DNA of 64,000 bases from Actinomycetospora succinea (lineage in GTDB: Bacteria; Actinomycetota; Actinomycetes; Mycobacteriales; Pseudonocardiaceae), in contig NZ_SNYO01000009.1 of assembly GCF_004363095.1 (NCBI RefSeq), positions 1 to 64,000 on the forward strand. The letters are read 5' to 3'. Below are positions 1-64,000 of this stretch, piece after piece (position 1 is the first letter of the stretch; each line of letters opens with the position of its first letter). The notes below the pieces were generated by a model. That model had not been told where the DNA came from. It did no database searches and saw nothing but the letters and a program-made list of their open reading frames with translations. The translations under genes were made by a program, and so were the position numbers.

Positions 1-91
1 CAGCTCCACAGCACTCCCGAGAGGTCCTCCCCTCAAGATCATTCAGACCGTGTCGTCACACGCGCTCAACCAACGTGTCCGGTCAGTACAC

Positions 92-322
92 CTAGGACGG
101 GGCGGTCCACGCCGCCGCCCGGGCGATGAGGTCGTCCAACCGCCGGTACGCGTTCTGCCGGCAGCACCCGAGCTCGCGCCGGGTCTCGAGCAGGCGCGTG
201 ACGGCGACGCCGGTGTCGGCGTCGACGACGCGCGTCGCGGACGGCAGCCCGCGGTCGGGGTCGTGGAGCGCGACGGCGGCGAGGCGCACCTCGGCGAGGA
301 GGTGCACCCGGACCGTCAGCAT
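92..322 (-). CDS. hypothetical small protein (76 aa)
   Basis: Short reading frame downstream of the PEBP gene on the same strand, ending in TAG. The start used is the ATG at 322. No longer in-frame ATG or GTG reaches back to the preceding gene, whose stop is at 375. The protein is a mixed Leu/Val/Arg-rich chain with two Cys (CC) in the middle and no signal peptide or membrane segment. I do not recognise the family. Codon use (G/C at third positions) fits a real gene better than the overlapping frames do, but at this GC content that is weak evidence. It could be a spurious frame. Confidence 0.4.
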   Translation of the reverse strand: MLTVRVHLLAEVRLAAVALHDPDRGLPSATRVVDADTGVAVTRLLETRRELGCCRQNAYRRLDDLIARAAAWTAPS

Positions 323-374
323 GCGGGGGCCGCCGCCGCGGGGTCCGCGGCGGCGGCACGACGGTCGCGCATGC

Positions 375-920
375 TCAGCGTTCGTAGACCGCGGTGAGGG
401 TCGCCCGGGCCAGGGTGTGGCTGAACAGGTTGAACCCCAGGAAGGCCGGGGTGGCGGCCCGCGGGATCCCCAGCGTCGGCACGTCGACCGCGTGCACGAC
501 GAAGTAGTAGTGATGGACCCCGTGTCCCTCGGGGGGCGCCGCCCCGAGGTACTGGTGGATGCCGGCGTCGTTCGGCAGCGCGATCGCCCCCTGCGGCAGC
601 CGGGAGCCGTCCGGGTCGCCCGCGGCCGCGACGAGCTCGGTGACGCCGGCCGGGATGTCGGCGACGGCCCAGTGCCAGAAGCCGCTGCCGGTCGGCGCGT
701 CCGGGTCGTAGCAGGTGACCACGAAGCTCTTCGTGGCCGTCGGGAAGCCCTGCCAGCGCAGGTGCGGCGACCGGTCCTCGCCGCCGGGCACGCCCATGAT
801 CCCGCTGGTGTGCGGCGGGGCGAGCGGCGTGCCGTCGGCGACGTCGGTGCTGGTCAGGGTGAAGGTCGGCACCTCCGGGAGGAAGGTGTACGGGTCGGGC
901 GGAGCGAGAGCGGTGGTCAT
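375..920 (-). CDS. YbhB/YbcL-family (PEBP-like) protein
   Basis: 181-aa protein of the phosphatidylethanolamine-binding / Raf-kinase-inhibitor-like family. Family marks visible are the SPHLRW block, the [15 protein letters not shown] block (the conserved D-P-D-A-P and H-W pair forming the anion-binding pocket) and the [11 protein letters not shown] strand near the C-terminus. There is no signal peptide, so it is probably cytoplasmic. The ATG at 920 follows GGGGAGACACG, a usable ribosome site. It lies 11 bases behind the GMC dehydrogenase and is likely the last or second-last gene of that operon. The physiological role of bacterial YbhB proteins is not established; ligand and function cannot be read from the sequence. 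Confidence 0.88.
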
Positions 921-931
921 CGTGTCTCCCC

Positions 932-2500
932 TCAGGCCAGGGTCTTGGTGAGCTCGGTGGCGATGTACTCCGCCTGGCGCGTCGCCAGCGCGACGATCGT
1001 CAGGGTCGGGTTCGCCGCGGCGCCGGTCGTGAAGACGCTGCCGTCCGCGATGAACAGGTTCGGCACGTCGTGGGCGCGCCCGAACCGGTTGACGACGCCG
1101 TCGCCGGGCCGCTGGCTCATGCGCGCGGTCCCGAGGTTGTGCGTCGACGGGTAGGGCGGCGTCTCGATCGTGTTCTGCGCCCCGACGGCCTTGTAGACCG
1201 CCGCACCCTGCCGCTGGCCGTGGCGGCGCATCGCGACGTCGTTGGGGTGGTCGTCGAAGTGGACGTTCGCGACCGGCAGCCCGTGCTGGTCGACGGTGTC
1301 GCCGGAGAGCGTGACCCGGTTGTCGGCGCGCGGCATGTCCTCGCCGACGATCCACATCCCCGCGGTGTTGCGGTAGCCGTCGAGGAGGTCCGAGATGTGG
1401 CTGCCCCAGCGCCCCGGCGCGATGAACTTCGCGAGGAACGCGGGCCCGAGGGAGATCGTCTCCATGTAGTAGCCGCCGACGAAGCCGCGGTCGGTGTCGA
1501 GGCGGGACTCGTCGGCGATGACGCCGGCCATCGTCTCGCCGCGCCACATCCGCACGGGCTTGTCGAACTGCCCCCAGACGGTGCCGGTCGTGTGGCGCAT
1601 GTAGTTGCGGCCGACCTGGCCCGACGAGTTCGCGAGCCCGTCGGGGTGCTGCGCGGAGCCCGAGAGCAGGAGCAGGCGGGGGGTCTCGATCGAGTTGCCG
1701 GCGACGACGACCACCGCGGCGCGCTGGCGGCGCAGCGTCCCGTTGCGGTCGACGTAGAGCACACCGGTGGCCTTGCCCGACGCGTCGTGGAGGATCTGCG
1801 CGACGTGGCTCTCGGGGCGCAGGTCGAGGTTGCCGGTCTTCTCGGCCTTGGGCAGCTCGGCGACGAGCGTCGACCACTTCGAGCCGTGCTTGTCGCCCTG
1901 GAAGTTGAAGCCGTCCTGCAGCGTCGCCGGGCGGCCGTCGTACGGCTCGGCGTTGGTCGCGTAGGGCCCGGTCGAGTAGTACCGGTAGCCGAGCTTCTCG
2001 GCGCCGTTGGCGAAGACCTTGTAGTTGTTGTTGGCCGGCAGCGGCGGGCGCCCGTGGCGGTGCGTCACGCCCATCTTGATCTCGGCCTTGTCGTAGTACG
2101 GCTCGAGCTCGCCCAGCGCGATCGGCCAGTCGAGCAGGCTCGCGCCCTCGACGTCGCCGTAGGTCGAGCGAGCGGTGAACTCGTGCGGCTTGAAGCGCGG
2201 GCAGGCGCCCGCCCAGTGGGTGGTCGTGCCGCCGACGGCCTTGACCAGCCACGCCGGCAGGTTCGGGAAGTCCTTCGCGACCTGCCAGCTGCCCGACGTG
2301 GTGCGCGCGTCGGACCAGGCCATCTGCGCGAAGGCCGGCCACTCGTCCTGGTGGTAGTCCGGCCCGGTCAGGTGCGGGCCGGCCTCCAGGACCACGGTCT
2401 TGAAACCGCGCTGGCAGAGCTCGTTGGCGACCGTGCCGCCGCCGGCACCGGAGCCGACCACCACCACGACGTCGGAGTCGTCGTACTCGAAGCGGGTCAT
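932..2500 (-). CDS. GMC-family FAD oxidoreductase (gluconate/sorbitol/fructose dehydrogenase type)
   Basis: 522-aa glucose-methanol-choline oxidoreductase. An N-terminal Rossmann ADP-binding motif (VVGSGAGGG, about residues 12-20) is followed by an acidic second-strand end (VLEAG). The C-terminal GMC domain carries the catalytic His in [10 protein letters not shown] and the Asn of [12 protein letters not shown]. The ATG at 2500 overlaps the stop of the preceding gene by four bases (ATGA), so the two are translationally coupled. That partner resembles the small subunit of membrane gluconate 2-dehydrogenase-type enzymes, in which the GMC chain is the catalytic large subunit and electrons normally pass to a cytochrome c subunit. 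No cytochrome gene is present here, so the electron acceptor is unknown. The substrate is probably a sugar, sugar acid or polyol; it cannot be fixed from sequence. Confidence 0.88.
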
Positions 2501-2937
2501 GCCGGCACCTCTCCCTCGAACTCGATCTTCGGGTCGGGCAGCCAGTCCAGGTCGTCGAAGCCCCGGTCGGCGTAGCCGCCCTTGTCGTACGAGGGGCCCT
2601 CGTAGCCGAGGAGGTCCCACACCTCGCGGTCGCTGTAGAGCGTCACCACGGCGCTGTCCACGATCGCGGTCAGGAACGGCGAGCCGTCCGCCCCGCGCAG
2701 GACCGCCGCGGCGGTGTCCGCGTCCAGCTCGGAGAACGGGACGTCGCGCTGCGCGTCCAGTTCCCCGAGGCCCTGCAGCAACTGCGCGAGGAACCGCGGA
2801 TTCGTGCCGGCCTCGGCGATCACCGCGTCCGCGGCGCGCTCGTAGGGTCCGCGCGGGAACGTGCTGTGCGGGAATGCCGCGTACACCACGTTCACCAACG
2901 TCTGGCGGTCCTGCGCCGTCAACAACGTGCTTCCCAC
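2497..2937 (-). CDS. gluconate 2-dehydrogenase subunit 3 family protein
   Basis: 146-aa protein matching the small accessory subunit found with GMC-type membrane sugar dehydrogenases. The pattern [20 protein letters not shown] at the N-terminus and the [19 protein letters not shown] block near the C-terminus are characteristic. The GTG at 2937 has GAGAGG upstream and is taken as the start. Unlike many family members it shows no twin-arginine leader, which suggests the complex may stay on the cytoplasmic side or be exported by a partner. It is coupled by ATGA to the GMC gene. Its likely job is folding and stability of the large subunit, by analogy. Confidence 0.8.
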
Positions 2938-3044
2938 CGCACCCGTCCTCTCTCGTGATGGCGTTCTCGGGGCGTGCTCGTCCGGCCGGCGTCCTCGTGG
3001 ACGTCGGAAGTGGTGTGGTGGTGGTGTTCCTTGCTGTCCGCCGA

Positions 3045-4517
3045 CTAGGTCGGCGACGGGTTCTCGGCGGGGATCCGGATGCCGTACCGGGCGATGCGGC
3101 GGTAGATCGTGGAGCGGCTCATGCCGAGACGGCTCGCGGCCCGCGCGGGTGTCGCGCCGGGCTCGGCGAGGGCGCGGACGATCTCGTCGCGCTCGAGGGT
3201 CTCCATGCGGGTCAGCTGGTGGTGGGTGCCCGTGAAGACCTCCGGCGGGAGGTCGCGCTCGGAGACGAGGTCGGTGCGGGCGACGGCGCGGCGCACGACG
3301 TCGCGCAGCTGGGCGACGTTGCCGGGCCAGTGGTAGGCGGTGAGGACCTGCTCGGCGCCCGCGGTGAAGCGCACGGCGCGGTGCCGCGCGTCGCGGGCGA
3401 ACCAGCGGGCGAGCGGCAGGACGTCGTCGCGGCGGTGGCGCAGGGCCGGGACCTCGACCACCGTGCCGACCAGCGGGCGCAGCACGTCGGGGACCGCGAC
3501 CGGGTCCTCGGCGGTGAGCGAGAGCTGGGCGCCGTCGCCCGTCACGAGCCCGGCGAGCTCGCTGGCCACCCAGGCCGGGAGCCGGTCGACGCGCGCGACG
3601 ATGACGCCGGTCCCGGGCTTGCCCAGCTCCGGGGACCACAGCGCCCACCACGACGCCACGTCCTCCGGCTCCGGCGGGCGGACGTGCAGGACACGGCGCC
3701 CGCGGGCCTGGACCGCGCCCAGCAGCGCGCCCTTGCCGACGCCCGGCTCGCCGACGACGGCCACGCCCCGGCCGGCGCGCAGGGCCGTGCGCGCGGTGTC
3801 GGCGGCGGCGCGCCACTCGACGCCGAGGTGCTCGAGGCACGGTGCCTCGTCCTCGTCCTGCCGGGTCCGCACGCGGACCACCCGGCCGCGGCTCGCCGGG
3901 CGCGCCTCGCGGCCCTGGCCGCGGGCGAGCATGAGCGCCTCGGTGGTCCGGGCGGCGGTCCTCGCGAGGGCCAGCAGCAGGTGGGAGGACTGCTGCGACC
4001 AGGTCGTGAGGTTGACGCTGCCGAGCAGGTCGCCGGTCACCGGGTCGGCGACGGGCGCCGCGGCGCACGTGTAGCCCCAGAGCCGCGTGGAGTAGTGCTG
4101 GTCGGCGCGCACGAGGGTCGGCACCCGGTCGGCCAGCGCGAGCCCCAGCCCGGTGGTGCCGGTGGTGCGCTCGGAGTAGTCGAACCCGGGGGCCAGGGAG
4201 ACGCCGTCGAGGGCGCCCAGCAGGACGCGGTCGCTGCACACGCGGTTGAGGACCAGGCACTCGGGATCGGTGAGCATGAGGCTCACCGGTTCGTCGGCGA
4301 GCGTCTCGTGCAGTTCCGTGAGGACCTGGTGGCCCGATTCGAAGAACAGCGACTGGTCGTCGACGGCACCGGCGAACTCGGGCTCGACGTCGTCCAGCGA
4401 GACGCCGTATCCGGCGCTGCGCTTCCAGGACGCCACGAGACGCTGCGGCAGCACCGCGGGATCGCGATCACGCGAGCGCGCCAGCTGCTCGCGTGCGCAC
4501 AGATCCGTCTCGGTCAT
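3045..4517 (-). CDS. GAF / AAA-like / Fis-HTH transcriptional regulator (AcoR-like)
   Basis: 490-aa regulator. Residues about 60-190 form a GAF-like sensor region, about 225-415 an AAA+-like core, and 436-477 a Fis-type helix-turn-helix (ATPARAASRLGMSRSTIYRR). Walker A is clear (GEPGVGKG, 256-263), as are the VPALRHRRDDV and WPGNVAQLRD blocks typical of sigma-54 activators. The GAFTGA loop that contacts sigma-54 is missing, and the core is shortened. This suits an actinobacterium, a group that lacks sigma-54, so it must work in another way. The ATG at 4517 is chosen for the GGGGGAAAGG ribosome site; an upstream in-frame GTG would add 53 Arg/Pro-rich residues. It precedes the GMC operon by 107 bases on the same strand and probably controls it. 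An iron-box-like palindrome lies 139 bases upstream. Confidence 0.85.
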   Translation of the reverse strand: MTETDLCAREQLARSRDRDPAVLPQRLVASWKRSAGYGVSLDDVEPEFAGAVDDQSLFFESGHQVLTELHETLADEPVSLMLTDPECLVLNRVCSDRVLLGALDGVSLAPGFDYSERTTGTTGLGLALADRVPTLVRADQHYSTRLWGYTCAAAPVADPVTGDLLGSVNLTTWSQQSSHLLLALARTAARTTEALMLARGQGREARPASRGRVVRVRTRQDEDEAPCLEHLGVEWRAAADTARTALRAGRGVAVVGEPGVGKGALLGAVQARGRRVLHVRPPEPEDVASWWALWSPELGKPGTGVIVARVDRLPAWVASELAGLVTGDGAQLSLTAEDPVAVPDVLRPLVGTVVEVPALRHRRDDVLPLARWFARDARHRAVRFTAGAEQVLTAYHWPGNVAQLRDVVRRAVARTDLVSERDLPPEVFTGTHHQLTRMETLERDEIVRALAEPGATPARAASRLGMSRSTIYRRIARYGIRIPAENPSPT

Positions 4518-4655
4518 CTCGGCCTTTCCCCCGCGCTTCGTCGCGCCCCGGAACGTCATCGACTGTGGCAGAGACGACAACGGAGGGAACCGTCTCCGAG
4601 TGTCAACCTGAGACGCCCCGCTCCCCGGCGGGCGTGCTCGGTGAACCTCGGCGAC

Positions 4656-4676
4656 ATGAGGTGAGGCTAACCTCAT
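4656..4676. promoter_or_regulatory. candidate DtxR/IdeR iron box (21-bp palindrome)
   Basis: Perfect inverted repeat with arms ATGAGGT and ACCTCAT separated by seven bases. The core at 4657-4675 agrees at 16 of 19 positions with the DtxR/IdeR/DmdR consensus TTAGGTTAGGCTAACCTAA. It lies between the phosphatase gene and the AAA-type regulator, both on the minus strand, and so probably acts on the regulator's promoter. Iron control of this locus is inference. Confidence 0.6.
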
Positions 4677-4699
4677 ATCGGGAGGATGCGACAGCCCCG

Positions 4700-5137
4700 T
4701 CAGCCGGCCGCGCCGTAGCGCAGGCCCCGCACGACCGCAGTGCTGTCGGCGACGGTGAGGACGAGCAGGCGGTCGAACTCGGTCGCGAGGATCGGCGTGA
4801 CCGGGTCGCCGAACAGGGCGACGACCAGCTCGGGCACCGTGTTGCTGTGCCCCGCGACGAGGACCGTCGCGCCGAGCTCCCCGCGCCGCAGGGCGTCGGC
4901 CCGGTCCGCCGGCCGGTCCTCGACGAGCAGCTCGAGACCGGGCCGCTCGTCGAGGACCTGGGCCACCGTCTCGCGGGTGCGCCGCAGCGTCGACACGACC
5001 ACGGTGTCGATGACGAGGTCGCGCACGACGTGGGCGAGCGCCGCGGCACGCCGGCGTCCGGCCGCGCTCAGAGACGGGTCGCCGCCGGCCTCCGGATCCG
5101 TGATGTCGGCGTGCCGGACCGCGAGCACGGTGATCAT
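4700..5137 (-). CDS. histidine phosphatase superfamily protein (SixA-like)
   Basis: 145-aa single-domain protein with the N-terminal phosphate-binding motif VRHAD (His the likely phospho-acceptor; the usual RHG is RHA here) and the second catalytic His in VAGHSNTVPELV. Its length matches SixA-type phosphohistidine phosphatases rather than full phosphoglycerate mutases. No signal peptide is seen, so it is cytosolic. It starts with ATG at 5137, ten bases after the stop of the upstream protease gene, so the two may be co-transcribed. Substrate unknown: SixA homologues act on phosphohistidine proteins, others on small phosphate esters. Confidence 0.82.
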   Translation of the reverse strand: MITVLAVRHADITDPEAGGDPSLSAAGRRRAAALAHVVRDLVIDTVVVSTLRRTRETVAQVLDERPGLELLVEDRPADRADALRRGELGATVLVAGHSNTVPELVVALFGDPVTPILATEFDRLLVLTVADSTAVVRGLRYGAAG

Positions 5138-5146
5138 CGACGCCGC

Positions 5147-6436
5147 TCAGACCGACGTGTGGACCACGGCGGGACGCAACCCGCAGTCATCGAGCGAGCG
5201 ACGGAAGAGCTGCGCCGTGCGCGGCAGGAGATCGATGCGACGCCAGGCGAAGCACTCGCGGATGATCTGGCCGTGCTCGCCGTCCGCGATCTCGCGGTCG
5301 GCGGCGACGAGCCCCGCGAAGACGTCGTGATAGGTCATGAAGTCCGGCGACAGGCTCGACCACGTCGCCGCGAGGAGCTTGCCCATCTGGTCGCGTGCCT
5401 TGAGCAGGGAGGCTTTGAACTCCTCCTCGTTCCCGTCGTAGGCCGCGGCGAACTCCTGCGCGATGTCGCGGAGGTCCCCCGGCCCGGTCGGGGTGTTCGT
5501 CGACCGCTCGCGGAGCTCGGCGGTGATCAGCTTGTGGTCCACGAGGTCTTGCTGGAAGAGCTCGACCATGGTGTCGAAGACCGCTCCGGTGAGCGGCAGC
5601 GACCGTTCGTGGGGCTCCGTGCCCACGTCGCTCATGCGCTTCGCGTTGAGCGCGACGCGGATCTGGCGTGCGTCGGAGAGCTCGCCGACGCGGTCCAGGC
5701 CGTTGACCGTCAGTAGGTTGCCCTTCGTCTCGGCGAGGAGCTTGTCGACGAAGGTGTCGAAGTGCAGCAGCGCCACGATCGCGGTGAGGTCACCGGCCGA
5801 CTCGTGGAACCCGCCGTAGTCGATCCCGCGATCGCTCGGGTTCTGCGGCACCCCGACCTGCGAGAAGATGATGCTGTGCCCGAGCTCGTGGGCGAGGACG
5901 TCGAAATTCTCGCAATAGGGCCGGTCGTGGTCGATCGTGCCGTTCGGCGTGCGGCCGAAGCCGAACTCGAGGAAACCGAAACCGGACTGCGCGTTGTCCC
6001 ACTCGATGAGGGGGATCATCTCGAGGCGAGCGAACGCGGCCTCGAAGTGCCACGGGATCTCGTGGCCGAAGTAGTCCTCCCAGATGTCGAGGACGCGGCG
6101 CACCGTGGCGTACATGGTGGCCGCCTTGAAATCGCGGGAGTTCGGGTTGAGGTGCGTGAAGTGCCCGTCCGACCCGGCCGTCACCGGCGGGTGGCTCTCC
6201 CCCTCGAACGGCGGGCCGCTCACGCCCGACTCGTAGGGCAGCTTGAACTTCGCGTCGACGACGTACATGCGGTCGTCCGCGGGCCCGGGGAGGACCTTCG
6301 CGGGCGGGGTCGAGACGGTGACCGTCTCGGGCGTCGCGAACAGCGGCGCACCGCTCGACGTCAGGAAACGCGGCTGCGGGAACAGCAGGAACCTGGTTCC
6401 CTCGGCGGCGAGTCGTTTGTCCAGTTCGACCGACAT
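5147..6436 (-). CDS. gluzincin-type zinc metalloprotease-like protein
   Basis: 429-aa protein with a zinc-binding motif HELGH at residues 183-187 and a downstream GGFHESAGDLTA segment (Glu212) that resembles the third zinc ligand region of thermolysin/fungalysin-type gluzincins (H-E-x-x-H ... E-x-x-x-D). The flanks are rich in aromatic and acidic residues. There is no signal peptide or propeptide, which is unusual because most M4/M36 enzymes are exported; it may be cytoplasmic or leave by a non-classical route. The ATG at 6436 has only a weak purine stretch upstream (GGGGAT). The 193-base gap before it (6437-6629) is less GC-rich than its surroundings and probably holds its promoter. Proteolytic activity is an inference from the motif. 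Confidence 0.7.
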   Translation of the reverse strand: MSVELDKRLAAEGTRFLLFPQPRFLTSSGAPLFATPETVTVSTPPAKVLPGPADDRMYVVDAKFKLPYESGVSGPPFEGESHPPVTAGSDGHFTHLNPNSRDFKAATMYATVRRVLDIWEDYFGHEIPWHFEAAFARLEMIPLIEWDNAQSGFGFLEFGFGRTPNGTIDHDRPYCENFDVLAHELGHSIIFSQVGVPQNPSDRGIDYGGFHESAGDLTAIVALLHFDTFVDKLLAETKGNLLTVNGLDRVGELSDARQIRVALNAKRMSDVGTEPHERSLPLTGAVFDTMVELFQQDLVDHKLITAELRERSTNTPTGPGDLRDIAQEFAAAYDGNEEEFKASLLKARDQMGKLLAATWSSLSPDFMTYHDVFAGLVAADREIADGEHGQIIRECFAWRRIDLLPRTAQLFRRSLDDCGLRPAVVHTSV

Positions 6437-6629
6437 GGCGATCCCCCGTGCAGAATTGGATTCGTGTGCCGGGAAGGATGCGCGCTCTCGCCCGATCGAA
6501 TCCAGGGCCGGGACCGAGTTGTGACCGAGCGATTCCGTTCGTGCGCGCGCGATCGCCGAGGGTCATCAATTCTTTCATTCTCGGCGGAGGTGAAAGCCGA
6601 TCTCTGAATTTCCGTCCACGAATGGCGTA

Positions 6630-8153
6630 TCAGACCTGCGCCCAGGTCGGATCCCGCAGCAGCTCGACCGCGACGTCGACGTCGTCGGTCAGCGGGCGGT
6701 CCTCGGTGCGGGGGTCGAGCACCTCCTCGGCGCGGGCCAGGGCCTCCTCGACCGGCATCGGCCCGTCCGCCGCGACCTGCCACCCCTCGCGGCGCCGCAG
6801 GCGCAGGGCTCGGACGGCCGCGACGAGCTCGCACGCCAGCACCCGCGTGTAGGCGGTGGCCACCTCCGCGGTGGCCCGGGCGGCCTGGGTCGAGAAGCTC
6901 GCGTGGTCCTCCAGGCCGCGGGACACCACCGCGCTCCCGAGGGTCACCGGCAGCGCGGCCTGGCGCAGTGCCGCGAGCGCGTCGTGGCTCATGTACTCGA
7001 GGATCATCACCCCGGAGCTGCCGGGCGGGCCGTCGGCGAGGAACGCCCGCAGGCCGGTCTGCTCGGGTTCGACGAGGTCGCCGAGGCGCGCCGCGGAGAG
7101 CTCGGCGACGCCGTGCACGCAGGCGCGGACGTGGTCGAGCGCGCCGGCCACGTAGGCGGTGTGGAAGTGCGCGTGGTGGTAGGCGTCGTCCTCGGCGACG
7201 GCGATCATGGGGTTCTCCGCGCCGGCGTTGACCTCGACGTCGAGCACGCCGTGCAGCATGTCCAGGGCGTCGATCGCCGGGCCGTTGACCTGCGGGAACG
7301 CGCGCAGACCGAACGGGTCCTGGATGCGGCGACCCTTCGGCGGGGTGCGCTCCATGCCGAGCAGGTGGCGCATCCGCTGCGCGCAGCGCATCTGGCCGGG
7401 ATGTGGGCGGGCGCGGTGCACCGGGTCGGCGTAGGCCTCGGGGCTGCCGTCGAGAGCGAGGTACGACAGCGCCGCCACGGCGTGGCTCGAGGCGAGGACG
7501 ACGTCGAGCGTGCCCGCGGCGAGCGCGGCCTCGGCGAGGGTGACCGCGTTGCTCGACACGAACGCGAGCGCGTCGCCGGCGTCGACCGGGACGGGGCGGT
7601 GCGCCGGCGGCACCGTGTCCCACGCCCCCTCCCCCGCGAGCGCCAGCGCGATCTGGGCGAGCGGGGCGAGGTCGCCGGTCCCGATCGCGCCGAGGCGGTG
7701 CACGACGGGCAGGGCGTCGGCGGCGAACGCGTCGGCCAGCGCCCGCACGAGCGCCGGCGACACCCCGGAGCGCCCGGCGAGGAGCTGGTTGAGCCGGATG
7801 AGCAGCGCCGCGCGCACGAGCTCGGGGGCGAGCCGGTCCCCCGCGCCGCCGGAGTGGCTGCGGAGGAGGCGCAGGCCGTGCTCACCCTGCTCCGGAGCCA
7901 GCTCGTCCCGGTTGGCGCCGACGCCGGTGGTGCGCCCGTACACCGCCCGGCGGGTGCTGAGGTCCGCCCCGAGCCGGGCCGCGCGCTCCACGCGGGCGAG
8001 CGCGCCGCGGTCGAGGTGCAGGTCGGTGGGCCCGGGGGTGCGCGCGACCGCGGCGACCGTGCGGGCGGTGATCGAGGAGCCGCCGAGCCAGAGCGGCGGG
8101 CGGCCCTCAAGGGGGACGTCCGCGACGGGCCGGGCGGGGCTGTCGGTGCTCAC
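6630..8153 (-). CDS. hutH: aromatic amino acid lyase, histidine ammonia-lyase-like (HutH)
   Basis: 507-aa member of the HAL/PAL family, last gene of the hut operon, expected to deaminate histidine to urocanate. Recognisable blocks are [10 protein letters not shown] (72-81, the active-site Tyr loop), GTGDLAPL (158-165), [16 protein letters not shown] and NAGAENPMI. In canonical enzymes an internal Ala-Ser-Gly cyclises to the MIO cofactor, giving the context GASGDLAPL; here the triplet is Gly158-Thr159-Gly160, so the serine is replaced by threonine. I read this from codons GGG ACC GGC on the minus strand. Either a variant cofactor forms or the enzyme is altered. It starts at GTG 8153 overlapping the hutI stop (GTGA), so translation is coupled. 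Placement in the hut operon is the main argument for histidine as substrate. Confidence 0.85.
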
Positions 8154-9328
8154 GGGCGGACCTCCTCGGGGCCGGGGGTGACGGGGACGCGGCGCCCGGC
8201 CCGCCACACCGCCGCGGTCAGCGGCACGCCGGGGCGCTGGGCGAGGTGCACGACGGTCGGCGCGTCGAGCACGTGCAGGTCGGCGCGGGCGCCGACGCGC
8301 AGGTGGCCGACGTCGTCGCGGCGCAGCGCCCGCGCGCCACCGAGCGTCGCGGCCCGGACGGCCTCGGGCACGGAGAGGCCGCACTGCAGGACGGCGAGGG
8401 CGACACAGAGCGCCATGGACGTGGTGTAGCAGCTCCCCGGGTTGGCGTTGCTGGCCAGCGCGACGGTCGCGCCCGCGTCCACCAGGCGCCGGGCCGGCGG
8501 CGGGGGCTGGCCGGTGGAGAGGTCGCAGGCGGGCAGCAGCGTCGCCACCGTGTCCGACGCGGCCAGGGCGTCGACGTCCGCGTCGGCCAAGTGCGTGGCG
8601 TGGTCGACCGACGCGGCGCCGCCCGCCACCGCGACGGCGACCCCGGGGCCCCGGCCGAGCTGGTTGCCGTGCACCCGCCCGCCGAGACCGCGCGCGGCGC
8701 CGGCGGCGAGGACCCGGGCGGCGGCGTCGCCGTCGAACGCGCCGTCCTCGCAGAAGACGTCGATCCACCGGACGTCGTCGGCGACCGCGTCGAGCATCGG
8801 GCCGCAGACGAGGTCGAGGTAGGCGTCGGTGGTGGTGCCGGTCGGGGTGAGGTGGGCGCCGAGGAACGTGACCTCGTCGACCTCCGCCGCCGCGATCCGG
8901 GCGGCGCGGACCTCGTCGGCGACCGTGAGCCCGTAGCCGGTCTTGGTCTCCAGGCACGTCGTGCCCTGCCGGGCCGCCTCGGCGACGTGGCGGCGCAGGC
9001 GCGCGGCGAGGTCGGCGTCGGACGCCGCGCGGGTCGCGTCCACCGTGGTCCGGATGCCGCCCGCGGCGTAGGGCCGGCCGGCGACCCGCTGTGCGAACTC
9101 CTCGCCCCGGTCGCCGGCGAAGACGAGGTGGGTGTGACTGTCGACCCAGCCGGGCAGCACCGCGCGGCCGTCGACGTCGACCGCGTGGTCGGCGGCCGGG
9201 GCGTCGGCCGCGCGCCCGGTCCAGGCGATGCGGTCGCCGTCGATCACCACGGCGAAGGGGCCCGGTCCGTCGGGACCCTCGGGGTCGTGGGTCGTCAGCT
9301 CACCGATCCCGGTGATCAGCTCCGTCAT
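8150..9328 (-). CDS. hutI: imidazolonepropionase
   Basis: 392-aa amidohydrolase-fold enzyme hydrolysing 4-imidazolone-5-propanoate to N-formimino-L-glutamate, the third step of histidine breakdown. Seen: the metal-binding H-x-H in [18 protein letters not shown], the substrate-loop TKTGYGL, HGNQLG and the [11 protein letters not shown] segment typical of HutI. The ATG at 9328 overlaps the hutF stop by four bases (ATGA) and its own stop overlaps hutH. Length matches the family (about 390-410 aa). Cytosolic. Confidence 0.95.
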
Positions 9329-10620
9329 GCGTGCACCGCCGCAATCGCCGCGGCCAGATCGGCGGCCGGGCGCTCGACGAGCTGGTGCGCACCGTCGCTC
9401 ACGATCACCCGGCCGCCCACGCGGACCTCGCGGACGTCGGCCGCCGACCCCGCGAGCAGGACCCCGTCCGGGCGGGCGCCGGCGGTGCGGACCGAGGCGG
9501 TGTCGACGGTGACGAGGTCGGCCGGGGCCCCGACCCGGATCGTATCCCCGTCGGCGCCGGTGTCCAGCAGCGCGCCGGGCGTGAAGCGTTCCCGGACGCC
9601 GTGCGCCAGGCGTTCGTGCATCTCCAGGGCCCGCATCTCCTCGAAGGGGTCGATCACGGCGTGGCTGTCGCTGCCCAGGCACAGCGTCACGCCGGCCGCG
9701 GCGAGGGCGCCGGCCGGCCCGATCCCGTCGCCCAGGTCGCGCTCGGTGGTCGGGCAGAAGCAGGCGCGGGTCCCGGTGCGGGCGAGCCGGGCGACGTCGT
9801 CGTCGGTGAGGTGGGTGGCGTGCACGGCGGTGGTGGTCACTCCGAGCGCCCCGGCGTCGTCGAGCAGCGCCGTCGGGGTCAGGCCGTGGGCGGCGAGGCA
9901 GGCGGCGTTCTCGGCGGGCTGCTCGGAGAGGTGGACGTGGAGGGGCCTCGTGCCCGTCCACGTGGCGACGGTTCTCAGGGCCTCGCGGGGCACCGCCCGG
10001 ACCGAGTGGATCGCCCCGCCGACGCGCACCCCGTTGCCGTCGTCGAGCTTCGCGACGAGCGTCGCCCGCTCCGCCCAGGCGTCGACGTCGGCGTCGGCGA
10101 AGCGGCGCTGCACGCCCTCGGGCGGGCGGTCGAACCCCGCCTGCCCCATCCCGGCAGAGAGGTAGCAGCTGTCGAGCAGGGTGATCCGCAGCCCGGCAGC
10201 GCCCGCGGCCTCGACGAGGGCACGGTCCATGGCGATCGGGTCGGCGTACGGACGCCCGCCGGGCGCGTGGTGCAGGTAGTGGAACTCGGTGACCGCGGTG
10301 TGGCCCGCGAGCGCCATCTCGGCGTAGACGGCGGTGGCGAGGCGCCGGTAGGTGTCGGGGTCGAGCGCCCGGGCGACGCGGTACATGTCCTCGCGCCAGC
10401 TCCAGAACGAGTCCGCCGCCCGCGCGGGCCGGCCGCGCAGGGCGCGGTGGAAGGCGTGCGAGTGCCGGTTGACCAGGCCGGGGAGAGTGAGACCGGGCAG
10501 GAGGGTCCCGCGTCTCGCGGCGCCGACCTCGATGCCGGCGATCCGGTCACCGTCGATCTCCAGCGCCACCGCGTCGGCGGGCCCGCCGGGCAGCCACGCC
10601 TGCTCGCACCAGAGGGTCAC
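9325..10620 (-). CDS. hutF: formimidoylglutamate deiminase
   Basis: 431-aa amidohydrolase that converts N-formimino-L-glutamate to N-formyl-L-glutamate plus ammonia. Motifs: [14 protein letters not shown] (metal-binding H-x-H), [24 protein letters not shown] and [15 protein letters not shown]. Two GTG codons are possible. The one at 10620 is eight bases from GGAGGAG and overlaps the preceding stop as GTGA, so I prefer it over the GTG at 10626. Having HutF means the organism uses the two-step formylglutamate route, which needs a deformylase. No HutG is present, and the neighbouring M20 amidase is the obvious candidate. Confidence 0.93.
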
Positions 10621-11785
10621 CGACACAGCTCCTCCAGGACGTCGGCGAGGGCGCGCACGCCGGCCTCGGCGTCGGCGTCCTCGGCGTGCTCGTCGGGGGC
10701 GTGGCTCACGCCGGTGGGGTTGCGGACGTGCAGCATCCCCGTCGGGACGTGGGCGGCGAGGACGCCGGCGTCGTGGCCGGCGGCGGTGGGCAGGCGGCCG
10801 GCGCCGGTGATCGTCGCGAGGGTGTCGGCGAGCCCGGGGTCGAGCGTGACGGCGCCGGAGACCGACTCGGCGCGCACCTCGACCATGCACCCCTCGTCCG
10901 CCGCGGCGGCGTGCGCTGCGGCGGCGACGTCGTCGAGCAGCGCCTGTGGGAGCGGGCCGCGGGCGTCGAGCCAGAGGTCCACACGGGACGGGACGACGTT
11001 GGTGCCGCCCGGGGTGGCGTGCAGGCGCCCGACGGTCGCGCGGGCCTCGTCGCCGTGGCGCGCCATCGCGGCGCGGGCGGCGAGGACGGTGGCGGCGGCC
11101 GGGACCATCGGGTCGCGTCGGTCGGCGAGGCGGGTGGTGCCGGCGTGGTCGGCGCGGCCGGTGAACGACAGCCGCCACCGCCCGTGCGCGACGATCGTCG
11201 AGCCGACGGCCAGGGCGTCACCCCGCGGGGCGAGGGCGCGGCCCTGCTCGACGTGCAGTTCGACGAAGCAGCCGACACGGGCCAGGCGCTCGGGGTCCGA
11301 CCCGAGCCCTGCCGCGCGGTGGCCCAGCGCCTCGGCCAGCGTGACGCCGTCGGGGTCGCGCAGGCCGCGGGCCCGGTCGGGGTCGAGCGAGCCGGTGAGC
11401 AGCCGGGCCCCGAGGCACGGCACCCCGAATCGCCCGCCCTCCTCCTCGGCGAACACGACGACGGCCACGGGGCGGGTCGGGACGACGCCGCGAGCGCTCA
11501 ACGCGTCGAGAGCGGCCAACGCCGACACCACCCCCAGCGGCCCGTCGTACGCGCCGCCGCCGGGGACGGAGTCGAGGTGACTGCCGGTGACGACGGCGTC
11601 GGGACCCGGCTCGCCCCACCAGGCCCACACATTGAGGTTGCCGTCGGTCTCCACGTCCAGCCCGCGCCGCGCAGCCGCCTCGGTGAACCACTCCCGCAGC
11701 TCGGTCTCGGCGTCGTCGCCGAGGTGGCGCGACCAGCCACCGCGGCGGGCGTCGCGGCCGACGTCGGCGATCTCGTCGAGGAGCT

Positions 11786-11789
<4 letters not shown>
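10617..11789 (-). CDS. M20-family hydantoinase/carbamoylase-type amidase (allantoate amidohydrolase-like), candidate N-formylglutamate deformylase
   Basis: 390-aa dimetal amidase of the AllC/beta-ureidopropionase/carbamoylase group. Metal-site motifs are [35 protein letters not shown] and ELHVEQG, with the later GHDAGVLA and [13 protein letters not shown] segments. Relatives remove N-carbamoyl groups from amino acids. Wedged between hutU and hutF with GTGA overlaps on both sides, it sits exactly where an N-formylglutamate deformylase is needed, so I infer that reaction (N-formyl-L-Glu to formate and Glu). The GTG at 11789 follows AGGAGCAGCG. Automatic annotation would call it allantoate amidohydrolase, which the context does not support. 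Confidence 0.85.
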
Positions 11790-13423
<1,634 letters not shown>

Positions 13424-13472
13424 GGGTCCAGTGCAGCGCTCGGCCGTCGTGCCGGACAGAGGCTCTGGCGTC

Positions 13473-13498
13473 CCGGTGTCTCGGATACGAGACTCCGG
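13473..13498. promoter_or_regulatory. 26-bp palindrome, candidate hut operator
   Basis: Two-armed palindrome in the hutU/iclR divergent region. The inner arms GTCTCG (13478-13483) and CGAGAC (13488-13493) flank GATA, with CCGG on each outer side and only a T/T mismatch between. The inner 14 bases TCTCGGATACGAGA resemble the HutR (IclR-family) site TCTGwwATwCCAGA that I recall from corynebacteria, matching at the conserved TCT, ATA-C and AGA positions. It probably binds the adjacent IclR protein. Confidence 0.65.
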
Positions 13499-13502
13499 TG
13501 GC

Positions 13503-14300
13503 GTGGCGGGTGTCCCGGGGTTGCGGCGCGGGCTCGGCATCCTGCGCCTGCTCGCCGCGGGCGAGCCGCTGACCGCGGCGACGCTCTCGGCGCGCCTCGG
13601 TCTCCCCCGCTCCACGACGTACCACCTGCTCACCGAGCTGGAGGCCGCCGGCGTCGTCGCGCACCTGCCCGACACCGCACGCTGGGCCGTCGGGATCGGC
13701 GCCTTCGAGGTCGGGACGGCGTACCTGCGCCACCACCCGCTCGACGAGGTCGCGGGTCCGGCGCTGCGGCGCCTCGCCCACCGCATCGGGCTCGACGTCC
13801 ACCTCGGGGTGCTCGACGGGCGGGAGCTGCTCTACCTGCTGCGCGAACGCCCGCCCCGTCCGCAGACGCTGGTGACCGCGGTCGGCGTCCGGCTCCCCGC
13901 GCACCTCACGGCGTCGGGACGGGCCGTCCTCGCCGGCCTTGCCCCCGCCCAGCGCCGGGCCCTGCTCGCCGGCGCCGGACCGCTGACGCGGCGCACCGAC
14001 CGCGGCCCGACGTCACTGCGCGCGCTCTCCGCGGTGCTCGCCGCCGAGGCGCGGCGTGGCTGGTCGGTCGAGGACGGCGAGGTCAGCCGCGGCTACGCCT
14101 CGGTCGCCCGGGCGATCCACGGTGCCGACGGGGAGGCCGTGGCCGCGATCAGCGTGACGTTCCCGCACCAGTGCGCCCCGGCCTGCCGCACCGACTTCGC
14201 CGACCTCGCCGCCGTCGTCGGCCGCACCGCCGTCGAGATCACGCGGCGGCTGGGCGGCGTCAGGCCGCCTGGACCACCTGCGGCCGGTAGCTCTCGATGA
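13503..14300 (+). CDS. hutR: IclR-family regulator of the hut operon
   Basis: 265-aa IclR-type protein. The N-terminal winged helix-turn-helix spans about residues 5-60 ([45 protein letters not shown], quoted here only as its span's content in pieces: [29 protein letters not shown]). The C-terminal effector-binding domain follows and ends in the family's Cys-containing [12 protein letters not shown] stretch. I chose the GTG at 13503 because it lies just after the palindrome and gives a normal IclR length; in-frame starts at 13476 (GTG) or 13422 (ATG) would run through the operator. It is divergent from hutU, so local control of histidine catabolism is very likely. Its 3' end overlaps the convergent haemoglobin gene by 41 bases. 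Confidence 0.8.
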
Positions 14301-14646
14301 TCGCCATGAACTCGTCGTGCTCCGCGGTGGGCACGCCCAGGAAGCTCAGCGTCGCGGCGATCTCGGTCTTCACGGCGTCGAAGCCCGCCTGGTCGATCGC
14401 GAGCTCCTCGTGGGCCTTCACCATGTCGTGCCCGGGGTAGCACTTCGGGCCGCCCGCGGCCTCGATCGACCAGGCGGTGACGAGGAACTTGTAGCCGGGC
14501 GCGTTGGCGGGGTCGCCGTGGTGGGCGTGCACGGCCGGGTTGGCGTTCACCGCGACGTTGGCGAAGAGCCGGTCGACGAGGACGTCGACGGCGCCGGCGA
14601 TGCCGTAGGTGCCGCCGAGGCGCTCGTACAGGGACTGCTCGGGCAT
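14260..14646 (-). CDS. glbN: group 1 truncated haemoglobin
   Basis: 128-aa two-over-two globin. The YERLGGTYGIAGAVDVLVDRLFAN start, the CYPGHDMVKAHEELAI block with the proximal His at about residue 79, and the overall length fit TrHbN (group I) proteins, which bind O2/NO and often act in NO detoxification. The ATG at 14646 follows GGAGGGGGATCTCC, a strong ribosome site. It is convergent with the IclR gene, and the last 41 bases overlap that gene's 3' end. It stands alone in transcription direction, so no pathway link is visible. Confidence 0.92.
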   Translation of the reverse strand: MPEQSLYERLGGTYGIAGAVDVLVDRLFANVAVNANPAVHAHHGDPANAPGYKFLVTAWSIEAAGGPKCYPGHDMVKAHEELAIDQAGFDAVKTEIAATLSFLGVPTAEHDEFMAIIESYRPQVVQAA

Positions 14647-14739
14647 GGAGATCCCCCTCCGGAGTCACCGCCGGTGATGTGGTGGATCGGCGGCGTGATC
14701 GGGCTCACTCTGGCACCCGGACCGGTCGTGCACAACCGG

Positions 14740-15501
14740 TCAGCCCGGCTTCACCCAGCCCTTGATGAACGCGAAGTGGTCGTCGAAGCGCAGGACCGGG
14801 TCGTTGCGGTAGGCGTGGCGGAACTGCTCGATCCCCGCGCGCAGCTCGTCGTCGGAGAACTCCCCGAGCACCGACATGTACCGCGACTCGAGCATGCGGA
14901 CGTAGCGCTCGCGGTCGATGGCGGTGTGGAACGTCCGGTAGCTCACGGCCGCGCGGAGCCCGACCGCGGAGACCATGTCCACGATCTTCGCCGGCTCGGG
15001 CTGGAGCTCGCCGAAGCGCTCGTGGGCCTCGCGGAACAGCGGGTGGTGGATGGTCCGCGGCAGCATGACGATGAGGATCCGGCCGTGGCGCGAGAGCAGC
15101 CCGGCGAGCCCCTCGAGGGTCTCCTCGCGCTCGGCGACGTGGTGGAACGACTCCTTGAGCACGATCGCGTCGAGCCGCCCGGGCGGCGCCACGCGGCCGG
15201 AGGCGAGGTCCTCGGCGCTCGCGGCCAGGGGCTGCAGGCTCTTCGTGGACGGGACGCGTTCGAGCATCGCCGGCACCGGGTCGACGCACAGGATCGGGCG
15301 CTCGGGCTCGACCTCGGCGGCGAGCCGGCGCGTGTAGAGCCCGGTGCCGCAGCCGACGTCGGCGATGGCGTCGGAGCGGGTGAGGCGCAGCGAGTCGACG
15401 ATCGCCTGCGTGAACCGCCGGACGTAGTCGGGGTCGTACGACCAGTGCTCGTCGTAGTCCGGTGCCACGCGTTCGTAGTGCTCGACGGTCAGGTCGCTCA
15501 T
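14740..15501 (-). CDS. class I SAM-dependent methyltransferase
   Basis: 253-aa methyltransferase with SAM-binding motif I IADVGCGTGLYTRR, motif II acidic end CVDPVPAML and motif IV LDAIVLKESFHHV. The fold is the small-molecule methyltransferase type (Methyltransf_11/25). The ATG at 15501 is used because it follows GGGAGCCCGCC; an upstream in-frame start would add 17 residues. The C-terminal half (FSDDELRAGIEQFRHAYRND) is unlike common biosynthetic families, so no substrate is proposed. No operon partner is apparent. Confidence 0.82.
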   Translation of the reverse strand: MSDLTVEHYERVAPDYDEHWSYDPDYVRRFTQAIVDSLRLTRSDAIADVGCGTGLYTRRLAAEVEPERPILCVDPVPAMLERVPSTKSLQPLAASAEDLASGRVAPPGRLDAIVLKESFHHVAEREETLEGLAGLLSRHGRILIVMLPRTIHHPLFREAHERFGELQPEPAKIVDMVSAVGLRAAVSYRTFHTAIDRERYVRMLESRYMSVLGEFSDDELRAGIEQFRHAYRNDPVLRFDDHFAFIKGWVKPG

Positions 15502-15580
15502 GGCGGGCTCCCGTTCGCGCTCGACGGCGATGACGTCGCGACAGGGTGACACGTCACTGGTCCGGACGGACCACGTCCCG

Positions 15581-17095
15581 TCAGATCGCGGTCACCGCCG
15601 CCGGCACACGCAGGACGTCGGCGAGGTAGCGGCGCAGGACGTCGGGGTCGGTGGTGTCGGCGACCAGGCCGAGGTAGCCGTCGGGGCGGACGAGCGCCAT
15701 GCCCTCGTCGTCGGCGTCGAGCGGGACGACGGTGCCGAGGTCGCCGAGCACGTCGCCCAGCGCGCCGTCGTCCCCGTGGACCAGCAGCACGAACCCGGGC
15801 CGCTCCAGCAGCTCCTCGACCGCCACCGGGGTGCCGTCCGCCCGCCGCAGGCCCTCGGGATCGGGGGCGTGCTCGCCGGCCTTCGCGGTGCCGTGACGGT
15901 GCGCGCCGTGCCGGACCGAGAGGGAGCTGTGGGGGTAGCCGACGGTCAGCTCGGCGAGCCGCTCGGCCGCGGCCTCGCCCAGCGCCGGCACGTGGCCGAC
16001 GACGAACATGGCGGCGTCGCGCAGCGCCGCGAGCGGCCCCGAGGCGGTGCCGACGTCGGTGAGCGTCGTCGTCACGCGGACCACCTCCGCGCCGACGGGG
16101 TGGCGTTCCTCCTGGTAGGAGTCGAGCAGCCCCGGGTCGGCGCCGTGGCGGGCGACGAGGGCGAGCTTCCACGCGAGGTTCGCGGCGTCCTGGATGCCGG
16201 TGTTCATGCCCTGGGCGCCGGCGGGGCTGTGGACGTGCGCGGCGTCGCCGGCGAGCAGGACGCGGCCGTGGCGGTACTGCGGGACCTGGGCGTGGTGGAT
16301 CTCGAAGTAGGTCAGCCAGTGGGAGCCGGTCACCCGCACCCGGCCCGCCATCCGCTCCTCGGTGAGGGCCTCGATCTGCTCGAGGGTGGGCGCCGCCGCG
16401 TCGCCCGGGTCGTCGACCAGGAAGATCACGCGCGCCCGGGTCTCGCGCAGCGGGAACAGCATCGCGACGCCGTCGGGGTGGGTGAACATGCGCCCGGTCG
16501 TCGGGGCGAGCGACGTCTCGACCTCGACGTCGGCCATCGCGAAGTGTTGACCGTGGAAGCCGCCCTCGAGGTGGGTGCCGACGAGGTGGCGGGTGGTGCT
16601 GTGCGCCCCGTCGGCGCCGACGACCCAGCCGAAGCGCGCCGTCTCGTCCTCGGCGGCCGTGCGCAGGGTGACCTCGACGCCGTCCGCGTCCTGGGCCAGC
16701 GCCGTCAGTTCGACCCCGCGCTCCACGACGACCCCGAGCTCGGCGGCACGCTCGGCGAGCACCGCCTCGGTGTCGGGCTGGGCGATGTCGAGCATGGACG
16801 GGTGCCGCGACGGGATGCCGGTGAGGTCGACGGCGGCGCGGGTCGCGCCCGTCCGGCCGTCGGCGATCTCGAAGCGGTCGACGCGGCGTCCGCGGGCCTC
16901 GAGCTGCGGGCGCACGCCCAGGGCCGCGAGCATCTCCAGGCTGCGGGCGTGGATCACGACCGCGCGCGACTCGTCGGTGGGCGCCTCGAGCACGTCGATC
17001 AGCCGCACCGGGACGCCGAGCCGGGCCAGCTGGCTCGCGGCCACCAGCCCCACCGGCCCTGCTCCGACGACCAGCACACCGTTCGTGGCGCTCAT
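15581..17095 (-). CDS. FAD-dependent aromatic monooxygenase (PheA/MhpA-like)
   Basis: 504-aa class A flavoprotein hydroxylase. Motifs in order: LVVGAGPVGLVAASQLARLG (dinucleotide fold near the N-terminus), the DG motif VVGADGAHSTTR, and the GD motif VLLAGDAAHVHSPAGAQGMN, which binds FAD ribityl and pyrophosphate. A C-terminal thioredoxin-like domain of about 120 residues completes the phenol-hydroxylase-type layout. The expected reaction is NAD(P)H-dependent hydroxylation of a phenolic or polyketide-like ring, in the cytosol. The ATG at 17095 follows AAGGAGCGGAC. A perfect inverted repeat lies directly upstream, but no regulator gene adjoins it. Confidence 0.85.
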   Translation of the reverse strand: MSATNGVLVVGAGPVGLVAASQLARLGVPVRLIDVLEAPTDESRAVVIHARSLEMLAALGVRPQLEARGRRVDRFEIADGRTGATRAAVDLTGIPSRHPSMLDIAQPDTEAVLAERAAELGVVVERGVELTALAQDADGVEVTLRTAAEDETARFGWVVGADGAHSTTRHLVGTHLEGGFHGQHFAMADVEVETSLAPTTGRMFTHPDGVAMLFPLRETRARVIFLVDDPGDAAAPTLEQIEALTEERMAGRVRVTGSHWLTYFEIHHAQVPQYRHGRVLLAGDAAHVHSPAGAQGMNTGIQDAANLAWKLALVARHGADPGLLDSYQEERHPVGAEVVRVTTTLTDVGTASGPLAALRDAAMFVVGHVPALGEAAAERLAELTVGYPHSSLSVRHGAHRHGTAKAGEHAPDPEGLRRADGTPVAVEELLERPGFVLLVHGDDGALGDVLGDLGTVVPLDADDEGMALVRPDGYLGLVADTTDPDVLRRYLADVLRVPAAVTAI

Positions 17096-17108
17096 GTCCG
17101 CTCCTTGT

Positions 17109-17124
17109 TTGGTACAGCTACCAA
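17109..17124. promoter_or_regulatory. inverted repeat upstream of the monooxygenase, candidate operator
   Basis: TTGGTA and TACCAA arms around CAGC, 14 bases from the monooxygenase ATG. On the minus strand a plausible -35 (TTGACG) and a weak -10 (TTCGAT) precede it, which places the repeat at the transcription start, where a TetR- or MarR-type repressor would block RNA polymerase. No such repressor is encoded within several kb. Confidence 0.5.
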
Positions 17125-17229
17125 GGATCGAAGCGGTGTCCGGATCGATCGTCAACGTCGACTTCGCGCCGTGCCCGGGCGGGCACGCAGCGGGGGCACA
17201 CTGGTCGCCCCACTCCGAGGAGGCCCGAC

Positions 17230-17577
17230 GTGATCACCGGTGCGCACGCCATCCTGTACAGCGCGGACGCCGAGGCGGACCGCGCCTTCCTCAAGGACCT
17301 GCTCGGGACGCGGACCGTCGACGCCGGCGGCGGGTGGCTGATCATCGGCCTCCCGCCCGCCGAGGTCGCCGTCCACCCGACCGACGGCGAGCCCGAGCAC
17401 GAGCTCTACCTGATCTGCGACGACGTCGAGGCGACCGCCGCCGACCTCCGCGCCCGCGGTGTCGGCGTCGACCCCGTCACCGACCAGGGCTGGGGCCTGC
17501 TGACCGCGATCCACCTGCCCGGCGGCGGCCGGCTGGGCATGTACGAGCCGCGGCACCCGGTGGCCGCTGGGTCCTGA
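17230..17577 (+). CDS. VOC/glyoxalase-fold protein
   Basis: 115-aa vicinal-oxygen-chelate protein made of two beta-alpha-beta-beta-beta units: GAHAILYSADAEADRAFLKDLLG opens the first, and ELYLICDDVEATAADLRARGV opens the second, which ends in the PGGGRLGMYEPRHP turn. The terminal Glu of GMYEP is a family metal ligand; the usual first-module His appears as H5 or so (GAHA). The GTG at 17230 has GAGGAGGCCC at good spacing. VOC proteins include glyoxalases, dioxygenases and antibiotic-binding proteins, so the function is open. It diverges from the FAD monooxygenase across 134 bases. Confidence 0.78.
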   Translation: MITGAHAILYSADAEADRAFLKDLLGTRTVDAGGGWLIIGLPPAEVAVHPTDGEPEHELYLICDDVEATAADLRARGVGVDPVTDQGWGLLTAIHLPGGGRLGMYEPRHPVAAGS

Positions 17578-17671
17578 TCATGCGGCCGAGCGGGTGATGT
17601 CGTCCGCGTCTCACCGCAACCGGTCGGCTCCGCTCTGGTGCGACGAGGAGGGCGTGTCTAGCGTTCCCGTC

Positions 17672-17824
17672 ATGGACATCGGCCCCGTCCGTCGGCGCCT
17701 CACCGCGGAACCCGTCAGCTCGCCCGTGCCCGGCGAGGAGTCGTGGCCCGTCGAGCCCGCGACCCTCGAGAGCGAGCAGGCTGACGCCACCGTCCCGACC
17801 CCGCGGCCCGAGCCCGCGCGGTGA
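17672..17824 (+). CDS. small hypothetical protein (50 aa), probably leaderless
   Basis: Fifty-residue protein, Pro/Glu-rich and without hydrophobic segments. The ATG at 17672 lies seven bases after a TAGCGT -10 box (17659-17664), so the mRNA would start at the ATG itself. The stop overlaps the next gene's GTG (GTGA), which supports translation through both. Family not recognised; possibly only a leader peptide that delivers ribosomes to the next gene. Confidence 0.5.
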   Translation: MDIGPVRRRLTAEPVSSPVPGEESWPVEPATLESEQADATVPTPRPEPAR

Positions 17825-18480
17825 TCCACCCGCCGCCTGCCGGGCCCGCCCGGCCCGACGGTGCGGCGGCCACCCTCGACGCCGGCGTCCCGGACGTCCC
17901 CGAGGCGATCCTGGGCTGGCGCACCTGGCGCGTAGGACGTCGTGCGCAGCGCCGCGCCGAGCTCGTCGCCCCGCTCGCCCAGGTGATCTGGCCTGCCCGC
18001 CGGGCGATGGTCGCCACCTGCGGCTCGTCGAGCCACGCGCCGCCCGGGGACCGCTGCCGGTGCGGGCTCTACGCGGTCCACGACCCGGGGACGCTGGAGT
18101 GGGGCCCGTCCGACTTCGAGGTCCTCGGCGTCGTGGCGCTGTGGGGCGACGTCCTCGAGGGGGCACGGGGCTGGCGCGCGTCGCACGGCTACCCGCGCTT
18201 CCTCGTCACCGGCCCGGCGATCCCCGCCGAGCAGCGGGCGGCGCTCGCCCGTCGCTACGGGGTGCCGGTGCACGGCGCCGACCTCCCGGCGCGGGCGCTG
18301 GCCCGGCAGCTCGGCGGCGACCCGTTGTCGGCGACGCTCCTCCGCAGCATCGAGACCGAGGCGCTGCTGGCGGCGCACATGCCGGAGTGGGCGCGCCGGT
18401 GGCACGCCCAGCAGGCGCGTCTCGAGGCCGACCGGGGCTCGCGGTTCCGGTCGCTCGCGCGGCCATGGCGACGTCGCTGA
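17821..18480 (+). CDS. conserved actinobacterial protein with Cys/His cluster, function unknown
   Basis: 219-aa protein. Its core reads ILGWRTWRV, then after about 50 residues ATCGSSSHAPPGDRCRCGLYAV, and then WGDVLEGARGWRASHGYPR. This layout (W-R-x-W, one Cys, H-A-P and a C-x-C-G-L/I-Y-A knuckle) recurs in many uncharacterised actinobacterial and actinophage proteins, to my knowledge without a defined function. The Cys/His spacing suggests a structural metal. The GTG at 17821 overlaps the small upstream frame. It converges with the cysteine-synthase-like gene four bases after its stop. No membrane segment. Confidence 0.7.
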   Translation: MIHPPPAGPARPDGAAATLDAGVPDVPEAILGWRTWRVGRRAQRRAELVAPLAQVIWPARRAMVATCGSSSHAPPGDRCRCGLYAVHDPGTLEWGPSDFEVLGVVALWGDVLEGARGWRASHGYPRFLVTGPAIPAEQRAALARRYGVPVHGADLPARALARQLGGDPLSATLLRSIETEALLAAHMPEWARRWHAQQARLEADRGSRFRSLARPWRRR

Positions 18481-18483
18481 CCG

Positions 18484-19416
18484 TCAGCCGAACAGGTCGC
18501 CGGCCAGGTACTTCAGGCCCGTGTCGGCGGCGACCGTCACGACCGTGCGACCCGGTCCCACCTCCCGGGCCAGCTCGAGGGCGCCCGCGACGTTGAGCGC
18601 GGACGAGGTGCCCACGAAGACGCCCTCCTCGCGGGCGAGGCGCGTCGCGAGCTCGCGGGCCGCGTCCTCGGAGACCGCGCGCGCGTCGTCGTGCGTGCCG
18701 GGACGGAGCAGCGGCGGCACGATCCCGGTCGCGGTGCCCTCCACGCGGTGCGGCCCGGCGGTCCCGGTCGTGAGCACCGCGGAGGTCGCCGGCTCCAGCG
18801 CGACCACCCGCGTCGCGCCCACGCCGTGGAGCACCTCCGCGACGCCGGCCAGCATCCCCGCCGTCCCGACCGCCGCGCAGAAGACGTCCACCGTCGGAGC
18901 CTGCGCGAGGATCTCCCGGCCCAGCTCGGCGTAGCCGACGAGCGCGTCGGCGTTGTGGAACTGGTCGGTCCAGAACGCGCCGTCGTCGGCGACGATCCGG
19001 TCCACCTCCGCGCGCATGCGCACGAACAGGTCCGGCGTGATCCGGCCGCCGTCGCTCGGGACGACGGTGAGGTCGGCCCCGAAGGCGCGCATCGTCCGCA
19101 GCTTCTCCGGGGAGAACGCGTCGGACGTGACGAGCGAGAGGGGGTGGCCGGTGATCGCGCAGACGAACGCGAGGGACGATCCCGTGCTCCCGCCCGTGAA
19201 CTCGACGACGCGGCGGCCCGGCGCGAGCTCGCCGCGGCGGCGGGCGCCGTCGATGATCGCCCGCGCCATGCGGTCCTTGTAGCTGCCGGTGGGGTTGGCG
19301 CCCTCGAGCTTGACCAGCACCGCGGCGCCGTCCCCGGGCGCCGGCCGGCGCAGGCGGACCAGCGGCGTGTGCCCCACGGCCTCGAGCACGGAGCTCGCGA
19401 CGGCCTCGTGCCCCAT
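18484..19416 (-). CDS. PLP-dependent cysteine synthase / cystathionine beta-synthase family enzyme
   Basis: 310-aa fold-type II PLP enzyme. Lys47 in NPTGSYKDR is the Schiff-base lysine. The substrate-carboxylate loop reads FTGGSTGSS instead of the TSGNTG of classical O-acetylserine sulfhydrylase, and the phosphate-binding glycine loop is GTAGMLAG. The change in the substrate loop marks a paralogue whose substrate may not be O-acetylserine. The ATG at 19416 follows GAGGAGCGCAC. Monocistronic by position: convergent on one side and divergent on the other. Confidence 0.82.
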   Translation of the reverse strand: MGHEAVASSVLEAVGHTPLVRLRRPAPGDGAAVLVKLEGANPTGSYKDRMARAIIDGARRRGELAPGRRVVEFTGGSTGSSLAFVCAITGHPLSLVTSDAFSPEKLRTMRAFGADLTVVPSDGGRITPDLFVRMRAEVDRIVADDGAFWTDQFHNADALVGYAELGREILAQAPTVDVFCAAVGTAGMLAGVAEVLHGVGATRVVALEPATSAVLTTGTAGPHRVEGTATGIVPPLLRPGTHDDARAVSEDAARELATRLAREEGVFVGTSSALNVAGALELAREVGPGRTVVTVAADTGLKYLAGDLFG

Positions 19417-19528
19417 GTGCGCTCCTCGTCGTGGCGCTCCCGAGGATGGCGGCGGGACGAGGGTGCGGTCCAGAGCCGGATGAGCTGGTGGGACTGTGGG
19501 CGGCGCGACGGAGGACGGGGAGCACACA

Positions 19529-20110
19529 GTGATCCAGACCTGCCCGGCGTGCTTCCGGGCCGACGAGGTGCGGTGGTCGAGGCTGCCCGAGCAGATGGTC
19601 AGCTACGTCTGCGACGCCCCGCACGACGGCACCGGGCCGCACACGTGGACCGCCGTCGACGGCTCCCGCCGGCCCACCGAGACCGGCACCGCCGGTGTCA
19701 CCGAAGAGCTCCTCGAGCCGCTGCTCCGGTGCGTCCGCGAGGGTGAGCCTTTCGTGGAGTACGGCGTCGTCGAGTACCGGCTCCGACGCGAGTACCCGGA
19801 CCTCTTCCTCGCGCACGTCGCGGCGCAGGGCCACTCGATCCTGGGGCCGCGTCAGGCGACGGCGAGCAGCGTGCGTTTCGCCGCGACGCTCGGCCGGCTC
19901 GCGGACCGGCGGCTGCTGGTGAAGAGCACCGGCCCGGCGACGGGTGCGTGGGTGTACAACGAGCGCCTCACCTACTGGGCTCGCCCGCCGGCGCCGGACG
20001 GGCCGTTCCTGACGTGGGCGAGCTACTGCGCGTCCGTCGGGCGCTCGCCGGAGTGGACCGCCGAGGACGTCGCGGAGCTCGAGCGCAGTGGCCGCCGGTC
20101 GGTGCGCTGA
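19529..20110 (+). CDS. hypothetical protein with N-terminal zinc-ribbon-like cysteines
   Basis: 193-aa protein beginning with VIQTCPACFRADEVRW and a later YVCDAPHDG, a Cys-x2-Cys ... Cys/His arrangement that could bind zinc. The remainder (EPFVEYGVVEYRLRREYPDLFLAHV, then RFAATLGRLADRRLLV) looks alpha-helical and winged-helix-like. The GTG at 19529 is preferred for GGGGAG at seven bases; an upstream in-frame GTG at 19496 would add 11 residues. Diverges from the cysteine-synthase-like gene. I do not recognise a named family. Confidence 0.65.
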   Translation: MIQTCPACFRADEVRWSRLPEQMVSYVCDAPHDGTGPHTWTAVDGSRRPTETGTAGVTEELLEPLLRCVREGEPFVEYGVVEYRLRREYPDLFLAHVAAQGHSILGPRQATASSVRFAATLGRLADRRLLVKSTGPATGAWVYNERLTYWARPPAPDGPFLTWASYCASVGRSPEWTAEDVAELERSGRRSVR

Positions 20111-20181
20111 CCTTCGCATCGTGACCGTTCTGTGATGTAGCGGTGGGTCTTCTCGGGGCCGTCGTTGTCGGGGGTCGCGGC

Positions 20182-20197
20182 TAGATTCGAACACATG
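20182..20197 (+). promoter_or_regulatory. -10 box and leaderless start of the DUF222 gene
   Basis: TAGATT at 20182-20187 is followed by seven bases and the ATG at 20195, with no ribosome site, so transcription should begin at the start codon. This is a common actinobacterial arrangement and fixes the start chosen for the DUF222/HNH gene. Confidence 0.6.
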
Positions 20198-22381
20198 AGC
20201 GAACAGGGTGTGCGGGACGGCCTGGTGGCCGACCTCGATGCCCTGTCGGCGGGGCCGGAGCTGGCCGCGGTCCTCGACGACCTCTCCCCGGACACGTTGA
20301 CCGGCGAGGAACTGGCCGCCTACGTGCGGGCCTGCGCCCGGCTGACCAACCACGGCACCGCGCGGTTGTTGGACGCGATGCACCACCTCGGGCGCGCCCA
20401 GCACGGGCGCACCGATCGCCGCCAGGTGCTCGACGAGTACTCCGGCGACGAGGTCGCGGTCGCCCTCGGGTGGTCGCGGTCGATGGCGTGCCGCAAGCTC
20501 GACCTCGCCGACGACCTCGCCGCCCGCCTCCCGGCGGTCGGTGAGGCGCTCTGGGACGGCTGGCTCGACGAACCCAAGGCCACCCGGCTCTGCGAGTGGA
20601 CCCGCGACCTGTGCGACGACCACGCCCGCCACGTCACCCAGGAACTGCTGCCCGAGGCGCCGTCGTTGCCGGTCGGAGAGCTGATCCGGCGCATCGAGCA
20701 GGTCGCCGCCGCGATCGACCCCGACTGGGCCGCGCGCCGCGAAGCCCGCGCGGCGAAGAACCTGCGGGTGACCCTGACCGCGAACCCGTCGGGCACCGCC
20801 ACCTTCGCGGTCTGCGACACCACCGCGCCGCGCGGGCTGGCGATGCGCGACCGCTGCGACGCGATCGCCGCCGCGGTCCGCGCGCTCGGGGTGCGACTCC
20901 CGATCGGGGACCTGCGCGGCGAGGTCGCCGCCCGCCTGCTCGACGGATCCAGCGCCGGACTCACCGACCACCAGATCATCTGCATCCTCGCCGCCGAGTA
21001 CCACGCCGCCGGCCAACCAGCCGAACCCGACGACCAGCCCGACGACGACGGCGACTGCGACGACCCGGACGACGAGGGACCCGGCGACGAAGGACCCGAC
21101 GGGCCGCGCGATGACGGACCCGACAACCGCGGGCCCGACAACGGGCCGGCTGGCGGGGCACCGACCGACGACCGGCGCGAGACGCCCGACGACGCCGGAC
21201 AACCCGGCGACGGAGATCCGCACGACGAGGGCCCCGCCGCTGGTGACGACGCCGATGCCGGCGACGACGCCGAGGCTGGTGAGCACGCCGAGGGCGAGTC
21301 AGCCGGTCAGGGCGTACTCGACCTGCCCGGTCTACCCGAACCCGGTCTACCCGACCCCGAGCTATCCGCTGAGCCGCCGGTGCCGGAGTTCCCGCCCGAG
21401 ATCGACGGGCCCGACCCCGGACCCGGACGCGTCCGCACCGGCACCAGCGAACTGCGCCTACGCCTGACCACCGCGCTCGGACTCGACCAGTACCCCGCCA
21501 CCGTCCCCGGCTACGGCACCGTCCTGGCACACCACGCCCGCACCCTGCTCACCGCCGCCCACCACGGCGAATGGCGCATCGTGCTCACCACCCCCGACGG
21601 CCACCTCCAGCACGTCCTGCTCGCCCGCCGACGACCAGCCCGCCCCCGCAGCGACCACCAGCCGCGGGGGCCAGAGCAACACCGAGCCATCGTCGAACTC
21701 CAGGTTCCGACGACACAGCTCGCCGCCCTCGACCCCCACGCCCACCCCACCTGGACCGCCCTGCTGCGCGAACTCCACACCCGGCTCAGCGAGCTCACCG
21801 AGCTCGGGGTGCTCGGCGCGCCCGGCCCGCCCCGCGCGAGCCTCGCCGAGCAGCTGCGCCGCCGACCCAGCGCCGAGACCGAACGCTGGACCCGGGTCCG
21901 CGACCGGTGCTGCATCATCCCCTGCTGCCACCGCCCCGCCCACCGCGCCGAGCTCGACCACACCCACGACTGGGCCCACCACGGCCCCTCGGCGCACTGG
22001 AACCTCGGCGTGCTCGACACACACCACCACCGCGCCAAACACCACGCCCACTGGCAGATCCACCAGCCCGCCCCCGGCCATTTCGCCATCCGCACCCGCG
22101 CCGGACAACGACTCCACACCACCCCGAAGAAGATCCTCGACAAGCTCCCCGAACCCCGCCCCGCGCACCGGCCCCGACCCCTGCCCGACGACGGCTGGCG
22201 CACCCACCCCCACGACGGAGACGACGCGGCCGACGCCGCCGCGGACGCCCAATGGCGCCACCAGTTCCTGCGCCGCACCACCGGCGCCACCGCCACCGGC
22301 AACGCGCGCATGACCACCACGAGCAGCAAGGCCGCCACCGTCCCCGCCGTCCACGACCCGAACGACCCGCCGCCATTCTGA
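20195..22381 (+). CDS. DUF222 / HNH endonuclease-domain protein (13E12-type)
   Basis: 728-aa protein. Residues about 20-260 form the helical DUF222 domain. About 270-420 is a low-complexity Asp/Glu/Pro/Gly linker with repeats such as PGLPEPGLPDPE. The C-terminal third holds an HNH domain: CCIIPCCHRPAHRAELDHTHDW, then a His-rich HWNLGVLDTHHHRAKHHAHW, with paired Cys and the catalytic D-H. Proteins of this layout are multi-copy in actinobacteria and behave like mobile or recently duplicated genes. The DNA target and any role in defence or homing are unproven. Leaderless start at 20195. Codon use matches the neighbours apart from the acidic linker. Confidence 0.88.
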   Translation: MSEQGVRDGLVADLDALSAGPELAAVLDDLSPDTLTGEELAAYVRACARLTNHGTARLLDAMHHLGRAQHGRTDRRQVLDEYSGDEVAVALGWSRSMACRKLDLADDLAARLPAVGEALWDGWLDEPKATRLCEWTRDLCDDHARHVTQELLPEAPSLPVGELIRRIEQVAAAIDPDWAARREARAAKNLRVTLTANPSGTATFAVCDTTAPRGLAMRDRCDAIAAAVRALGVRLPIGDLRGEVAARLLDGSSAGLTDHQIICILAAEYHAAGQPAEPDDQPDDDGDCDDPDDEGPGDEGPDGPRDDGPDNRGPDNGPAGGAPTDDRRETPDDAGQPGDGDPHDEGPAAGDDADAGDDAEAGEHAEGESAGQGVLDLPGLPEPGLPDPELSAEPPVPEFPPEIDGPDPGPGRVRTGTSELRLRLTTALGLDQYPATVPGYGTVLAHHARTLLTAAHHGEWRIVLTTPDGHLQHVLLARRRPARPRSDHQPRGPEQHRAIVELQVPTTQLAALDPHAHPTWTALLRELHTRLSELTELGVLGAPGPPRASLAEQLRRRPSAETERWTRVRDRCCIIPCCHRPAHRAELDHTHDWAHHGPSAHWNLGVLDTHHHRAKHHAHWQIHQPAPGHFAIRTRAGQRLHTTPKKILDKLPEPRPAHRPRPLPDDGWRTHPHDGDDAADAAADAQWRHQFLRRTTGATATGNARMTTTSSKAATVPAVHDPNDPPPF

Positions 22382-22427
22382 TGCCGACGACCTGCGACGC
22401 CCGTCGCTCTGACGTCACCATGTCTGC

Positions 22428-23915
22428 GTGCCGTGCACCGTCCGGAGACTGGTCGCGGCGATCGCGTGCGCGGCAGCGGTGCTCATCGCCACCCCGATCC
22501 CGGCGACGGCCGCGCCATCGCCGCCCGCCGACCCCGCCGCCGACCCCGCCTCCGACCCCGCCTCCGACCCCGCCGCCGACCCCGCCGCCGACCCCGCCGC
22601 CGACCCCGCCGCCATCGACCGCTACCTCGCCGATGCGCTGGCGAGGCTCGGCCTGCCCGGCATGTCGGTCGCGATCACCCGCGGCACCGAGGTCGTGCAC
22701 CTCGCCGGCTTCGGCACCGACAGCCGCGGGGCACCCGTCACCCCGGACACCCGCGTCCGCGTCGCCTCGCTCACCAAGACCTTCACCGCCACCGCGGTCC
22801 TCCAGCTCGCGGCCGCGGGACGCGTCGACCTCGATGCCCCGGTCCGGCGCTACCTCCCGGAGTTCACCCTCGCCGACCCCGCCGTCTCGGCGCGCATCAC
22901 CGTGCGCCACCTCCTGAACCAGACCAGCGGCATCGCCGACACCGACTTCCCCGCCGTCACCGACGACGAGGAGGACCTCCGGCGCAGGGTGGCGAGCCTC
23001 CGGACCGCGACCCCGGCCGACCAGCCCGGCGCGGCGTTCCACTACACCGACCCGAACTACCAGGTCCTCGCCCTGCTGATCGAGGACGTCACCGGCGTGC
23101 CCTGGGCGGCTTACCTCGAACAGCAGGTGTTCGGGCCCCTCGCGATGACGAGGACCGACGCCGCCGCCACCGGGGCCGCCGCGCCCGACCTCCCCGACGG
23201 CCACGTCCTCGTGTTCGATCGCCCCGTCGCCCGCCCCGAGCTCCGAGGCCTGCTCGCGGGCTCGGGCGGCGTGGTCTCGACCTCCCGCGACATGGCCCGC
23301 TGGTTGATCGCCCAGAGCACCGGCGCCGGGCCGGTCCTCCCGCCGGGGGCCACGGCCCTCCTGCAGACCCCACCGCCGGGGAGCACCTACGCCATGGGCT
23401 GGCAGCTCCGGGACGAGACACCCCGGCGCCTCGAGCACACAGGCGTGCTCTCGACCTTCTCCGCCACCCAGGTCCTGCTCCCCGACAGCGGCTACGCGTT
23501 CGCCCTGCTCTACGACGGCAACAGCGCGCTCGCGGACACCGCCGGCGTCGCCACGGGGCTCGCCGCACTCCTCACCGGCACCCGCGACCCCACGCCGCCC
23601 CGCTCCACCGGACTCACGTCCGCGGTGATCGGCACCCTGTGCGTCCTGATCGTCGCCACACGGGCCCGCGCGCTCACCCGCTCCGGACCTCCGGGCCGCT
23701 GGACCGACCCACCGATCATCGCCTGGCTCCTGCTCCCCGTCGCCGTCCTGGCGACGCTGAGCCCCCTGGTCGCGGCCGCTACGGGCAGGGTGTTCACCGC
23801 CCAGCAGCTCGCCCTCGCCATGCCCGACGTGGTGATCCTGCTCGTCCTCGCCGCGGCCACGGGCACGGCGCTCACCGCCGCACGCCTTGGGACCCGGCGG
23901 ATCACTCGTCGCTGA
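22428..23915 (+). CDS. secreted/membrane-anchored serine hydrolase (beta-lactamase-like, class C fold)
   Basis: 495-aa penicillin-binding/esterase-fold protein. The N-terminus is a signal peptide (hydrophobic AAIACAAAVLIA ending in PATAAP). A low-complexity Asp-Pro-Ala linker made by seven 12-base repeats follows. The hydrolase domain (about 60-360) has SLTK as the S-x-x-K nucleophile motif, HYTDPNY in place of the Y-x-N motif, and HTG (EHTGVLSTF) for the third motif. Three or four C-terminal hydrophobic helices (about 395-485) suggest membrane anchoring with the enzyme outside. Possible roles are D-aminopeptidase, esterase or beta-lactam resistance. The GTG at 22428 is the only start that gives a proper leader. 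Confidence 0.85.
   Translation: MPCTVRRLVAAIACAAAVLIATPIPATAAPSPPADPAADPASDPASDPAADPAADPAADPAAIDRYLADALARLGLPGMSVAITRGTEVVHLAGFGTDSRGAPVTPDTRVRVASLTKTFTATAVLQLAAAGRVDLDAPVRRYLPEFTLADPAVSARITVRHLLNQTSGIADTDFPAVTDDEEDLRRRVASLRTATPADQPGAAFHYTDPNYQVLALLIEDVTGVPWAAYLEQQVFGPLAMTRTDAAATGAAAPDLPDGHVLVFDRPVARPELRGLLAGSGGVVSTSRDMARWLIAQSTGAGPVLPPGATALLQTPPPGSTYAMGWQLRDETPRRLEHTGVLSTFSATQVLLPDSGYAFALLYDGNSALADTAGVATGLAALLTGTRDPTPPRSTGLTSAVIGTLCVLIVATRARALTRSGPPGRWTDPPIIAWLLLPVAVLATLSPLVAAATGRVFTAQQLALAMPDVVILLVLAAATGTALTAARLGTRRITRR
22530..22613 (+). repeat. seven 12-bp in-frame tandem repeats (DPAA/DPAS)
   Basis: Seven consecutive units of GACCCCGCCGCC or GACCCCGCCTCC inside the serine hydrolase gene. 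Each encodes Asp-Pro-Ala-Ala/Ser and together they form the linker between signal peptide and catalytic domain. Unit number can change by slippage without altering the frame. Confidence 0.9.
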
Positions 23916-24114
23916 CGGCCTCCACCGGCCGCTCCCCCGCCACCGTCGGGGTCGCCGGCGTCTCCGGCACCTCGTCGCTCGCGACGTCGGGGACCTCGTC
24001 CTCGCCGAGCTCGGGCACCTCGTGCTCGGGGACGCGCGGCGCCGGGCGCTGCGGCACCGGGGGCACCTCGTCCTCCGGCTCGCTGCCCCGTCCCCTGCTC
24101 TGGGTCTGTGCCAT
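23902..24114 (-). CDS. small acidic proline/valine-rich protein (70 aa)
   Basis: Seventy-residue protein composed of E-V-P/E-D-E-V-P repeats (for example EDEVPPVPQRP, EHEVPELGEDEVPDV), probably disordered. The ATG at 24114 follows GGGGGTGGCC. It lies downstream of the PEP-synthase-like gene on the same strand (28-base gap), and its end overlaps the convergent serine hydrolase gene by 14 bases. No family recognised; it could be translated as a tail cistron of the L,D-transpeptidase/PEP operon. Confidence 0.5.
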   Translation of the reverse strand: MAQTQSRGRGSEPEDEVPPVPQRPAPRVPEHEVPELGEDEVPDVASDEVPETPATPTVAGERPVEAVSDE

Positions 24115-24142
24115 GGCCACCCCCGACGACGCCACCCCGAGC

Positions 24143-26551
24143 CTACGGATCGACCACGCTCACCGTGCCCGCGTCGCCGTCCACGTGGACGCGGTCGCCG
24201 GTCCGGATCCGGTCGGTCGCCGACCCGGTGCCGAGGACCGCGGGGATGCCGTACTCCCGGGCGACGATCGAGCTGTGGCTCAGCGGGCCCCCGATGTCGG
24301 TGACCACGGCCGCCGCCCGCGCGAACAGGGGCGTCCAGGCCGGCGTGGTCATCCGCGCCACCAGCACCTCGCCCGGCTGCATCGCCGCGAAGTCCTCCGG
24401 CCCGCGCAGCACCCGCGCGGTCGCGGTCACCGACCCGGTCGAACCCGGCACCCCCGTCAGCTGCTCTCCCGCCGGCGTCTCCGCCCCCGGCATGAAACGG
24501 CCGAACACCGTCCGGAGCCACGTCACCTCGGGCAGCATCTGCGGCGGCGACACCAGCGCCCGCCCGCGCCGCAGGGCCTGGCGCTCCGCGATCGGCGGGT
24601 GCACCGGCTCCCCGCGCAGTCGCGCGCGCAGCTCGGACTCGGTCAGCCAGAAGACGTCGACCGAGAGCCGCGAGCTCAGCTCCCGCAGCATCCGCCGCAT
24701 CAGCGGCCACGCCAGCCCCATGTCGGCGAGCGCGTCCTCCCGCACCGGGCCCAGCCGCCGCGCCCGCGCCAGCAGCGCGTCGAAGATCCGGCGCCGGACC
24801 GGGTCGAGCCGCGCCCGCAGCTCCTCGGTCCGGGTATCGCGCTCCGCCCGCAACCGGGAGCGGCGGACCTCCGGGTCCACCCCCGCCTCGGACATCATGA
24901 AGCGGATCGTGTCGAGCAGCGTGCTCGGATCGTCGGCGGGCGTGGGCTCGGCGAAGTCCAGGTCGAAGACGGTGTGCCCGAAGCGCTCGAGGTGCTCGGC
25001 GAACCCCCGCCGCCACGCCGAGGACTCCGTGCCGGCCGAGCGCGCGAGACGAGCCAGCGCGTACAGCGACCGCTCCGCCCGGAGCGGCTCGCTGTCCTCC
25101 CCGACGAGCAGGACGTGCGCGGCGGGGTCGCCGGCGCGCTTCACCACCCGGTCGTAGAACGCGGTGAAGCCGATCTCCGCCGTCGCCGCCAGCGGGATCA
25201 CCGACTGCACCGCCGTGTAGTAGGTCGCGCCCGCCGCGAGCAGGGTGACCACGCCGTCGAGCAGCTCCTCCGACGACAGCGCCGCGAGGTCCTTCGCCTT
25301 CCAGACGTCGACGACCGCTACGTACCCCGGGTGCGCCCGCTCGCGCCACCCGCGCACCCCGCCGCGGGTCTCCGGCCGGTTCAGGCTGCGCAGCGCCCAG
25401 GGCAGCCGCACGGTCATCCAGAGCAGGCCCCGGGTCCGGTAGAAGTAGTAGGCGTAGCCGTTGATCGTCGGGAAGGCGATGTCGCCGGCAGGCACCGGGC
25501 GACCGAGCATCGAGGCGAACAGCCCGCCGATCGAGCCGGTCACCGCCGGGTCGATCAGGTCCGCGAACAGCGGCGTGAGCGGGCTCGGCATCTGCTCGAC
25601 GATGCTGGCGCGGAAGTACGCGCCGCCCCGGTACGGCAGCGGCCAGGTCGTCGGCGGCGGGGCCGTGGGCGGCGGCAGCGCGGTGATCGGTCGCGCCTGG
25701 ACCAGCGCGAACGCCCCGTCCACGCGCACCCACTCGACGTCCTGGGGCACGCCGAAGTGCTCCTCGGCCCGCACGCCGAGCCGCGCCAGCTCCCCCACCT
25801 CCGCCGCGCCCAGCACCGGCGCCCGCTGCCGATCCGCGGGCACCGCGACCTGCGCGGTGCCCCCGCCCGTCGGCACGGTCATCTCGGTCTTCGCCGCCAC
25901 GGTGCGGCCGACCTCGGCGAACGTCGCCCGATCCACGACGAGCTCGTCGGTCGCCGCGAGCCCGCCCACGACCGACTCGCCCAGACCCCACGCGGCGCTG
26001 ACGACGATCCGGTCGCGGCGCCCCGTCGTCGGGTCCGCGGTGAACAGGACGCCGGACGCGTCGGCCGCCACCATCCGCTGGATCACCACGGCCAGCCGCA
26101 CGTCGGTGCGCGCGATGCCCTGCCGGGCGCGGTAGTCGATCGCCCGCGCGGTCCACAGCGACGCCCAGCACCGCACGACGGCGTCGAGCACCGCCTCCTC
26201 GCCGCGGACGTCGAGGAACGTCTCCTGCTGCCCGGCGAAGCTCGCGTCGGCGAGGTCCTCGGCGGTCGCCGACGAGCGCACCGCGACCGGTCCCCAGCCG
26301 AGCCCGGCGTAGGCCGCCCGGACCTCCGCCGCCACCTCGGACGGGACGGCGAGCCCGAGGAACGCCTCCTGGACCCCCGGCGAGCCCACGTCGATCCCGG
26401 CCGCCGCCACCGCGTACGCCTCGGTCGTCAGCACCACCCCGTCCGGCACCGGTAGCCCGGCCCGCACCAGCTCCCCGAGGTTCGCCCCCTTGCCACCGAC
26501 GAGCGCGACGTCAGCCGCACCGACCTCCGCGAACCCCCGCACGAACCGCAC
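24143..26551 (-). CDS. PEP-synthase-like phosphotransferase (rifampicin phosphotransferase-type layout)
   Basis: 802-aa protein. The N-terminal ATP-grasp domain (about 1-310) opens with LVGGKGANLGELVRAGLPVPDG and includes VAVRSSATAEDLADASFAGQQETFL. A middle helical domain starts at about 340 with the MPSPLTPLFADLI block. The C-terminal swivelling phosphohistidine domain carries TDIGGPLSHSSIVAREYGIP with the acceptor His759. There is no TIM-barrel PEP-binding domain, so it cannot be a complete PEP synthase. This three-part order matches rifampicin phosphotransferases and related orphan enzymes that move the ATP beta-phosphate to a small molecule. The acceptor here is unknown. The GTG start at 26551 lies three bases after the stop of the L,D-transpeptidase gene. 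Confidence 0.75.
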   Translation of the reverse strand: MRFVRGFAEVGAADVALVGGKGANLGELVRAGLPVPDGVVLTTEAYAVAAAGIDVGSPGVQEAFLGLAVPSEVAAEVRAAYAGLGWGPVAVRSSATAEDLADASFAGQQETFLDVRGEEAVLDAVVRCWASLWTARAIDYRARQGIARTDVRLAVVIQRMVAADASGVLFTADPTTGRRDRIVVSAAWGLGESVVGGLAATDELVVDRATFAEVGRTVAAKTEMTVPTGGGTAQVAVPADRQRAPVLGAAEVGELARLGVRAEEHFGVPQDVEWVRVDGAFALVQARPITALPPPTAPPPTTWPLPYRGGAYFRASIVEQMPSPLTPLFADLIDPAVTGSIGGLFASMLGRPVPAGDIAFPTINGYAYYFYRTRGLLWMTVRLPWALRSLNRPETRGGVRGWRERAHPGYVAVVDVWKAKDLAALSSEELLDGVVTLLAAGATYYTAVQSVIPLAATAEIGFTAFYDRVVKRAGDPAAHVLLVGEDSEPLRAERSLYALARLARSAGTESSAWRRGFAEHLERFGHTVFDLDFAEPTPADDPSTLLDTIRFMMSEAGVDPEVRRSRLRAERDTRTEELRARLDPVRRRIFDALLARARRLGPVREDALADMGLAWPLMRRMLRELSSRLSVDVFWLTESELRARLRGEPVHPPIAERQALRRGRALVSPPQMLPEVTWLRTVFGRFMPGAETPAGEQLTGVPGSTGSVTATARVLRGPEDFAAMQPGEVLVARMTTPAWTPLFARAAAVVTDIGGPLSHSSIVAREYGIPAVLGTGSATDRIRTGDRVHVDGDAGTVSVVDP

Positions 26552-26554
26552 AGG

Positions 26555-27754
26555 TCACGACCGCAGCGCGGACTGCGCGACCCACTGGTCCCACGGCACC
26601 GTCCAGTCGGAGATGTCGCCGTCGGCCGCGGTCAACGGGATCGGGCTGTTGGTGACCTCGACCGGGTCGCCGAAGATCGCCGTGTCGAAGTAGGCGTGCG
26701 CGTCGGCGGTCGAGAGGTTCACGCAGCCGTGGGTGACGTTCGTGGAGCCCTGCTCGCCGGTGGTGTCCGGGTTGGCGTGGATGAACTCGCCGTTGTTCTC
26801 GATGCGCACGGCCCAGTGCTCGGGCACGTTCTCGTAGCCGTACTCGGGGTTCGACATCAGCACGGTCTCGGCCTTGCTCATGACGACGTGGATGCCGTTG
26901 GTGGTGTTGCGGTTCGGGTCGGAGCCGAGCCCGTAGCTCGCCGGGACAGTCATGACCACCTGCCCGTCGCGCACCACGACCATCTCGTGGCTGTCGACGT
27001 CGGCCCGGACGACCTGTGAGCGCCCGATCGAGAACTGGCTGGTCACGTCGGCGCGACCCCACACGCCGTCGCCGTCGTCGACGCCGAACTGGTGGATCGC
27101 CACCGACACCTGGGTGCCGGGCTGCCAGTAGTCCTTCGGGCGCCAGTGGGCCCGCGAACCGCCGTTGTCGTCGTCGAGCCAGGCCCACGCCCCGACGGTG
27201 GGCACCGAGGTCCGCACCTGCATCGCCCGCTCGGCGGCGGCCTTGTCGGTGACGTGGTGGTCGAACTGCACGATGATCGGCGCACCGACGCCCACGACGT
27301 CGCCGTCCCCGACGTTGACGTGCGCGCCGACCGTGCGCTCCGGGGTCACGGTCGTGAACGCGCCGGTGATCGGCTGTGCTCCGCCCGCGTCCGCGTCGAC
27401 GTTCCCCGACCACGTGTACGTCTCGCCGTAGGCCAGGGCGCCGGACGCCATCCACCGGTGCCCGTCCGGGCTCACGCTGCCCGCCACCGCGGTGCCGTCC
27501 GACCCGACGAGCGCCACGGTGCCGATCCGGCCGTGCTCGACGGTCAGGCTCGGGGCCCGGTCGGGCGCGACGTCGCCCGCTCCCGGCGCGGGCGACGCGG
27601 ACACCACGGCCGCGGGCGTCGGGGGCGGCCCCGACGCCTCGTCCGACACCGGCGCCCGTCCCGAGAACGTGCCGACGACGGCAGCCCCCGCGCACGCCAG
27701 CAACCCGACCGCGAGCACCACCATCACGGTCACGAACACCCGCGCCCACACCAC
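26555..27754 (-). CDS. L,D-transpeptidase (YkuD) with N-terminal Ig-like domains
   Basis: 399-aa cell-wall enzyme forming 3-3 cross-links in peptidoglycan. A hydrophobic leader (VFVTVMVVLAVGLLACAGAAV) could be cut at the LLAC lipobox or remain as an anchor. Two beta-rich Ig-like repeats (about 60-200) precede the YkuD domain, whose catalytic motif THGCVNLS contains His342 and Cys344; HAN-P and SKAETVLMSNPEYGYE also fit LdtMt2-type enzymes. The start is uncertain. GTG 27754 lies six bases after a TACGTT -10 box and would be leaderless, while the in-frame ATG at 27808 gives an Arg-rich extension. It is co-directional with the PEP-synthase-like gene. Confidence 0.88.
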   Translation of the reverse strand: MVWARVFVTVMVVLAVGLLACAGAAVVGTFSGRAPVSDEASGPPPTPAAVVSASPAPGAGDVAPDRAPSLTVEHGRIGTVALVGSDGTAVAGSVSPDGHRWMASGALAYGETYTWSGNVDADAGGAQPITGAFTTVTPERTVGAHVNVGDGDVVGVGAPIIVQFDHHVTDKAAAERAMQVRTSVPTVGAWAWLDDDNGGSRAHWRPKDYWQPGTQVSVAIHQFGVDDGDGVWGRADVTSQFSIGRSQVVRADVDSHEMVVVRDGQVVMTVPASYGLGSDPNRNTTNGIHVVMSKAETVLMSNPEYGYENVPEHWAVRIENNGEFIHANPDTTGEQGSTNVTHGCVNLSTADAHAYFDTAIFGDPVEVTNSPIPLTAADGDISDWTVPWDQWVAQSALRS

Positions 27755-27911
27755 GGTCCCAACGTACGACCGCCGGTGGCGACGTCGAGGACGTCGGGCC
27801 GACGGCATTCCTCGTGTCCGTGCCGCAACCGGGCGAAGCGGATGGCGGCGGCGCGCACGAGGGCCCCAGCCACCGACGAACTCGTCGACGACCGGGGCCC
27901 GTGGTGCTCCG

Positions 27912-29069
27912 TCACCGTGGGAGGCGGGCGATGTCCTGCGTGTCGACCCGCTCGGCGGTGACCACCCCGATGCCGGCGATCTCCGTCGTGTCACCGCTGT
28001 CCAGGGTGGACAGCGGGGCGAGTTCCGGGTGCTGGAAGTCGCCCGCGTGGCAGCGGGGGCAGGGGTCCTCGGCGGGCCCTGCTCCGCCGGGTGCCGGCTC
28101 CTTCACGACGCCCGGGCCGCGCTGCTCCGGCTCCGCGAGAAGCGATCCGTCCGGCGACGGCTGCTGCGGAGGGACGACGCCCGGGTTGCCGTTGCCCGGC
28201 AGCGAGCCGGGCTGCCCGCGGCCCGGGTCCCGCTGACCGGCGATCCCGTCCGCACCGGGCCCCTGGACGAGGCCGCCGCCCTCCCCCGGCCGTGGCCCGG
28301 GACGGACGACCCCCGGGTTGCCGTTCGCGGGCCGGTGGGCCGGGCGGTGGTGGAGCCGCGGCGCATCCTCGCCACGACCGCCGCCGCGACCCGCGGCACG
28401 GTGGTCGCCCTGTCCGCGCGCTGCGGCGCGGGAGCTGGATCCCTCGCGCCCGGCCCGCTCCTCGCCGTTCCGGTCGGCCGATCCCTGCTGCTCTCGGGCC
28501 GCGCGCGGGGCGCTCTCCGAGGTGCCGTCCGAGCCCCCGGTACGGCGCAGGGTGCCGGTCTGCGTGCCGTCGCCCAGCTCCACCCACCCCGCGGTGTACC
28601 CGCCGCCGGTCGGGCCCTGCGCGGCGTACCAGCCTGCTGTGCCCGTCGCCGGCACGGTCGCGAAGTGCTGCGGTACCCCGCCGGCCGCGGTGAAGGTGCC
28701 CTGCGACGCCCCGTCGCGCAGGTCGACGCGCAGCGTCGCCCCGCGCGGTGAGCGCAGCTCGGCGTGATCACCGTCGGCGGGCCCGGCGAACCGTTCCCCC
28801 AGCCCTGCCGGGCCATCACAGACGTAGGCGACGACCTGGTCGTCCTGGGCCACCACCGCGATCAGCGCGGCCGAGCCGTCGACCCGGCCGACCGAGTCGA
28901 GCGTCGGCGCCGCGAACGGGTCGGCGACCGCGAGGGTGCCGCCCGCGAGCCCGGCGGCCAGCACCGCCGCCGCTGTCCAGCTCACGAGCCGGCGTCGGCG
29001 CGGCTTCCCGGTGTCGAGCCCAGGGGGCGTGTCGGTGTCGTGGGTGGTGGTGTCGATCTGCGTGGTCAT
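27912..29069 (-). CDS. single-pass membrane protein with Gly/Pro-rich region, function unknown
   Basis: 385-aa protein. Its cytoplasmic N-terminus (about 27 residues, ending RRRR) precedes one membrane helix (SWTAAAVLAAGLAGGTLAV, about 29-48). A compact extracytoplasmic domain of about 120 residues follows (VAQDDQVVAYVCDGPAGLGERF ... GWVELGDGTQTG). A long disordered stretch carries three NGNPGVV / RGPGVV repeats. The tail has DPCPRCHAGDFQHPELAPL, a C-x-x-C-H motif resembling a haem or zinc site. The ATG at 29069 follows AAGGACCCGCC. Topology resembles anti-sigma or cell-surface regulators, but no family is recognised. Confidence 0.7.
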   Translation of the reverse strand: MTTQIDTTTHDTDTPPGLDTGKPRRRRLVSWTAAAVLAAGLAGGTLAVADPFAAPTLDSVGRVDGSAALIAVVAQDDQVVAYVCDGPAGLGERFAGPADGDHAELRSPRGATLRVDLRDGASQGTFTAAGGVPQHFATVPATGTAGWYAAQGPTGGGYTAGWVELGDGTQTGTLRRTGGSDGTSESAPRAAREQQGSADRNGEERAGREGSSSRAAARGQGDHRAAGRGGGRGEDAPRLHHRPAHRPANGNPGVVRPGPRPGEGGGLVQGPGADGIAGQRDPGRGQPGSLPGNGNPGVVPPQQPSPDGSLLAEPEQRGPGVVKEPAPGGAGPAEDPCPRCHAGDFQHPELAPLSTLDSGDTTEIAGIGVVTAERVDTQDIARLPR

Positions 29070-29209
29070 GGCGGGTCCTTCCCGGACGTCTCGTGGTGCT
29101 CGACTGATCGAGCCCGAGAATCCGTCCCGGCCCACGTCGCCGACATCGGCGACGACCACCCACCTCGGCGGGCACCGCCGCCCACATCGACGGCGCGGAT
29201 GCCCTGGCC

Positions 29210-29938
29210 CTACTCCCGGTCGAGCCGGGCGCGCAGGTGCAGGAACACCGGTAGCCGCTGCCAGCGGCGGTGGCTGTCGTCGCGCACCGCCGCGGCGGGG
29301 GCGACGGGCTCCCGGAGCGCCTCGACGACGAAGCCGCTGCGCTCGAGCGCGCGCGTGTAGTCCTCGAGCGGGTGGTGGAACGAGTGGAAGGTGATCTCCA
29401 GACCGTCGCGCTCGATCCGGTCGGCGTACCGGCGCCCCGCGAAGTACGAGCCCTCGATGACGTAGGGGCTCCCGGCCTCGCGCGACACGAACCCGCCCGC
29501 CGAGTTGATCGGGTGCACGACGGCCGCGCAGAGCAGGCCGCCGGGGACCAGGACGCGGGCGATCTCGTCGACGGCGCCGGGCAGGTCGTCGAGGTCGTGC
29601 AGGACCATGAACGCGACGGCGAGGTCCGCGACGTCGTCGGCCAGCGGGAGGGCCGCCGCGTCCGCGAGCAGCACGGGCACCGACGGGTCGCTCCCGCGGG
29701 CCGCCGCCAGCAGGGTCGGGGAGCCGTCGACGCCGACGACACAGTGCCCGGCGGCGCGGAGCGTCCGGGAGAGCCGCCCCTCGCCGCAGCCGACGTCCAC
29801 GGTCCGGCGTCCCGGGGCGGGCAGCAGCGGCAGGAACGCCTCCCGGTGCCACTCGTCGTAGCTGTCGTGGCCGGGGCGCCGCGCCCACGCGATCCAGCGC
29901 TCGGCCTCGCCCTCCCAGGCGTCGCGGAGATCGGACAC
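29210..29938 (-). CDS. class I SAM-dependent methyltransferase
   Basis: 242-aa methyltransferase: motif I VDVGCGEGRLSRTL, acidic loop GVDGSPTLL, motif II LADAAALPLADDVADLAVAFMVLHDLDDL and motif III IARVLVPGGLLCAAVVHP. The layout matches UbiE/Methyltransf_11-type small-molecule enzymes. A TAGGCT -10 box (29947-29952 on the plus strand, read in reverse) lies eight bases before GTG 29938, so the transcript is probably leaderless. It is divergent from the D-erythronate gene pair. Substrate not predictable. Confidence 0.82.
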   Translation of the reverse strand: MSDLRDAWEGEAERWIAWARRPGHDSYDEWHREAFLPLLPAPGRRTVDVGCGEGRLSRTLRAAGHCVVGVDGSPTLLAAARGSDPSVPVLLADAAALPLADDVADLAVAFMVLHDLDDLPGAVDEIARVLVPGGLLCAAVVHPINSAGGFVSREAGSPYVIEGSYFAGRRYADRIERDGLEITFHSFHHPLEDYTRALERSGFVVEALREPVAPAAAVRDDSHRRWQRLPVFLHLRARLDRE

Positions 29939-29972
29939 GGGTGACGAGCCTACGAGCTGAGAGCATGGCGCG

Positions 29973-31328
29973 ATGGGACGAGGACGGCTCGCGGAGCTGC
30001 CGCCGGTCCGGGCCGTGCCCGCCGAGCAGGTCGCGGACGCGCTGGCCGGGACGCCGACGGTCGTGGTCCTCGACGACGACCCCACCGGCACACAGACGAT
30101 CCGCGACCTCCCGGTGCTCACGCGCTGGTCCGCCGACGACGTCGACTGGGCGCTCGCGCAAGGCACGCCGGCGTTCTTCGTCCTCACCAACACCCGCAGC
30201 CTCGGCCCCGACGACGCCGCCGCGCGCACCCGCGAAGTCGTGCGGACCTGCCTCGACGCCGCCCGGCGAGCCGGCGTGGAGGTCGTCTTCGCCAGCCGCA
30301 GCGACTCCACCCTGCGCGGCCACTTCCCCCTCGAGACCGACGTGATCGCCGACGAGACGGGCGCGCCCGACGCCGTGGTCCTCGCACCGGCCTACACCGA
30401 CGCCGGCCGGGTCACGCTCGACGGCGTGCACTGGCTGCGCGACGGCGACGAGCTCACCCCGGTCGCCGAGAGCGAGTTCGCCGCCGACGCCACCTTCGGC
30501 TACCGCTCCTCCCGGCTCGCCGACTGGGTCGCCGAGAAGAGCGGCGGCGCGGTCACCGACGTCGCCGAGGTGCGCCTCGACGACCTCCGGGCCGGGCCGC
30601 CCACCCTCCCGCGAGCGCAGGTCGTCGTCCTCGACGCCCTCGTCGACGACGACCTGCGCGCCGCCGTCCTCGCGATCCTCGCCGCCGAGCGGGACGGCGC
30701 CCGGTACGTCTACCGCGTCGGCCCCTCCTTCGTGCGCGCCCGCGTCAGCCAGCCCGAGCAGCCGCCGATCGCCGACGACGAGCTGCGCGGCGCCGTCGGG
30801 CGAGGTCACGGGCTCGTCGTCGTCGGCTCCCACGTCGGCCGGACCAGTCGCCAGCTCGAGCACCTCGCCGCCCGCCGCGACCTCGCCCGCGTCGAGATCG
30901 ACGTCCCGCGGGTGCTCGACGGGGACGACGGGCACCTGGAGCACGTGGCGAGCCAGGTCCTCGAGCGCCTGGGCACGAGCACCACCGTCCTCGCCACCTC
31001 CCGCACCCTCGTGACCGGCCGCGACGAGGCCGAGAGCCTCGAGATCGCGCGGCGGGTCAGCGCCGCGCTCACCGGCGTCACCGCCCGGGTCGTCGCCGCC
31101 GATCCGCCCGCCTACGTCCTCGCCAAGGGCGGCATCACGTCGTCCGACGTCGCCACCGTGTCGCTGCGCGCCGACCGCGCCTGGGTGCGCGGCTCGCTGC
31201 TGCCGGGGATCGTGTCGCTCTGGGCACCGACGAGCGGGCCGCCGCTCGTGGTGTTCGCCGGGAACGTCGGCGGCGACGACGCCCTGGCCGACGTCGTCGA
31301 CCGCCTGGAGGCCGCCGCATGCGCGTGA
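29973..31328 (+). CDS. four-carbon acid sugar kinase family protein (DUF1537)
   Basis: 451-aa kinase of the family defined for acid-sugar catabolism (3-oxo-tetronate 4-kinase, erythronate/threonate kinases). The N-terminal substrate domain has VVLDDDPTGTQTIRDLPVL and SRSDSTLRGHFPLE. The C-terminal nucleotide-binding domain has GSHVGRTSRQLEHL and YVLAKGGITSSDVA. The next gene, overlapping by ten bases, looks like D-erythronate dehydrogenase. By the published pathway logic this enzyme would then phosphorylate 3-oxo-tetronate to its 4-phosphate. The OtnC-type decarboxylase and OtnI isomerase of that pathway are absent from this window. ATG 29973 preferred; GAGAGC upstream is a modest ribosome site. 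Confidence 0.85.
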   Translation: MGRGRLAELPPVRAVPAEQVADALAGTPTVVVLDDDPTGTQTIRDLPVLTRWSADDVDWALAQGTPAFFVLTNTRSLGPDDAAARTREVVRTCLDAARRAGVEVVFASRSDSTLRGHFPLETDVIADETGAPDAVVLAPAYTDAGRVTLDGVHWLRDGDELTPVAESEFAADATFGYRSSRLADWVAEKSGGAVTDVAEVRLDDLRAGPPTLPRAQVVVLDALVDDDLRAAVLAILAAERDGARYVYRVGPSFVRARVSQPEQPPIADDELRGAVGRGHGLVVVGSHVGRTSRQLEHLAARRDLARVEIDVPRVLDGDDGHLEHVASQVLERLGTSTTVLATSRTLVTGRDEAESLEIARRVSAALTGVTARVVAADPPAYVLAKGGITSSDVATVSLRADRAWVRGSLLPGIVSLWAPTSGPPLVVFAGNVGGDDALADVVDRLEAAACA

Positions 31329-32278
31329 TCGTCACCGGCGGTGCCGGTTTCCTCGGGACGCTGCTGTGCCGCCGGCTGCTCGCCGGGCCCGTGGGGATCG
31401 GCGGGACGACGGCCGAGGTCAGCCGGCTGACCGTGGTCGACCTCGTCGCCCCTGCTGACGACGTCGCCGCCGACCCGCGCGTCGAGCACGTGGAGGGAGA
31501 GCTGAGCCGGACCCTCGGCGACGAGGCCGACGCGGTCTTCCACCTCGCGGGCGTCGTCAGCGGCGCGGCCGAGGCCGACTTCGACGCCGGCATGCACACC
31601 AACCTCGACGGCACCCGCGCCGTCCTCGAGTACGCCCGCGGCCACGCCATGCCGCCGGTGCTCGTCTTCACCAGCTCCCTCGCGGTGTTCGGCAGCGATC
31701 CGGCGATCGGCCCCGTCGGCCCGGTCGACGACGACACGCTCCCCCGCCCGCAGTCGAGCTACGGCATCCAGAAGTTCGTCGGCGAGCAGCTCGTCGCCGA
31801 CTACACCCGCAAGGGCTTCGTCCGCGGGCGCTCGGTGCGGTTGATGACGGTGTCGGTGCGCCCCGGGCGCCCCAACGCCGCGGCCTCGAGCTTCCTGTCG
31901 AGCATCGTCCGCGAGCCCCTCGCCGGCGAGCGCGCCGTCTGCCCGGCGCCGCCGGACATGCCCGTCGCGCTGTCCTCGCCCGACCGGACCCTCGAGGGCA
32001 TCCTCCGGGCCGCCGAGGTCGACGACGCCACCTGGGGCAGCCGCACCGCGATGAACCTGCCGGCCCTCACCACGACCCCTCGCGAGATGACGGCCGCGCT
32101 CGACCGCGTCGCCGGCGCGGGCACCAGCGACCTCGTCGACTGGGTCGAGGACCCCGCGGTCGTCGCGATCGTCGGCAGCTGGCCCCCGAGCTTCACGACC
32201 CCGCGCGCCCACGCGCTCGGCCTGCGCGCCGACGACTCCTACGACGACGTGATCACGAGCTACCGCGACCGCACCTGA
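31319..32278 (+). CDS. denD: NAD-dependent epimerase/dehydratase family, D-erythronate dehydrogenase-like
   Basis: 319-aa extended short-chain dehydrogenase. It has an N-terminal TGGAGFLG NAD site, the catalytic Ser region VFTSSLAVFGS and the Tyr/Lys pair in SSYGIQKFVGEQ. LMTVSVRPGRPNAAASSF matches the DenD group closely as I remember it. DenD oxidises D-erythronate to 3-oxo-tetronate, the substrate of the DUF1537 kinase; the ten-base overlap with that kinase makes the pairing convincing. The ATG at 31319 lies within the kinase's last codons. Cytosolic, part of a two-gene catabolic operon. Confidence 0.85.
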   Translation: MRVIVTGGAGFLGTLLCRRLLAGPVGIGGTTAEVSRLTVVDLVAPADDVAADPRVEHVEGELSRTLGDEADAVFHLAGVVSGAAEADFDAGMHTNLDGTRAVLEYARGHAMPPVLVFTSSLAVFGSDPAIGPVGPVDDDTLPRPQSSYGIQKFVGEQLVADYTRKGFVRGRSVRLMTVSVRPGRPNAAASSFLSSIVREPLAGERAVCPAPPDMPVALSSPDRTLEGILRAAEVDDATWGSRTAMNLPALTTTPREMTAALDRVAGAGTSDLVDWVEDPAVVAIVGSWPPSFTTPRAHALGLRADDSYDDVITSYRDRT

Positions 32279-32282
32279 CGAT

Positions 32283-32301
32283 GCAGGCAAGGCTGCCCTA
32301 A
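32283..32301. promoter_or_regulatory. weak candidate DtxR/IdeR iron box
   Basis: Nineteen bases containing AAGGCTGCCCTAA agree at 13 of 19 positions with the TTAGGTTAGGCTAACCTAA consensus, about 45 bases upstream of the small membrane protein gene. Much weaker than the site at 4656; could be chance. Confidence 0.3.
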
Positions 32302-32345
32302 GGTCGATCCGGACAGAACGCCACGGATCGTTCACGAGGGGTGTC

Positions 32346-32753
32346 ATGAGCAGCACCGTCAGCGCGCGCACCGTCCCGCCCGCCGCGCCGCCCGCCCGGA
32401 TCGCGCTGTCGGTCGTGATCGCGGCCGTCGTGGCGGCGGTCGTCAACACGCTGATCGGCCTGCTGGTCGGCGTCATCGAGGGCACCGGCTACAACCCGAC
32501 CACCGCGATCACCTACAGCGTGATCGGCGTGCTCGTCGGCCTCGTCGGCTGGGTCCTGATCCGGCGGTTCGCGCCACGCCCCGCCGCAGTGCTGCGCTGG
32601 GTCGTGCCGCTCGTGGTGGTCTTGAGCTTCGTCCCCGACCTCTACCTGCTCACCTTCGGGATGTCGGTGCTGCTGGTGATCGCACTGATGGTCATGCACG
32701 TCGTGGTCGCGGCGGTCGCGGTGCCGGCCTTCCGGCGCGTGCTCCCGGTCTGA
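32346..32753 (+). CDS. four-helix membrane protein (DUF6069-like)
   Basis: 135-aa integral membrane protein with hydrophobic segments at about 20-42, 58-75, 84-102 and 104-127. It resembles the small DUF6069 family of actinobacterial membrane proteins (conserved N-T-x2-G near the end of the first helix and P-D in the third). The ATG at 32346 follows CGAGGGGTGTC. It ends one base before the convergent acyl-CoA dehydrogenase stop. No function is known; an iron-box-like sequence lies upstream. Confidence 0.72.
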   Translation: MSSTVSARTVPPAAPPARIALSVVIAAVVAAVVNTLIGLLVGVIEGTGYNPTTAITYSVIGVLVGLVGWVLIRRFAPRPAAVLRWVVPLVVVLSFVPDLYLLTFGMSVLLVIALMVMHVVVAAVAVPAFRRVLPV

Positions 32754-32754
32754 G

Positions 32755-33981
32755 TCACGCCATCCCGGACGCCGCCAGCGGGTCCCAGCCCGGCGTCCGG
32801 AACAGGTCCTGCAGCTGGCGGCGCCGGACGCCGATGTTGCTGCCCTCGATCACCGGGTAGGCCAGCGCCTCGTGCAGGTGCCCGACGATCGGGAAGTTCG
32901 CGTCGTAGGCCGTGACCCCGACGAGCTTCACGAGGTCGTTGACCACGTCGACGCCGGTCTCGGACCCGACGACCTTCGCGTGCAGCGCGAGCTCCGGGGC
33001 GCTCGGGTGCTGCGCCATCACGGCGTCCAGCGCCCGCCAGGCGAGCAGGCGCACCGCCTCGATCCGGCCCTTGGCGTCGGCGAGGACGTCGGACACCGCC
33101 TGGTGCTCGATGATCGGCACCGGGCCGCCGCGGGTCTCGGTGGTGGCGAACCGGTAGGCGATGTCGAAGGCCTCGCGCATCGCGGCCACCGCGAAGATGC
33201 CGATCGACGCCCCGCTCGGGAAGAACGCGTTGCGGGTCAGCGCGACCCCCTGCCCCTCGGCGCCGAGCAGGTTGGCCCGCGGCACCCGGACGTCGTGCAG
33301 CCGGACCCGCGAGGTCAGGCAGCCGCGCAGGCCGGGGAGGTCGTAGTGCTCCTCGACCTCGATCCGGCCGGCCAGGTGCTCGCGCTCGGCGACGAGCAGC
33401 GAGACGCCACCCGGCGCCCGGCAGACGATCGTCATGAGGTCCGGGCCGTCGCCGTCCCACCCCGACAGGTGCGACGCCCACGCCTTCCGCCCGTTGATGA
33501 CGTAGTGGTCGCCGTCGGGCACGGCGGTGGTGCGGGTGCCGGTCGGGGTGTGGAAGTTGGCGCTGCCCTCGGGCTCGCTGTAGGCCATGGCGGCCACCGG
33601 CGCCCCGGAGTCGGCGAGGAACGGCGCGACGAAGCGCGCCACCTGCTCCGGCGTCCCGGCCTCGTAGACCGGCGCGAGCGCGATGAGCGGGCCGGCCATC
33701 GAGATCACGAAGTCGGGGCTCTTCGCCGCCCACTCCTCGATGAAGATCGCCGCGTCCACCCCGCTCGACGCCGCGCCGCCGACCGGGGCCGGGATCAGGC
33801 CCTTGAGGAAGCCCTGGCCGACGGCCTTCTCGAACACCGGCCGGGCGAGCAGCGCGCGGGTCAGCGGGTCGGGCTCGGCGCGCACCGCCGCGGCGAGGTC
33901 GCCCAGGTGCTCCTCCGCGAAGCCGCGCGCGGCGGCCTTGAGCTGCTCTTGCTCCGGGCTCAGCAGGAACGACACGGCCAC
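32755..33981 (-). CDS. acyl-CoA dehydrogenase-family flavoprotein
   Basis: 408-aa acyl-CoA dehydrogenase fold: N-terminal helical domain, middle beta domain (AAMAYSEPEGSANFHT, then INGRKAWASH) and C-terminal helical domain ending VIEGSNIGVRRRQLQDLF, where the Glu of IEGSN aligns with the usual catalytic glutamate position. The GTG at 33981 is chosen for GGAGGAG at five bases. A tandem direct repeat, likely an AraC-type activator site, lies just upstream, and the AraC-family gene ends 100 bases away on the same strand. The enzyme probably oxidises a CoA thioester in a small catabolic branch; the substrate is not evident. Confidence 0.85.
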   Translation of the reverse strand: MAVSFLLSPEQEQLKAAARGFAEEHLGDLAAAVRAEPDPLTRALLARPVFEKAVGQGFLKGLIPAPVGGAASSGVDAAIFIEEWAAKSPDFVISMAGPLIALAPVYEAGTPEQVARFVAPFLADSGAPVAAMAYSEPEGSANFHTPTGTRTTAVPDGDHYVINGRKAWASHLSGWDGDGPDLMTIVCRAPGGVSLLVAEREHLAGRIEVEEHYDLPGLRGCLTSRVRLHDVRVPRANLLGAEGQGVALTRNAFFPSGASIGIFAVAAMREAFDIAYRFATTETRGGPVPIIEHQAVSDVLADAKGRIEAVRLLAWRALDAVMAQHPSAPELALHAKVVGSETGVDVVNDLVKLVGVTAYDANFPIVGHLHEALAYPVIEGSNIGVRRRQLQDLFRTPGWDPLAASGMA

Positions 33982-34045
33982 GACGACTCCTCCGGGTGCG
34001 GGTCCGTCGAGCCTGGCCCTGCGCAGCGCGCCCGTCTCGGCCGTC

Positions 34046-34078
34046 CGTGCACGCCGACCGTGCCGTTCGTGCACGCCG
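34046..34078. promoter_or_regulatory. 11-bp direct repeat, candidate AraC-family activator site
   Basis: CGTGCACGCCG occurs at 34046-34056 and again at 34068-34078. The start-to-start spacing is 22 bases, two helical turns, as expected for an AraC-type activator bound on one face of DNA. It lies 65-97 bases upstream of the acyl-CoA dehydrogenase start and directly behind the AraC-family gene. Confidence 0.6.
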
Positions 34079-34081
34079 GTA

Positions 34082-34972
34082 CTAGGGCCGCATCTCCCGC
34101 GGCGACACCCCGAAGCGCCGGCGGAACGCCCGGCTGAACGACGTCGGGTCGTCGAAGCCGTGCGCGGCGGCCACGGCGGTCACCGTCGCGGTCGTCGCCG
34201 GGTCGGCCAGCAGGGACGCGCACCGCTCGAGGCGCCGGCCCCGGACGGCGGCCGCGAACGACTCGTCGGCGCCGGCGAACAGGTTGTGCAGCGTCCGCGG
34301 CGAGATCGCGAACCGTCGGCACACGCCGTGGACGGTCAGGTCGCGGTCGCCGAGGTGGCGGTCGACGTACGCGAGGACGGCGTCGCGGCTCACGCCGTCC
34401 GGGGCAGGAGCGGCCGTCGCCCCCGCCACCGCCGCCGCGAACGAGTCGGCCAGCGCCACCGCCCCGGGCGCGTCCGCGTCCACGGTCCACAGCGCCGACA
34501 TCAGCGCGGTCACCGCGGCCCCCGCGCCGGTCGCGGCCACCGGCCTGCCGAGCTCGGGGCGCCGCCCGCCGAGGGCGTCGTGCGGGACGCGGAACGAGAC
34601 CATCCGCCACGCCCGGTCGAAGCGGAAGAAGTAGGGCTCGGTGGTGTCGACGACGACGAACTCGCCGGGCCGCACGACGCTGGTGCGGTCACCGACGGTG
34701 GTGACGCAGCGGCCGGCGAGCTGCAGGTTGACGAAGAAGTACTCCCCCGCCGTCCGGGCCACCTCGCGGGGACCGTGGTCGGTGCGCTGGGCCTGGGCGG
34801 CGATGCGCGCCCGGTTCAGCGCCGCCAGCGGCTTCGTCTCGACGGTGGCCGCGAACCCGCGCAGGTCGGTGGTCCGGTGCGGCGTCAGCGGGACGAAGGC
34901 CTCGCAGATGACCTCGCGCCAGTAGCCGAACTGCTCGCGGGCGGGCAGCTCGGCGATGTCCCAGACCGCCAC
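34082..34972 (-). CDS. AraC-family transcriptional regulator
   Basis: 296-aa regulator. Residues 1-180 are an AraC-binding-like sensor domain (cupin-type strands, for example FFVNLQLAGRCVT and RPGEFVVVDTTEPYFF). The C-terminal pair of helix-turn-helix units includes LTVHGVCRRFAISPRTLHNLF and AAAHGFDDPTSFSRAFRRRFG, ending SPREMRP. The GTG at 34972 sits eight bases after GGAGG; an in-frame GTG three codons earlier abuts that site and is less likely. It probably activates the downstream acyl-CoA dehydrogenase through the 22-base-spaced direct repeat. Effector unknown, perhaps an aromatic or amine compound as in FeaR-like members. Confidence 0.85.
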   Translation of the reverse strand: MAVWDIAELPAREQFGYWREVICEAFVPLTPHRTTDLRGFAATVETKPLAALNRARIAAQAQRTDHGPREVARTAGEYFFVNLQLAGRCVTTVGDRTSVVRPGEFVVVDTTEPYFFRFDRAWRMVSFRVPHDALGGRRPELGRPVAATGAGAAVTALMSALWTVDADAPGAVALADSFAAAVAGATAAPAPDGVSRDAVLAYVDRHLGDRDLTVHGVCRRFAISPRTLHNLFAGADESFAAAVRGRRLERCASLLADPATTATVTAVAAAHGFDDPTSFSRAFRRRFGVSPREMRP

Positions 34973-35057
34973 GTCGACCACCTCCGGGCCTCATCCTGGC
35001 CCGGCATCGCCGGGTCGGGAACGCAACGCCGGCGTCACACGGACGTCACGCCCCGCC

Positions 35058-35106
35058 TGTCTCCTGTCAGGAGACACGAGTTCATCACAGGAGCAAAGTG
35101 CTCCTG
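35058..35106. promoter_or_regulatory. two CTCCTG/CAGGAG palindromes upstream of the first mgs operon
   Basis: First site 35058-35076: TGTCTCCTG-T-CAGGAGACA, a perfect 19-base palindrome. Second site 35088-35106: CAGGAGCA-AAG-TGCTCCTG, also perfect. A third, looser repeat (AATCTC and GAGATT, 35110-35128) follows. A plausible promoter is TGGTCA (35105-35110) and TAGGTT (35128-35133) with a 17-base spacer, so the second and third repeats would cover it. The same half-site overlaps the start of the XRE-cupin gene at 40438, and a near copy of the first site precedes the second synthetase gene at 56697. Confidence 0.75.
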
Positions 35107-35162
35107 GTCAATCTCCTGCTGAGAGATTAGGTTTCTCGACAAGAGACGAGAAGGGACCTGCG

Positions 35163-36256
35163 ATGACGACGGATACATCCCCGACGGCACCCTCCCCGCT
35201 TTCACCCCCCGAGACCCTCGCCCCGACCCCGCTCACCCTCCCCGAGCCCTCGCTCGCCGACCGCGCCCGGGCCGACGGCGTGCGGTTCCTCCTCGCCATG
35301 TTCGTCGACCTCACCGGCAAGCCCTGCGCCAAGCTGGTGCCGGTCGAGTCGGCCGACGAGCTGCAGCACGAGGGCGTCGGGTTCGCCGGCTACGCGGTCG
35401 GCGCGATCGGGCAGCAGCCGTGCGACCCCGACCTCGTCGCCATCCCGGACGTCTCGAGCTACACCCCGCTGCCGTGGGTCCGCGACGGCCTCGCGCTCGT
35501 GCACTGCGACCCGCACGTCGAGGGCAAGCCCTGGCACTACGCCCCGCGCGTGATCCTCCAGCGGGTCCTCGCCCAGGCGCAGGCCCGCCGGCTGGAGCTC
35601 TTCGCGGGCGCCGAGATCGAGTACTTCCTGGTCCGCCGCGACGACGACGGCTCCGTCGTCCTCGCCGACGCCCTGGACTGCGAGACCAAGCCCTGTTACG
35701 ACGCCCGCGGGCTGACCCGGATGTACGAGCACCTCACCGGGATCTCCGAGGCGATGAACGCGCTCGGGTGGGGCAACTACGCCAACGACCACGAGGACGC
35801 GAACGGGCAGTTCGAGCAGAACTTCGCCTACGCCGACGCCCTGACCACGGCCGACCGCGTCATCACCGCGCGCTACCTCATCTCGATGCTCGCCGAGCAG
35901 CGCGGCATGACCGCCACGTTCATGCCCAAGCCGTTCGCGGCGTCCTCGAGCACGCCCCCGGCATGCAGGCCGTCCTCGCGCCGACCGTGAACTCCTACAA
36001 GCGCACCGGCGCCACCTCGACGCGCTCCGGCGCCACCTCGACGGCGCCACCAACCCCTATCGGGGATGCGCACGAAGTGGGTGCGGTCGTTGCCGCCGTA
36101 GGTCGGGCGGCGCGGCACCCGGTGGTCACCGGCGGCCTCGACGCCGCCGGGCCGGGCGTCGCGGAGTACTTCGCCACGCGCAAGCGCGAGGAGTTCTTCG
36201 ACTGGCACGGCACGGTCGGCCCCTGGGAGCACGACCAGTACCTGACGGCCTTCTGA
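35163..36256 (+). pseudogene. glutamine-synthetase-like gene (GlnT / gamma-glutamylmethylamide synthetase type), deleted and internally inverted
   Basis: The first 260 or so codons are intact: ADGVRFLLAMFVDLTGKPCAKLVP, AGAEIEYFLVRR (metal-binding Glu), DHEDANGQFEQNF and TATFMPKPFA. Immediately after MPKPFA the region that should encode the G-x-H-x-H-x-S catalytic block is gone, the frame shifts, and the first frame stops at 35990. In another frame GVLEHAPGMQAVLAPTVNSYKRTG resumes. A 17-base direct repeat (CCGGCGCCACCTCGACG, twice, 21 bases apart) and a DGATNPY remnant follow. The block TYGGNDRTHFVRIPD is encoded only on the opposite strand (36059-36103). The normal C-terminus (EYFATRKREEFFDWHGTV ... 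DQYLTAF) ends at 36256. The enzyme cannot be functional. The ATG at 35163 follows GAAGGGACC. Operon leader of mgsABC. Confidence 0.85.
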
Positions 36257-36284
36257 CACCCCGAGAAACGAGAGGAGACCGCCC

Positions 36285-37175
36285 GTGTGCGGGATCGTCG
36301 GACTCCACCTGCGTGACCCCGAGCTGTACCCGCAGCTCGGTCAGCTCCTGGAGTCGATGCTGTGCGGGGTCGTCGAGCGCGGCCCCGACTCCGCCGGGAT
36401 CGCCGTCTACGGCGACACCCGCCGCTGCCCCGAGGGCCACGCCGCGGTCTCGGTGCTCCTGCCGGACGGCGCGACACCGGAGGGACTCAAGGACGCCCTG
36501 GCCGCGCTCGACCCCGTGGTCACCCCGGCCGGCGACACGACGCTGGTCGCCGCGCCGACCGGCGTCGACGAGCTCGTCGCGGCGGTGCGCACGGCGTTCC
36601 CGACCGCGACGGTGATCGGCTCGGGCCGCGACCTCGCCGTCTACAAGGGCACCGGGCACCCCCGCGACCTGGCCGCGACCTACGACCTCGCGGGCGCGCA
36701 GGGCTGGCAGGGCCTCGCCCACACCCGCATGGCCACGGAGTCCGCCGTGACCCCGGAGGGCTGCCACCCGTTCTCGGTGGGGCCCGACCAGTGCCTCGTG
36801 CACAACGGCTCGTTCTCCAACCACGCCACGATCCGCCGCGACCTCGTTCGCGAGGGCGTCACGTTCGACTCGGCGAACGACTCCGAGGTCGGCGCCCGCT
36901 ACGTCGCGTCCCGCCTCGCGCAGGGCGAGGACCTCGAGAAGGCGCTCATCGCGCTGCGCGAGACCTTCGACGGCTTCTACACCCTGCTGGTGACCAGCGC
37001 CGAGGGCTTCGCCGTGGTCCGCGACCCGATCGCCTGCAAGCCCGCGGTGATCGCCGAGACCGACGCCTGGGTCGCGATGGCCTCGGAGTTCCGCGCCCTG
37101 GCCCCGCTGCCCGGCATCGACAGCGCCCGCCTCTACGAGCCCGAGCCCGGAAAGGTCTACGCATGGACGCGGTAG
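36285..37175 (+). CDS. mgsA: class II glutamine amidotransferase-type subunit of N-methylglutamate synthase-like enzyme
   Basis: 296-aa Ntn-hydrolase domain protein. It starts with GTG at 36285, immediately followed by the Cys nucleophile codon (MCGIVG after Met removal), and has HTRMATESAVTPEGCHPF, LVHNGSFSNHATIRR and the NDSEVGARY block of GltB-type amidotransferases. The ribosome site is AGAGGAGACC. In MgsABC this subunit handles the gamma-glutamyl amide, releasing the amine for the synthase subunit; in ordinary glutamate synthase it would handle glutamine. The split three-gene form with a preceding GS-like gene and a following flavoenzyme points to the methylamine pathway. Its end overlaps mgsB by 13 bases. 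Confidence 0.82.
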   Translation: MCGIVGLHLRDPELYPQLGQLLESMLCGVVERGPDSAGIAVYGDTRRCPEGHAAVSVLLPDGATPEGLKDALAALDPVVTPAGDTTLVAAPTGVDELVAAVRTAFPTATVIGSGRDLAVYKGTGHPRDLAATYDLAGAQGWQGLAHTRMATESAVTPEGCHPFSVGPDQCLVHNGSFSNHATIRRDLVREGVTFDSANDSEVGARYVASRLAQGEDLEKALIALRETFDGFYTLLVTSAEGFAVVRDPIACKPAVIAETDAWVAMASEFRALAPLPGIDSARLYEPEPGKVYAWTR

Positions 37176-37912
37176 CAAGGGACACGAAGCATCAAGGGGA
37201 GCACGCCGATAGGGGAGCTGGACCCGACAACACAGAGACCATCACCTTCGACCTCGCCGAGACCGGCGGCGTCCGCTCCCTCAACGCCGAGCTCCACCGC
37301 CCGACGTCGAAGTCGTACGCCGTGCAGAACCCCGCCGGCGCCCACGCGATCGCGGCCGGGATCGACGCCGACATCGCCGTCGACGTCCACGGCCACGCCG
37401 GCTACTACTGCGCCGGCATGAACGACGGCGGCACCGTCACCGTCCACGGCAACGCGGGCACCGGCGTCGCGGAGAACATGATGTCGGGGACCGTACGGGT
37501 CACCGGCGACGCGTCGCAGTCGGCGGGCGCCACCGCCCACGGCGGCCTGCTGATCATCGAGGGCTCGGCGTCCATGCGCTGCGGCATCTCGATGAAGGGC
37601 GTCGACATCGTCGTCGGCGGCTCGGTCGGGTCGATGAGCGCGTTCATGGCGCAGGCCGGCCGGATGGTCGTCTGCGGCGACGCGGGCGACGGCCTCGGCG
37701 ACTCGATCTACGAGGCGCGCCTCTACGTGCGCGGCACCGTCGGCACCCTCGGGGCCGACTGCATCGAGAAGCCGATGCGCGACGAGCACCGCGCCGAGCT
37801 GGCCGAGCTGCTCGCCGACGCGGGCCTGCCCCACGACCCGGCGGAGTTCCGCCGCTACGGCTCCGGCCGCGCCCTCTACCACTTCACTTCCGAGCACTCC
37901 GGGAGCTACTAG
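37163..37912 (+). CDS. mgsB: GXGXG-domain subunit of N-methylglutamate synthase-like enzyme
   Basis: 249-aa protein corresponding to the C-terminal right-handed beta-helix domain of glutamate synthase as a separate chain. Glycine-rich turns repeat regularly (HGHAGYYCAGMNDGGTVTVHG, GNAGTGVAENMMSGTVRV, GGSVGSMSAFMAQAGRMVVCGDAGDGLGDSIYE, each shown only as parts). It is structural, tying the amidotransferase to the FMN subunit. The ATG at 37163 follows GGAAAGGTCTACGC and overlaps mgsA. The stop TAG shares a base with the mgsC start. Confidence 0.82.
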   Translation: MDAVARDTKHQGEHADRGAGPDNTETITFDLAETGGVRSLNAELHRPTSKSYAVQNPAGAHAIAAGIDADIAVDVHGHAGYYCAGMNDGGTVTVHGNAGTGVAENMMSGTVRVTGDASQSAGATAHGGLLIIEGSASMRCGISMKGVDIVVGGSVGSMSAFMAQAGRMVVCGDAGDGLGDSIYEARLYVRGTVGTLGADCIEKPMRDEHRAELAELLADAGLPHDPAEFRRYGSGRALYHFTSEHSGSY

Positions 37913-39234
37913 TGACCAGTCCGGCCGAGCGCGGGCTTCGCGAGTCCGCCACCTTCGACCGCGCCACGATCGCCGGCATCCAGCACGCCGCGCGCACCGG
38001 CGTCTACGACATCCGCGGCTGGGGCGCCAAGCGCGCGGTGCCGCACTTCGACGACCTGCTCTTCCTCGGCGCCTCGATGTCGCGCTACCCCCTGGAGGGC
38101 TACCGCGAGCGCTGCGACACCGACGTCGTCCTCGGCGACCGCCACGCGAAGTTCCCCCTGCACCTGCAGACCCCGGTCACGATCGCCGGGATGAGCTTCG
38201 GTGCCCTCTCCGCCCAGGCCAAGGAGGCCCTCGGCCGCGGGGCCAGCGAGGTCGGCACCTCCACGACCACCGGCGACGGCGGCATGACCGACGAGGAGCG
38301 CGGCCAGTCCAAGAACCTCGTCTACCAGTATCTCCCCAGCCGCTACGGCATGAACCCCACGCACCTGCGCTCGGCGGACGCGATCGAGGTCGTGCTGGGG
38401 CAGGGCGCGAAGCCCGGCGGCGGCGGGATGCTGCTTGGCCAGAAGATCTCCGACCGGGTCGCCGAGATGCGCACCCTGCCCCCGGGCATCGACCAGCGCT
38501 CCGCGTGCCGGCACCCGGACTGGACCGGCCCCGACGACCTCGCCATCAAGATCGGTGAACTGCGCGAGATCACCGACTGGGAGAAACCGGTCTACGTCAA
38601 GGTCGGCGCGACCCGCACCTACTACGACGTCAAGCTCGCCGTCGCCGCGGGCGCCGACGTCGTCGTGGTCGACGGGATGCAGGGCGGCACCGCGGCCACC
38701 CAGGAGGTGTTCATCGAGCACGTCGGCATCCCCACCCTCGCCGCCATCCCCCAGGCGGTGCAGGCGCTGCAGGAGCTCGGGGTGCACCGCAAGGTCCAGC
38801 TCATCGTCTCCGGGGGCATCCGCACCGGCGCCGACGTCGCCAAGGCCATGGCCCTGGGCGCCGACGCCGTCGCCATCGGCACCGCCGCGCTGGTCGCGCT
38901 CGGCGACAACGACCCGCAGTACGCCGCCGAGTACGAAGCCATCGGGTCCGCGGCCGGGTACTACGACGACTTCCAGGACGGGCGCGACCCGGCCGGGATC
39001 ACCACCCAGGACCCCGAGCTCTCCGCCCGCCTCGACCCCGTCGAGGCCGGGCGCCGTCTCGCCAACTACCTGCGCGTCCTCACGATGGAGGCCCAGACCA
39101 TCGCCCGCGCCTGCGGGAAGGCGCACGTCCTGCACCTCGAGCCCGAGGACCTCGTCGCGCTGACCATCGAGGCCGCTGCCATGGCCCGCGTCCCGCTGGC
39201 GGGCACCACCTGGATCCCGGGGAGGGACCGATGA
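37912..39234 (+). CDS. mgsC: FMN-binding glutamate-synthase-type subunit of N-methylglutamate synthase-like enzyme
   Basis: 440-aa FMN/Fe-S TIM-barrel subunit. Seen: GMSFGALSAQAKEALGRGASEVGT, TGDGGMTDEERG, GMNPTHLRSADAIEVVLGQGAKPGGGG and the FMN-phosphate site IVSGGIRTGADVAKAMALGADAVAIGTAAL. The enzyme should join the amine released by the A subunit to 2-oxoglutarate and reduce the imine to N-methylglutamate. The GTG at 37912 overlaps the mgsB stop (TAGTGA), and the stop overlaps the flavoenzyme gene (ATGA). It is one of two mgsC copies in the window; the other is at 59854. Confidence 0.84.
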   Translation: MTSPAERGLRESATFDRATIAGIQHAARTGVYDIRGWGAKRAVPHFDDLLFLGASMSRYPLEGYRERCDTDVVLGDRHAKFPLHLQTPVTIAGMSFGALSAQAKEALGRGASEVGTSTTTGDGGMTDEERGQSKNLVYQYLPSRYGMNPTHLRSADAIEVVLGQGAKPGGGGMLLGQKISDRVAEMRTLPPGIDQRSACRHPDWTGPDDLAIKIGELREITDWEKPVYVKVGATRTYYDVKLAVAAGADVVVVDGMQGGTAATQEVFIEHVGIPTLAAIPQAVQALQELGVHRKVQLIVSGGIRTGADVAKAMALGADAVAIGTAALVALGDNDPQYAAEYEAIGSAAGYYDDFQDGRDPAGITTQDPELSARLDPVEAGRRLANYLRVLTMEAQTIARACGKAHVLHLEPEDLVALTIEAAAMARVPLAGTTWIPGRDR

Positions 39235-40421
39235 GCGCGGACACCGCGGAAGTCGTCATCATCGGCGGCGGCCTCGAGGGCTGCGCCGCCGCGTGGGCGC
39301 TCGCCGAGCGCGACACCACCGACGTCGTCATCGTCGAGCGCAACACCGTGGGCTCCGGCGGCACCGGCAAGTCGTCCGGGGTCGTGCGCTGCCACTACGG
39401 CGTCTCCTCGCTGGCGGCCATGGCGACCCGCGCGCTGGAGGTCTTCGAGAACGCGCAGGACGTGCTCGGCGAGGACGTCGGCTTCCACCAGACCGGCTAC
39501 GTCGTCGGCGTCGGCGAGCAGAACGTCGACGCCCTGCGCGCCTCGATGGCCGACCAGCGCTCCGTCGGCGTGCGCACCGAGGACATCGACCCGACGGAGG
39601 TCGCCAAGCTCTGGCCCTCGGCGGACCTCGAGCCGTTCGCGGCGTTCGCCTGGGAGGAGCGCGGCGGCTACGGCGACGCGTACCAGACCGCCCAGGCCTT
39701 CGCGGGGGCCGCGCGCCGCGCCGGCGTCCGGCTGCGCCAGAGCACGACGGTCACCGACCTCATCACGAAGGGCGGCGCGGTCACCGGCGTCCGTCTCGCC
39801 GACGGCTCGGAGATCCACACGGGCACGGTCGTGCTCACCGCGGGCCCGTGGTCGGTGCCGCTGCTGGCCAAGCACGGCATCACGCTGCCGATCACCGTGC
39901 ACCGCGAGCAGATCGTGCTCATCGACCCGGGCGAGGACCTCGGCTCCGTGCCGGTGTTCTCCGACCTCGTCTCGCTGCAGTACGTGCGCCCGGAGAGCGG
40001 CGGGGAGATCCTCTTCGGCAACTCCGACCTCGCCGAGCTGGAGCCCGCCGACCCGGACCGCTACTCGAACCAGGCCACGACCTCGTTCCTCGACCTGGCG
40101 GTGGAGAAGGTCGGGACGCGGTTCCCGGGGCTGGAGGAGGCGGCGATCGCGTCGACCTACGCCGGCTGCTACGACGTCACCCCCGACTTCAACCCGGCCA
40201 TCTCGGAGACGGACATCGAGGGGCTGATCGTCGCCGCCGGGTTCTCGGGGCACGGGTTCAAGATCGCGCCGTCGGTGGGGCGGCTCGTGGCGGACCTCGT
40301 GATGGACGGCAGGAGCAGCGACCCGGACATCCCGGCCTCGGACTTCCGGCTCTCCCGGTTCGCCGACGGCGAGCTGCTGCGCAGTCCGCACCCGTATGTG
40401 GGCGCCGGACAGATGCGGTGA
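39231..40421 (+). CDS. DAO-family FAD oxidoreductase, candidate N-methylglutamate oxidase/dehydrogenase
   Basis: 396-aa amine-oxidising flavoprotein (sarcosine oxidase/glycine oxidase/DMGDH-like). It has an N-terminal VIIGGGLEGCAAAWALAERD dinucleotide site, an SSGVVRCHYG loop near the flavin attachment region of relatives, and the C-terminal GLIVAAGFSGHGFKIAPSVGRLVADLV. The ATG overlaps the mgsC stop, so it is the last gene of the coupled mgs operon. The pathway product N-methylglutamate is a secondary amine, the chemistry this family performs. I infer demethylation of N-methylglutamate to glutamate and a C1 unit, replacing the four-subunit MgdABCD. Substrate alternatives: sarcosine or another N-methyl amino acid. 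Confidence 0.82.
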   Translation: MSADTAEVVIIGGGLEGCAAAWALAERDTTDVVIVERNTVGSGGTGKSSGVVRCHYGVSSLAAMATRALEVFENAQDVLGEDVGFHQTGYVVGVGEQNVDALRASMADQRSVGVRTEDIDPTEVAKLWPSADLEPFAAFAWEERGGYGDAYQTAQAFAGAARRAGVRLRQSTTVTDLITKGGAVTGVRLADGSEIHTGTVVLTAGPWSVPLLAKHGITLPITVHREQIVLIDPGEDLGSVPVFSDLVSLQYVRPESGGEILFGNSDLAELEPADPDRYSNQATTSFLDLAVEKVGTRFPGLEEAAIASTYAGCYDVTPDFNPAISETDIEGLIVAAGFSGHGFKIAPSVGRLVADLVMDGRSSDPDIPASDFRLSRFADGELLRSPHPYVGAGQMR

Positions 40422-40424
40422 CGG

Positions 40425-40449
40425 CATACTCCTGGTCATGAGCCAGGAG
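40425..40449. promoter_or_regulatory. leaderless promoter with palindromic operator over the start codon
   Basis: CATACT (40425-40430) is a good -10 box, seven bases before the ATG at 40438. Across the start lies a perfect palindrome CTCCTGG - TCATGAG - CCAGGAG (40429-40449). The half-site CTCCTG equals that of the palindromes at 35058 and 35088, which points to autorepression by the XRE-cupin protein encoded here. Confidence 0.7.
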
Positions 40450-41085
40450 AACGGCGTCGATCACGGGCCGGCGGCCCGGGAGGTCGCGACCCCGCCCTCG
40501 CAGGAGGGACGGCTCGAGCGGGCCATCGGCGCGGAGGTCCGGCGGCTGCGCCGGGCCTCCGGGGCCACGCTCGCGGAGATGTCGGTGCGCACCGGCATCT
40601 CCAAGCCGATGCTCTCGAAGATCGAGCACGCGCAGACGTCGTGCAGCCTCACCACGCTGGCACGGCTGGCCGACGCGCTCGACATCCCGGTGACCGCGTT
40701 CTTCCGCGGCGCCGACACCGAGCGCGAGGCCGTCCACACGCGCGCGGGGGCCGGCGCGCGGATCGTCGCCCGCGGCACCCGGGTGGGCCACGACTACACG
40801 CTGCTCGGCGGCCTGCGCGGCCAGCACAAGCGCATGGAGGCGCACCTCGTCACGCTCACCGAGCGCAGCGAGGAGTTCCCGCTCTTCCAGCACCCGGGCA
40901 CCGAGCTGCTGTACATGCTCGAGGGCCGGATGGTCTACAGCCACGGCGAGTCGAACTACGAGCTGCTGCCCGGCGACGCGCTCCAGATCGACGGCAACGG
41001 CCTGCACGGTCCGCGCGACCTCATGGAGCTGCCGATCCGTTTCCTGTCGGTCGTCGCGCACCCGGACGCGGGCATCGAGGAGTAG
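40438..41085 (+). CDS. XRE-family regulator with C-terminal cupin sensor
   Basis: 215-aa regulator. A helix-turn-helix of the lambda-repressor type lies at about residues 22-78 (IGAEVRRLRRASGATLAEM, TGISKPMLSKIEHAQTSCSL). A cupin domain at about 100-210 (HPGTELLYMLEGRMVYSHG, ELLPGDALQIDGNGLHGP) is the presumed ligand sensor. It starts at a leaderless ATG with an operator across it. It is a close paralogue of the truncated gene at 63534 (shared HAQTSCSL-type stretch, IPVTA-FRG and GLRGQHKR). It lies 16 bases after the mgs operon's last gene and likely controls it. The effector may be a pathway amine or amide. Confidence 0.88.
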   Translation: MSQENGVDHGPAAREVATPPSQEGRLERAIGAEVRRLRRASGATLAEMSVRTGISKPMLSKIEHAQTSCSLTTLARLADALDIPVTAFFRGADTEREAVHTRAGAGARIVARGTRVGHDYTLLGGLRGQHKRMEAHLVTLTERSEEFPLFQHPGTELLYMLEGRMVYSHGESNYELLPGDALQIDGNGLHGPRDLMELPIRFLSVVAHPDAGIEE

Positions 41086-41727
41086 TCAGCTCTCGTCCAG
41101 CAGGTGCAGGTCGTGCGCGATCCGCACCAGCTCGGCCCGGCGGCTGCAGCCGTGGCGGCGCAGCATCGACGCCACGTGGTACTTCACGGTGTGCGAGCTG
41201 AGGTGCAGGCGCTCACCGATCTCGTGGTTGCTCTCGCCCCGCCCGATGGCTTGCACGATCGCGAGGTCGCGCTCGCTGAACGTCGCCGCACCCGGGGACG
41301 AGCTCCGGCGCCGCTGCAGCAGCTCGCCGGCGATCCGCGGCTCGAACCAGCTGCCCGCGGTGACGACCTCCCGGAGGATCTCGGGCACGCGGCTCACCGA
41401 GGTCTCCTTGAGCATGTAGCCCGACGCGCCGGCGTCGATCGCCTGGGCCAGCAGGTCGCGGTTGCCGTAGGCGCTGAAGATGACGACGGCCGGGGCCTGC
41501 GCGTCCCGGGTCAGCGCGCGACAGAGCTCGATGCCGCTGCCCCCGCCGCGCTCGCCGATCCGGAGGTCGACCAGCGCGACGTCCGGGCGGGTGCGGGCCA
41601 CGAGCCCCTCCCCCTCGCCGACGGTGGACGCGGCGCCGAGGAACTCCAGGTCCGGCTCGCGCCCGGCCAGCGCGCGCAGCCCGTCGTGGACGACCTCGTG
41701 GTCGTCGACGACGCAGAAACCGATCAC
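41086..41727 (-). CDS. LuxR-type response regulator
   Basis: 213-aa NarL/LuxR response regulator. The receiver domain has the acidic pair VVDDHEVVHDG, the phospho-acceptor Asp in PDVALVDLRIGE, Ser in VIFSAYG and Lys in YMLKETS. The C-terminal LuxR helix-turn-helix is FSERDLAIVQAIGRGESNHEIGERL followed by SSHTVKYHVASMLRRHG. The GTG at 41727 overlaps the sensor kinase stop (GTGA), so the pair is made in stoichiometric fashion. It converges with the XRE-cupin gene (stops adjacent). Its targets are likely within the amine island; an autoregulated kinase promoter is possible. Confidence 0.9.
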   Translation of the reverse strand: MIGFCVVDDHEVVHDGLRALAGREPDLEFLGAASTVGEGEGLVARTRPDVALVDLRIGERGGGSGIELCRALTRDAQAPAVVIFSAYGNRDLLAQAIDAGASGYMLKETSVSRVPEILREVVTAGSWFEPRIAGELLQRRRSSSPGAATFSERDLAIVQAIGRGESNHEIGERLHLSSHTVKYHVASMLRRHGCSRRAELVRIAHDLHLLDES

Positions 41728-43313
41728 CGCGCCACCGGCCACGGGGCGACGGCCGCGTGGACGTGGGTGCCCGGTGCGGCCGGTCCGACCTCCAGACGCC
41801 CGCCGACCCCGTCGACGGCGGCGTGCATCGCCCGCATGCCGAAGTGCGTCCCGCCCGGCGCGCCGGCGCTCGCCGGGTCGAACGTGCCGTCGTCGGTGAC
41901 GTGCAGGGCGACCGCGTGCGGGGAGGTCTCGACGCGGACCGTGAGGTGGTCGCAGCCGGAGTGCTGCTCGGCGTTGGTGACGGCCTCCTGCCCCACGCGG
42001 ACGAGCGCGTCGGCGGCGTCCGGGTCGAGCTCGAGGTCGACGCCGTCGAGCTCGAGCACGCGCACGACGTCGCGCTCGGGGACGAGCGCGATCCGGTCGA
42101 GGATCTCCGAGGCCGCCACCGACCCGACCCGGGGCGCCGAGACGAGCAGCTCGAGCTCGCCGCGCAGCCGCGACATGCACGCCTCGGCGGCGCGGGCGAT
42201 CGTGTCCAGACGGGTGGCGGTGTCGTCCTCGCGGACGCGGTGGCGGGCCTGCTCGGCCTCGAAGCCGATGGCGACCAGCCCGCGCACCACCGAGTCGTGC
42301 AGGTCGTAGGCGACCTGCTCGCGCACCGCCCGCTCCAGCGCCCGCGCCCGGTCGGCGTCGGCGTAGCGCCGCCGCACCCCGGGCGCCGCGTGGCCCGCGA
42401 GCTCCTCGAGCAGTTCCTCGTCGACGCTGGTGAACGGCCGCATCCGGCGGTCGCCGATGTAGAGGACGGCGGCGATCTCGCTGCCCACCGACACCGGCGC
42501 GGCCATCGCCGACACGATCCCCTCGTGGCGCGTCTCGTCCACCGGCGCCGCCTCGAGACGCCCGTCGGCGGCGTAGTTCGCCGAGCACACCGGGCGCCCG
42601 AGCCGGCGCGCGAGCCCGCCGAGACCCTGCCCGTGCTGGACGCGCAGGCGGCGGAACGGCGCGGTCCGGATGCCCAGCGCCTCGTCGAAGACGTAGGTGC
42701 CGGACCCGTCGACCGGCACGGCGAGGTAGGCCACCTCCGCCCGGAACAGCTCGCGGGCCGACGCCAGGATCGCCGTCAGCACCGCCGGTCCCTCCCCGCT
42801 CGCCACCGCCGCCTCGGCCATCGTGCGGGTGGCGGCGCGCAGGTCACGGCCGAGCGCGAGCGCCCCGGCCTGCCGCCCGCGCCGCACCGCCCGTCCGACG
42901 GCCTGCCGGTAGTGGCGCCGCACGTCCTCGTCGAGCACGGCGTCCGGGTCCCCCAGCGGCGTCGCCAGGTTGCCGACGACCACCGCGCCGTGCCCGTACC
43001 GGTCGCGCCACGGCACCACGACGCTCGAGCGCAGCCGCACGCCGTGGCCCCGCAGCCGCGACCGGATCTCCAGGCTCGGCAGCGTGGCCGGGGCCCGGCG
43101 CGGCAGCACCGGGTCGGCGACCACCGGCTCGTTCGGCAGGAACCCCTGCGGGCCCGTCGAGGCCAGCGTCACCGCCGGCCCCGAGCCGTGGGGCTCGTAC
43201 ACCACCGCGCCGAGCTCGGCGCCGAGCAGCGCCTGGATCTCGTCGAGGACCGGGCGCACGGCGTCATGGATCGCCTGTGAGCCGCCCCCGTCGACGAGAT
43301 ACTCCACGGACAC
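41724..43313 (-). CDS. GAF-containing sensor histidine kinase (NarL-partner type)
   Basis: 529-aa soluble sensor kinase without membrane helices. Two GAF-like regions (about 20-150 and 175-335) precede the HisKA_3 dimerisation helix with the phospho-His in VAYDLHDSVVRGL. The HATPase domain has GQEAVTNAEQHSGCDHL (N box) and VTDDGTFDP plus GGTHFGMRAMHAAVDGVGG (G boxes). Start: GTG 43313 or GTG 43307; the latter has better spacing to GGAGGAG, and the longer is given. It senses an intracellular signal, since no transmembrane segment exists. A TCTCCTGTG half-site of the XRE-cupin motif lies about 30 bases upstream. Confidence 0.87.
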   Translation of the reverse strand: MSVEYLVDGGGSQAIHDAVRPVLDEIQALLGAELGAVVYEPHGSGPAVTLASTGPQGFLPNEPVVADPVLPRRAPATLPSLEIRSRLRGHGVRLRSSVVVPWRDRYGHGAVVVGNLATPLGDPDAVLDEDVRRHYRQAVGRAVRRGRQAGALALGRDLRAATRTMAEAAVASGEGPAVLTAILASARELFRAEVAYLAVPVDGSGTYVFDEALGIRTAPFRRLRVQHGQGLGGLARRLGRPVCSANYAADGRLEAAPVDETRHEGIVSAMAAPVSVGSEIAAVLYIGDRRMRPFTSVDEELLEELAGHAAPGVRRRYADADRARALERAVREQVAYDLHDSVVRGLVAIGFEAEQARHRVREDDTATRLDTIARAAEACMSRLRGELELLVSAPRVGSVAASEILDRIALVPERDVVRVLELDGVDLELDPDAADALVRVGQEAVTNAEQHSGCDHLTVRVETSPHAVALHVTDDGTFDPASAGAPGGTHFGMRAMHAAVDGVGGRLEVGPAAPGTHVHAAVAPWPVAR

Positions 43314-43362
43314 GTCTCCTCCCGTGCAACCCCGAGCGTTACACAGGAGACGCGCCGCGTCA

Positions 43363-44289
43363 TCAGGCCTGGCGCGCCCAGCTGGAGTCGGACGGGGCCG
43401 GCTCGACGCCGCGGACGTCGGGCAGGGCCATCTTGCGCTCGTCCTCCTCGTCGTCGACCCACGCGCGGGCGATCTCGTCGCAGGTCGCGAACCACACGCC
43501 GTCGTGGGAGACGATGTGCTGGATGAGCTTCTCGTACCACATCATGTGGTGCGCCTGGCCGATGATCTGCGGGTGCACGCACGTCGCGTACACGGCGTTC
43601 TCCACGTTCTGGTAGGCGTAGTCGAAGATGTCCTGCCAGCGGCGCAGGATCGTCTCGGTGTCCTGCATCCCGGCCTGCGGCCCGGTGTAGGCCAGCGGCG
43701 GGAAGTCGTCGAGGTACCAGTTCACGGGGATCTCGAGAACGTGGCTCGCCTTGCCCGCCACGTTGGCCTTCTCCCAGTTCACCTGCCAGCGCTGCGGGCG
43801 GTACGGCTCGAGGTCACGCGCCATCAACGAGGTGTCGTAGGTGAAGCCCGACTCCTCGATGATGTCGAGGGTGTTCTCGCTGTAGTCCCAGTAGGGCGAG
43901 CGGTAGCCCGTGGGGCGCAGGCCCAGGACGTTCTTGAACGACTCGAACGCGAGGTCGACCAGGCGGCGCTCGGTGTCGCGCTCCAGGCCGGGCGGGACCT
44001 CGTGGTAGTAGCCGTGGTGGCCGAACTCGTGGCCCGCGTCGAGCACCGCGCGGCACTGCTCGGGGAACGTGTCGACCGAGTGGCCGGGCGTGAACCAGGT
44101 CGTCGTGACGTCGTAGCGCTTGTAGATCTCGAGCAGCCGCGGCACGCCGACCTCGGCGCCGAACTGGCCGCGCGACATGGCCGACGGCGATGGCCGGTTG
44201 AACGCGCCCAGCCAGAGGGCTTGGGCGTCGAAGTCCGTCCCCAGGTTGACGGCGATCTTCTTCCCGGGCGGCAGTTGCAGGTGTCCCAC
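43363..44289 (-). CDS. polysaccharide deacetylase-fold (cyclic imidase/PgdA-like) enzyme
   Basis: 308-aa NodB-fold protein. Metal and catalytic residues can be placed at NLGTDFDAQ (Asp pair) and GHEFGHHGYYHE (His-x3-His). It further has GYRSPYWDYSENTLDIIEESGF and TCVHPQIIGQAHHMMWYEKL. It has no signal peptide, so a cell-wall role is unlikely. The closest relatives I know (HpPgdA-like, PuuE-like) hydrolyse cyclic imides or allantoin-type amides in the cytosol. The ATG at 44289 lies 13 bases after the penicillin-acylase gene, suggesting joint action on an amide or imide in the amine island. The substrate is not known. Confidence 0.8.
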   Translation of the reverse strand: MGHLQLPPGKKIAVNLGTDFDAQALWLGAFNRPSPSAMSRGQFGAEVGVPRLLEIYKRYDVTTTWFTPGHSVDTFPEQCRAVLDAGHEFGHHGYYHEVPPGLERDTERRLVDLAFESFKNVLGLRPTGYRSPYWDYSENTLDIIEESGFTYDTSLMARDLEPYRPQRWQVNWEKANVAGKASHVLEIPVNWYLDDFPPLAYTGPQAGMQDTETILRRWQDIFDYAYQNVENAVYATCVHPQIIGQAHHMMWYEKLIQHIVSHDGVWFATCDEIARAWVDDEEDERKMALPDVRGVEPAPSDSSWARQA

Positions 44290-44302
44290 GGTGTCTCCTC
44301 GA

Positions 44303-46621
44303 TCAGGGGGAAGGACGGAGCTCGATGACGGCGTCGGCCTCGGCCTCGATCCGGGACCGGCTGTAGAGCAGCGGGAACGCCTCGCCCCGGCTCCAGGGCT
44401 CGAACAGGTCGGTGAGGTGCGGGTCGTCGAGGCGGCCCGACTGGCCGGGGGCGTTCATCGCCAGCGACGCGTTCCACTCGCCGACGTCGACGACGAGCCG
44501 GAACGTCGCGCCGGCGCTCTGCACGAAGTTCGGGCCGTAGGCGGTGTTGCCGACGGTGTCGCCGCTGCCCCCGCGCGGGGCGGGGCCGGCGGAGAGGCGC
44601 TCGGGGGCCACGCCGGTGAGCAGGTGGCGCAGCGGGTGGTGGGCGTGGGCGACGTGCAGCGAGCCCCACGCCCACGCGGCGCGGTCGGTCCCGAGCAGCT
44701 TCTCGACCTCGGCGACGGCGGCCGGCAGCGTCGTCGCGACGATCTCGGCGAGCTCGGCGTCGGGCCGGTCCGCGACCAGCTCGAGGTCGACCCGCGCGTC
44801 GGCGAGCAGGTCCTCGGCCGGCGAGATGCGGGTGGCCACGGCGTCCGCCTCCCCCGCGCCGACCAGCGGCGTCAGCGCACTGCGCAGCAGCGCCGGGCGC
44901 AGGTGGCGGCGGAACCACACCTCGAACAGGGCGGCCGCCGCCGAGTCGGGGGCCAGCACGGCGTCCCACCCGAGGAGCAGGTCGAGGCCGTCGACAGTGC
45001 TGTCGTCGGCGGACCCGGAGACGGCCCGGACCCGCTCGAGGATCCGCCGCGCCGGGACGGACAGGAAGTCGCTCTGGAGCGCGACCATGCTCTCCGGCGT
45101 CGCGTCGGTGGTCTCGGCGAGCACCTCGTCGAGGCGGTTCCGGCGCGACGGCGCGTACCAGTCGTAGGTGATGTGCCGGTCGCGCGGATAGTCCTCGGGG
45201 AGGTTGCACTCGTTGGCCGTGGCGAGGAAGCCCTGCGGGGGGTCGACACGGCCGGGCAGCTGGTCGGCGTCGTAGAACCCGGCCCACTCGTAGCGCCCGT
45301 CGCCGGGCACCGGCAGCGTCCCGTCCCAGTTGGGGCGGATCGGGGTCAGCCCGCCGGTCTGCCACGCGATCGTCCCTGAGGGGTCGGCGTAGACCTGGTT
45401 CTCCGGCGGCGCGCCCCAGCGGTTCATGGCGGCGGCGAACTGGTCCCAGTTCTGCGCGCGCATGTAGTCCATGGAGCCCAGGTAGGGCGCCATGCCCGGC
45501 TCGAGCCACGCCGCGCGGACCGCGTAGGCCCGCCGGCCGTCCTGGTGGACCACCGGCCCGTGGCGGGTGAACAGCAGCTCGGCGGTCACCGGGTCGCCGT
45601 CGCGGACCGCGATCGTCTCCTCGACGCGGCGCATCGACTCCCAGCCGCCGTCGTAGCGGTAGCGGGTGGGGTCGTCCGGGTCGGTCTCGTAGACGTAGAG
45701 GTCCTCCTGGTCGATCGCGAAGATCGTCAGGCCGAAGGCGATCCGGCCGTTGTGGCCGATCGAGATGCCGGGCAGCGCGGGCTCGCCGCCGCCGATGACG
45801 TCGAAGCCGGGCGCGGACAGGTGCGCGATGTAGCGCAGGCCGGGCAGGGCCGCGGCCGCGCGGTGCGGGTCGTTGGCCAGCAGCGGGCGCCCCGAGCGGG
45901 TCCGCGAGCCGGCGAGCACCCAGTTGTTGCTGCCCTCGGGCAGGACGTCGCCCTGCGGGTCGGCCTCGGTCGGCGGCCCGAAGACCGGCGCGGAGGTGGC
46001 GAGGTCGTAGATCCGCAGCACGTCGTCGGGGATCGCTGCGAGGTCGAGGCCCTCGGGGACCTCGAGCGGGCGCGCGGGCTCCCGGCGCCGGCGCAGCTCC
46101 TCGACGCCCTCGGGCAGGTCGCGCAGCGTCCGGGCCCGCGCCACCTCGTCGCGGACGTTGTAGAACAGGCCGTGGCTGCGGATGCGCGCCACGTCCTCGG
46201 GGTCCCAGAACGCGGGCTCGTAGCCGAGCCGGCGGAACTCCTCGGGCAGCAGGTCGGGGTCCTCGCGGGTCAGCGCGACGAAGGCGTTGACGCCCTCGAC
46301 GAACGCCGTGGACGCGCGCTTGGTGTCCGAGCCGTAGGCGAGCCACTCGGCGCGCATGTCGCCGCGGTAGAGGAACAGTCGCGCCGCCCGGTCGCGCTCG
46401 GCGTGCTCGGCGCCGAACACCTCGGCGAGCCGGCCCAGGCCGCGGCGCCGCCAGAAGTCGATCTGCCAGAGGCGGTCGCGGGCGGCGTTGAACCCCTGGA
46501 CCCGGAAGGCGTCGTAGGTGCTCGCCGCGTAGATGTGCGGCACGCCCCACCGGTCGACGATGATCTCTGCGGGGCCCGTGAGGCCCGGCAGCACGTGCGA
46601 GGTGCGTGTCGCTTCAGCCAC
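44303..46621 (-). CDS. penicillin acylase-family Ntn hydrolase
   Basis: 772-aa self-processing amidase precursor. The A-chain region (about 1-210) has DRWGVPHIYAASTYDAFRVQGF and a linker. The B chain begins at Ser231 in PEGSNNWVLAGSRTRSGRPLLANDPH, the N-terminal nucleophile. Later GHNGRIAFGLTIFAIDQEDLYV and the Asn-rich YDWYAPSRRNRLDEVL fit the family. No signal peptide is visible, which is unusual; the enzyme appears cytosolic. Start chosen at GTG 46621 because the next in-frame GTG (46669) lies in a large hairpin. Together with the adjacent imidase-like gene it may open N-acyl or gamma-glutamyl amides, but this is a guess. Same strand as purU, after a 103-base gap. Confidence 0.83.
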   Translation of the reverse strand: MAEATRTSHVLPGLTGPAEIIVDRWGVPHIYAASTYDAFRVQGFNAARDRLWQIDFWRRRGLGRLAEVFGAEHAERDRAARLFLYRGDMRAEWLAYGSDTKRASTAFVEGVNAFVALTREDPDLLPEEFRRLGYEPAFWDPEDVARIRSHGLFYNVRDEVARARTLRDLPEGVEELRRRREPARPLEVPEGLDLAAIPDDVLRIYDLATSAPVFGPPTEADPQGDVLPEGSNNWVLAGSRTRSGRPLLANDPHRAAAALPGLRYIAHLSAPGFDVIGGGEPALPGISIGHNGRIAFGLTIFAIDQEDLYVYETDPDDPTRYRYDGGWESMRRVEETIAVRDGDPVTAELLFTRHGPVVHQDGRRAYAVRAAWLEPGMAPYLGSMDYMRAQNWDQFAAAMNRWGAPPENQVYADPSGTIAWQTGGLTPIRPNWDGTLPVPGDGRYEWAGFYDADQLPGRVDPPQGFLATANECNLPEDYPRDRHITYDWYAPSRRNRLDEVLAETTDATPESMVALQSDFLSVPARRILERVRAVSGSADDSTVDGLDLLLGWDAVLAPDSAAAALFEVWFRRHLRPALLRSALTPLVGAGEADAVATRISPAEDLLADARVDLELVADRPDAELAEIVATTLPAAVAEVEKLLGTDRAAWAWGSLHVAHAHHPLRHLLTGVAPERLSAGPAPRGGSGDTVGNTAYGPNFVQSAGATFRLVVDVGEWNASLAMNAPGQSGRLDDPHLTDLFEPWSRGEAFPLLYSRSRIEAEADAVIELRPSP

Positions 46622-46636
46622 GCGGCGAGTGAACCA

Positions 46637-46677
46637 GGGCGGCCCATGGCCGCGTGGCCATGCGTGCACGGCCGCCC
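46637..46677. other. long GC-rich stem-loop between purU and the acylase gene
   Basis: Nested inverted repeats: outer arms GGGCGGCC (46637-46644) and GGCCGCCC (46670-46677), inner arms CATGGCC (46645-46651) and GGCCATG (46656-46662) around GCGT. No T-run follows on either strand, so it looks more like an RNA-processing or attenuating hairpin than an intrinsic terminator. Confidence 0.6.
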
Positions 46678-46724
46678 GGGCGGCCCGGGACTAGCCGTTC
46701 GGCCAGTCGGTCAGGCAGGGCGAC

Positions 46725-47603
46725 TCAGAAGACGATCGTCGAGTGCCCGTCCAGCAGCACCCGGTCCTCGCAGTGCCACGTCACGGCGCGGGCCAGCACG
46801 TTCCGCTCGACGTCCGCGCCGCGGCGCGTGATGTCGGCGACCCGGTCGCGGTGGGAGACGCGGGCGACGTCCTGCTCGATGATCGGGCCCTCGTCGAGGT
46901 CCTCGGTCACGTAGTGGGCCGTCGCCCCCACCAGCTTCACCCCGCGCGTCTTCGCCTGCTCGTACGGGCCGGCGCCGGCGAACGCGGGCAGGAAGGAGTG
47001 GTGGATGTTGATGGCCGGCACCCCGATGCGCTCGAGGAAGCCGCCGGTGAGCACCTGCATGTAGCGCGCGAGCACGACCAGGTCGACCCGGCCCTCGAGC
47101 AGCTCGGCCTGCTGCCGCTCCGCCTCCGGCTTGGTGTCCCTCGTGACCGGGATGTGCGCGTACGGCACGTCGAAGGAGGCGACCTCCTTCTGCAGGTCCG
47201 GGTGGTTGGACACCACCTGGACGACGTCGACCAGCAGCTCGCCGCGGCGCCACCGCCACAGCAGGTCGAGCAGGCAGTGGTCGTAGCGCGACACGAACAG
47301 CGCGACCCGGGTGGGCACCGACGCCGCCCGCATCCGGAACGACATCGCGAAGCGCTCGGCGACCTCCGCCGCGAACTCCTCCTCCAGCGCCGGGAGCCAC
47401 TGGGGCAGCTCGGGCATCCGGAAGACGATCCGCAGGAAGAAGCGCCCGCCGACGGGGTCGGTGGTCTGCTGGTCGGACTGGACGATGTTGGCCCCGCGCG
47501 CGTGCAGGAACCCGCTGATCGCCGCGACGATGCCCGGCCCGTCCTCGCAGGAGACGAGGAGACGCCCGACCTCGGGGTCCGGCAGGGTGCGGGTGGCGTC
47601 CAT
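46725..47603 (-). CDS. purU: formyltetrahydrofolate deformylase
   Basis: 292-aa enzyme hydrolysing 10-formyl-THF to formate and THF. An N-terminal ACT domain (CEDGPGIVAAISGFLHARGAN) precedes a formyltransferase-fold catalytic domain with ARYMQVLTGGFLERIG, INIHHSFLPAFAGAGPY (catalytic His and Asn) and HYVTEDLDEGPIIEQD (catalytic Asp). It lies two bases after a DAO-family demethylase-type gene. In methylamine- and glycine-betaine-degrading bacteria purU often accompanies demethylases, because it frees THF from the C1 load. Cytosolic. ATG at 47603. Confidence 0.95.
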   Translation of the reverse strand: MDATRTLPDPEVGRLLVSCEDGPGIVAAISGFLHARGANIVQSDQQTTDPVGGRFFLRIVFRMPELPQWLPALEEEFAAEVAERFAMSFRMRAASVPTRVALFVSRYDHCLLDLLWRWRRGELLVDVVQVVSNHPDLQKEVASFDVPYAHIPVTRDTKPEAERQQAELLEGRVDLVVLARYMQVLTGGFLERIGVPAINIHHSFLPAFAGAGPYEQAKTRGVKLVGATAHYVTEDLDEGPIIEQDVARVSHRDRVADITRRGADVERNVLARAVTWHCEDRVLLDGHSTIVF

Positions 47604-47605
47604 GA

Positions 47606-48940
47606 TCAGCTCCAGGGGAACGGCGAGTGGCTGGTCGGGTGGAGCTCACCCGCTTCGTAGCGACCGAAGCGGAAGGGCTCCAGCAGGTCCTGCGGCTCGC
47701 CGAGCAGCTCCTTGGCCACCAGCGCGCCCACACCGATCATCTTGTACCCGTGGTTCGAGTCGGCGATGACGTACGCGTTCCCGCGGAAGGAATCGAAGAC
47801 CGGGAAACTGTCCGGGGTGAACGCGCCGAGCCCGCCCGAGGGCTCCTTGCGGTAGACGTCGCGGCGCCCCTCGAAGCGCTTGTGGCACACGGCGAGCGCC
47901 GAGGTCCACATGCGCACGAAGTCCTCGCCGACGACGAACTCCGGGCTGTCGACGCCGTAGGGGTCGACGGCCACCATGTCGGCCGGGCGCCCGACCTGCT
48001 CCGGTGACGCCCCGCCCTGCACGCCGCCGAAGTGGAAGTCGGGCTTGTAGTAGATGCCCCAGATCCGGTCGGTGATCAGCTCGCCGTCGACGTCGTCGTA
48101 CAGCGGCGCGTCGGAGTCGACGTGGATGACCGGCGGGAACTCGCCGCGGTTGTCCATGAACTCGTTCGGGTCGATGCCGAGGATGCCCTCCTGCAGCGCC
48201 CAGTAGGTCCACATCGGGGCGTCCACCGTGCGCCCGTCGGGCATCCGCACCGGGACGGTCGACGGCAGCTCGAGCATCGACCACAGGTCGCGGACCCACG
48301 GCCCGACCGCGGCGACGACGTGCTCGCACGTGATCGTCCCGGCGTCGGTCTCGACGGCGCTGACCCGGTCGTCGGTGAACTGCAGGCCGGTGACGGTGAC
48401 GCCGGTGACGATCGAGGCGCCGGCCGCGCGCACCTTCTCCTCGAGCCCGCGCAGCGACGCGACGTTGTTGGCGTAGCCCCCGCGCTTCTCGTGGAGGATC
48501 ACCGAGATGCCGGGCGCCTGCCAGTCCGAGAACATCTCGCGCATGTAGTCGTGGCACGCGTCGACGCCCTCGACGAGCTCGGAGTCGTAGCCGATGGCCT
48601 GCTGCTCGGCGTGGATCTGCACCACGTCGGCGTGCATGGCCTCCGGCGCGGCCTGGACGTAGCCCACCCCGTGGTACGAGAAGGCCTCCGGGTCGGACTC
48701 CCAGACGTCGACCGAGTGCGCCATCAGCTTGCGCATCGCCGGCTGGAAGTAGTTGTTGCGGATCACGCCGCAGGCGACGCCCGACGCGCCCGCCCCGACG
48801 GCGGTCTTGTCGATCACCAGCACCTCGCTGCCGTCGCCGAGGCCGCGCTCGCGCAGCTCGGTGGCGAGGTGCCACGCCGTGGACAGCCCGTGGATGCCCG
48901 CGCCGATGATCAGGTACTGGGTCTGCGTGGGGACCATCAT
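47606..48940 (-). CDS. DAO-family FAD oxidoreductase (sarcosine/dimethylglycine oxidase-type)
   Basis: 444-aa flavoprotein. It has an N-terminal YLIIGAGIHGLSTAWHLATEL dinucleotide fold, the GASGVACGVIRNNYF loop and the C-terminal YVIADSNHGYKMIGVGALVAKELLGE. Relatives oxidise N-methyl groups of sarcosine, dimethylglycine or related amines. Two Met codons stand in tandem at 48940 and 48937; the first is used. It is divergent from an IclR regulator across a 25-bp palindrome and is followed by purU. This suggests a two-gene demethylation/C1-disposal operon under IclR control. It is distinct from the DAO gene at 39231 (little similarity beyond the fold), so the substrate is probably different. Confidence 0.82.
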   Translation of the reverse strand: MMVPTQTQYLIIGAGIHGLSTAWHLATELRERGLGDGSEVLVIDKTAVGAGASGVACGVIRNNYFQPAMRKLMAHSVDVWESDPEAFSYHGVGYVQAAPEAMHADVVQIHAEQQAIGYDSELVEGVDACHDYMREMFSDWQAPGISVILHEKRGGYANNVASLRGLEEKVRAAGASIVTGVTVTGLQFTDDRVSAVETDAGTITCEHVVAAVGPWVRDLWSMLELPSTVPVRMPDGRTVDAPMWTYWALQEGILGIDPNEFMDNRGEFPPVIHVDSDAPLYDDVDGELITDRIWGIYYKPDFHFGGVQGGASPEQVGRPADMVAVDPYGVDSPEFVVGEDFVRMWTSALAVCHKRFEGRRDVYRKEPSGGLGAFTPDSFPVFDSFRGNAYVIADSNHGYKMIGVGALVAKELLGEPQDLLEPFRFGRYEAGELHPTSHSPFPWS

Positions 48941-48957
48941 GCTCACCCGTTCCGCGC

Positions 48958-48982
48958 TACCATTGCCCTGAGGGCAACGGTA
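48958..48982. promoter_or_regulatory. 25-bp palindrome, candidate IclR operator
   Basis: TACC-A-TTGCCC-TGA-GGGCAA-C-GGTA: both arms pair except at the A/C position and the three-base centre. It stands between the divergent DAO (start 48940) and IclR (start 49008) genes, so one site can control both. Confidence 0.7.
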
Positions 48983-49007
48983 TTTCTCTCTGGGAGACGA
49001 AGTTAAC

Positions 49008-49757
49008 ATGGCGAGAACCGGCCGACCAGCAGATCGCCAGGTCGAATCCGTCCAGAAGGCCATCGCGGTCCTGGACGTCCTCGCCGCCGCCGGGGAGGAG
49101 CTCGGCACCAACGAGATCGCCCGCCGCACCGGCGTCAACGCGAGCACCGTGTCGCGCCTGCTCGCGACCCTCGTCGCCCCCGGGCTCGTGCAGTACCACC
49201 AGGCCAGCGGGCGCTACGGCCTGGGGATCCGCATCCTGCAGCTGGCCGGCGCGGCCCGGGAGACGCTCGACATCCGGCGGATCGCCCGGCCCTCGCTGGA
49301 GGACCTCGTGGCCGTCAGCGGCGAGACCGCGACGCTCTCGGTGCCCGGCGAGCACGACGTCATGACCCTCGACTTCGTGCAGAGCCCGCAGTCGGTGCGC
49401 AGCGTCGCCGAGGTCGGGCGCAACAGCGTGCGGCACGCGACCGCGGTCGGGAAGGTCTTCCTCGCCCACGGCGGCCGGGCGCCCGACGAGCTCACCCGCT
49501 TCACCGAGCACACCATCACCGACCACGACGTGCTCGAGCGCGAGATCGCGAGGATCCGGGAGCGCGGCTGGGCCGTCTCCCGGGCCGAGCGCGAGCCCGA
49601 CCTCGTCGGCGTGGCGGTCCCGGTGCTGGACGCCGACGGCGACCTCGTCGCGATCCTCGGCGTGCAGGGCCCGCGCGGGCGGCTCGACGAGGCGCGCGCC
49701 GAGGTCCTGGCCGGCACGCTCGGCGAGCACGCCCGCACGGTCGCGAGCGCGTTCTAG
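49008..49757 (+). CDS. IclR-family transcriptional regulator
   Basis: 249-aa IclR protein. The winged helix domain has VQKAIAVLDVLAAAGEELG and TNEIARRTGVNASTVSRLLATL. The effector domain has GRYGLGIRILQLAG, SVRHATAVGKVFLAHGG and PVLDADGDLVAILGVQGPRGR. The family's typical C-terminal Cys is absent. The ATG at 49008 lies 25 bases after the palindrome; GGGAGACG is the ribosome site. It very likely controls the divergent DAO-purU operon. It converges with the aminotransferase gene, with four bases between the stops. Confidence 0.9.
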   Translation: MARTGRPADRQVESVQKAIAVLDVLAAAGEELGTNEIARRTGVNASTVSRLLATLVAPGLVQYHQASGRYGLGIRILQLAGAARETLDIRRIARPSLEDLVAVSGETATLSVPGEHDVMTLDFVQSPQSVRSVAEVGRNSVRHATAVGKVFLAHGGRAPDELTRFTEHTITDHDVLEREIARIRERGWAVSRAEREPDLVGVAVPVLDADGDLVAILGVQGPRGRLDEARAEVLAGTLGEHARTVASAF

Positions 49758-49761
49758 GGGA

Positions 49762-50985
49762 TCAGCGCACCGCGGCCAGGCGCGCCCGCGACCACGGCTC
49801 GGCGGCGCTCTCCTCCTCGGCGACGAGCGCCTGGCGGTAGTACTGCTGGGCCGCCGCGACGCCCGCGCCGGCCTCGAGCGGCACGCCCGCGTCGAGCAGC
49901 GCCATCTCGGCCGCGGCGAGCGCGCTCAGGCAGGACACCTCGTTGACGTCGCCGAGGTGCCCGATGCGGAACACCTTGCCGGCCACCTTGCCCAGGCCGC
50001 CCCCGAAGGACGTCCGGTAGCGGTGGTACGCGATGCGGCACACCGCGGCCCCGTCGACCCCGGCCGGCACCCGCACGGCGGTCACCGTGTCCGAGTACCA
50101 GCGCGGCGACAGCGCGCACAGCTCCAGCCCCCACGCCTTGACGCCCTGCCGCACGCCCTCCCCCAGCCGGTGGTGCCGCGCGGCGACCTCGTCCATGCCC
50201 TCGTCGAGGAGCCGGTCGAGCGAGGCCCGCAGGCCGTGCAGCAGCGAGGTCGGCGGGGTGTAGGGGAAGTAGCCGACGTCGTTCGCGGCGATCATGTCGC
50301 GGAACGCGAAGTAGCACCGCTCCGTCGTCGTGCGCTCCGCGGCCGCGAGCGCCTTCTCGCTGACGCCGAGGATCGCGAGGCCCGCCGGGAGCATGAACCC
50401 CTTCTGGCTCCCGGCGACCGCGACGTCGACGCCCCAGTCGTCCTGGCGGAACTCGATCGACGCGATCGACGAGACGCCGTCGACGAAGAGCAGCGCGTCG
50501 GAGCCCGCGGCGTCCATCGCGCGCCGCACGGCCCGGACGTCGCTGGTCACGCCGGTGGCGGTCTCGTTGTGCGTCACGAAGACGGCCCTGATGGACGGGT
50601 CGGCGCGCAGGGCCTGCTCGAAGGCCTCGACCGGGACGCCCTCGCCCCACTCGACGTCGTGGGCGACGACGTCGAGACCCAGCCGCTGCGCCATGTCGGC
50701 CCAGAGGGTGGAGAAGTGGCCGTGGCGCGCCATGAGGACCCGGTCGCCGCGGGAGAGGCAGTTGCTGATGGCCGCCTCCCACGCCCCGGTGCCGGAACCC
50801 GGGTAGAGCAGCACGCGGCCCTCGCGGAGCCGGAGGACGCGGGTGAGGTCGCCCAGCAGCTCGAGGACGAAGTCCGGGAAGTCGGGCGCCCGGTGGTCCT
50901 CGGTCGGGACGTTCATCGCCCGGCGGACCACCTCGGGCACGGTGGTCGGGCCGGGGACGAAGAGGTGCGTCGTTCCGATCTTCAC
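49762..50985 (-). CDS. class V aminotransferase (serine/alanine-glyoxylate aminotransferase-like)
   Basis: 407-aa PLP enzyme of fold type I. FVPGPTTVPEVVRRAMNVPTEDHRAP opens the protein. The PLP site includes YPGSGTGAWEAAISN, VDGVSSIASIEF and the Schiff-base lysine in AGSQKGFMLPAGL; the GLGKVAGKVFRIGHLGDVNE stretch with the carboxylate-binding Arg is typical of SgaA/AGT enzymes. It converts glyoxylate to glycine using serine or alanine, which would fit downstream handling of glycine or sarcosine carbon or a serine cycle. The GTG at 50985 follows AGGAGGAACGGCC. It stands between the IclR gene and tmm on the minus strand, behind a strong hairpin. Confidence 0.88.
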   Translation of the reverse strand: MKIGTTHLFVPGPTTVPEVVRRAMNVPTEDHRAPDFPDFVLELLGDLTRVLRLREGRVLLYPGSGTGAWEAAISNCLSRGDRVLMARHGHFSTLWADMAQRLGLDVVAHDVEWGEGVPVEAFEQALRADPSIRAVFVTHNETATGVTSDVRAVRRAMDAAGSDALLFVDGVSSIASIEFRQDDWGVDVAVAGSQKGFMLPAGLAILGVSEKALAAAERTTTERCYFAFRDMIAANDVGYFPYTPPTSLLHGLRASLDRLLDEGMDEVAARHHRLGEGVRQGVKAWGLELCALSPRWYSDTVTAVRVPAGVDGAAVCRIAYHRYRTSFGGGLGKVAGKVFRIGHLGDVNEVSCLSALAAAEMALLDAGVPLEAGAGVAAAQQYYRQALVAEEESAAEPWSRARLAAVR

Positions 50986-51040
50986 GGCCGTTCCTCCTGA
51001 CGCGCGGCAGAGCGTCCCCACGACGCTAGGCCGCGGCCTC

Positions 51041-51080
51041 CTCCCCCACCTCCCCCGTCACGGGGAGAGGCCGGGGGGAG
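51041..51080 (-). terminator. GC-rich hairpin after tmm, probable terminator
   Basis: Inner arms CTCCCC (51050-51055) and GGGGAG (51062-51067), outer arms CTCCCCC (51041-51047) and GGGGGAG (51074-51080). It starts seven bases beyond the tmm stop. There is no T-tract, as is common for high-GC actinobacterial terminators. Confidence 0.55.
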
Positions 51081-51086
51081 CAGGCG

Positions 51087-52427
51087 TCACTCCTTCCCCA
51101 GGAACGTCGTCAGGGAGTCGTCGTGCGCCTCCCACCACGCGGTGTGGTGGATCGGGGCCTGCGTCCCGGTGCACGGCGAGGAGAAGCCGCGGTCGCGGTA
51201 GCCGATGATGCTCTCCTCCTTGTCGTGCTCCCACTTCTTGAAGTGGGCGCGGGTGAGGTCGAGGTCGAAGGCGGGATAGTCGGTGCCGGCCATGAGGTCG
51301 GCGATGTGGTCGGCCTGGAAGTCGATCTGGGCGAACGGGTCCGGCAGCGCGTCCTCGCGCGAGCGCCACTCCGCGACGTCCTTCGCCATGTCCTCGCGCG
51401 AGGGCAGGTCGACGCGGCCCAGCACGAAGTCGCGCGCCACCCACGCCTCCGCGTCGAAGAGCGTGAACGTGTAGAACTGGTCCTGCATGCTCAGGTACAT
51501 CATCTTCGGGTTGTCGATCCAGAAGACGCCCTTGTAGAGGTCCGGCGGGTACAGCACGTTCGCCGTCCGCAGCCGCAGGTCGGACGCGACGAACGGGAAG
51601 TGGTGCTGGTAGCCGGTGCACAGGATGATCGCGTCGACGTCCCGCGAGCTGCCGTCGCTGAAGTGCGCCGTCTTCCCCTCCACGCGCGAGAGCAGCGGGA
51701 CCTCGCTGATCCCCTCGGGCCACGGGAAGCCCATCGCGGCGCTGCGGTAGCTGATGGTCACGGTGTTCGCGCCGTACTTCTTGGCCTGCAGCGCGATGTC
51801 CTCGGCGGAGTAGCTCCCGCCCACGACCAGCAGGTCCTTGCCCGCGAACTCCTGCGCGTCACGGAAGTCGTGCGAGTGCAGGATGCGCCCCGGGAAGCGG
51901 TCGAAGCCCGGGAAGTCGGGCAGGTTGGGCACCGAGAAGTGCCCCGTGGCGACGATGACGTAGTCGAACTGCTCGACCCGCGAGGCGCCCTCGGCGAGCG
52001 CCTCAACGGTGACATCGAACGCGTCGCGCGCCGGGTCGTGCTCGATCCACCGCACGGCGGTGTCGAACTGCACGTGCCGGCGGACGTCGCTGTTCTCCGC
52101 GCGCCCCTTGATGTAGTCGAAGAGCACCTCGCGCGGCGGGAACGACGGGATCGGCGTCCCGAAGTGCTGTTCGAAGGGGTAGTCGGCGAACTCGAGGCAT
52201 TCCTTGGGCCCGTTCGACCACAGGTAGCGGTACATGCTGCCGTGGCACGGGTTGCCGTACTGGTCGAGGCCGCTGCGCCACGTGTAGTTCCACAGCCCGC
52301 CCCAGTCGCTCTGCTTCTCGAAGCAGACCAGCTCGGGCACGTCGGCGCCCGCCGCCCGGGCCTGCTCGAACGCGTGCAGCTGGGCCAGCCCGCTCGGGCC
52401 GGCGCCGACGATGGCTACCCGTGTCAT
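51087..52427 (-). CDS. tmm: trimethylamine monooxygenase (FMO-type)
   Basis: 446-aa class B flavin monooxygenase oxidising trimethylamine to trimethylamine N-oxide with NADPH and O2. Seen: AIVGAGPSGLAQLHAFE (FAD site), the long LVCFEKQSDWGGLWNYTWR and GSMYRYLWSNGPKECLEFADY stretches that I recognise from marine and Methylocella Tmm, the FMO signature FPGRILHSHDF, the NADPH site VVGGSYSAEDIALQ and CTGYQHHFPF. Length equals known Tmm proteins. The next upstream gene, 27 bases away, is the TMAO demethylase Tdm; the two encode consecutive steps. The ATG at 52427 follows AGGAGGACTGTCC. Other N-alkyl or S-substrates are possible side activities. An actinobacterial Tmm is noteworthy. Confidence 0.92.
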   Translation of the reverse strand: MTRVAIVGAGPSGLAQLHAFEQARAAGADVPELVCFEKQSDWGGLWNYTWRSGLDQYGNPCHGSMYRYLWSNGPKECLEFADYPFEQHFGTPIPSFPPREVLFDYIKGRAENSDVRRHVQFDTAVRWIEHDPARDAFDVTVEALAEGASRVEQFDYVIVATGHFSVPNLPDFPGFDRFPGRILHSHDFRDAQEFAGKDLLVVGGSYSAEDIALQAKKYGANTVTISYRSAAMGFPWPEGISEVPLLSRVEGKTAHFSDGSSRDVDAIILCTGYQHHFPFVASDLRLRTANVLYPPDLYKGVFWIDNPKMMYLSMQDQFYTFTLFDAEAWVARDFVLGRVDLPSREDMAKDVAEWRSREDALPDPFAQIDFQADHIADLMAGTDYPAFDLDLTRAHFKKWEHDKEESIIGYRDRGFSSPCTGTQAPIHHTAWWEAHDDSLTTFLGKE

Positions 52428-52454
52428 GGACAGTCCTCCTGTGGATGGGTGGCG

Positions 52455-54821
52455 TCAGGAACGCGGGCGTTCCTTGTCGGGGTCGTAGAACGGGAACCGG
52501 ACGACCTGGGCCGGGATGCGCTTGCGGTGGCCGTCGAGCTTCCCGACCTCCACCTCGGTGCCGATCTCCGCGTGCTCGACGGCGAGCCGGCACAGGGCGA
52601 TGTTCTTGCGCAGGATCGGCGAGCGGGTCGCGCTGGTGACGACGCCGACCTGGTGGCGCCCGACGTGCACGCAGTCCCCGTGGTGCGCGGTCTCGTTGCC
52701 CGCGAGCTCGAGCCCGACGAGGCGCCGCTGCGGGCTCGCCTTGCGCGCGACGAGCGCGTCGCGGCCGACGAAGTCGTCCTCCTTGGTCTTCAGCGGCACG
52801 GTGAACCCGACGCCCGCCTCGAAGGGGTCGACGTGGTCGTCGAAGTCGTAGCCGGCGAAGACGAGGCCCGACTCGATGCGCAGGATGTCCAGGGCGTCGA
52901 GACCCAGCGGCAGCATCCCGTAGGGCTCGCCGGCCGCCCACACCGCGTCCCACACCGCCGGGCCGTCCGACGGGTGGCAGAAGATCTCGTAGCCGAGCTC
53001 GCCGGAGTAGCCGGACCGCGACACGACGACCGGGATGCCGCGGTGGTCGCCGAGCCGGCCGATCGTGAACCGGAACCAGGTCAGGTCGCCGAACGCCGGC
53101 TGGGTGCCCGGGGTCCAGACCAGCTCGCGGAGGATCTCGCGGCTCGCGGGCCCCTGGACCGCGATGTTGTGCATCTCGTCGGTCGAGTGCTTGACCCAGA
53201 CCCGGTCGAGCCCGAGCCGCTCGGCCTGCTCGCGCAGCCAGGTGCCGGTGTACTCGTCGCCGCCGATGAAGCGGAAGTTGGTGTCGGCGAGCCGGAAGAC
53301 CGTGCAGTCGTCGATCATCCCGCCGGTCTCGTTGCAGACCGCCGAGTACACGAGCTGGTTGATCGAGAGCTTGCGGACGTTGCGGGTGACGCAGGCCTGC
53401 AGCAGCGCCTCGGCGTCGGGGCCGAGGACCTCGAACTTGCGCAGCGGCGACAGGTCCATCACCGCCGCCCGTTCGCGGCAGGCCCAGTACTCGTCGATCG
53501 TGCCGTGGCCGTCGAAGCTGGTCGGCAGCCAGTAGCCGCGGTACTCCGTGAACTGGCGGGTGAGGGCCCGCGTCCGCGGGGAGAAGCCGGTCTCCTTGGT
53601 CAGCGACGCGGGGTGCTCGGGCGTGGGGCGGTGCGCCATGGCCATCGAGAACTTCCGTTCGGCGGAGTAGACGCGCAGGTGGATGTCGGTCGGCGTCCAG
53701 GCGTTGGCCGGGTCGATGTCGTCGGGGCAGGCGGAGGTCGCGCAGACGAGGTCGACACCGGCGCGCATCAGCACGTAGTCCCCGGGCCGCGACCACGGCT
53801 CGTCGAAGACCAGCTGGTTCTGCGCGTCGAACGCGGTGTTGTAGAAGAGGTTGAGCGCGGGCCAGCCGGCGCGCTCCTCGATGCCGTAGGGCCGCAACTG
53901 CTCGTTGAAGTTGTCGGTGCAGTTGATGTGCCCGAAGTAGCCGAGGTCCTCGTAGTACTTCGTGTTGCAGGCCAGGCCGAACGTGTCGTGGCGGCCCACG
54001 GTGTCGCGGACGATCTCGACCAGCGGCTCCATGTCCTGGTCGTAGAACTTCCCGTGCAGCCCCGGCTGCGGGTACGCCTGGCCCATGAAGTACCGGGTGG
54101 CGGTCGCGTCGAGCCCGCGCTCGCGGCCCTCCTGGAGCATGGGCGCGTGGAAGGCCAGGAAGTCCGAGCACTGGCGGCCCTCGACGTCGAGGACCTGGAT
54201 GTACTGGCCGGCCTTCACCTCGTAGCTGAAGGCCGTCGCGGCGTCGACGCGGATGTCGAGGATCGGCTCGGCGAGCGGCGGCGGCAGCGGCGGCACCTCG
54301 GCCACCCGCGGCTGGGCGCGCCGCACCTCGAGCACCAGGTCCGAGGGCGGGTTGCCCGTCGCCTCGTCCACCGCCATCGGACCGCCGGGGGCGGCGACGA
54401 GGACGATGCCCGGCGCCGCCGCGCGGAGGGTCTCGCGCGACCCCGCCGGCGACCACTCCCCGAACAGGTACGCCGCGCGGAGCTCGCCCGGGTCGAGGCC
54501 GTGGGCCACGAGCGTGGCGAGCACCGGGTCCTCGATCCCGTGGGGCGTCGCCGGGAGTGCGCGCAACGTCGTCGCCGGCGCGTCCGCGGTGACCCCGAGC
54601 AGGTCTCGCGCCCCTTCTCCCGCCGGGCCGAGCGCCGTGACCTCCGCCCGCTGCCGGCCCTGCCGGTCGACGACGGTGATCTCGTCGCCGCCGTGCACGC
54701 GCACGGCCGTGACGCCGCCGGGGCGGACCCAGTAGGTCTCGACCCCCGGCACCGCCTCGAGCAGGCCCGGCAGCCGCAGCCGCCGGGAGGGGATCACGGG
54801 TGGCGTGGTCGGTGCAGCCAT
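52455..54821 (-). CDS. tdm: trimethylamine N-oxide demethylase (DUF1989-GcvT fusion)
   Basis: 788-aa two-domain protein. The N-terminal part (about 1-400) contains DUF1989-type sequence with candidate zinc cysteines in GRQCSDF, LACNTKYY and TSACPDD. From about residue 410 a GcvT/aminomethyltransferase domain follows (WACRERAAVMDLSPLRKFEVLGPDA, YTGTWLREQAERLG, AGYDFDDHVDPFEAGVG). This order and size match Tdm of Methylocella and marine Roseobacters, which splits TMAO to dimethylamine and formaldehyde; the GcvT part can capture formaldehyde on THF. It lies directly upstream of tmm, supporting the call. The ATG at 54821 precedes AAPTTPPV. An extra N-terminal half-domain (residues 15-170, GGVTAVRVHGGDEITVVDRQ) is a second degenerate DUF1989-like copy. 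Cytosolic. Confidence 0.9.
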   Translation of the reverse strand: MAAPTTPPVIPSRRLRLPGLLEAVPGVETYWVRPGGVTAVRVHGGDEITVVDRQGRQRAEVTALGPAGEGARDLLGVTADAPATTLRALPATPHGIEDPVLATLVAHGLDPGELRAAYLFGEWSPAGSRETLRAAAPGIVLVAAPGGPMAVDEATGNPPSDLVLEVRRAQPRVAEVPPLPPPLAEPILDIRVDAATAFSYEVKAGQYIQVLDVEGRQCSDFLAFHAPMLQEGRERGLDATATRYFMGQAYPQPGLHGKFYDQDMEPLVEIVRDTVGRHDTFGLACNTKYYEDLGYFGHINCTDNFNEQLRPYGIEERAGWPALNLFYNTAFDAQNQLVFDEPWSRPGDYVLMRAGVDLVCATSACPDDIDPANAWTPTDIHLRVYSAERKFSMAMAHRPTPEHPASLTKETGFSPRTRALTRQFTEYRGYWLPTSFDGHGTIDEYWACRERAAVMDLSPLRKFEVLGPDAEALLQACVTRNVRKLSINQLVYSAVCNETGGMIDDCTVFRLADTNFRFIGGDEYTGTWLREQAERLGLDRVWVKHSTDEMHNIAVQGPASREILRELVWTPGTQPAFGDLTWFRFTIGRLGDHRGIPVVVSRSGYSGELGYEIFCHPSDGPAVWDAVWAAGEPYGMLPLGLDALDILRIESGLVFAGYDFDDHVDPFEAGVGFTVPLKTKEDDFVGRDALVARKASPQRRLVGLELAGNETAHHGDCVHVGRHQVGVVTSATRSPILRKNIALCRLAVEHAEIGTEVEVGKLDGHRKRIPAQVVRFPFYDPDKERPRS

Positions 54822-54831
54822 CGGCGCTCCC

Positions 54832-54942
54832 CTACAGGCGGCGGACGAAGAGCCGCGCCATCACGAGGGCGGCCACGGGCAGGCCGATGAACAGGATCGT
54901 CGCCAGCACGGGACCGGCGGCGTAGGCGAAGAAATCGCTCAT
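54832..54942 (-). CDS. 36-aa single-pass membrane peptide
   Basis: Thirty-six residues: a short N-terminus, one hydrophobic helix (about residues 9-30, VLATILFIGLPVAALVMARL) and a basic end (RLFVRRL), so the C-terminus is probably cytoplasmic. The ATG at 54942 overlaps the stop of the 106-aa protein gene (ATGA), and the next gene tdm begins 10 bases on. Translational coupling on one side and short spacing on the other argue that it is real. It could be an accessory subunit for the DMT-type transporter encoded two genes upstream, by analogy with other small transporter partners. No family recognised. Confidence 0.65.
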   Translation of the reverse strand: MSDFFAYAAGPVLATILFIGLPVAALVMARLFVRRL

Positions 54943-55259
54943 GCCGGGACTCCTCCTCGGTTCGTGGCCAGGCCGGACTGCGCCATGCGCTCGCGGCCGA
55001 AGTCGGTCAGCGCGTACTTGAACAGCACGCGCTCCTCGCCCTGGGTGCGCTCCGGGTCGACGGTGGCCTCCTGCTCGCTGAGCAGGCCGCCGGCGTAGAG
55101 GTCGACGAGGGTGAGCCGGACCGTCCCCCGCCAGTAGGGCCCGGACACCCCGTACTCGGCCTCCACCGCGTCGATGACGGCGTCGGTCCACAGCGGGCCG
55201 CGGTCGGCGAAGAGCTGCAGGACGTACCCCTTCATGTGCATGCTCTGCTTGTTCGACAT
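54939..55259 (-). CDS. small winged-helix-like protein (106 aa), PadR-like
   Basis: 106-aa protein. HMKGYVLQLFADRGPLWTDAVIDAVEAEYG and WRGTVRLTLVDLYAGGLL look like the first helices and recognition helix of a winged-helix domain, and VLFKYALTDFGRERMAQ like the wing and C-terminal helix seen in PadR-like regulators. The starting stretch MSNKQSMHMK offers a second Met (residue 8). It lies four bases after the transporter gene and overlaps the 36-aa peptide. It may sense substrate and regulate the transporter-tdm-tmm operon, or be a non-DNA-binding adaptor. Family assignment is tentative. Confidence 0.68.
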   Translation of the reverse strand: MSNKQSMHMKGYVLQLFADRGPLWTDAVIDAVEAEYGVSGPYWRGTVRLTLVDLYAGGLLSEQEATVDPERTQGEERVLFKYALTDFGRERMAQSGLATNRGGVPA

Positions 55260-55263
55260 GGGC

Positions 55264-56349
55264 TCAGGCCTCCTGCCGCGCCGAGGTGGAGGTGCGCGTC
55301 GAGCGCGCCGGGACCGCGCGGAGCACCTCGAGGACGTCGCGCTTCTCGGTGAAGAGCACGAAGCTGCCGATGACGGCGATGAGGCCGCCGATCACGAACT
55401 CGAGGCCCGGCGGCTCGAGGGTGAAGACGTAGAGCCAGACGAGGGCGAGCGGTCCGTAGAGCGCGGCGATCGCCTGCCCGCGCCCGACCCCGATGAGCGG
55501 GAACGACTTGTACCAGGACACGTAGCAGAACCCGAACGTCAGACCGAGCAGCACGAGCAGCAGCAGGACGGTCGGACTGGCGAGCGCGGCACCGATCGTC
55601 GCCCAGAACGTCGCGCCGGCGGCGATGGAACAGATCGGCACGACGATGACGAGCCAGATCGCGACCTCGGCGGTGAAGCGCAGGGTCAGCCCGACGTCGG
55701 GGTCGCTGACGTCGAGCGCGCGCCCGGCGATGGCGCCCTCGAGGCCCCAACCGACGATCGCGCACACGCCGCCGAGGTAGCCGAGCCAGGCGCCGCCGCC
55801 CGCTCCGCTGATCTCGCCGAGGATGCCGGGCGCGAAGATGACGACGCCGCCGAGGACGATGACGACGATGCCCAGCGCGGCCCGCTTGGTGATCGTCTCG
55901 CCGTACCAGGCGCGGGCGGCGAGCGCCCCGACGATCGGGTAGAGCAGGGCCGCGACGGCCGAGAAGCCGGCGCCGATGTAGGCGATGGCCACCACCGAGC
56001 CGAAGATCGCGAGCATGCCCGCGAGCCCGGCCGGGAGGTACCAGCGCGAGATCTTCACCTGGCGCAGCGTGCGGCCGTAGTCCTTGGTCTTGCCCAGCAC
56101 CGCGACCCAGACGGCCATCGCGATGAGCACCGCGACCGCGTTGAGGATCGTCACCACGACGGCGGCGAGCAGGTAGCCGCCCCCGCTGGTGGGCGCGTCC
56201 ACGAACGGCGACTCGGCGTAGATCACGGAGCCGGGGACGTACCAGGCACCCCACAGCACGGCGCACGTCAGCGCCCAGATGAAGCCCCACCGGACCTGAC
56301 GGTTGCGGTACTCGTTGCGGAGCTCGTCGATCTGCGTCGGACTCGTCAT
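55264..56349 (-). CDS. DMT/EamA-superfamily membrane transporter
   Basis: 361-aa integral membrane protein with ten predicted helices in two EamA-like repeats (for example WGFIWALTCAVLWGAWYVPGS first, LGLTFGFCYVSWYKSFPLIGVG in the second half). N- and C-termini are hydrophilic (about 20 and 30 residues). It heads the operon transporter - winged-helix - 36-aa peptide - tdm - tmm, so methylated amines, TMAO or a breakdown product such as formaldehyde-derived metabolites are reasonable cargo; import versus export is open. Known TMAO uptake systems are ABC (TmoXVW) or BCCT type, so a DMT protein here would be new. The ATG at 56349 follows GGAGGTGACC, a strong ribosome site. Confidence 0.82.
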   Translation of the reverse strand: MTSPTQIDELRNEYRNRQVRWGFIWALTCAVLWGAWYVPGSVIYAESPFVDAPTSGGGYLLAAVVVTILNAVAVLIAMAVWVAVLGKTKDYGRTLRQVKISRWYLPAGLAGMLAIFGSVVAIAYIGAGFSAVAALLYPIVGALAARAWYGETITKRAALGIVVIVLGGVVIFAPGILGEISGAGGGAWLGYLGGVCAIVGWGLEGAIAGRALDVSDPDVGLTLRFTAEVAIWLVIVVPICSIAAGATFWATIGAALASPTVLLLLVLLGLTFGFCYVSWYKSFPLIGVGRGQAIAALYGPLALVWLYVFTLEPPGLEFVIGGLIAVIGSFVLFTEKRDVLEVLRAVPARSTRTSTSARQEA

Positions 56350-56484
56350 GGTCACCTCCGAGCAGACGGCGCCGACCGGTCCTGCGGACGGACGCGTCGT
56401 GGCGCTGCTGCGGTCGATGGGCGACGCCGTTCGGGCCGGGGTGGTGCTCAGGGGCGGTCCGGGTCGGCCTCGGATGTGACCCAG

Positions 56485-56514
56485 ATCATGGCCCCACCGT
56501 GAGCCTCGTGTAAA
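56485..56514 (-). promoter_or_regulatory. candidate promoter of the transporter-tdm-tmm operon
   Basis: Read on the minus strand: -35 TTTACA (56514-56509), an 18-base spacer, -10 CATGAT (56490-56485). Transcription would start near 56478, about 130 bases before the transporter ATG. Confidence 0.4.
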
Positions 56515-56611
56515 GCCCGAGTGGACGCCGTCTCCTCCCAGTGGCGAGGCGGCCACCCTCCGAGCCGGGGAGCGCACGCAGAGTCGATCTCGGGAAGTTT
56601 CGGGCAGCCGG

Positions 56612-56640
56612 TTGTCTCCTGTCGGTGGACACGGTTCACT
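56612..56640 (+). promoter_or_regulatory. promoter and operator of the second mgs operon
   Basis: TGTCTCCTG-T-CGGTGGACA (56613-56631) matches the perfect palindrome at 35058 in 16 of 19 bases. It lies within a possible promoter: -35 TTGTCT (56612-56617), 17-base spacer, -10 TTCACT (56635-56640). Flanking bases (GACACG then TTCA) are also shared with the 35058 region. This places both mgs operons under the same regulator type. Confidence 0.65.
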
Positions 56641-56696
56641 CGATGTGGCCGCGCTCACAAGGTCCACACGGGACCGGGATCCGGGAGGGCAGTGAC

Positions 56697-58097
56697 ATGC
56701 CTACCGACATCGAGAACTTCGTCGCCCAGGACGGGCGCAAGGAGGCCGTCGAGGAGGTCCGACGGAAGATCGACGAGGGCGACGTCAAGTACATCTACTA
56801 CCAGTTCGCCTCGGTCACCGGCCGGATCATGGGCAAGGGCGCACCGGCCGACCACTGGGAACGCTTCACCACGAAAGGTTTCCAGCTGGTCTACGGCTCG
56901 ACCGCCAACCTCTTCACCGACCGGCACGGCGAGTACATCGGCTACGGCGCCGAGGCCACCGAGCTCGTCGGGATCCCCGACGTCGAGACGTTCCAGATCC
57001 TCCCGTGGGACCCGAAGACCGCGCGCGTCTTCTGCACGCTGTTCCGTGGCCGCGAGGAGCCCGAGGACCCGGGCTCGTTCCTGACGTCGGACTGTCGCGG
57101 CAACCTCAAGCGGATCCACCAAGACTTCGAGGAACGCACCGGCTATCACCTCAAGATCGGCACCGAGCCCGAGATGATGTGGCTGAAGACCAATCCCGAC
57201 GGCACGCCGTCGGTGGACGGCATGACGAAGCCGTACTGCTACCACATCGACCAGTTCAGCGAACTGCAACCGTTGATCCACCGGATCATGGAGTACAGCA
57301 GCGCGATGGGTCTCGACATGATCCAGGGCGACCACGAGGACGCCCCGGGCCAGCTCGAGCTCAACTGGCAGTTCGACCGCGCCGAGCTCACCGCCGACCG
57401 CCTGACGACCTACCGCCAGATCTGCCGCCAGGTCGGGCGCGAGTTCAACGCCTTCCCGTGCTTCATGCCCAAGCCCTTCACCGGGGTCTCGGCCAACGGC
57501 TGCCACCACAACATGTCCCTGTGGGACCGCGGTGACACCAACGTCTTCCTCCCCGAGGGCGACGACCCCCGCATGCCCAGCAAGATCGGGCTGGCGGCCA
57601 TCGGCGGCGTCCTCGAGCACCTCTCGGCCCTGACGTGCATCACCTCGCCGACGGTGAACTCCTACCGCCGGCTCTGGGACGCCGGGTTCTGGGCGCCGCT
57701 GTTCGCCGACTGGGGATTCCAGAACCGCACGACCGCGCTGCGCGTGAGCTCGCCCGACCGTTTCGAGTACCGCTCCGTCGACTCGGCGGTGAACCCGTAC
57801 CTCTCCTTCGCGGCCCTCATCCAGGCGATGGGCGACGGCATCCAGCGCAACCTCGACCCGGGGCCGCCCGAGGAACGCAACATCTACAACGCGATGGCCG
57901 AGGGCAAGGAGGTCCGGAAGATCCCCATGAACCTCGGCGACGCGCTCCGCGCGCTCGACGCGGACGAGGTCGTGCGCAGCGCGATGCCCGGCGACATGTA
58001 CCGGGTCTTCGAGCACTACAAGCGCGACGAGTGGGAGCGGTTCTGTGCCGCGGTGACCGACTGGGACGTCAAGGAATACCTCGACATCCTCCCCTGA
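56697..58097 (+). CDS. gmaS: glutamine-synthetase-family amine ligase, candidate gamma-glutamylmethylamide synthetase
   Basis: 466-aa GS-fold ligase, complete. Seen: the N-terminal beta-grasp FASVTGRIMGKG, GTEPEMMWLK (metal Glu), GDHEDAPGQLELNW, MPKPFTGVSANGCHHNMSLW (ATP/metal His block), TSPTVNSYRRL, and RVSSPDRFEYRSVDSAVNPYLSFAAL (glutamate-binding Arg and NPY). It lacks the Tyr adenylylation motif of GlnA. With mgsABC behind it, ATP-dependent joining of glutamate and methylamine to gamma-glutamylmethylamide is the best call; related GS-like ligases act on isopropylamine, aniline or putrescine, so the amine is not certain. The ATG at 56697 follows GGGAGG at eight bases. It differs clearly from the disrupted copy at 35163. 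Confidence 0.82.
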   Translation: MPTDIENFVAQDGRKEAVEEVRRKIDEGDVKYIYYQFASVTGRIMGKGAPADHWERFTTKGFQLVYGSTANLFTDRHGEYIGYGAEATELVGIPDVETFQILPWDPKTARVFCTLFRGREEPEDPGSFLTSDCRGNLKRIHQDFEERTGYHLKIGTEPEMMWLKTNPDGTPSVDGMTKPYCYHIDQFSELQPLIHRIMEYSSAMGLDMIQGDHEDAPGQLELNWQFDRAELTADRLTTYRQICRQVGREFNAFPCFMPKPFTGVSANGCHHNMSLWDRGDTNVFLPEGDDPRMPSKIGLAAIGGVLEHLSALTCITSPTVNSYRRLWDAGFWAPLFADWGFQNRTTALRVSSPDRFEYRSVDSAVNPYLSFAALIQAMGDGIQRNLDPGPPEERNIYNAMAEGKEVRKIPMNLGDALRALDADEVVRSAMPGDMYRVFEHYKRDEWERFCAAVTDWDVKEYLDILP

Positions 58098-58117
58098 CCG
58101 ATCGGAAGGAGAACGCC

Positions 58118-59047
58118 ATGTGTGGGATCGCAGGAATCATCCACACGGACGGGCCGGGCGACGTCGGTACCGAGATGACGAAGATGCTCCAGTCCATGAA
58201 GCACCGTGGACCGGACTCCGCGGGATACGCGCTCTACGGCGAGCCGTCAGAGCTCGTCGTGATGCGCTTCAAGCTCGCCGACCCGAACGAGACGTCCGAC
58301 TTCGACTACAACGAGCGCCTCGAGCGCAACCGCCGCGAGGTCGAGTCCCGCCTCTCCAAGATCGGGGCGACGGTCGACCGCGTCGAGGGCGAGTCGGCCT
58401 ACGCGTACCGGGCGACCTTCCGCTACGAGGGCGAGCTCAAGCCCCTGGCCGACTACGTCGAGGACATCCCAGGGTGCGAGGTGCTCTCGCTCGGGCACTC
58501 GCTGGAGATCGTGAAGGACCTCGGCGACGCGCAGACGGTCGCGGACCAGTACCGCCTCGACAGCTTCCGCGGCACGCACGCCATCGGGCACGTCCGGATG
58601 GCGACGGAGTCGGACGTCGACATCGCCGGGGCGCACCCGTACTGGGCCTACCCGTTCTCCGACGTCGCCGTGGTGCACAACGGCCAGCTGACGAACTACC
58701 ACCAGTGGCGCCGGCGCCTCGAGCGCAACGGCCACCGGTTCCAGTCCGAGTGCGACTCGGAGATCATCGCGGTCTACCTGGCCGAGCGCCTCGCCGACGG
58801 CACGAGCCTCGAGACCGCGATGAAGCAGAGCCTCGACGACCTCGACGGCGTCTTCACCTACCTCGTGGTGACCGAGGACAGCCTCGGCATGGCGAAGGAC
58901 GCGATGGCCGCGAAGCCGCTGGTCCTGCACGAGGGCGAGAACCTGGTCGCGCTCGCGTCGGAGGAGAGCGCGATCCGCGCGGTGCTCCCCCAGGAGATCG
59001 ACTCCTACGACCCCTACGAGTCGGAGGTGCTGGTGTGGTCGCGATGA
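58118..59047 (+). CDS. mgsA: class II glutamine amidotransferase-type subunit of N-methylglutamate synthase-like enzyme (second copy)
   Basis: 309-aa Ntn amidotransferase: MCGIAGIIHTDG (Cys2 nucleophile), MKHRGPDSAGYAL, GHVRMATESDVDIAGAHPY, VVHNGQLTNYHQWRR and SECDSEIIAVYLAERL. Compared with the first copy it carries an insertion of about 50 residues between residues 45 and 110 (FDYNERLERNRREVESRLSK region), so the two operons are not recent duplicates. The ATG at 58118 follows AAGGAGAACGCC, 20 bases after the ligase stop. Its own stop overlaps mgsB by ATGA. Confidence 0.84.
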   Translation: MCGIAGIIHTDGPGDVGTEMTKMLQSMKHRGPDSAGYALYGEPSELVVMRFKLADPNETSDFDYNERLERNRREVESRLSKIGATVDRVEGESAYAYRATFRYEGELKPLADYVEDIPGCEVLSLGHSLEIVKDLGDAQTVADQYRLDSFRGTHAIGHVRMATESDVDIAGAHPYWAYPFSDVAVVHNGQLTNYHQWRRRLERNGHRFQSECDSEIIAVYLAERLADGTSLETAMKQSLDDLDGVFTYLVVTEDSLGMAKDAMAAKPLVLHEGENLVALASEESAIRAVLPQEIDSYDPYESEVLVWSR

Positions 59048-59841
59048 ACCCACCGACGGAGCAGGACACCCGCGGGGTGCGCAACGACATCCGCGGGCTC
59101 GCCGAGCCCGACGCCGAGGCGCCGAAGGTGGCCCGGATCGAGGGCGGGACCGCGACGTTCGACGCCGCGGATCTCAGCCCCCGGCTGGTCAACCTCGAGC
59201 TGCGCCGGCTGGTCTACGGCGAGGGCGTCCGGGAGATCCGGGTCGAGAACCCCGGCGCCAAGCACTCGATCGCGGTGGGCCTGCTCGCCCGGTGCCGGAT
59301 CACCATCAACGGCAGCCTCGGCTACTTCGGCGCCACGCTCGGCGACGGGCCGGAGATCCACATCACCGGCCGCGTCGGCTGGTCGGTGGCCGAGAACATG
59401 ATGTCCGGCGTCGTGGTGATCGACAAGAACGCGGGGTCGCTGACCGGCGCCGCCATGCGCGGGGGCGACCTCGTCGTCCGCGGCCACGTCGGCGCCCGCA
59501 CGGGCATCGACCAGAAGGGCGGCACGATCATCATCGGCGGCAACGCCGGGTCGATGACCGGCTTCATGATGCAGCGCGGCCGCCAGATCATCTGTGGCGA
59601 CGTCGGGCCCGGCATGGGCGACTCGATGTACGACGGCGCCATCTACGTCGGCGGGACCGTCGCCGCGCTCGGGGTCGACTGCGTCGAGGAGGAGCTGACG
59701 CCGGACGACGAGGAGCTGCTCGACCGCAAGCTCGGGATCTACCGCATGGACCGGCCGGACACCTTCCGGAAGTTCGTCTGCGGCAAGCAGCTCTACAACT
59801 ACGACAACCTCGAGCCGTCCGAGCGCAAGCTCGTCCTGTGA
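59044..59841 (+). CDS. mgsB: GXGXG-domain subunit of N-methylglutamate synthase-like enzyme (second copy)
   Basis: 265-aa beta-helix protein: INGSLGYFGATLGDGPEIHI, GWSVAENMMSGVVVIDKNAG and GGNAGSMTGFMMQRGRQIICGDVGPGMG give the regular Gly turns. A C-terminal extension (KLGIYRMDRPDTFRKFVCGKQLYNYD) parallels the first copy's FHFTSEHS-type end but is longer. The ATG at 59044 overlaps the mgsA stop. It serves as scaffold between the amidotransferase and FMN subunits. Confidence 0.84.
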   Translation: MNPPTEQDTRGVRNDIRGLAEPDAEAPKVARIEGGTATFDAADLSPRLVNLELRRLVYGEGVREIRVENPGAKHSIAVGLLARCRITINGSLGYFGATLGDGPEIHITGRVGWSVAENMMSGVVVIDKNAGSLTGAAMRGGDLVVRGHVGARTGIDQKGGTIIIGGNAGSMTGFMMQRGRQIICGDVGPGMGDSMYDGAIYVGGTVAALGVDCVEEELTPDDEELLDRKLGIYRMDRPDTFRKFVCGKQLYNYDNLEPSERKLVL

Positions 59842-59853
59842 GGAGAGGGTCAC

Positions 59854-61263
59854 ATGGCTGACGAGATGGCCAGCTCCGAGAGCATGGGGCTGGGCAAGAG
59901 CAGGATCTTCACTCCCGAGGTCATCAACGACATCCACGTGAAGGCCGATCTCGGCCGCTACCGGATGCGCGGGGGCGGCATCTTCAAGAAGATCCCGCAC
60001 TGGGACGAGCTCGTGTTCCTCCCGGGCACGCTCACGCGCTTCGTGATCGAGGGCTACCGCGAGAAGTGCACGACGAAGACCGTCCTCGGGTCGCGGTTCG
60101 CCAAGAACCCGCTCGAGCTCGACATCCCGATCTACATCACCGGGATGAGCTTCGGCGCGCTGTCGCTGGAGGCCAAGATGGCCCTGGCCAAGGGCGCGTC
60201 GATGGCCGGCACCGCCACGTGCTCGGGCGAGGGCGGCATGATCCCGCCCGAACGCGACTTCTCGACGAAGTGGTACTACCAGGTCATCCAGAGCCGGTAC
60301 GGGTTCAACCCGCACCACCTCATGCTGGCCGACGCCGTCGAGTTCTTCATCGGCCAGGGCTGCAAGGTCGGCATGGGCGGGCACCTCATGGGCCAGAAGG
60401 TCACCGAGCAGGTGGCCGAGATGCGCTCGCTGCCGGCCGGGATCGACCAGCGCAGTCCCGCCCGGCACCCCGACTGGCTCGGCCCGGACGACCTGTCGCT
60501 GAAGATCCAGGAGGTCCGGGAGGCGACGGACTACCAGGTCCCGATCCAGCTCAAGCTCGGTGCCTCGCGCGTCTACGACGACGTGCGGATGGCCGCCAAG
60601 TGCGGTCCGGACGTGATCTTCCTCGACGGCGCCGAGGGCGGCACCGGCGCCGGCCCGCACATCGCCACCGAGGAGACCGGCATCCCGCTGCTCGCCGCGA
60701 TCCCCGAGGCCCGCCGGGCCCTGGAGGACGTCGGCCTCGCCGACGAGATCGACCTCGTGGTGGCCGGCGGGATCCGCAACGGCGGGGACGTCGCCAAGTG
60801 CATCGCGCTCGGCGCCGACGCCATCGCCATCGGGAGCGCCGCGCTCATGGCGCTGGGGTCGAACAAGGAGGTCGAGGGCGCCGACTACCAGGGCACGTTC
60901 GGCGTCTCGGCGGCCGAGTTCTACCACTGGCACACCGGCAAGGACCCGGCCGGCATCACCACCCAGGACCCGGAGCTGCGCAAGCGCCTCGACGTCGACG
61001 AGGGCGCCACGCGCGTCTACAACTTCCTGCACACCCTGACCCTCGAGGTCCAGATGCTCGCTCGCGCGTGCGGCAAGACCGACGTGCACAGCCTCGAGCC
61101 CGAGGACCTCGCCGCACTCACCACCGAGGCGGCGGCGATGGCGCGGGTGCCGCTGGCCGGCACCAGCTACATCCCCGGGGTCACCGAGTCGCAGACCCTC
61201 GAGGAGATCAAGACCCTGCTCGCCAAGCACGTCGCCAACGACGGGGGAGGCTCGGATGTCTGA
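59854..61263 (+). CDS. mgsC: FMN-binding glutamate-synthase-type subunit of N-methylglutamate synthase-like enzyme (second copy)
   Basis: 469-aa TIM-barrel synthase subunit. ITGMSFGALSLEAKMALAKGA, SGEGGMIPPERD, QGCKVGMGGHLMGQKVTEQ, LKLGASRVYDD and the FMN-phosphate loop VVAGGIRNGGDVAKCIALGADAIAIGSAALMALG are visible. The C-terminal QMLARACGKTDVHSLEPEDLAALTTEAAAMARVPLAGT is almost the same as in the first copy. The ATG at 59854 follows GAGGAGAGGGTCAC. It overlaps the next gene by eight bases, showing that the 154-aa unknown protein belongs to the same operon. Confidence 0.86.
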   Translation: MADEMASSESMGLGKSRIFTPEVINDIHVKADLGRYRMRGGGIFKKIPHWDELVFLPGTLTRFVIEGYREKCTTKTVLGSRFAKNPLELDIPIYITGMSFGALSLEAKMALAKGASMAGTATCSGEGGMIPPERDFSTKWYYQVIQSRYGFNPHHLMLADAVEFFIGQGCKVGMGGHLMGQKVTEQVAEMRSLPAGIDQRSPARHPDWLGPDDLSLKIQEVREATDYQVPIQLKLGASRVYDDVRMAAKCGPDVIFLDGAEGGTGAGPHIATEETGIPLLAAIPEARRALEDVGLADEIDLVVAGGIRNGGDVAKCIALGADAIAIGSAALMALGSNKEVEGADYQGTFGVSAAEFYHWHTGKDPAGITTQDPELRKRLDVDEGATRVYNFLHTLTLEVQMLARACGKTDVHSLEPEDLAALTTEAAAMARVPLAGTSYIPGVTESQTLEEIKTLLAKHVANDGGGSDV

Positions 61264-61720
61264 CGGGCCCGAGAAGCAGTTCGACCTGTCGCAGCGGCGG
61301 CTGACGACCCGCCAGGGCATCGACACCGAGGAGCTCACCGGGCGGACCTTCCCGTACCAGTTCGATCCGGGCCTGGTCGAGGGCATCGACCTGCAGGCCT
61401 CGACGCCGGGCGACGACCTGAACTGGCTCGAGGACATCCACCTCATGGAGGAGGACGGCATCCCCGCCGTCTTCGACCGCTACACGAACGCGTTCCTCAA
61501 GATTCACTTCGACATCCCGTCGGGGCGCGAGGACGAGTTCGCGCGGAAGGTGCTGATCAAGCACCTCCAGGAGGGCAACTCCTACGGGATCTGGCTGAAG
61601 CACCAGCACGCGAAGTTCCCCCAGCCCGAGCTCGGCCCGTGGCTGACGGAATCGGCGACGGTCGGGGAGAACTGGACCCCTCCGACCGTGGAGCGCTGGG
61701 ACAAGTCGTTCACGTTCTGA
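61256..61720 (+). CDS. 154-aa protein of unknown function coupled to mgsC
   Basis: Soluble, acidic protein beginning DGPEKQFDLSQRRLTTRQG, with central LEDIHLMEEDGIPAVFDRYTNAFLKIHFDIP and LKHQHAKFPQPELGPWLTES. Aromatic and acidic residues dominate; there is no Cys pair or membrane segment. The eight-base overlap with mgsC means coupled translation, and the gene has no counterpart in the first mgs operon, where a DAO flavoenzyme takes this place. It may be a subunit or chaperone of the synthase, or a binding protein for the amide. Family not recognised. Confidence 0.75.
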   Translation: MSDGPEKQFDLSQRRLTTRQGIDTEELTGRTFPYQFDPGLVEGIDLQASTPGDDLNWLEDIHLMEEDGIPAVFDRYTNAFLKIHFDIPSGREDEFARKVLIKHLQEGNSYGIWLKHQHAKFPQPELGPWLTESATVGENWTPPTVERWDKSFTF

Positions 61721-61873
61721 CGTGACGGCGCCCGGCCCGCGACCGAGGTCGCGGGCCGGGCCCGACCTCGACCGGGGTCACCTCTGGAGACGGGCACATC
61801 CGACGGCGGACGAGACACCGGAGACGCCCGAGAGCACCGACTGACGCGCAGCGCAGGACGGAAGGAACGGGCG

Positions 61874-63514
61874 ATGTCCGAAACGACGCGGGATCCCGAA
61901 CCGCAACGCACGCCGAGCACCTCGGACACGGCGGCCGGCGGTATCGACAGCGGTCTGCACCGCACCCTGGACTGGAAAGGGGCCTTCTGGATCGCCAGCG
62001 GCGTCCCGGCCCTCGTCCTCTTCTCCATCGGCGCGATCGCGGCCACGGTCGGCGCTCCGTCGCCGCTGGTCTGGACCGTGTCCATCGTCTTCGGCCTGCT
62101 CCAGTCCTTCGTCTGGGCCGAGATCGCCGGGCTGTTCCCGAGCAAGTCCGGCGGCGCCTCGGTCTACGGGGCGATGGCCTGGGTGCGGTACGCGAAGCCC
62201 GTCGCCCCGCTGTCGGTGTGGTGCAACTGGCTCGCCTGGTCACCGGTGCTCACCGTCGGGTCCGGGCTCGCCGCGGGCTACGTGCTGACGGCGCTCTTCC
62301 CGGCCGAGGCGACGATCAACACCTGGTCGATGACCCTGCTCCCGCTGGGCTTCATCCAGGAGGGCCTCGAGGTCCGCCTCAACGCCCAGTTCGTCATCGC
62401 GGCGCTGTTCCTGCTCCTGGTCTTCGGCCTCCAGCACGGCGGCATCCTGCGGGCGGCCCGCGTGCAGACGGTGATCGGCCTCGCGGTCCTCGTGCCGCTG
62501 CTCGTGATCGGCGTCGTGCCCCTGATCACCGGCGACGTCGTCGCCGCCAACTTCCAGCCGTTCGTCCCGCTCTCCGGCGCCTGGGACGCGAGCGGGTGGA
62601 CGCTGTTCGCCGGCGGGCTCTTCCTCGCCGCGTGGTCGGCGTACGCCTTCGAGACCTCGATCTGCTACACCGCCGAGTTCAAGAACCCCGGTCGCGACAC
62701 CGTGCGGGCGATCCTCTCGGCGGGCATCGCCTGCCTGGTCATCTACACGCTGGTGCCGTTCGCCTTCCAGGGCGCCCTCGGCGTCGAGCGCCTGACCCAG
62801 GACGACATCGTCGACGGCAACGGTGTCGGCCAGGCGATGACCGAGATCGTCGGCGGCGGCCCGGTCGTCGCCAACCTGCTCATCGTCATGCTCGTCCTCG
62901 CGCTGCTGCTGACGATCATGACGACGATGGCGGGCTCGTCGCGCACGCTCTACCAGGGCTCGCGGGACGGGTGGCTCCCCCGCTTCCTGTCGCGCACCAA
63001 CCAGCACGGCGCGCCGACGCGGGCGATGTGGACCGACCTCGTGTTCAACCTGGTGCTGCTGCTGCTCAGCGACTACGTGTTCGTCCTGGCGACGTCCACG
63101 GTCTGCTACATGATCTTCAACTTCCTCAACCTCAACGCCGGGTGGATGCACCGGGTCGACAACCCCGACGCGCCACGGCCCTACCGCGCGCCGACGATCC
63201 TCATCGCGATCGGCACCGTGCTCGCGTTCGTCAACGCCCTGCTGCTCGGCTGGGGGGCGAACGTCTACGGTGGCGGCGCCCTGCTGACGGGGCTGATCGC
63301 GGCGGCGATCATCGTCCCGGTCTTCTACTACCGCCACAAGGTCGTCGACAAGGGCGTCTTCCCGGCCTCGTTCAGCGACGACCTCCCCGCGGAGAACGGC
63401 GAGCCCGGAGCCGTCGCGCTCCCCCGCCGCGCCGGGATCCGGCCCTACGTCGTCCTCGCCGGCGGCGTCGTCATGGTGATCATCGGCCAGCTGCTCGCCG
63501 CGGCCGGGACCTGA
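61874..63514 (+). CDS. APC-superfamily amino acid/amine permease
   Basis: 546-aa membrane protein with 12 or more hydrophobic segments. The first helix (GAFWIASGVPALVLFSIGAIAA) is preceded by a roughly 35-residue hydrophilic N-terminus; later helices include LLTIMTTMAGSSRTLYQGSRDGWLP, a stretch typical of APC transporters (S-R-x-x-Y-x-x-x-R-D-G-x-L-P). The ATG at 61874 follows GGAAGGAACGGGCG. It lies 153 bases after the 154-aa gene and is probably in or next to the operon, suggesting uptake of methylamine, a gamma-glutamyl amide or N-methyl amino acid. Possible GGAGAC half-sites lie in the gap. Cargo is inferred from position only. Confidence 0.87.
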   Translation: MSETTRDPEPQRTPSTSDTAAGGIDSGLHRTLDWKGAFWIASGVPALVLFSIGAIAATVGAPSPLVWTVSIVFGLLQSFVWAEIAGLFPSKSGGASVYGAMAWVRYAKPVAPLSVWCNWLAWSPVLTVGSGLAAGYVLTALFPAEATINTWSMTLLPLGFIQEGLEVRLNAQFVIAALFLLLVFGLQHGGILRAARVQTVIGLAVLVPLLVIGVVPLITGDVVAANFQPFVPLSGAWDASGWTLFAGGLFLAAWSAYAFETSICYTAEFKNPGRDTVRAILSAGIACLVIYTLVPFAFQGALGVERLTQDDIVDGNGVGQAMTEIVGGGPVVANLLIVMLVLALLLTIMTTMAGSSRTLYQGSRDGWLPRFLSRTNQHGAPTRAMWTDLVFNLVLLLLSDYVFVLATSTVCYMIFNFLNLNAGWMHRVDNPDAPRPYRAPTILIAIGTVLAFVNALLLGWGANVYGGGALLTGLIAAAIIVPVFYYRHKVVDKGVFPASFSDDLPAENGEPGAVALPRRAGIRPYVVLAGGVVMVIIGQLLAAAGT

Positions 63515-63533
63515 CGGGGACGGTGGCCGGTGC

Positions 63534-64000
63534 TCAGGCCACGGGCGGCATGTGCCCGTAGCCGGTGACGGTCAGGAAGGTGATCGGGAGCTGCACCAGC
63601 TCCGACGGCCCGTGCGGGCCCTCGCCGTCGAAGATCAGCGAGTCGCCGGCGTGCATCTCGTACTGGGCGTCGCCGTGGACGTAGCGCATGACGCCGTCGA
63701 GCACGAACAGGAACTCGGTGCCCGGGTGCTGGAAGAGCGGGAAGACCTCGCTGGCCTCGGTGAGCGTGCACAGCAGGGGCTCGAGCCGCTTGTGCTGGCC
63801 GCGCAGCGCCCCGAGCATCCGGTAGACGTGCCCGACGTTGCTGCCGCGCCGGGAGATCTCGGCGCCGCGCCCGGCCGGGGTGTAGACCGCCTCGCGGTCC
63901 GAGTCGATGCCGCGGAACAGCGCGGTCACCGGGATCTCCAGCGCCGCCGCCAGCCGGGAGAGCACCGAGAGGCTGCAGGACGTCTGGGCGTTCTCGATCT
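63534..64000 (-). CDS. XRE-family regulator with cupin domain (second copy, start beyond window)
   Basis: 155 codons up to the window edge; the N-terminal helices lie outside. The remaining part starts within the helix-turn-helix (IENAQTSCSLSVLSRLAAAL), then EIPVTALFRGIDSDREAVYT and the cupin HPGTEFLFVLDGVMRYVHG ... HAGDSLIFDGEGPHGP. It is clearly paralogous to the protein at 40438. It converges with the APC permease gene (19 bases between stops). Each mgs operon is thus followed by one XRE-cupin gene; the present one probably acts on the CTCCTG-type site at 56613. Confidence 0.88.
   Translation of the reverse strand, partial: IENAQTSCSLSVLSRLAAALEIPVTALFRGIDSDREAVYTPAGRGAEISRRGSNVGHVYRMLGALRGQHKRLEPLLCTLTEASEVFPLFQHPGTEFLFVLDGVMRYVHGDAQYEMHAGDSLIFDGEGPHGPSELVQLPITFLTVTGYGHMPPVA

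Follow-up and report, generated by a model that had tools for sequence, protein, structure and literature searches.

Directly upstream of the trimethylamine N-oxide (TMAO) demethylase gene tdm of Actinomycetospora succinea, we identified a tightly packed cassette of three genes, encoding an EamA/DMT-superfamily transporter, a winged-helix (WH) protein and a 36-aa peptide. On balance, we interpret this cassette, embedded in a TMA catabolism island, as a trimethylamine (TMA) permease that is accompanied by a conserved microprotein and a PadR-like protein. The same three genes accompany two unrelated TMA enzyme types, thereby providing a concrete TMA permease candidate and a sequence marker for aerobic bacteria. 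In addition, the 36-aa peptide, whose gene is easily missed in annotation, would clearly exemplify a DMT transporter with a conserved microprotein as its partner.

The window, i.e. the whole stretch of DNA analysed, covers the first 64,000 nucleotides of contig NZ_SNYO01000009.1. The original prediction of a co-directional five-gene run (transporter, winged helix, 36-aa peptide, tdm and tmm) was recovered in full on the minus strand (Table 1). Its statement that most gene junctions span four bases or less applied to only two of the four: according to the coordinates, a gap of 4 bases separates EamA and WH, WH and the peptide overlap by 4 bases, and the peptide-tdm and tdm-tmm junctions measure 10 and 27 bases.

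Table 1. Genes of the cassette, the adjoining TMA enzymes and neighbouring methylamine and C1 functions in the window
Feature	Coordinates (strand)	Size	Characteristics
EamA/DMT-superfamily transporter	56349-55264 (-)	361 aa	DMT fold with 10 TM spans; putative trimethylamine permease
PadR-like winged-helix (WH) protein	55259-54939 (-)	106 aa	
Single-span membrane microprotein	54942-54832 (-)	36 aa	C-terminal AR-x-FV-(R/K)-(R/K)-L; in 12/12 actinobacterial and 3/3 proteobacterial cassettes read
tdm, TMAO demethylase	54821-52455 (-)	788 aa	DUF1989 + GcvT; Pfam, NF053776 above cut-off, PDB 9q59, metal residues
tmm, trimethylamine monooxygenase	52427-51087 (-)	446 aa	NF058570 above cut-off; PDB matches
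gmaS-like gamma-glutamylmethylamide synthetase candidate	56697-58097 (+)		Glutamine synthetase fold; divergent from cassette
mgsABC-like N-methylglutamate synthase genes	58118-61263 (+)		Pfam; same run in several relatives
mgsABC-like part, GATase	58118-59047 (+)		Pfam
mgsABC-like part, GXGXG	59044-59841 (+)		Pfam
mgsABC-like part, Glu_synthase	59854-61263 (+)		Pfam
DAO-family FAD oxidoreductase	47606-48940 (-)	444 aa	Pfam DAO; candidate for another pathway step
purU-like formyltetrahydrofolate deformylase (C1 branch)	46725-47603 (-)		Pfam Formyl_trans_N + ACT; follows DAO gene in several relatives

Both enzymes were recognized by their equivalog models. The FMO-type protein scored 797 bits against the NCBIfam equivalog NF058570 (cut-off 675) and matched 13 close distinct PDB sequences at 574.6-630.2 bits, several of which are near-identical variants (their labels were trimethylamine monooxygenase for one, flavin-containing monooxygenase for 11 and, for one, ‘small molecule metabolism’), before the scores fell to 197.1 bits for the next chain. 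The model and this gap from 574.6 to 197.1 bits, used here in place of a tree, identified the protein as Tmm, as anticipated. The Tdm protein scored 1185.7 bits against the NCBIfam equivalog NF053776 (cut-off 1100), aligned over residues 11-788 to PDB entry 9q59 (908 bits) and displayed the expected Pfam architecture of DUF1989 and GcvT. Its residues C285, C301, C365, H298 and D368, paired by residue spacing, are spaced as the zinc cysteines and iron ligand set described for Methylocella silvestris Tdm (C263, C279, C343, H276 and D346; PMC12560246). The identity initially proposed for Tdm was thus supported both by the equivalog score and by metal residues in register. From their families, Tmm is predicted to convert TMA to TMAO, and Tdm to convert TMAO to dimethylamine (DMA) and formaldehyde.

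Among 297 genomes of the family, EamA was detected in 10 (in a single piece in eight, in two pieces in G037 and as an N-terminal remnant in G056) and WH in nine, all of them falling within the 15 tdm-positive genomes, an association with hypergeometric probabilities of 2e-15 for EamA and 1e-13 for WH, uncorrected for relatedness. The peptide was present in 12/12 actinobacterial cassette loci, and the expected co-occurrence of the transporter and small genes with tdm was recovered in other genomes. The order EamA-WH-peptide held throughout the 12 actinobacterial and three plasmid loci that were read, a count including L010, where EamA sits on another contig, and the 4-base WH/peptide overlap recurred in 10 of these 15. 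However, general conservation across actinobacteria was not supported: the cassette occupied only 12 of 27 actinobacterial tdm loci (11 in one family and one outside), was missing at 14 and persisted as a remnant at one. G056 retains just fragments of EamA and the peptide, adjacent to each other.

Within Actinobacteria, the cassette is tied more closely to tdm than to tmm. It directly precedes tdm in all 12 cassette loci, and its sequence distances correlated with those of Tdm (r 0.86 for EamA and 0.78 for WH, 45 pairs) more than with those of Tmm (r 0.37 and 0.30, respectively, 36 pairs). Tmm was present in 11/12 actinobacterial genomes or loci that carry the cassette; it was not found in G103, a draft genome (90% complete) harbouring the cassette and tdm. 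The position of the cassette, its divergence tracking Tdm rather than Tmm, and G103 would all agree with a transporter importing TMAO itself, with TMA entering by diffusion; TMAO importers known elsewhere are the ABC system TmoXVW and TmoP.

Plasmid searches lowered the likelihood of such a TMAO-specific transporter. Among 72,556 plasmid records, EamA matched five (E up to 1e-8), WH four (1e-3) and the peptide four (1). The bacterial matches to the three queries were the same four records from three species (Paracoccus aminovorans, with two records, Azoarcus KH32C and Cupriavidus oxalaticus), and the fifth EamA match belonged to a methanogen. In all four bacterial records the cassette lies 7-12 kb downstream of a trimethylamine dehydrogenase (TMADH) gene, whose product in P. 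aminovorans scored 1315 bits against the solved TMADH. The TMADH gene of L116 lay outside the fetched stretch and was placed by a separate plasmid search, the genes of the unannotated record L117 were read by eye from its ORFs, and L121, also unannotated, fell outside the gene reading. The substrate of TMADH is TMA, not TMAO, and both TMADH and Tdm release DMA and formaldehyde. The two enzyme routes thus share TMA as a source, and DMA and formaldehyde as products, but not TMAO. Because the cassette also accompanies TMADH, TMA, or the DMA that both routes yield, is a better fit than TMAO, and the description of the locus as a TMAO-handling unit had to be revised. With related transporters moreover tied to TMA or choline, we consider TMAO import unlikely. 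The cassette was not found in three of the seven plasmid records carrying TMADH at 70% identity or more; given its absence from many tdm loci as well, neither route strictly requires it.

Judged from its conservation, the 36-aa ORF is a gene constrained as a protein. The five other frames of its DNA were less conserved (0.38-0.47 vs 0.60, eight sequences), and, apart from the window, its motif was recovered once in each of 14 cassette loci and in 0/15 tdm loci without the cassette, where absence was tested by motif and with all peptide copies as queries. A chance ORF was ruled out because frame, start and stop, together with the C-terminal motif, are kept in 15/15 loci (12 actinobacterial and three proteobacterial), and because pairwise differences are concentrated at third codon positions (943 vs 505 and 518). 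In 12 actinobacterial loci the ORF immediately precedes tdm, often with an overlap onto the WH gene, which could point to a membrane peptide acting on its own, or to a leader setting tdm translation, instead of a transporter subunit. This appears doubtful, as the peptide stays with EamA and WH where no tdm follows (Paracoccus, Azoarcus and Cupriavidus), is constrained at the protein level and has a motif that is missing from all 15 tdm loci without the cassette.

Some further features of this small gene were observed. On the opposite strand, the frame in phase with it is likewise open in 8/8 sequences and is less conserved (0.42 vs 0.60). Among 11 comparisons against the window copy, a single one, that of L064, had dN slightly above dS. 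The PLSDB gene table, which is incomplete, lists nothing at the peptide’s place in Azoarcus, and an overlapping WH gene or nothing in P. aminovorans.

The transporter combines a Pfam EamA domain with a DMT fold in a structure model of middling confidence (pLDDT 74.5). The sole PDB sequence match of its profile was the choline importer LicB (E 9e-5, 18% identity), with which it has a W-G-x-E stretch in common in the alignment, and the best fold comparisons were tied between LicB (Z 26.3) and a triose-phosphate translocator (Z 26.4). LicB of Streptococcus pneumoniae (PDB 7b0k and 7paf) displays the same DMT fold and is shorter. Compared with a DMT protein from Methanohalobium evestigatum, a methanogen, the window transporter is 42% (tblastn) to 44% (alignment) identical; unlike in the window cassette, neither WH nor peptide was found within 1 kb after the Methanohalobium gene. 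LicB serves a different pathway, and we know of no small subunit associated with it. The concept of a DMT-type methylamine permease is not new, contrary to the novelty initially envisioned: MttP of methanogens is described as a putative TMA permease, and PMC12155760 gives MttP and LicB as top database hits of an EamA protein from the Eubacterium limosum choline operon. As here, both tie an EamA protein or permease to methylated-amine demethylation, MttP being likened by its description.

Such a transporter might instead handle the shared product DMA, by export or uptake, as DMA and formaldehyde are released by both TMADH and Tdm, and no PF11927 domain (HODM/DmmD) was detected in the genome, so that DMA might build up. 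This is decidedly improbable, given that the adjoining gmaS-mgs-like and DAO genes suggest further DMA use, that LicB is an importer according to its PDB title, and that MttP is described for uptake. Another methylated amine (choline, glycine betaine or carnitine) feeding TMA or C1 metabolism, as the single PDB sequence match to LicB could evoke, is very improbable, since both enzyme partners seen act on TMA and an unsystematic look at the annotated stretches beside the cassettes noticed no choline- or betaine-cleaving genes.

The AlphaFold model of WH (H-H-H-E-E-H, pLDDT 88) best matched RosR/PadR-type regulators in the PDB. The winged-helix label was thus justified by the predicted fold, despite no match to Pfam at E up to 1 (11 members) or to NCBIfam at 0.001 (window copy); this PadR-like fold is also common to MarR and others. 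The protein is acidic (pI 4.6-5.5) in 11/11 actinobacterial copies compared, a property unusual for a DNA binder, and inspection by eye of the best inverted repeats preceding EamA at 10 loci revealed no palindrome in common.

We return to TMA as the favoured substrate, with a scheme that builds on gene identities, order, conservation, co-occurrence and predicted folds. The transporter, possibly of the LicB/MttP kind, would most likely bring in TMA as the trimethylammonium cation, although uncharged TMA can cross membranes unaided, which counts against the need for a permease. The peptide would be a small subunit lying against the transporter in the membrane, with its N-terminus outside and its lysine/arginine-rich C-terminus inside, and WH would tune the cassette to the amine supply, either by binding DNA as a regulator or by serving as a cytosolic partner. 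Tmm and Tdm would then act in succession, and the divergent gmaS-mgsABC-like genes would process methylamine further. More speculatively, and with a rather low likelihood, the cassette could be an undescribed three-part membrane unit, in which the 36-aa transmembrane microprotein is obligatory to the DMT transporter and a cytosolic WH, no longer or not only DNA-binding, gates or senses it, coupling TMA uptake to the expression of whichever TMA enzyme is present; this unit would have been transferred en bloc between Actinobacteria and Proteobacteria, pairing with two unrelated TMA enzymes.

The neighbouring genes are consistent with a TMA catabolism island. The gmaS-like gene carries Gln-synt_C (Pfam, on a longer ORF in the same frame), scored below the cut-off of the NCBIfam type III GS model, and lies beside mgsABC-like genes in several relatives. 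The DAO gene occurs in 14/15 tdm-positive vs 8/282 tdm-negative family genomes, and because of these eight its product is a candidate only for a further pathway step; in the eight tdm-negative stretches, mgd-like genes adjoin it in one and a gmaS-mgs match in none. An actinobacterial TMADH/DMADH-type query (L074) against the A. succinea genome itself gave four matches at 29-33% and a short one, none convincing.

With the Tmm-Tdm pathway of M. silvestris and marine Roseobacters, the locus has Tmm and Tdm in common at equivalog level, and its accompanying gmaS-mgsABC-like genes correspond to pathway enzymes listed in PMC5520151. By contrast, those bacteria use the permease tmoP or the ABC system tmoXVW, together with dmmDABC, of which DmmD is the PF11927 protein without a hit here, whereas a DMT transporter, a PadR-like protein and a 36-aa peptide belong to the present gene run. 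Within the open-licence literature and the terms searched, we found no paper linking Tmm/Tdm with EamA, or trimethylamine N-oxide demethylase with Pseudonocardia. Finally, the clusters of P. aminovorans, Azoarcus KH32C and C. oxalaticus carry EamA-WH-peptide as in the window, but associate it with TMADH accompanied by ETF and Fe-S protein genes instead of Tmm and Tdm.

The transporter, winged-helix, microprotein, tdm and tmm genes run on the minus strand of the window from 56349 to 51087, as the original prediction had it, whereas the four-base limit proposed for most junctions applies to only two of the four. The genome containing this contig (C9) comprises 6.47 Mb in 23 contigs, and its closest named relative by Tdm is Actinomycetospora lutea (94% identity in the best segment). 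Both enzymes exceeded their equivalog cut-offs (Tmm, 797 bits against 675; Tdm, 1185.7 against 1100). In the PDB, Tmm matched 13 distinct sequences at 574.6–630.2 bits before a fall to 197.1, and Tdm aligned from residue 11 to residue 788 with 9q59, a solved TMAO demethylase (908 bits). The residues C263, C279, C343, H276, D346 and D198, named for Methylocella silvestris Tdm in the available text of PMC12560246, have counterparts, matched by spacing, in C285, C301, C365, H298, D368 and D220. At two other loci (L012 and L061), Tmm is just 58–59% identical to the window copy, with 76–79% for Tdm and 68–81% for the transporter, and seems to have been exchanged independently.

Screening of 297 Pseudonocardiaceae genomes recovered Tdm in 15, the transporter in 10, all tdm-positive, and the winged-helix protein in nine, each match adjoining tdm (transporter and winged-helix counts uncorrected for relatedness). 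In a phylum-wide sample, 16 of 396 genomes matched Tdm, 11 of them (including that of the window) over the Tdm length and five through GcvT only. The 27 tdm loci comprise those of the 15 family genomes, two more from named Pseudonocardia and ten from outside the family; one of them has Tdm in two pieces (G081) and one was matched from residue 132 (G634). Conservation of the transporter and small genes with tdm across actinobacteria is partial: the cassette occurs at 12 of these loci, as a remnant at one and not at 14, absence being genome-wide within the family, while some contigs outside it are short and distant copies possible. Five tdm-positive family genomes (G178, G018, G049, G077 and G081) showed no trace of it genome-wide; in one of them, A. 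cinnamomea (G178), an ammonium-transporter gene occupies the cassette slot before tdm. Facing it is a second ammonium-transporter gene accompanied by a small protein of 126 aa, and at locus L065 an 82-aa protein that looks similar on visual inspection comes after an Amt-like gene close to tdm. The transporter of G037, a draft of 730 contigs, is in two pieces. That of G056 is an N-terminal remnant adjoining a 15-residue scrap of the peptide before tdm, with no winged-helix match at this locus, and this cassette seems to have decayed as one unit. Among the ten outside-family loci, only G565 carries the cassette, in a single run (gmaS-mgsABC-154 aa-EamA-winged helix-peptide-tdm-tmm-DAO); it was found in one of 21 genomes of that family.

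The microprotein accompanies all 12 actinobacterial cassettes, window included: tblastn with the window copy detected it at eight of the 11 others, and the remaining three copies were seen by reading the gap between the winged-helix gene and tdm. A single copy of its C-terminal motif is present at every one of 14 cassette loci, against none at the 15 tdm loci that lack the cassette, and eight residues are invariant across 15 sequences. Pairwise differences at codon positions 1, 2 and 3 number 505, 518 and 943, and dN is below dS in 10 of 11 comparisons with the window copy, the exception being L064 (0.464 against 0.441). Every copy contains a hydrophobic 19-residue stretch (mean Kyte-Doolittle 1.75–2.69), with a net charge of 0 to -2 in the N-terminal eight residues and of +2 or +3 in the C-terminal nine. 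Under the positive-inside rule for membrane protein orientation, these features suggest a single membrane span with the C-terminus inside.

The cassette also occurs on plasmids, without being a general companion of tdm. Among 72,556 plasmid records, five matched the transporter, four the winged-helix protein and four the peptide (with two different peptide queries), the bacterial records being the same for all three: Paracoccus aminovorans (two), Azoarcus KH32C and Cupriavidus oxalaticus. Tdm matched 139 plasmid records at an E-value of at most 1e-80, and 118 of these matches extended over 80% of the protein, hence the restricted association. In P. aminovorans, trimethylamine dehydrogenase (TMADH; 1315 bits to the solved enzyme) is followed by an Fe-S protein, an unknown protein, ETF beta, ETF alpha, a GcvT-like protein, the transporter, the winged-helix protein and the peptide, with ~6.7 kb from TMADH to transporter. 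In Azoarcus and Cupriavidus, a TMADH of 73% identity is encoded in the same orientation ~10.7 and ~11.8 kb upstream, respectively; in Azoarcus the ETF genes are separated from the transporter by porin, histidine-kinase and response-regulator genes. TMADH of at least 70% identity was found in seven plasmid records, four with the cassette; three Paraburkholderia records at this threshold had no transporter match. The methanogen Methanohalobium evestigatum encodes a solitary transporter relative (42–44% identical), with neither small protein within 1 kb after it.

Two unrelated enzyme systems, Tmm-Tdm and TMADH, achieve the same overall conversion of TMA into DMA and formaldehyde. Since the transporter is kept with both, TMA would be the simplest substrate, and we lean slightly towards a TMA importer. 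This reading agrees with the resemblance of the window transporter to the solved choline importer LicB, and with the precedent of the putative methanogen TMA permease MttP in the available portions of PMC12155760 and PMC5688252. Against TMA import, both the position and the divergence of the actinobacterial cassette follow tdm and not tmm, and one draft genome with the cassette shows no detectable Tmm.

The available text of PMC5023230 reports tmm-like genes in the Gram-positive methylotrophs Arthrobacter and Mycobacterium, with no alphaproteobacterial-type demethylase gene found nearby; here, unlike at those loci as described there, a true Tdm adjoins tmm. The TMAO transporters known from the accessible parts of PMC5520151 and PMC4543880 are tmoXVW and tmoP, the text of PMC13390433 mentions neither EamA nor Actinobacteria, and the portions of the literature searched contained no description of the cassette with its microprotein. 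Amine permeases of the DMT type have already been described or proposed; the novelty here lies in the constant presence of winged-helix and microprotein partners and in the association with two enzyme routes.

The divergent side of the transporter carries a GS-like gmaS candidate, mgsABC-like genes, a conserved 154-aa protein and an APC permease. Past tmm, the genes encode a class V aminotransferase, an IclR-like protein (assigned by eye), a DAO-family oxidase and a PurU-like protein. An mgd-like set sits on another contig (C1), its SoxA and SoxD sharing 77% and 71% identity with their counterparts next to A. lutea gmaS. With no HODM/DmmD domain match found anywhere in this genome, the DAO-family oxidase, present in 14 of 15 tdm-positive against 8 of 282 tdm-negative family genomes, is a candidate enzyme for the step from dimethylamine to methylamine. 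At the actinobacterial locus L074, tdm and mgs-like genes have a TMADH/DMADH-type flavoenzyme and an ETF-like gene (assigned by eye) in their vicinity, hinting that DMA oxidation varies by lineage.

Coordinates of features in the window, on contig C1 of the same genome and at other tdm loci
Feature	Location	Strand	Remark
Class V aminotransferase gene	window 50983-49762	-	after tmm
DAO-family FAD oxidase	window 48940-47606	-	444 aa
154-aa protein	window 61256-61720	+	without Pfam or NCBIfam match
mgd-like gene set	C1:735-738 kb
Ammonium-transporter genes of A. cinnamomea and surroundings	L011:8408-9931 and L011:6185-8242
Cassette remnant of G056	L060:9390-9710
TMADH/DMADH-type flavoenzyme	L074:5699-7807		Oxidored_FMN

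The 154-aa protein directly follows mgsC and is kept so in several relatives. Among the tdm loci compared, the class V aminotransferase matched only in Actinomycetospora (L009 and L011); a further match lies next to the DAO gene at L104, in an Actinomycetospora genome negative for tdm.
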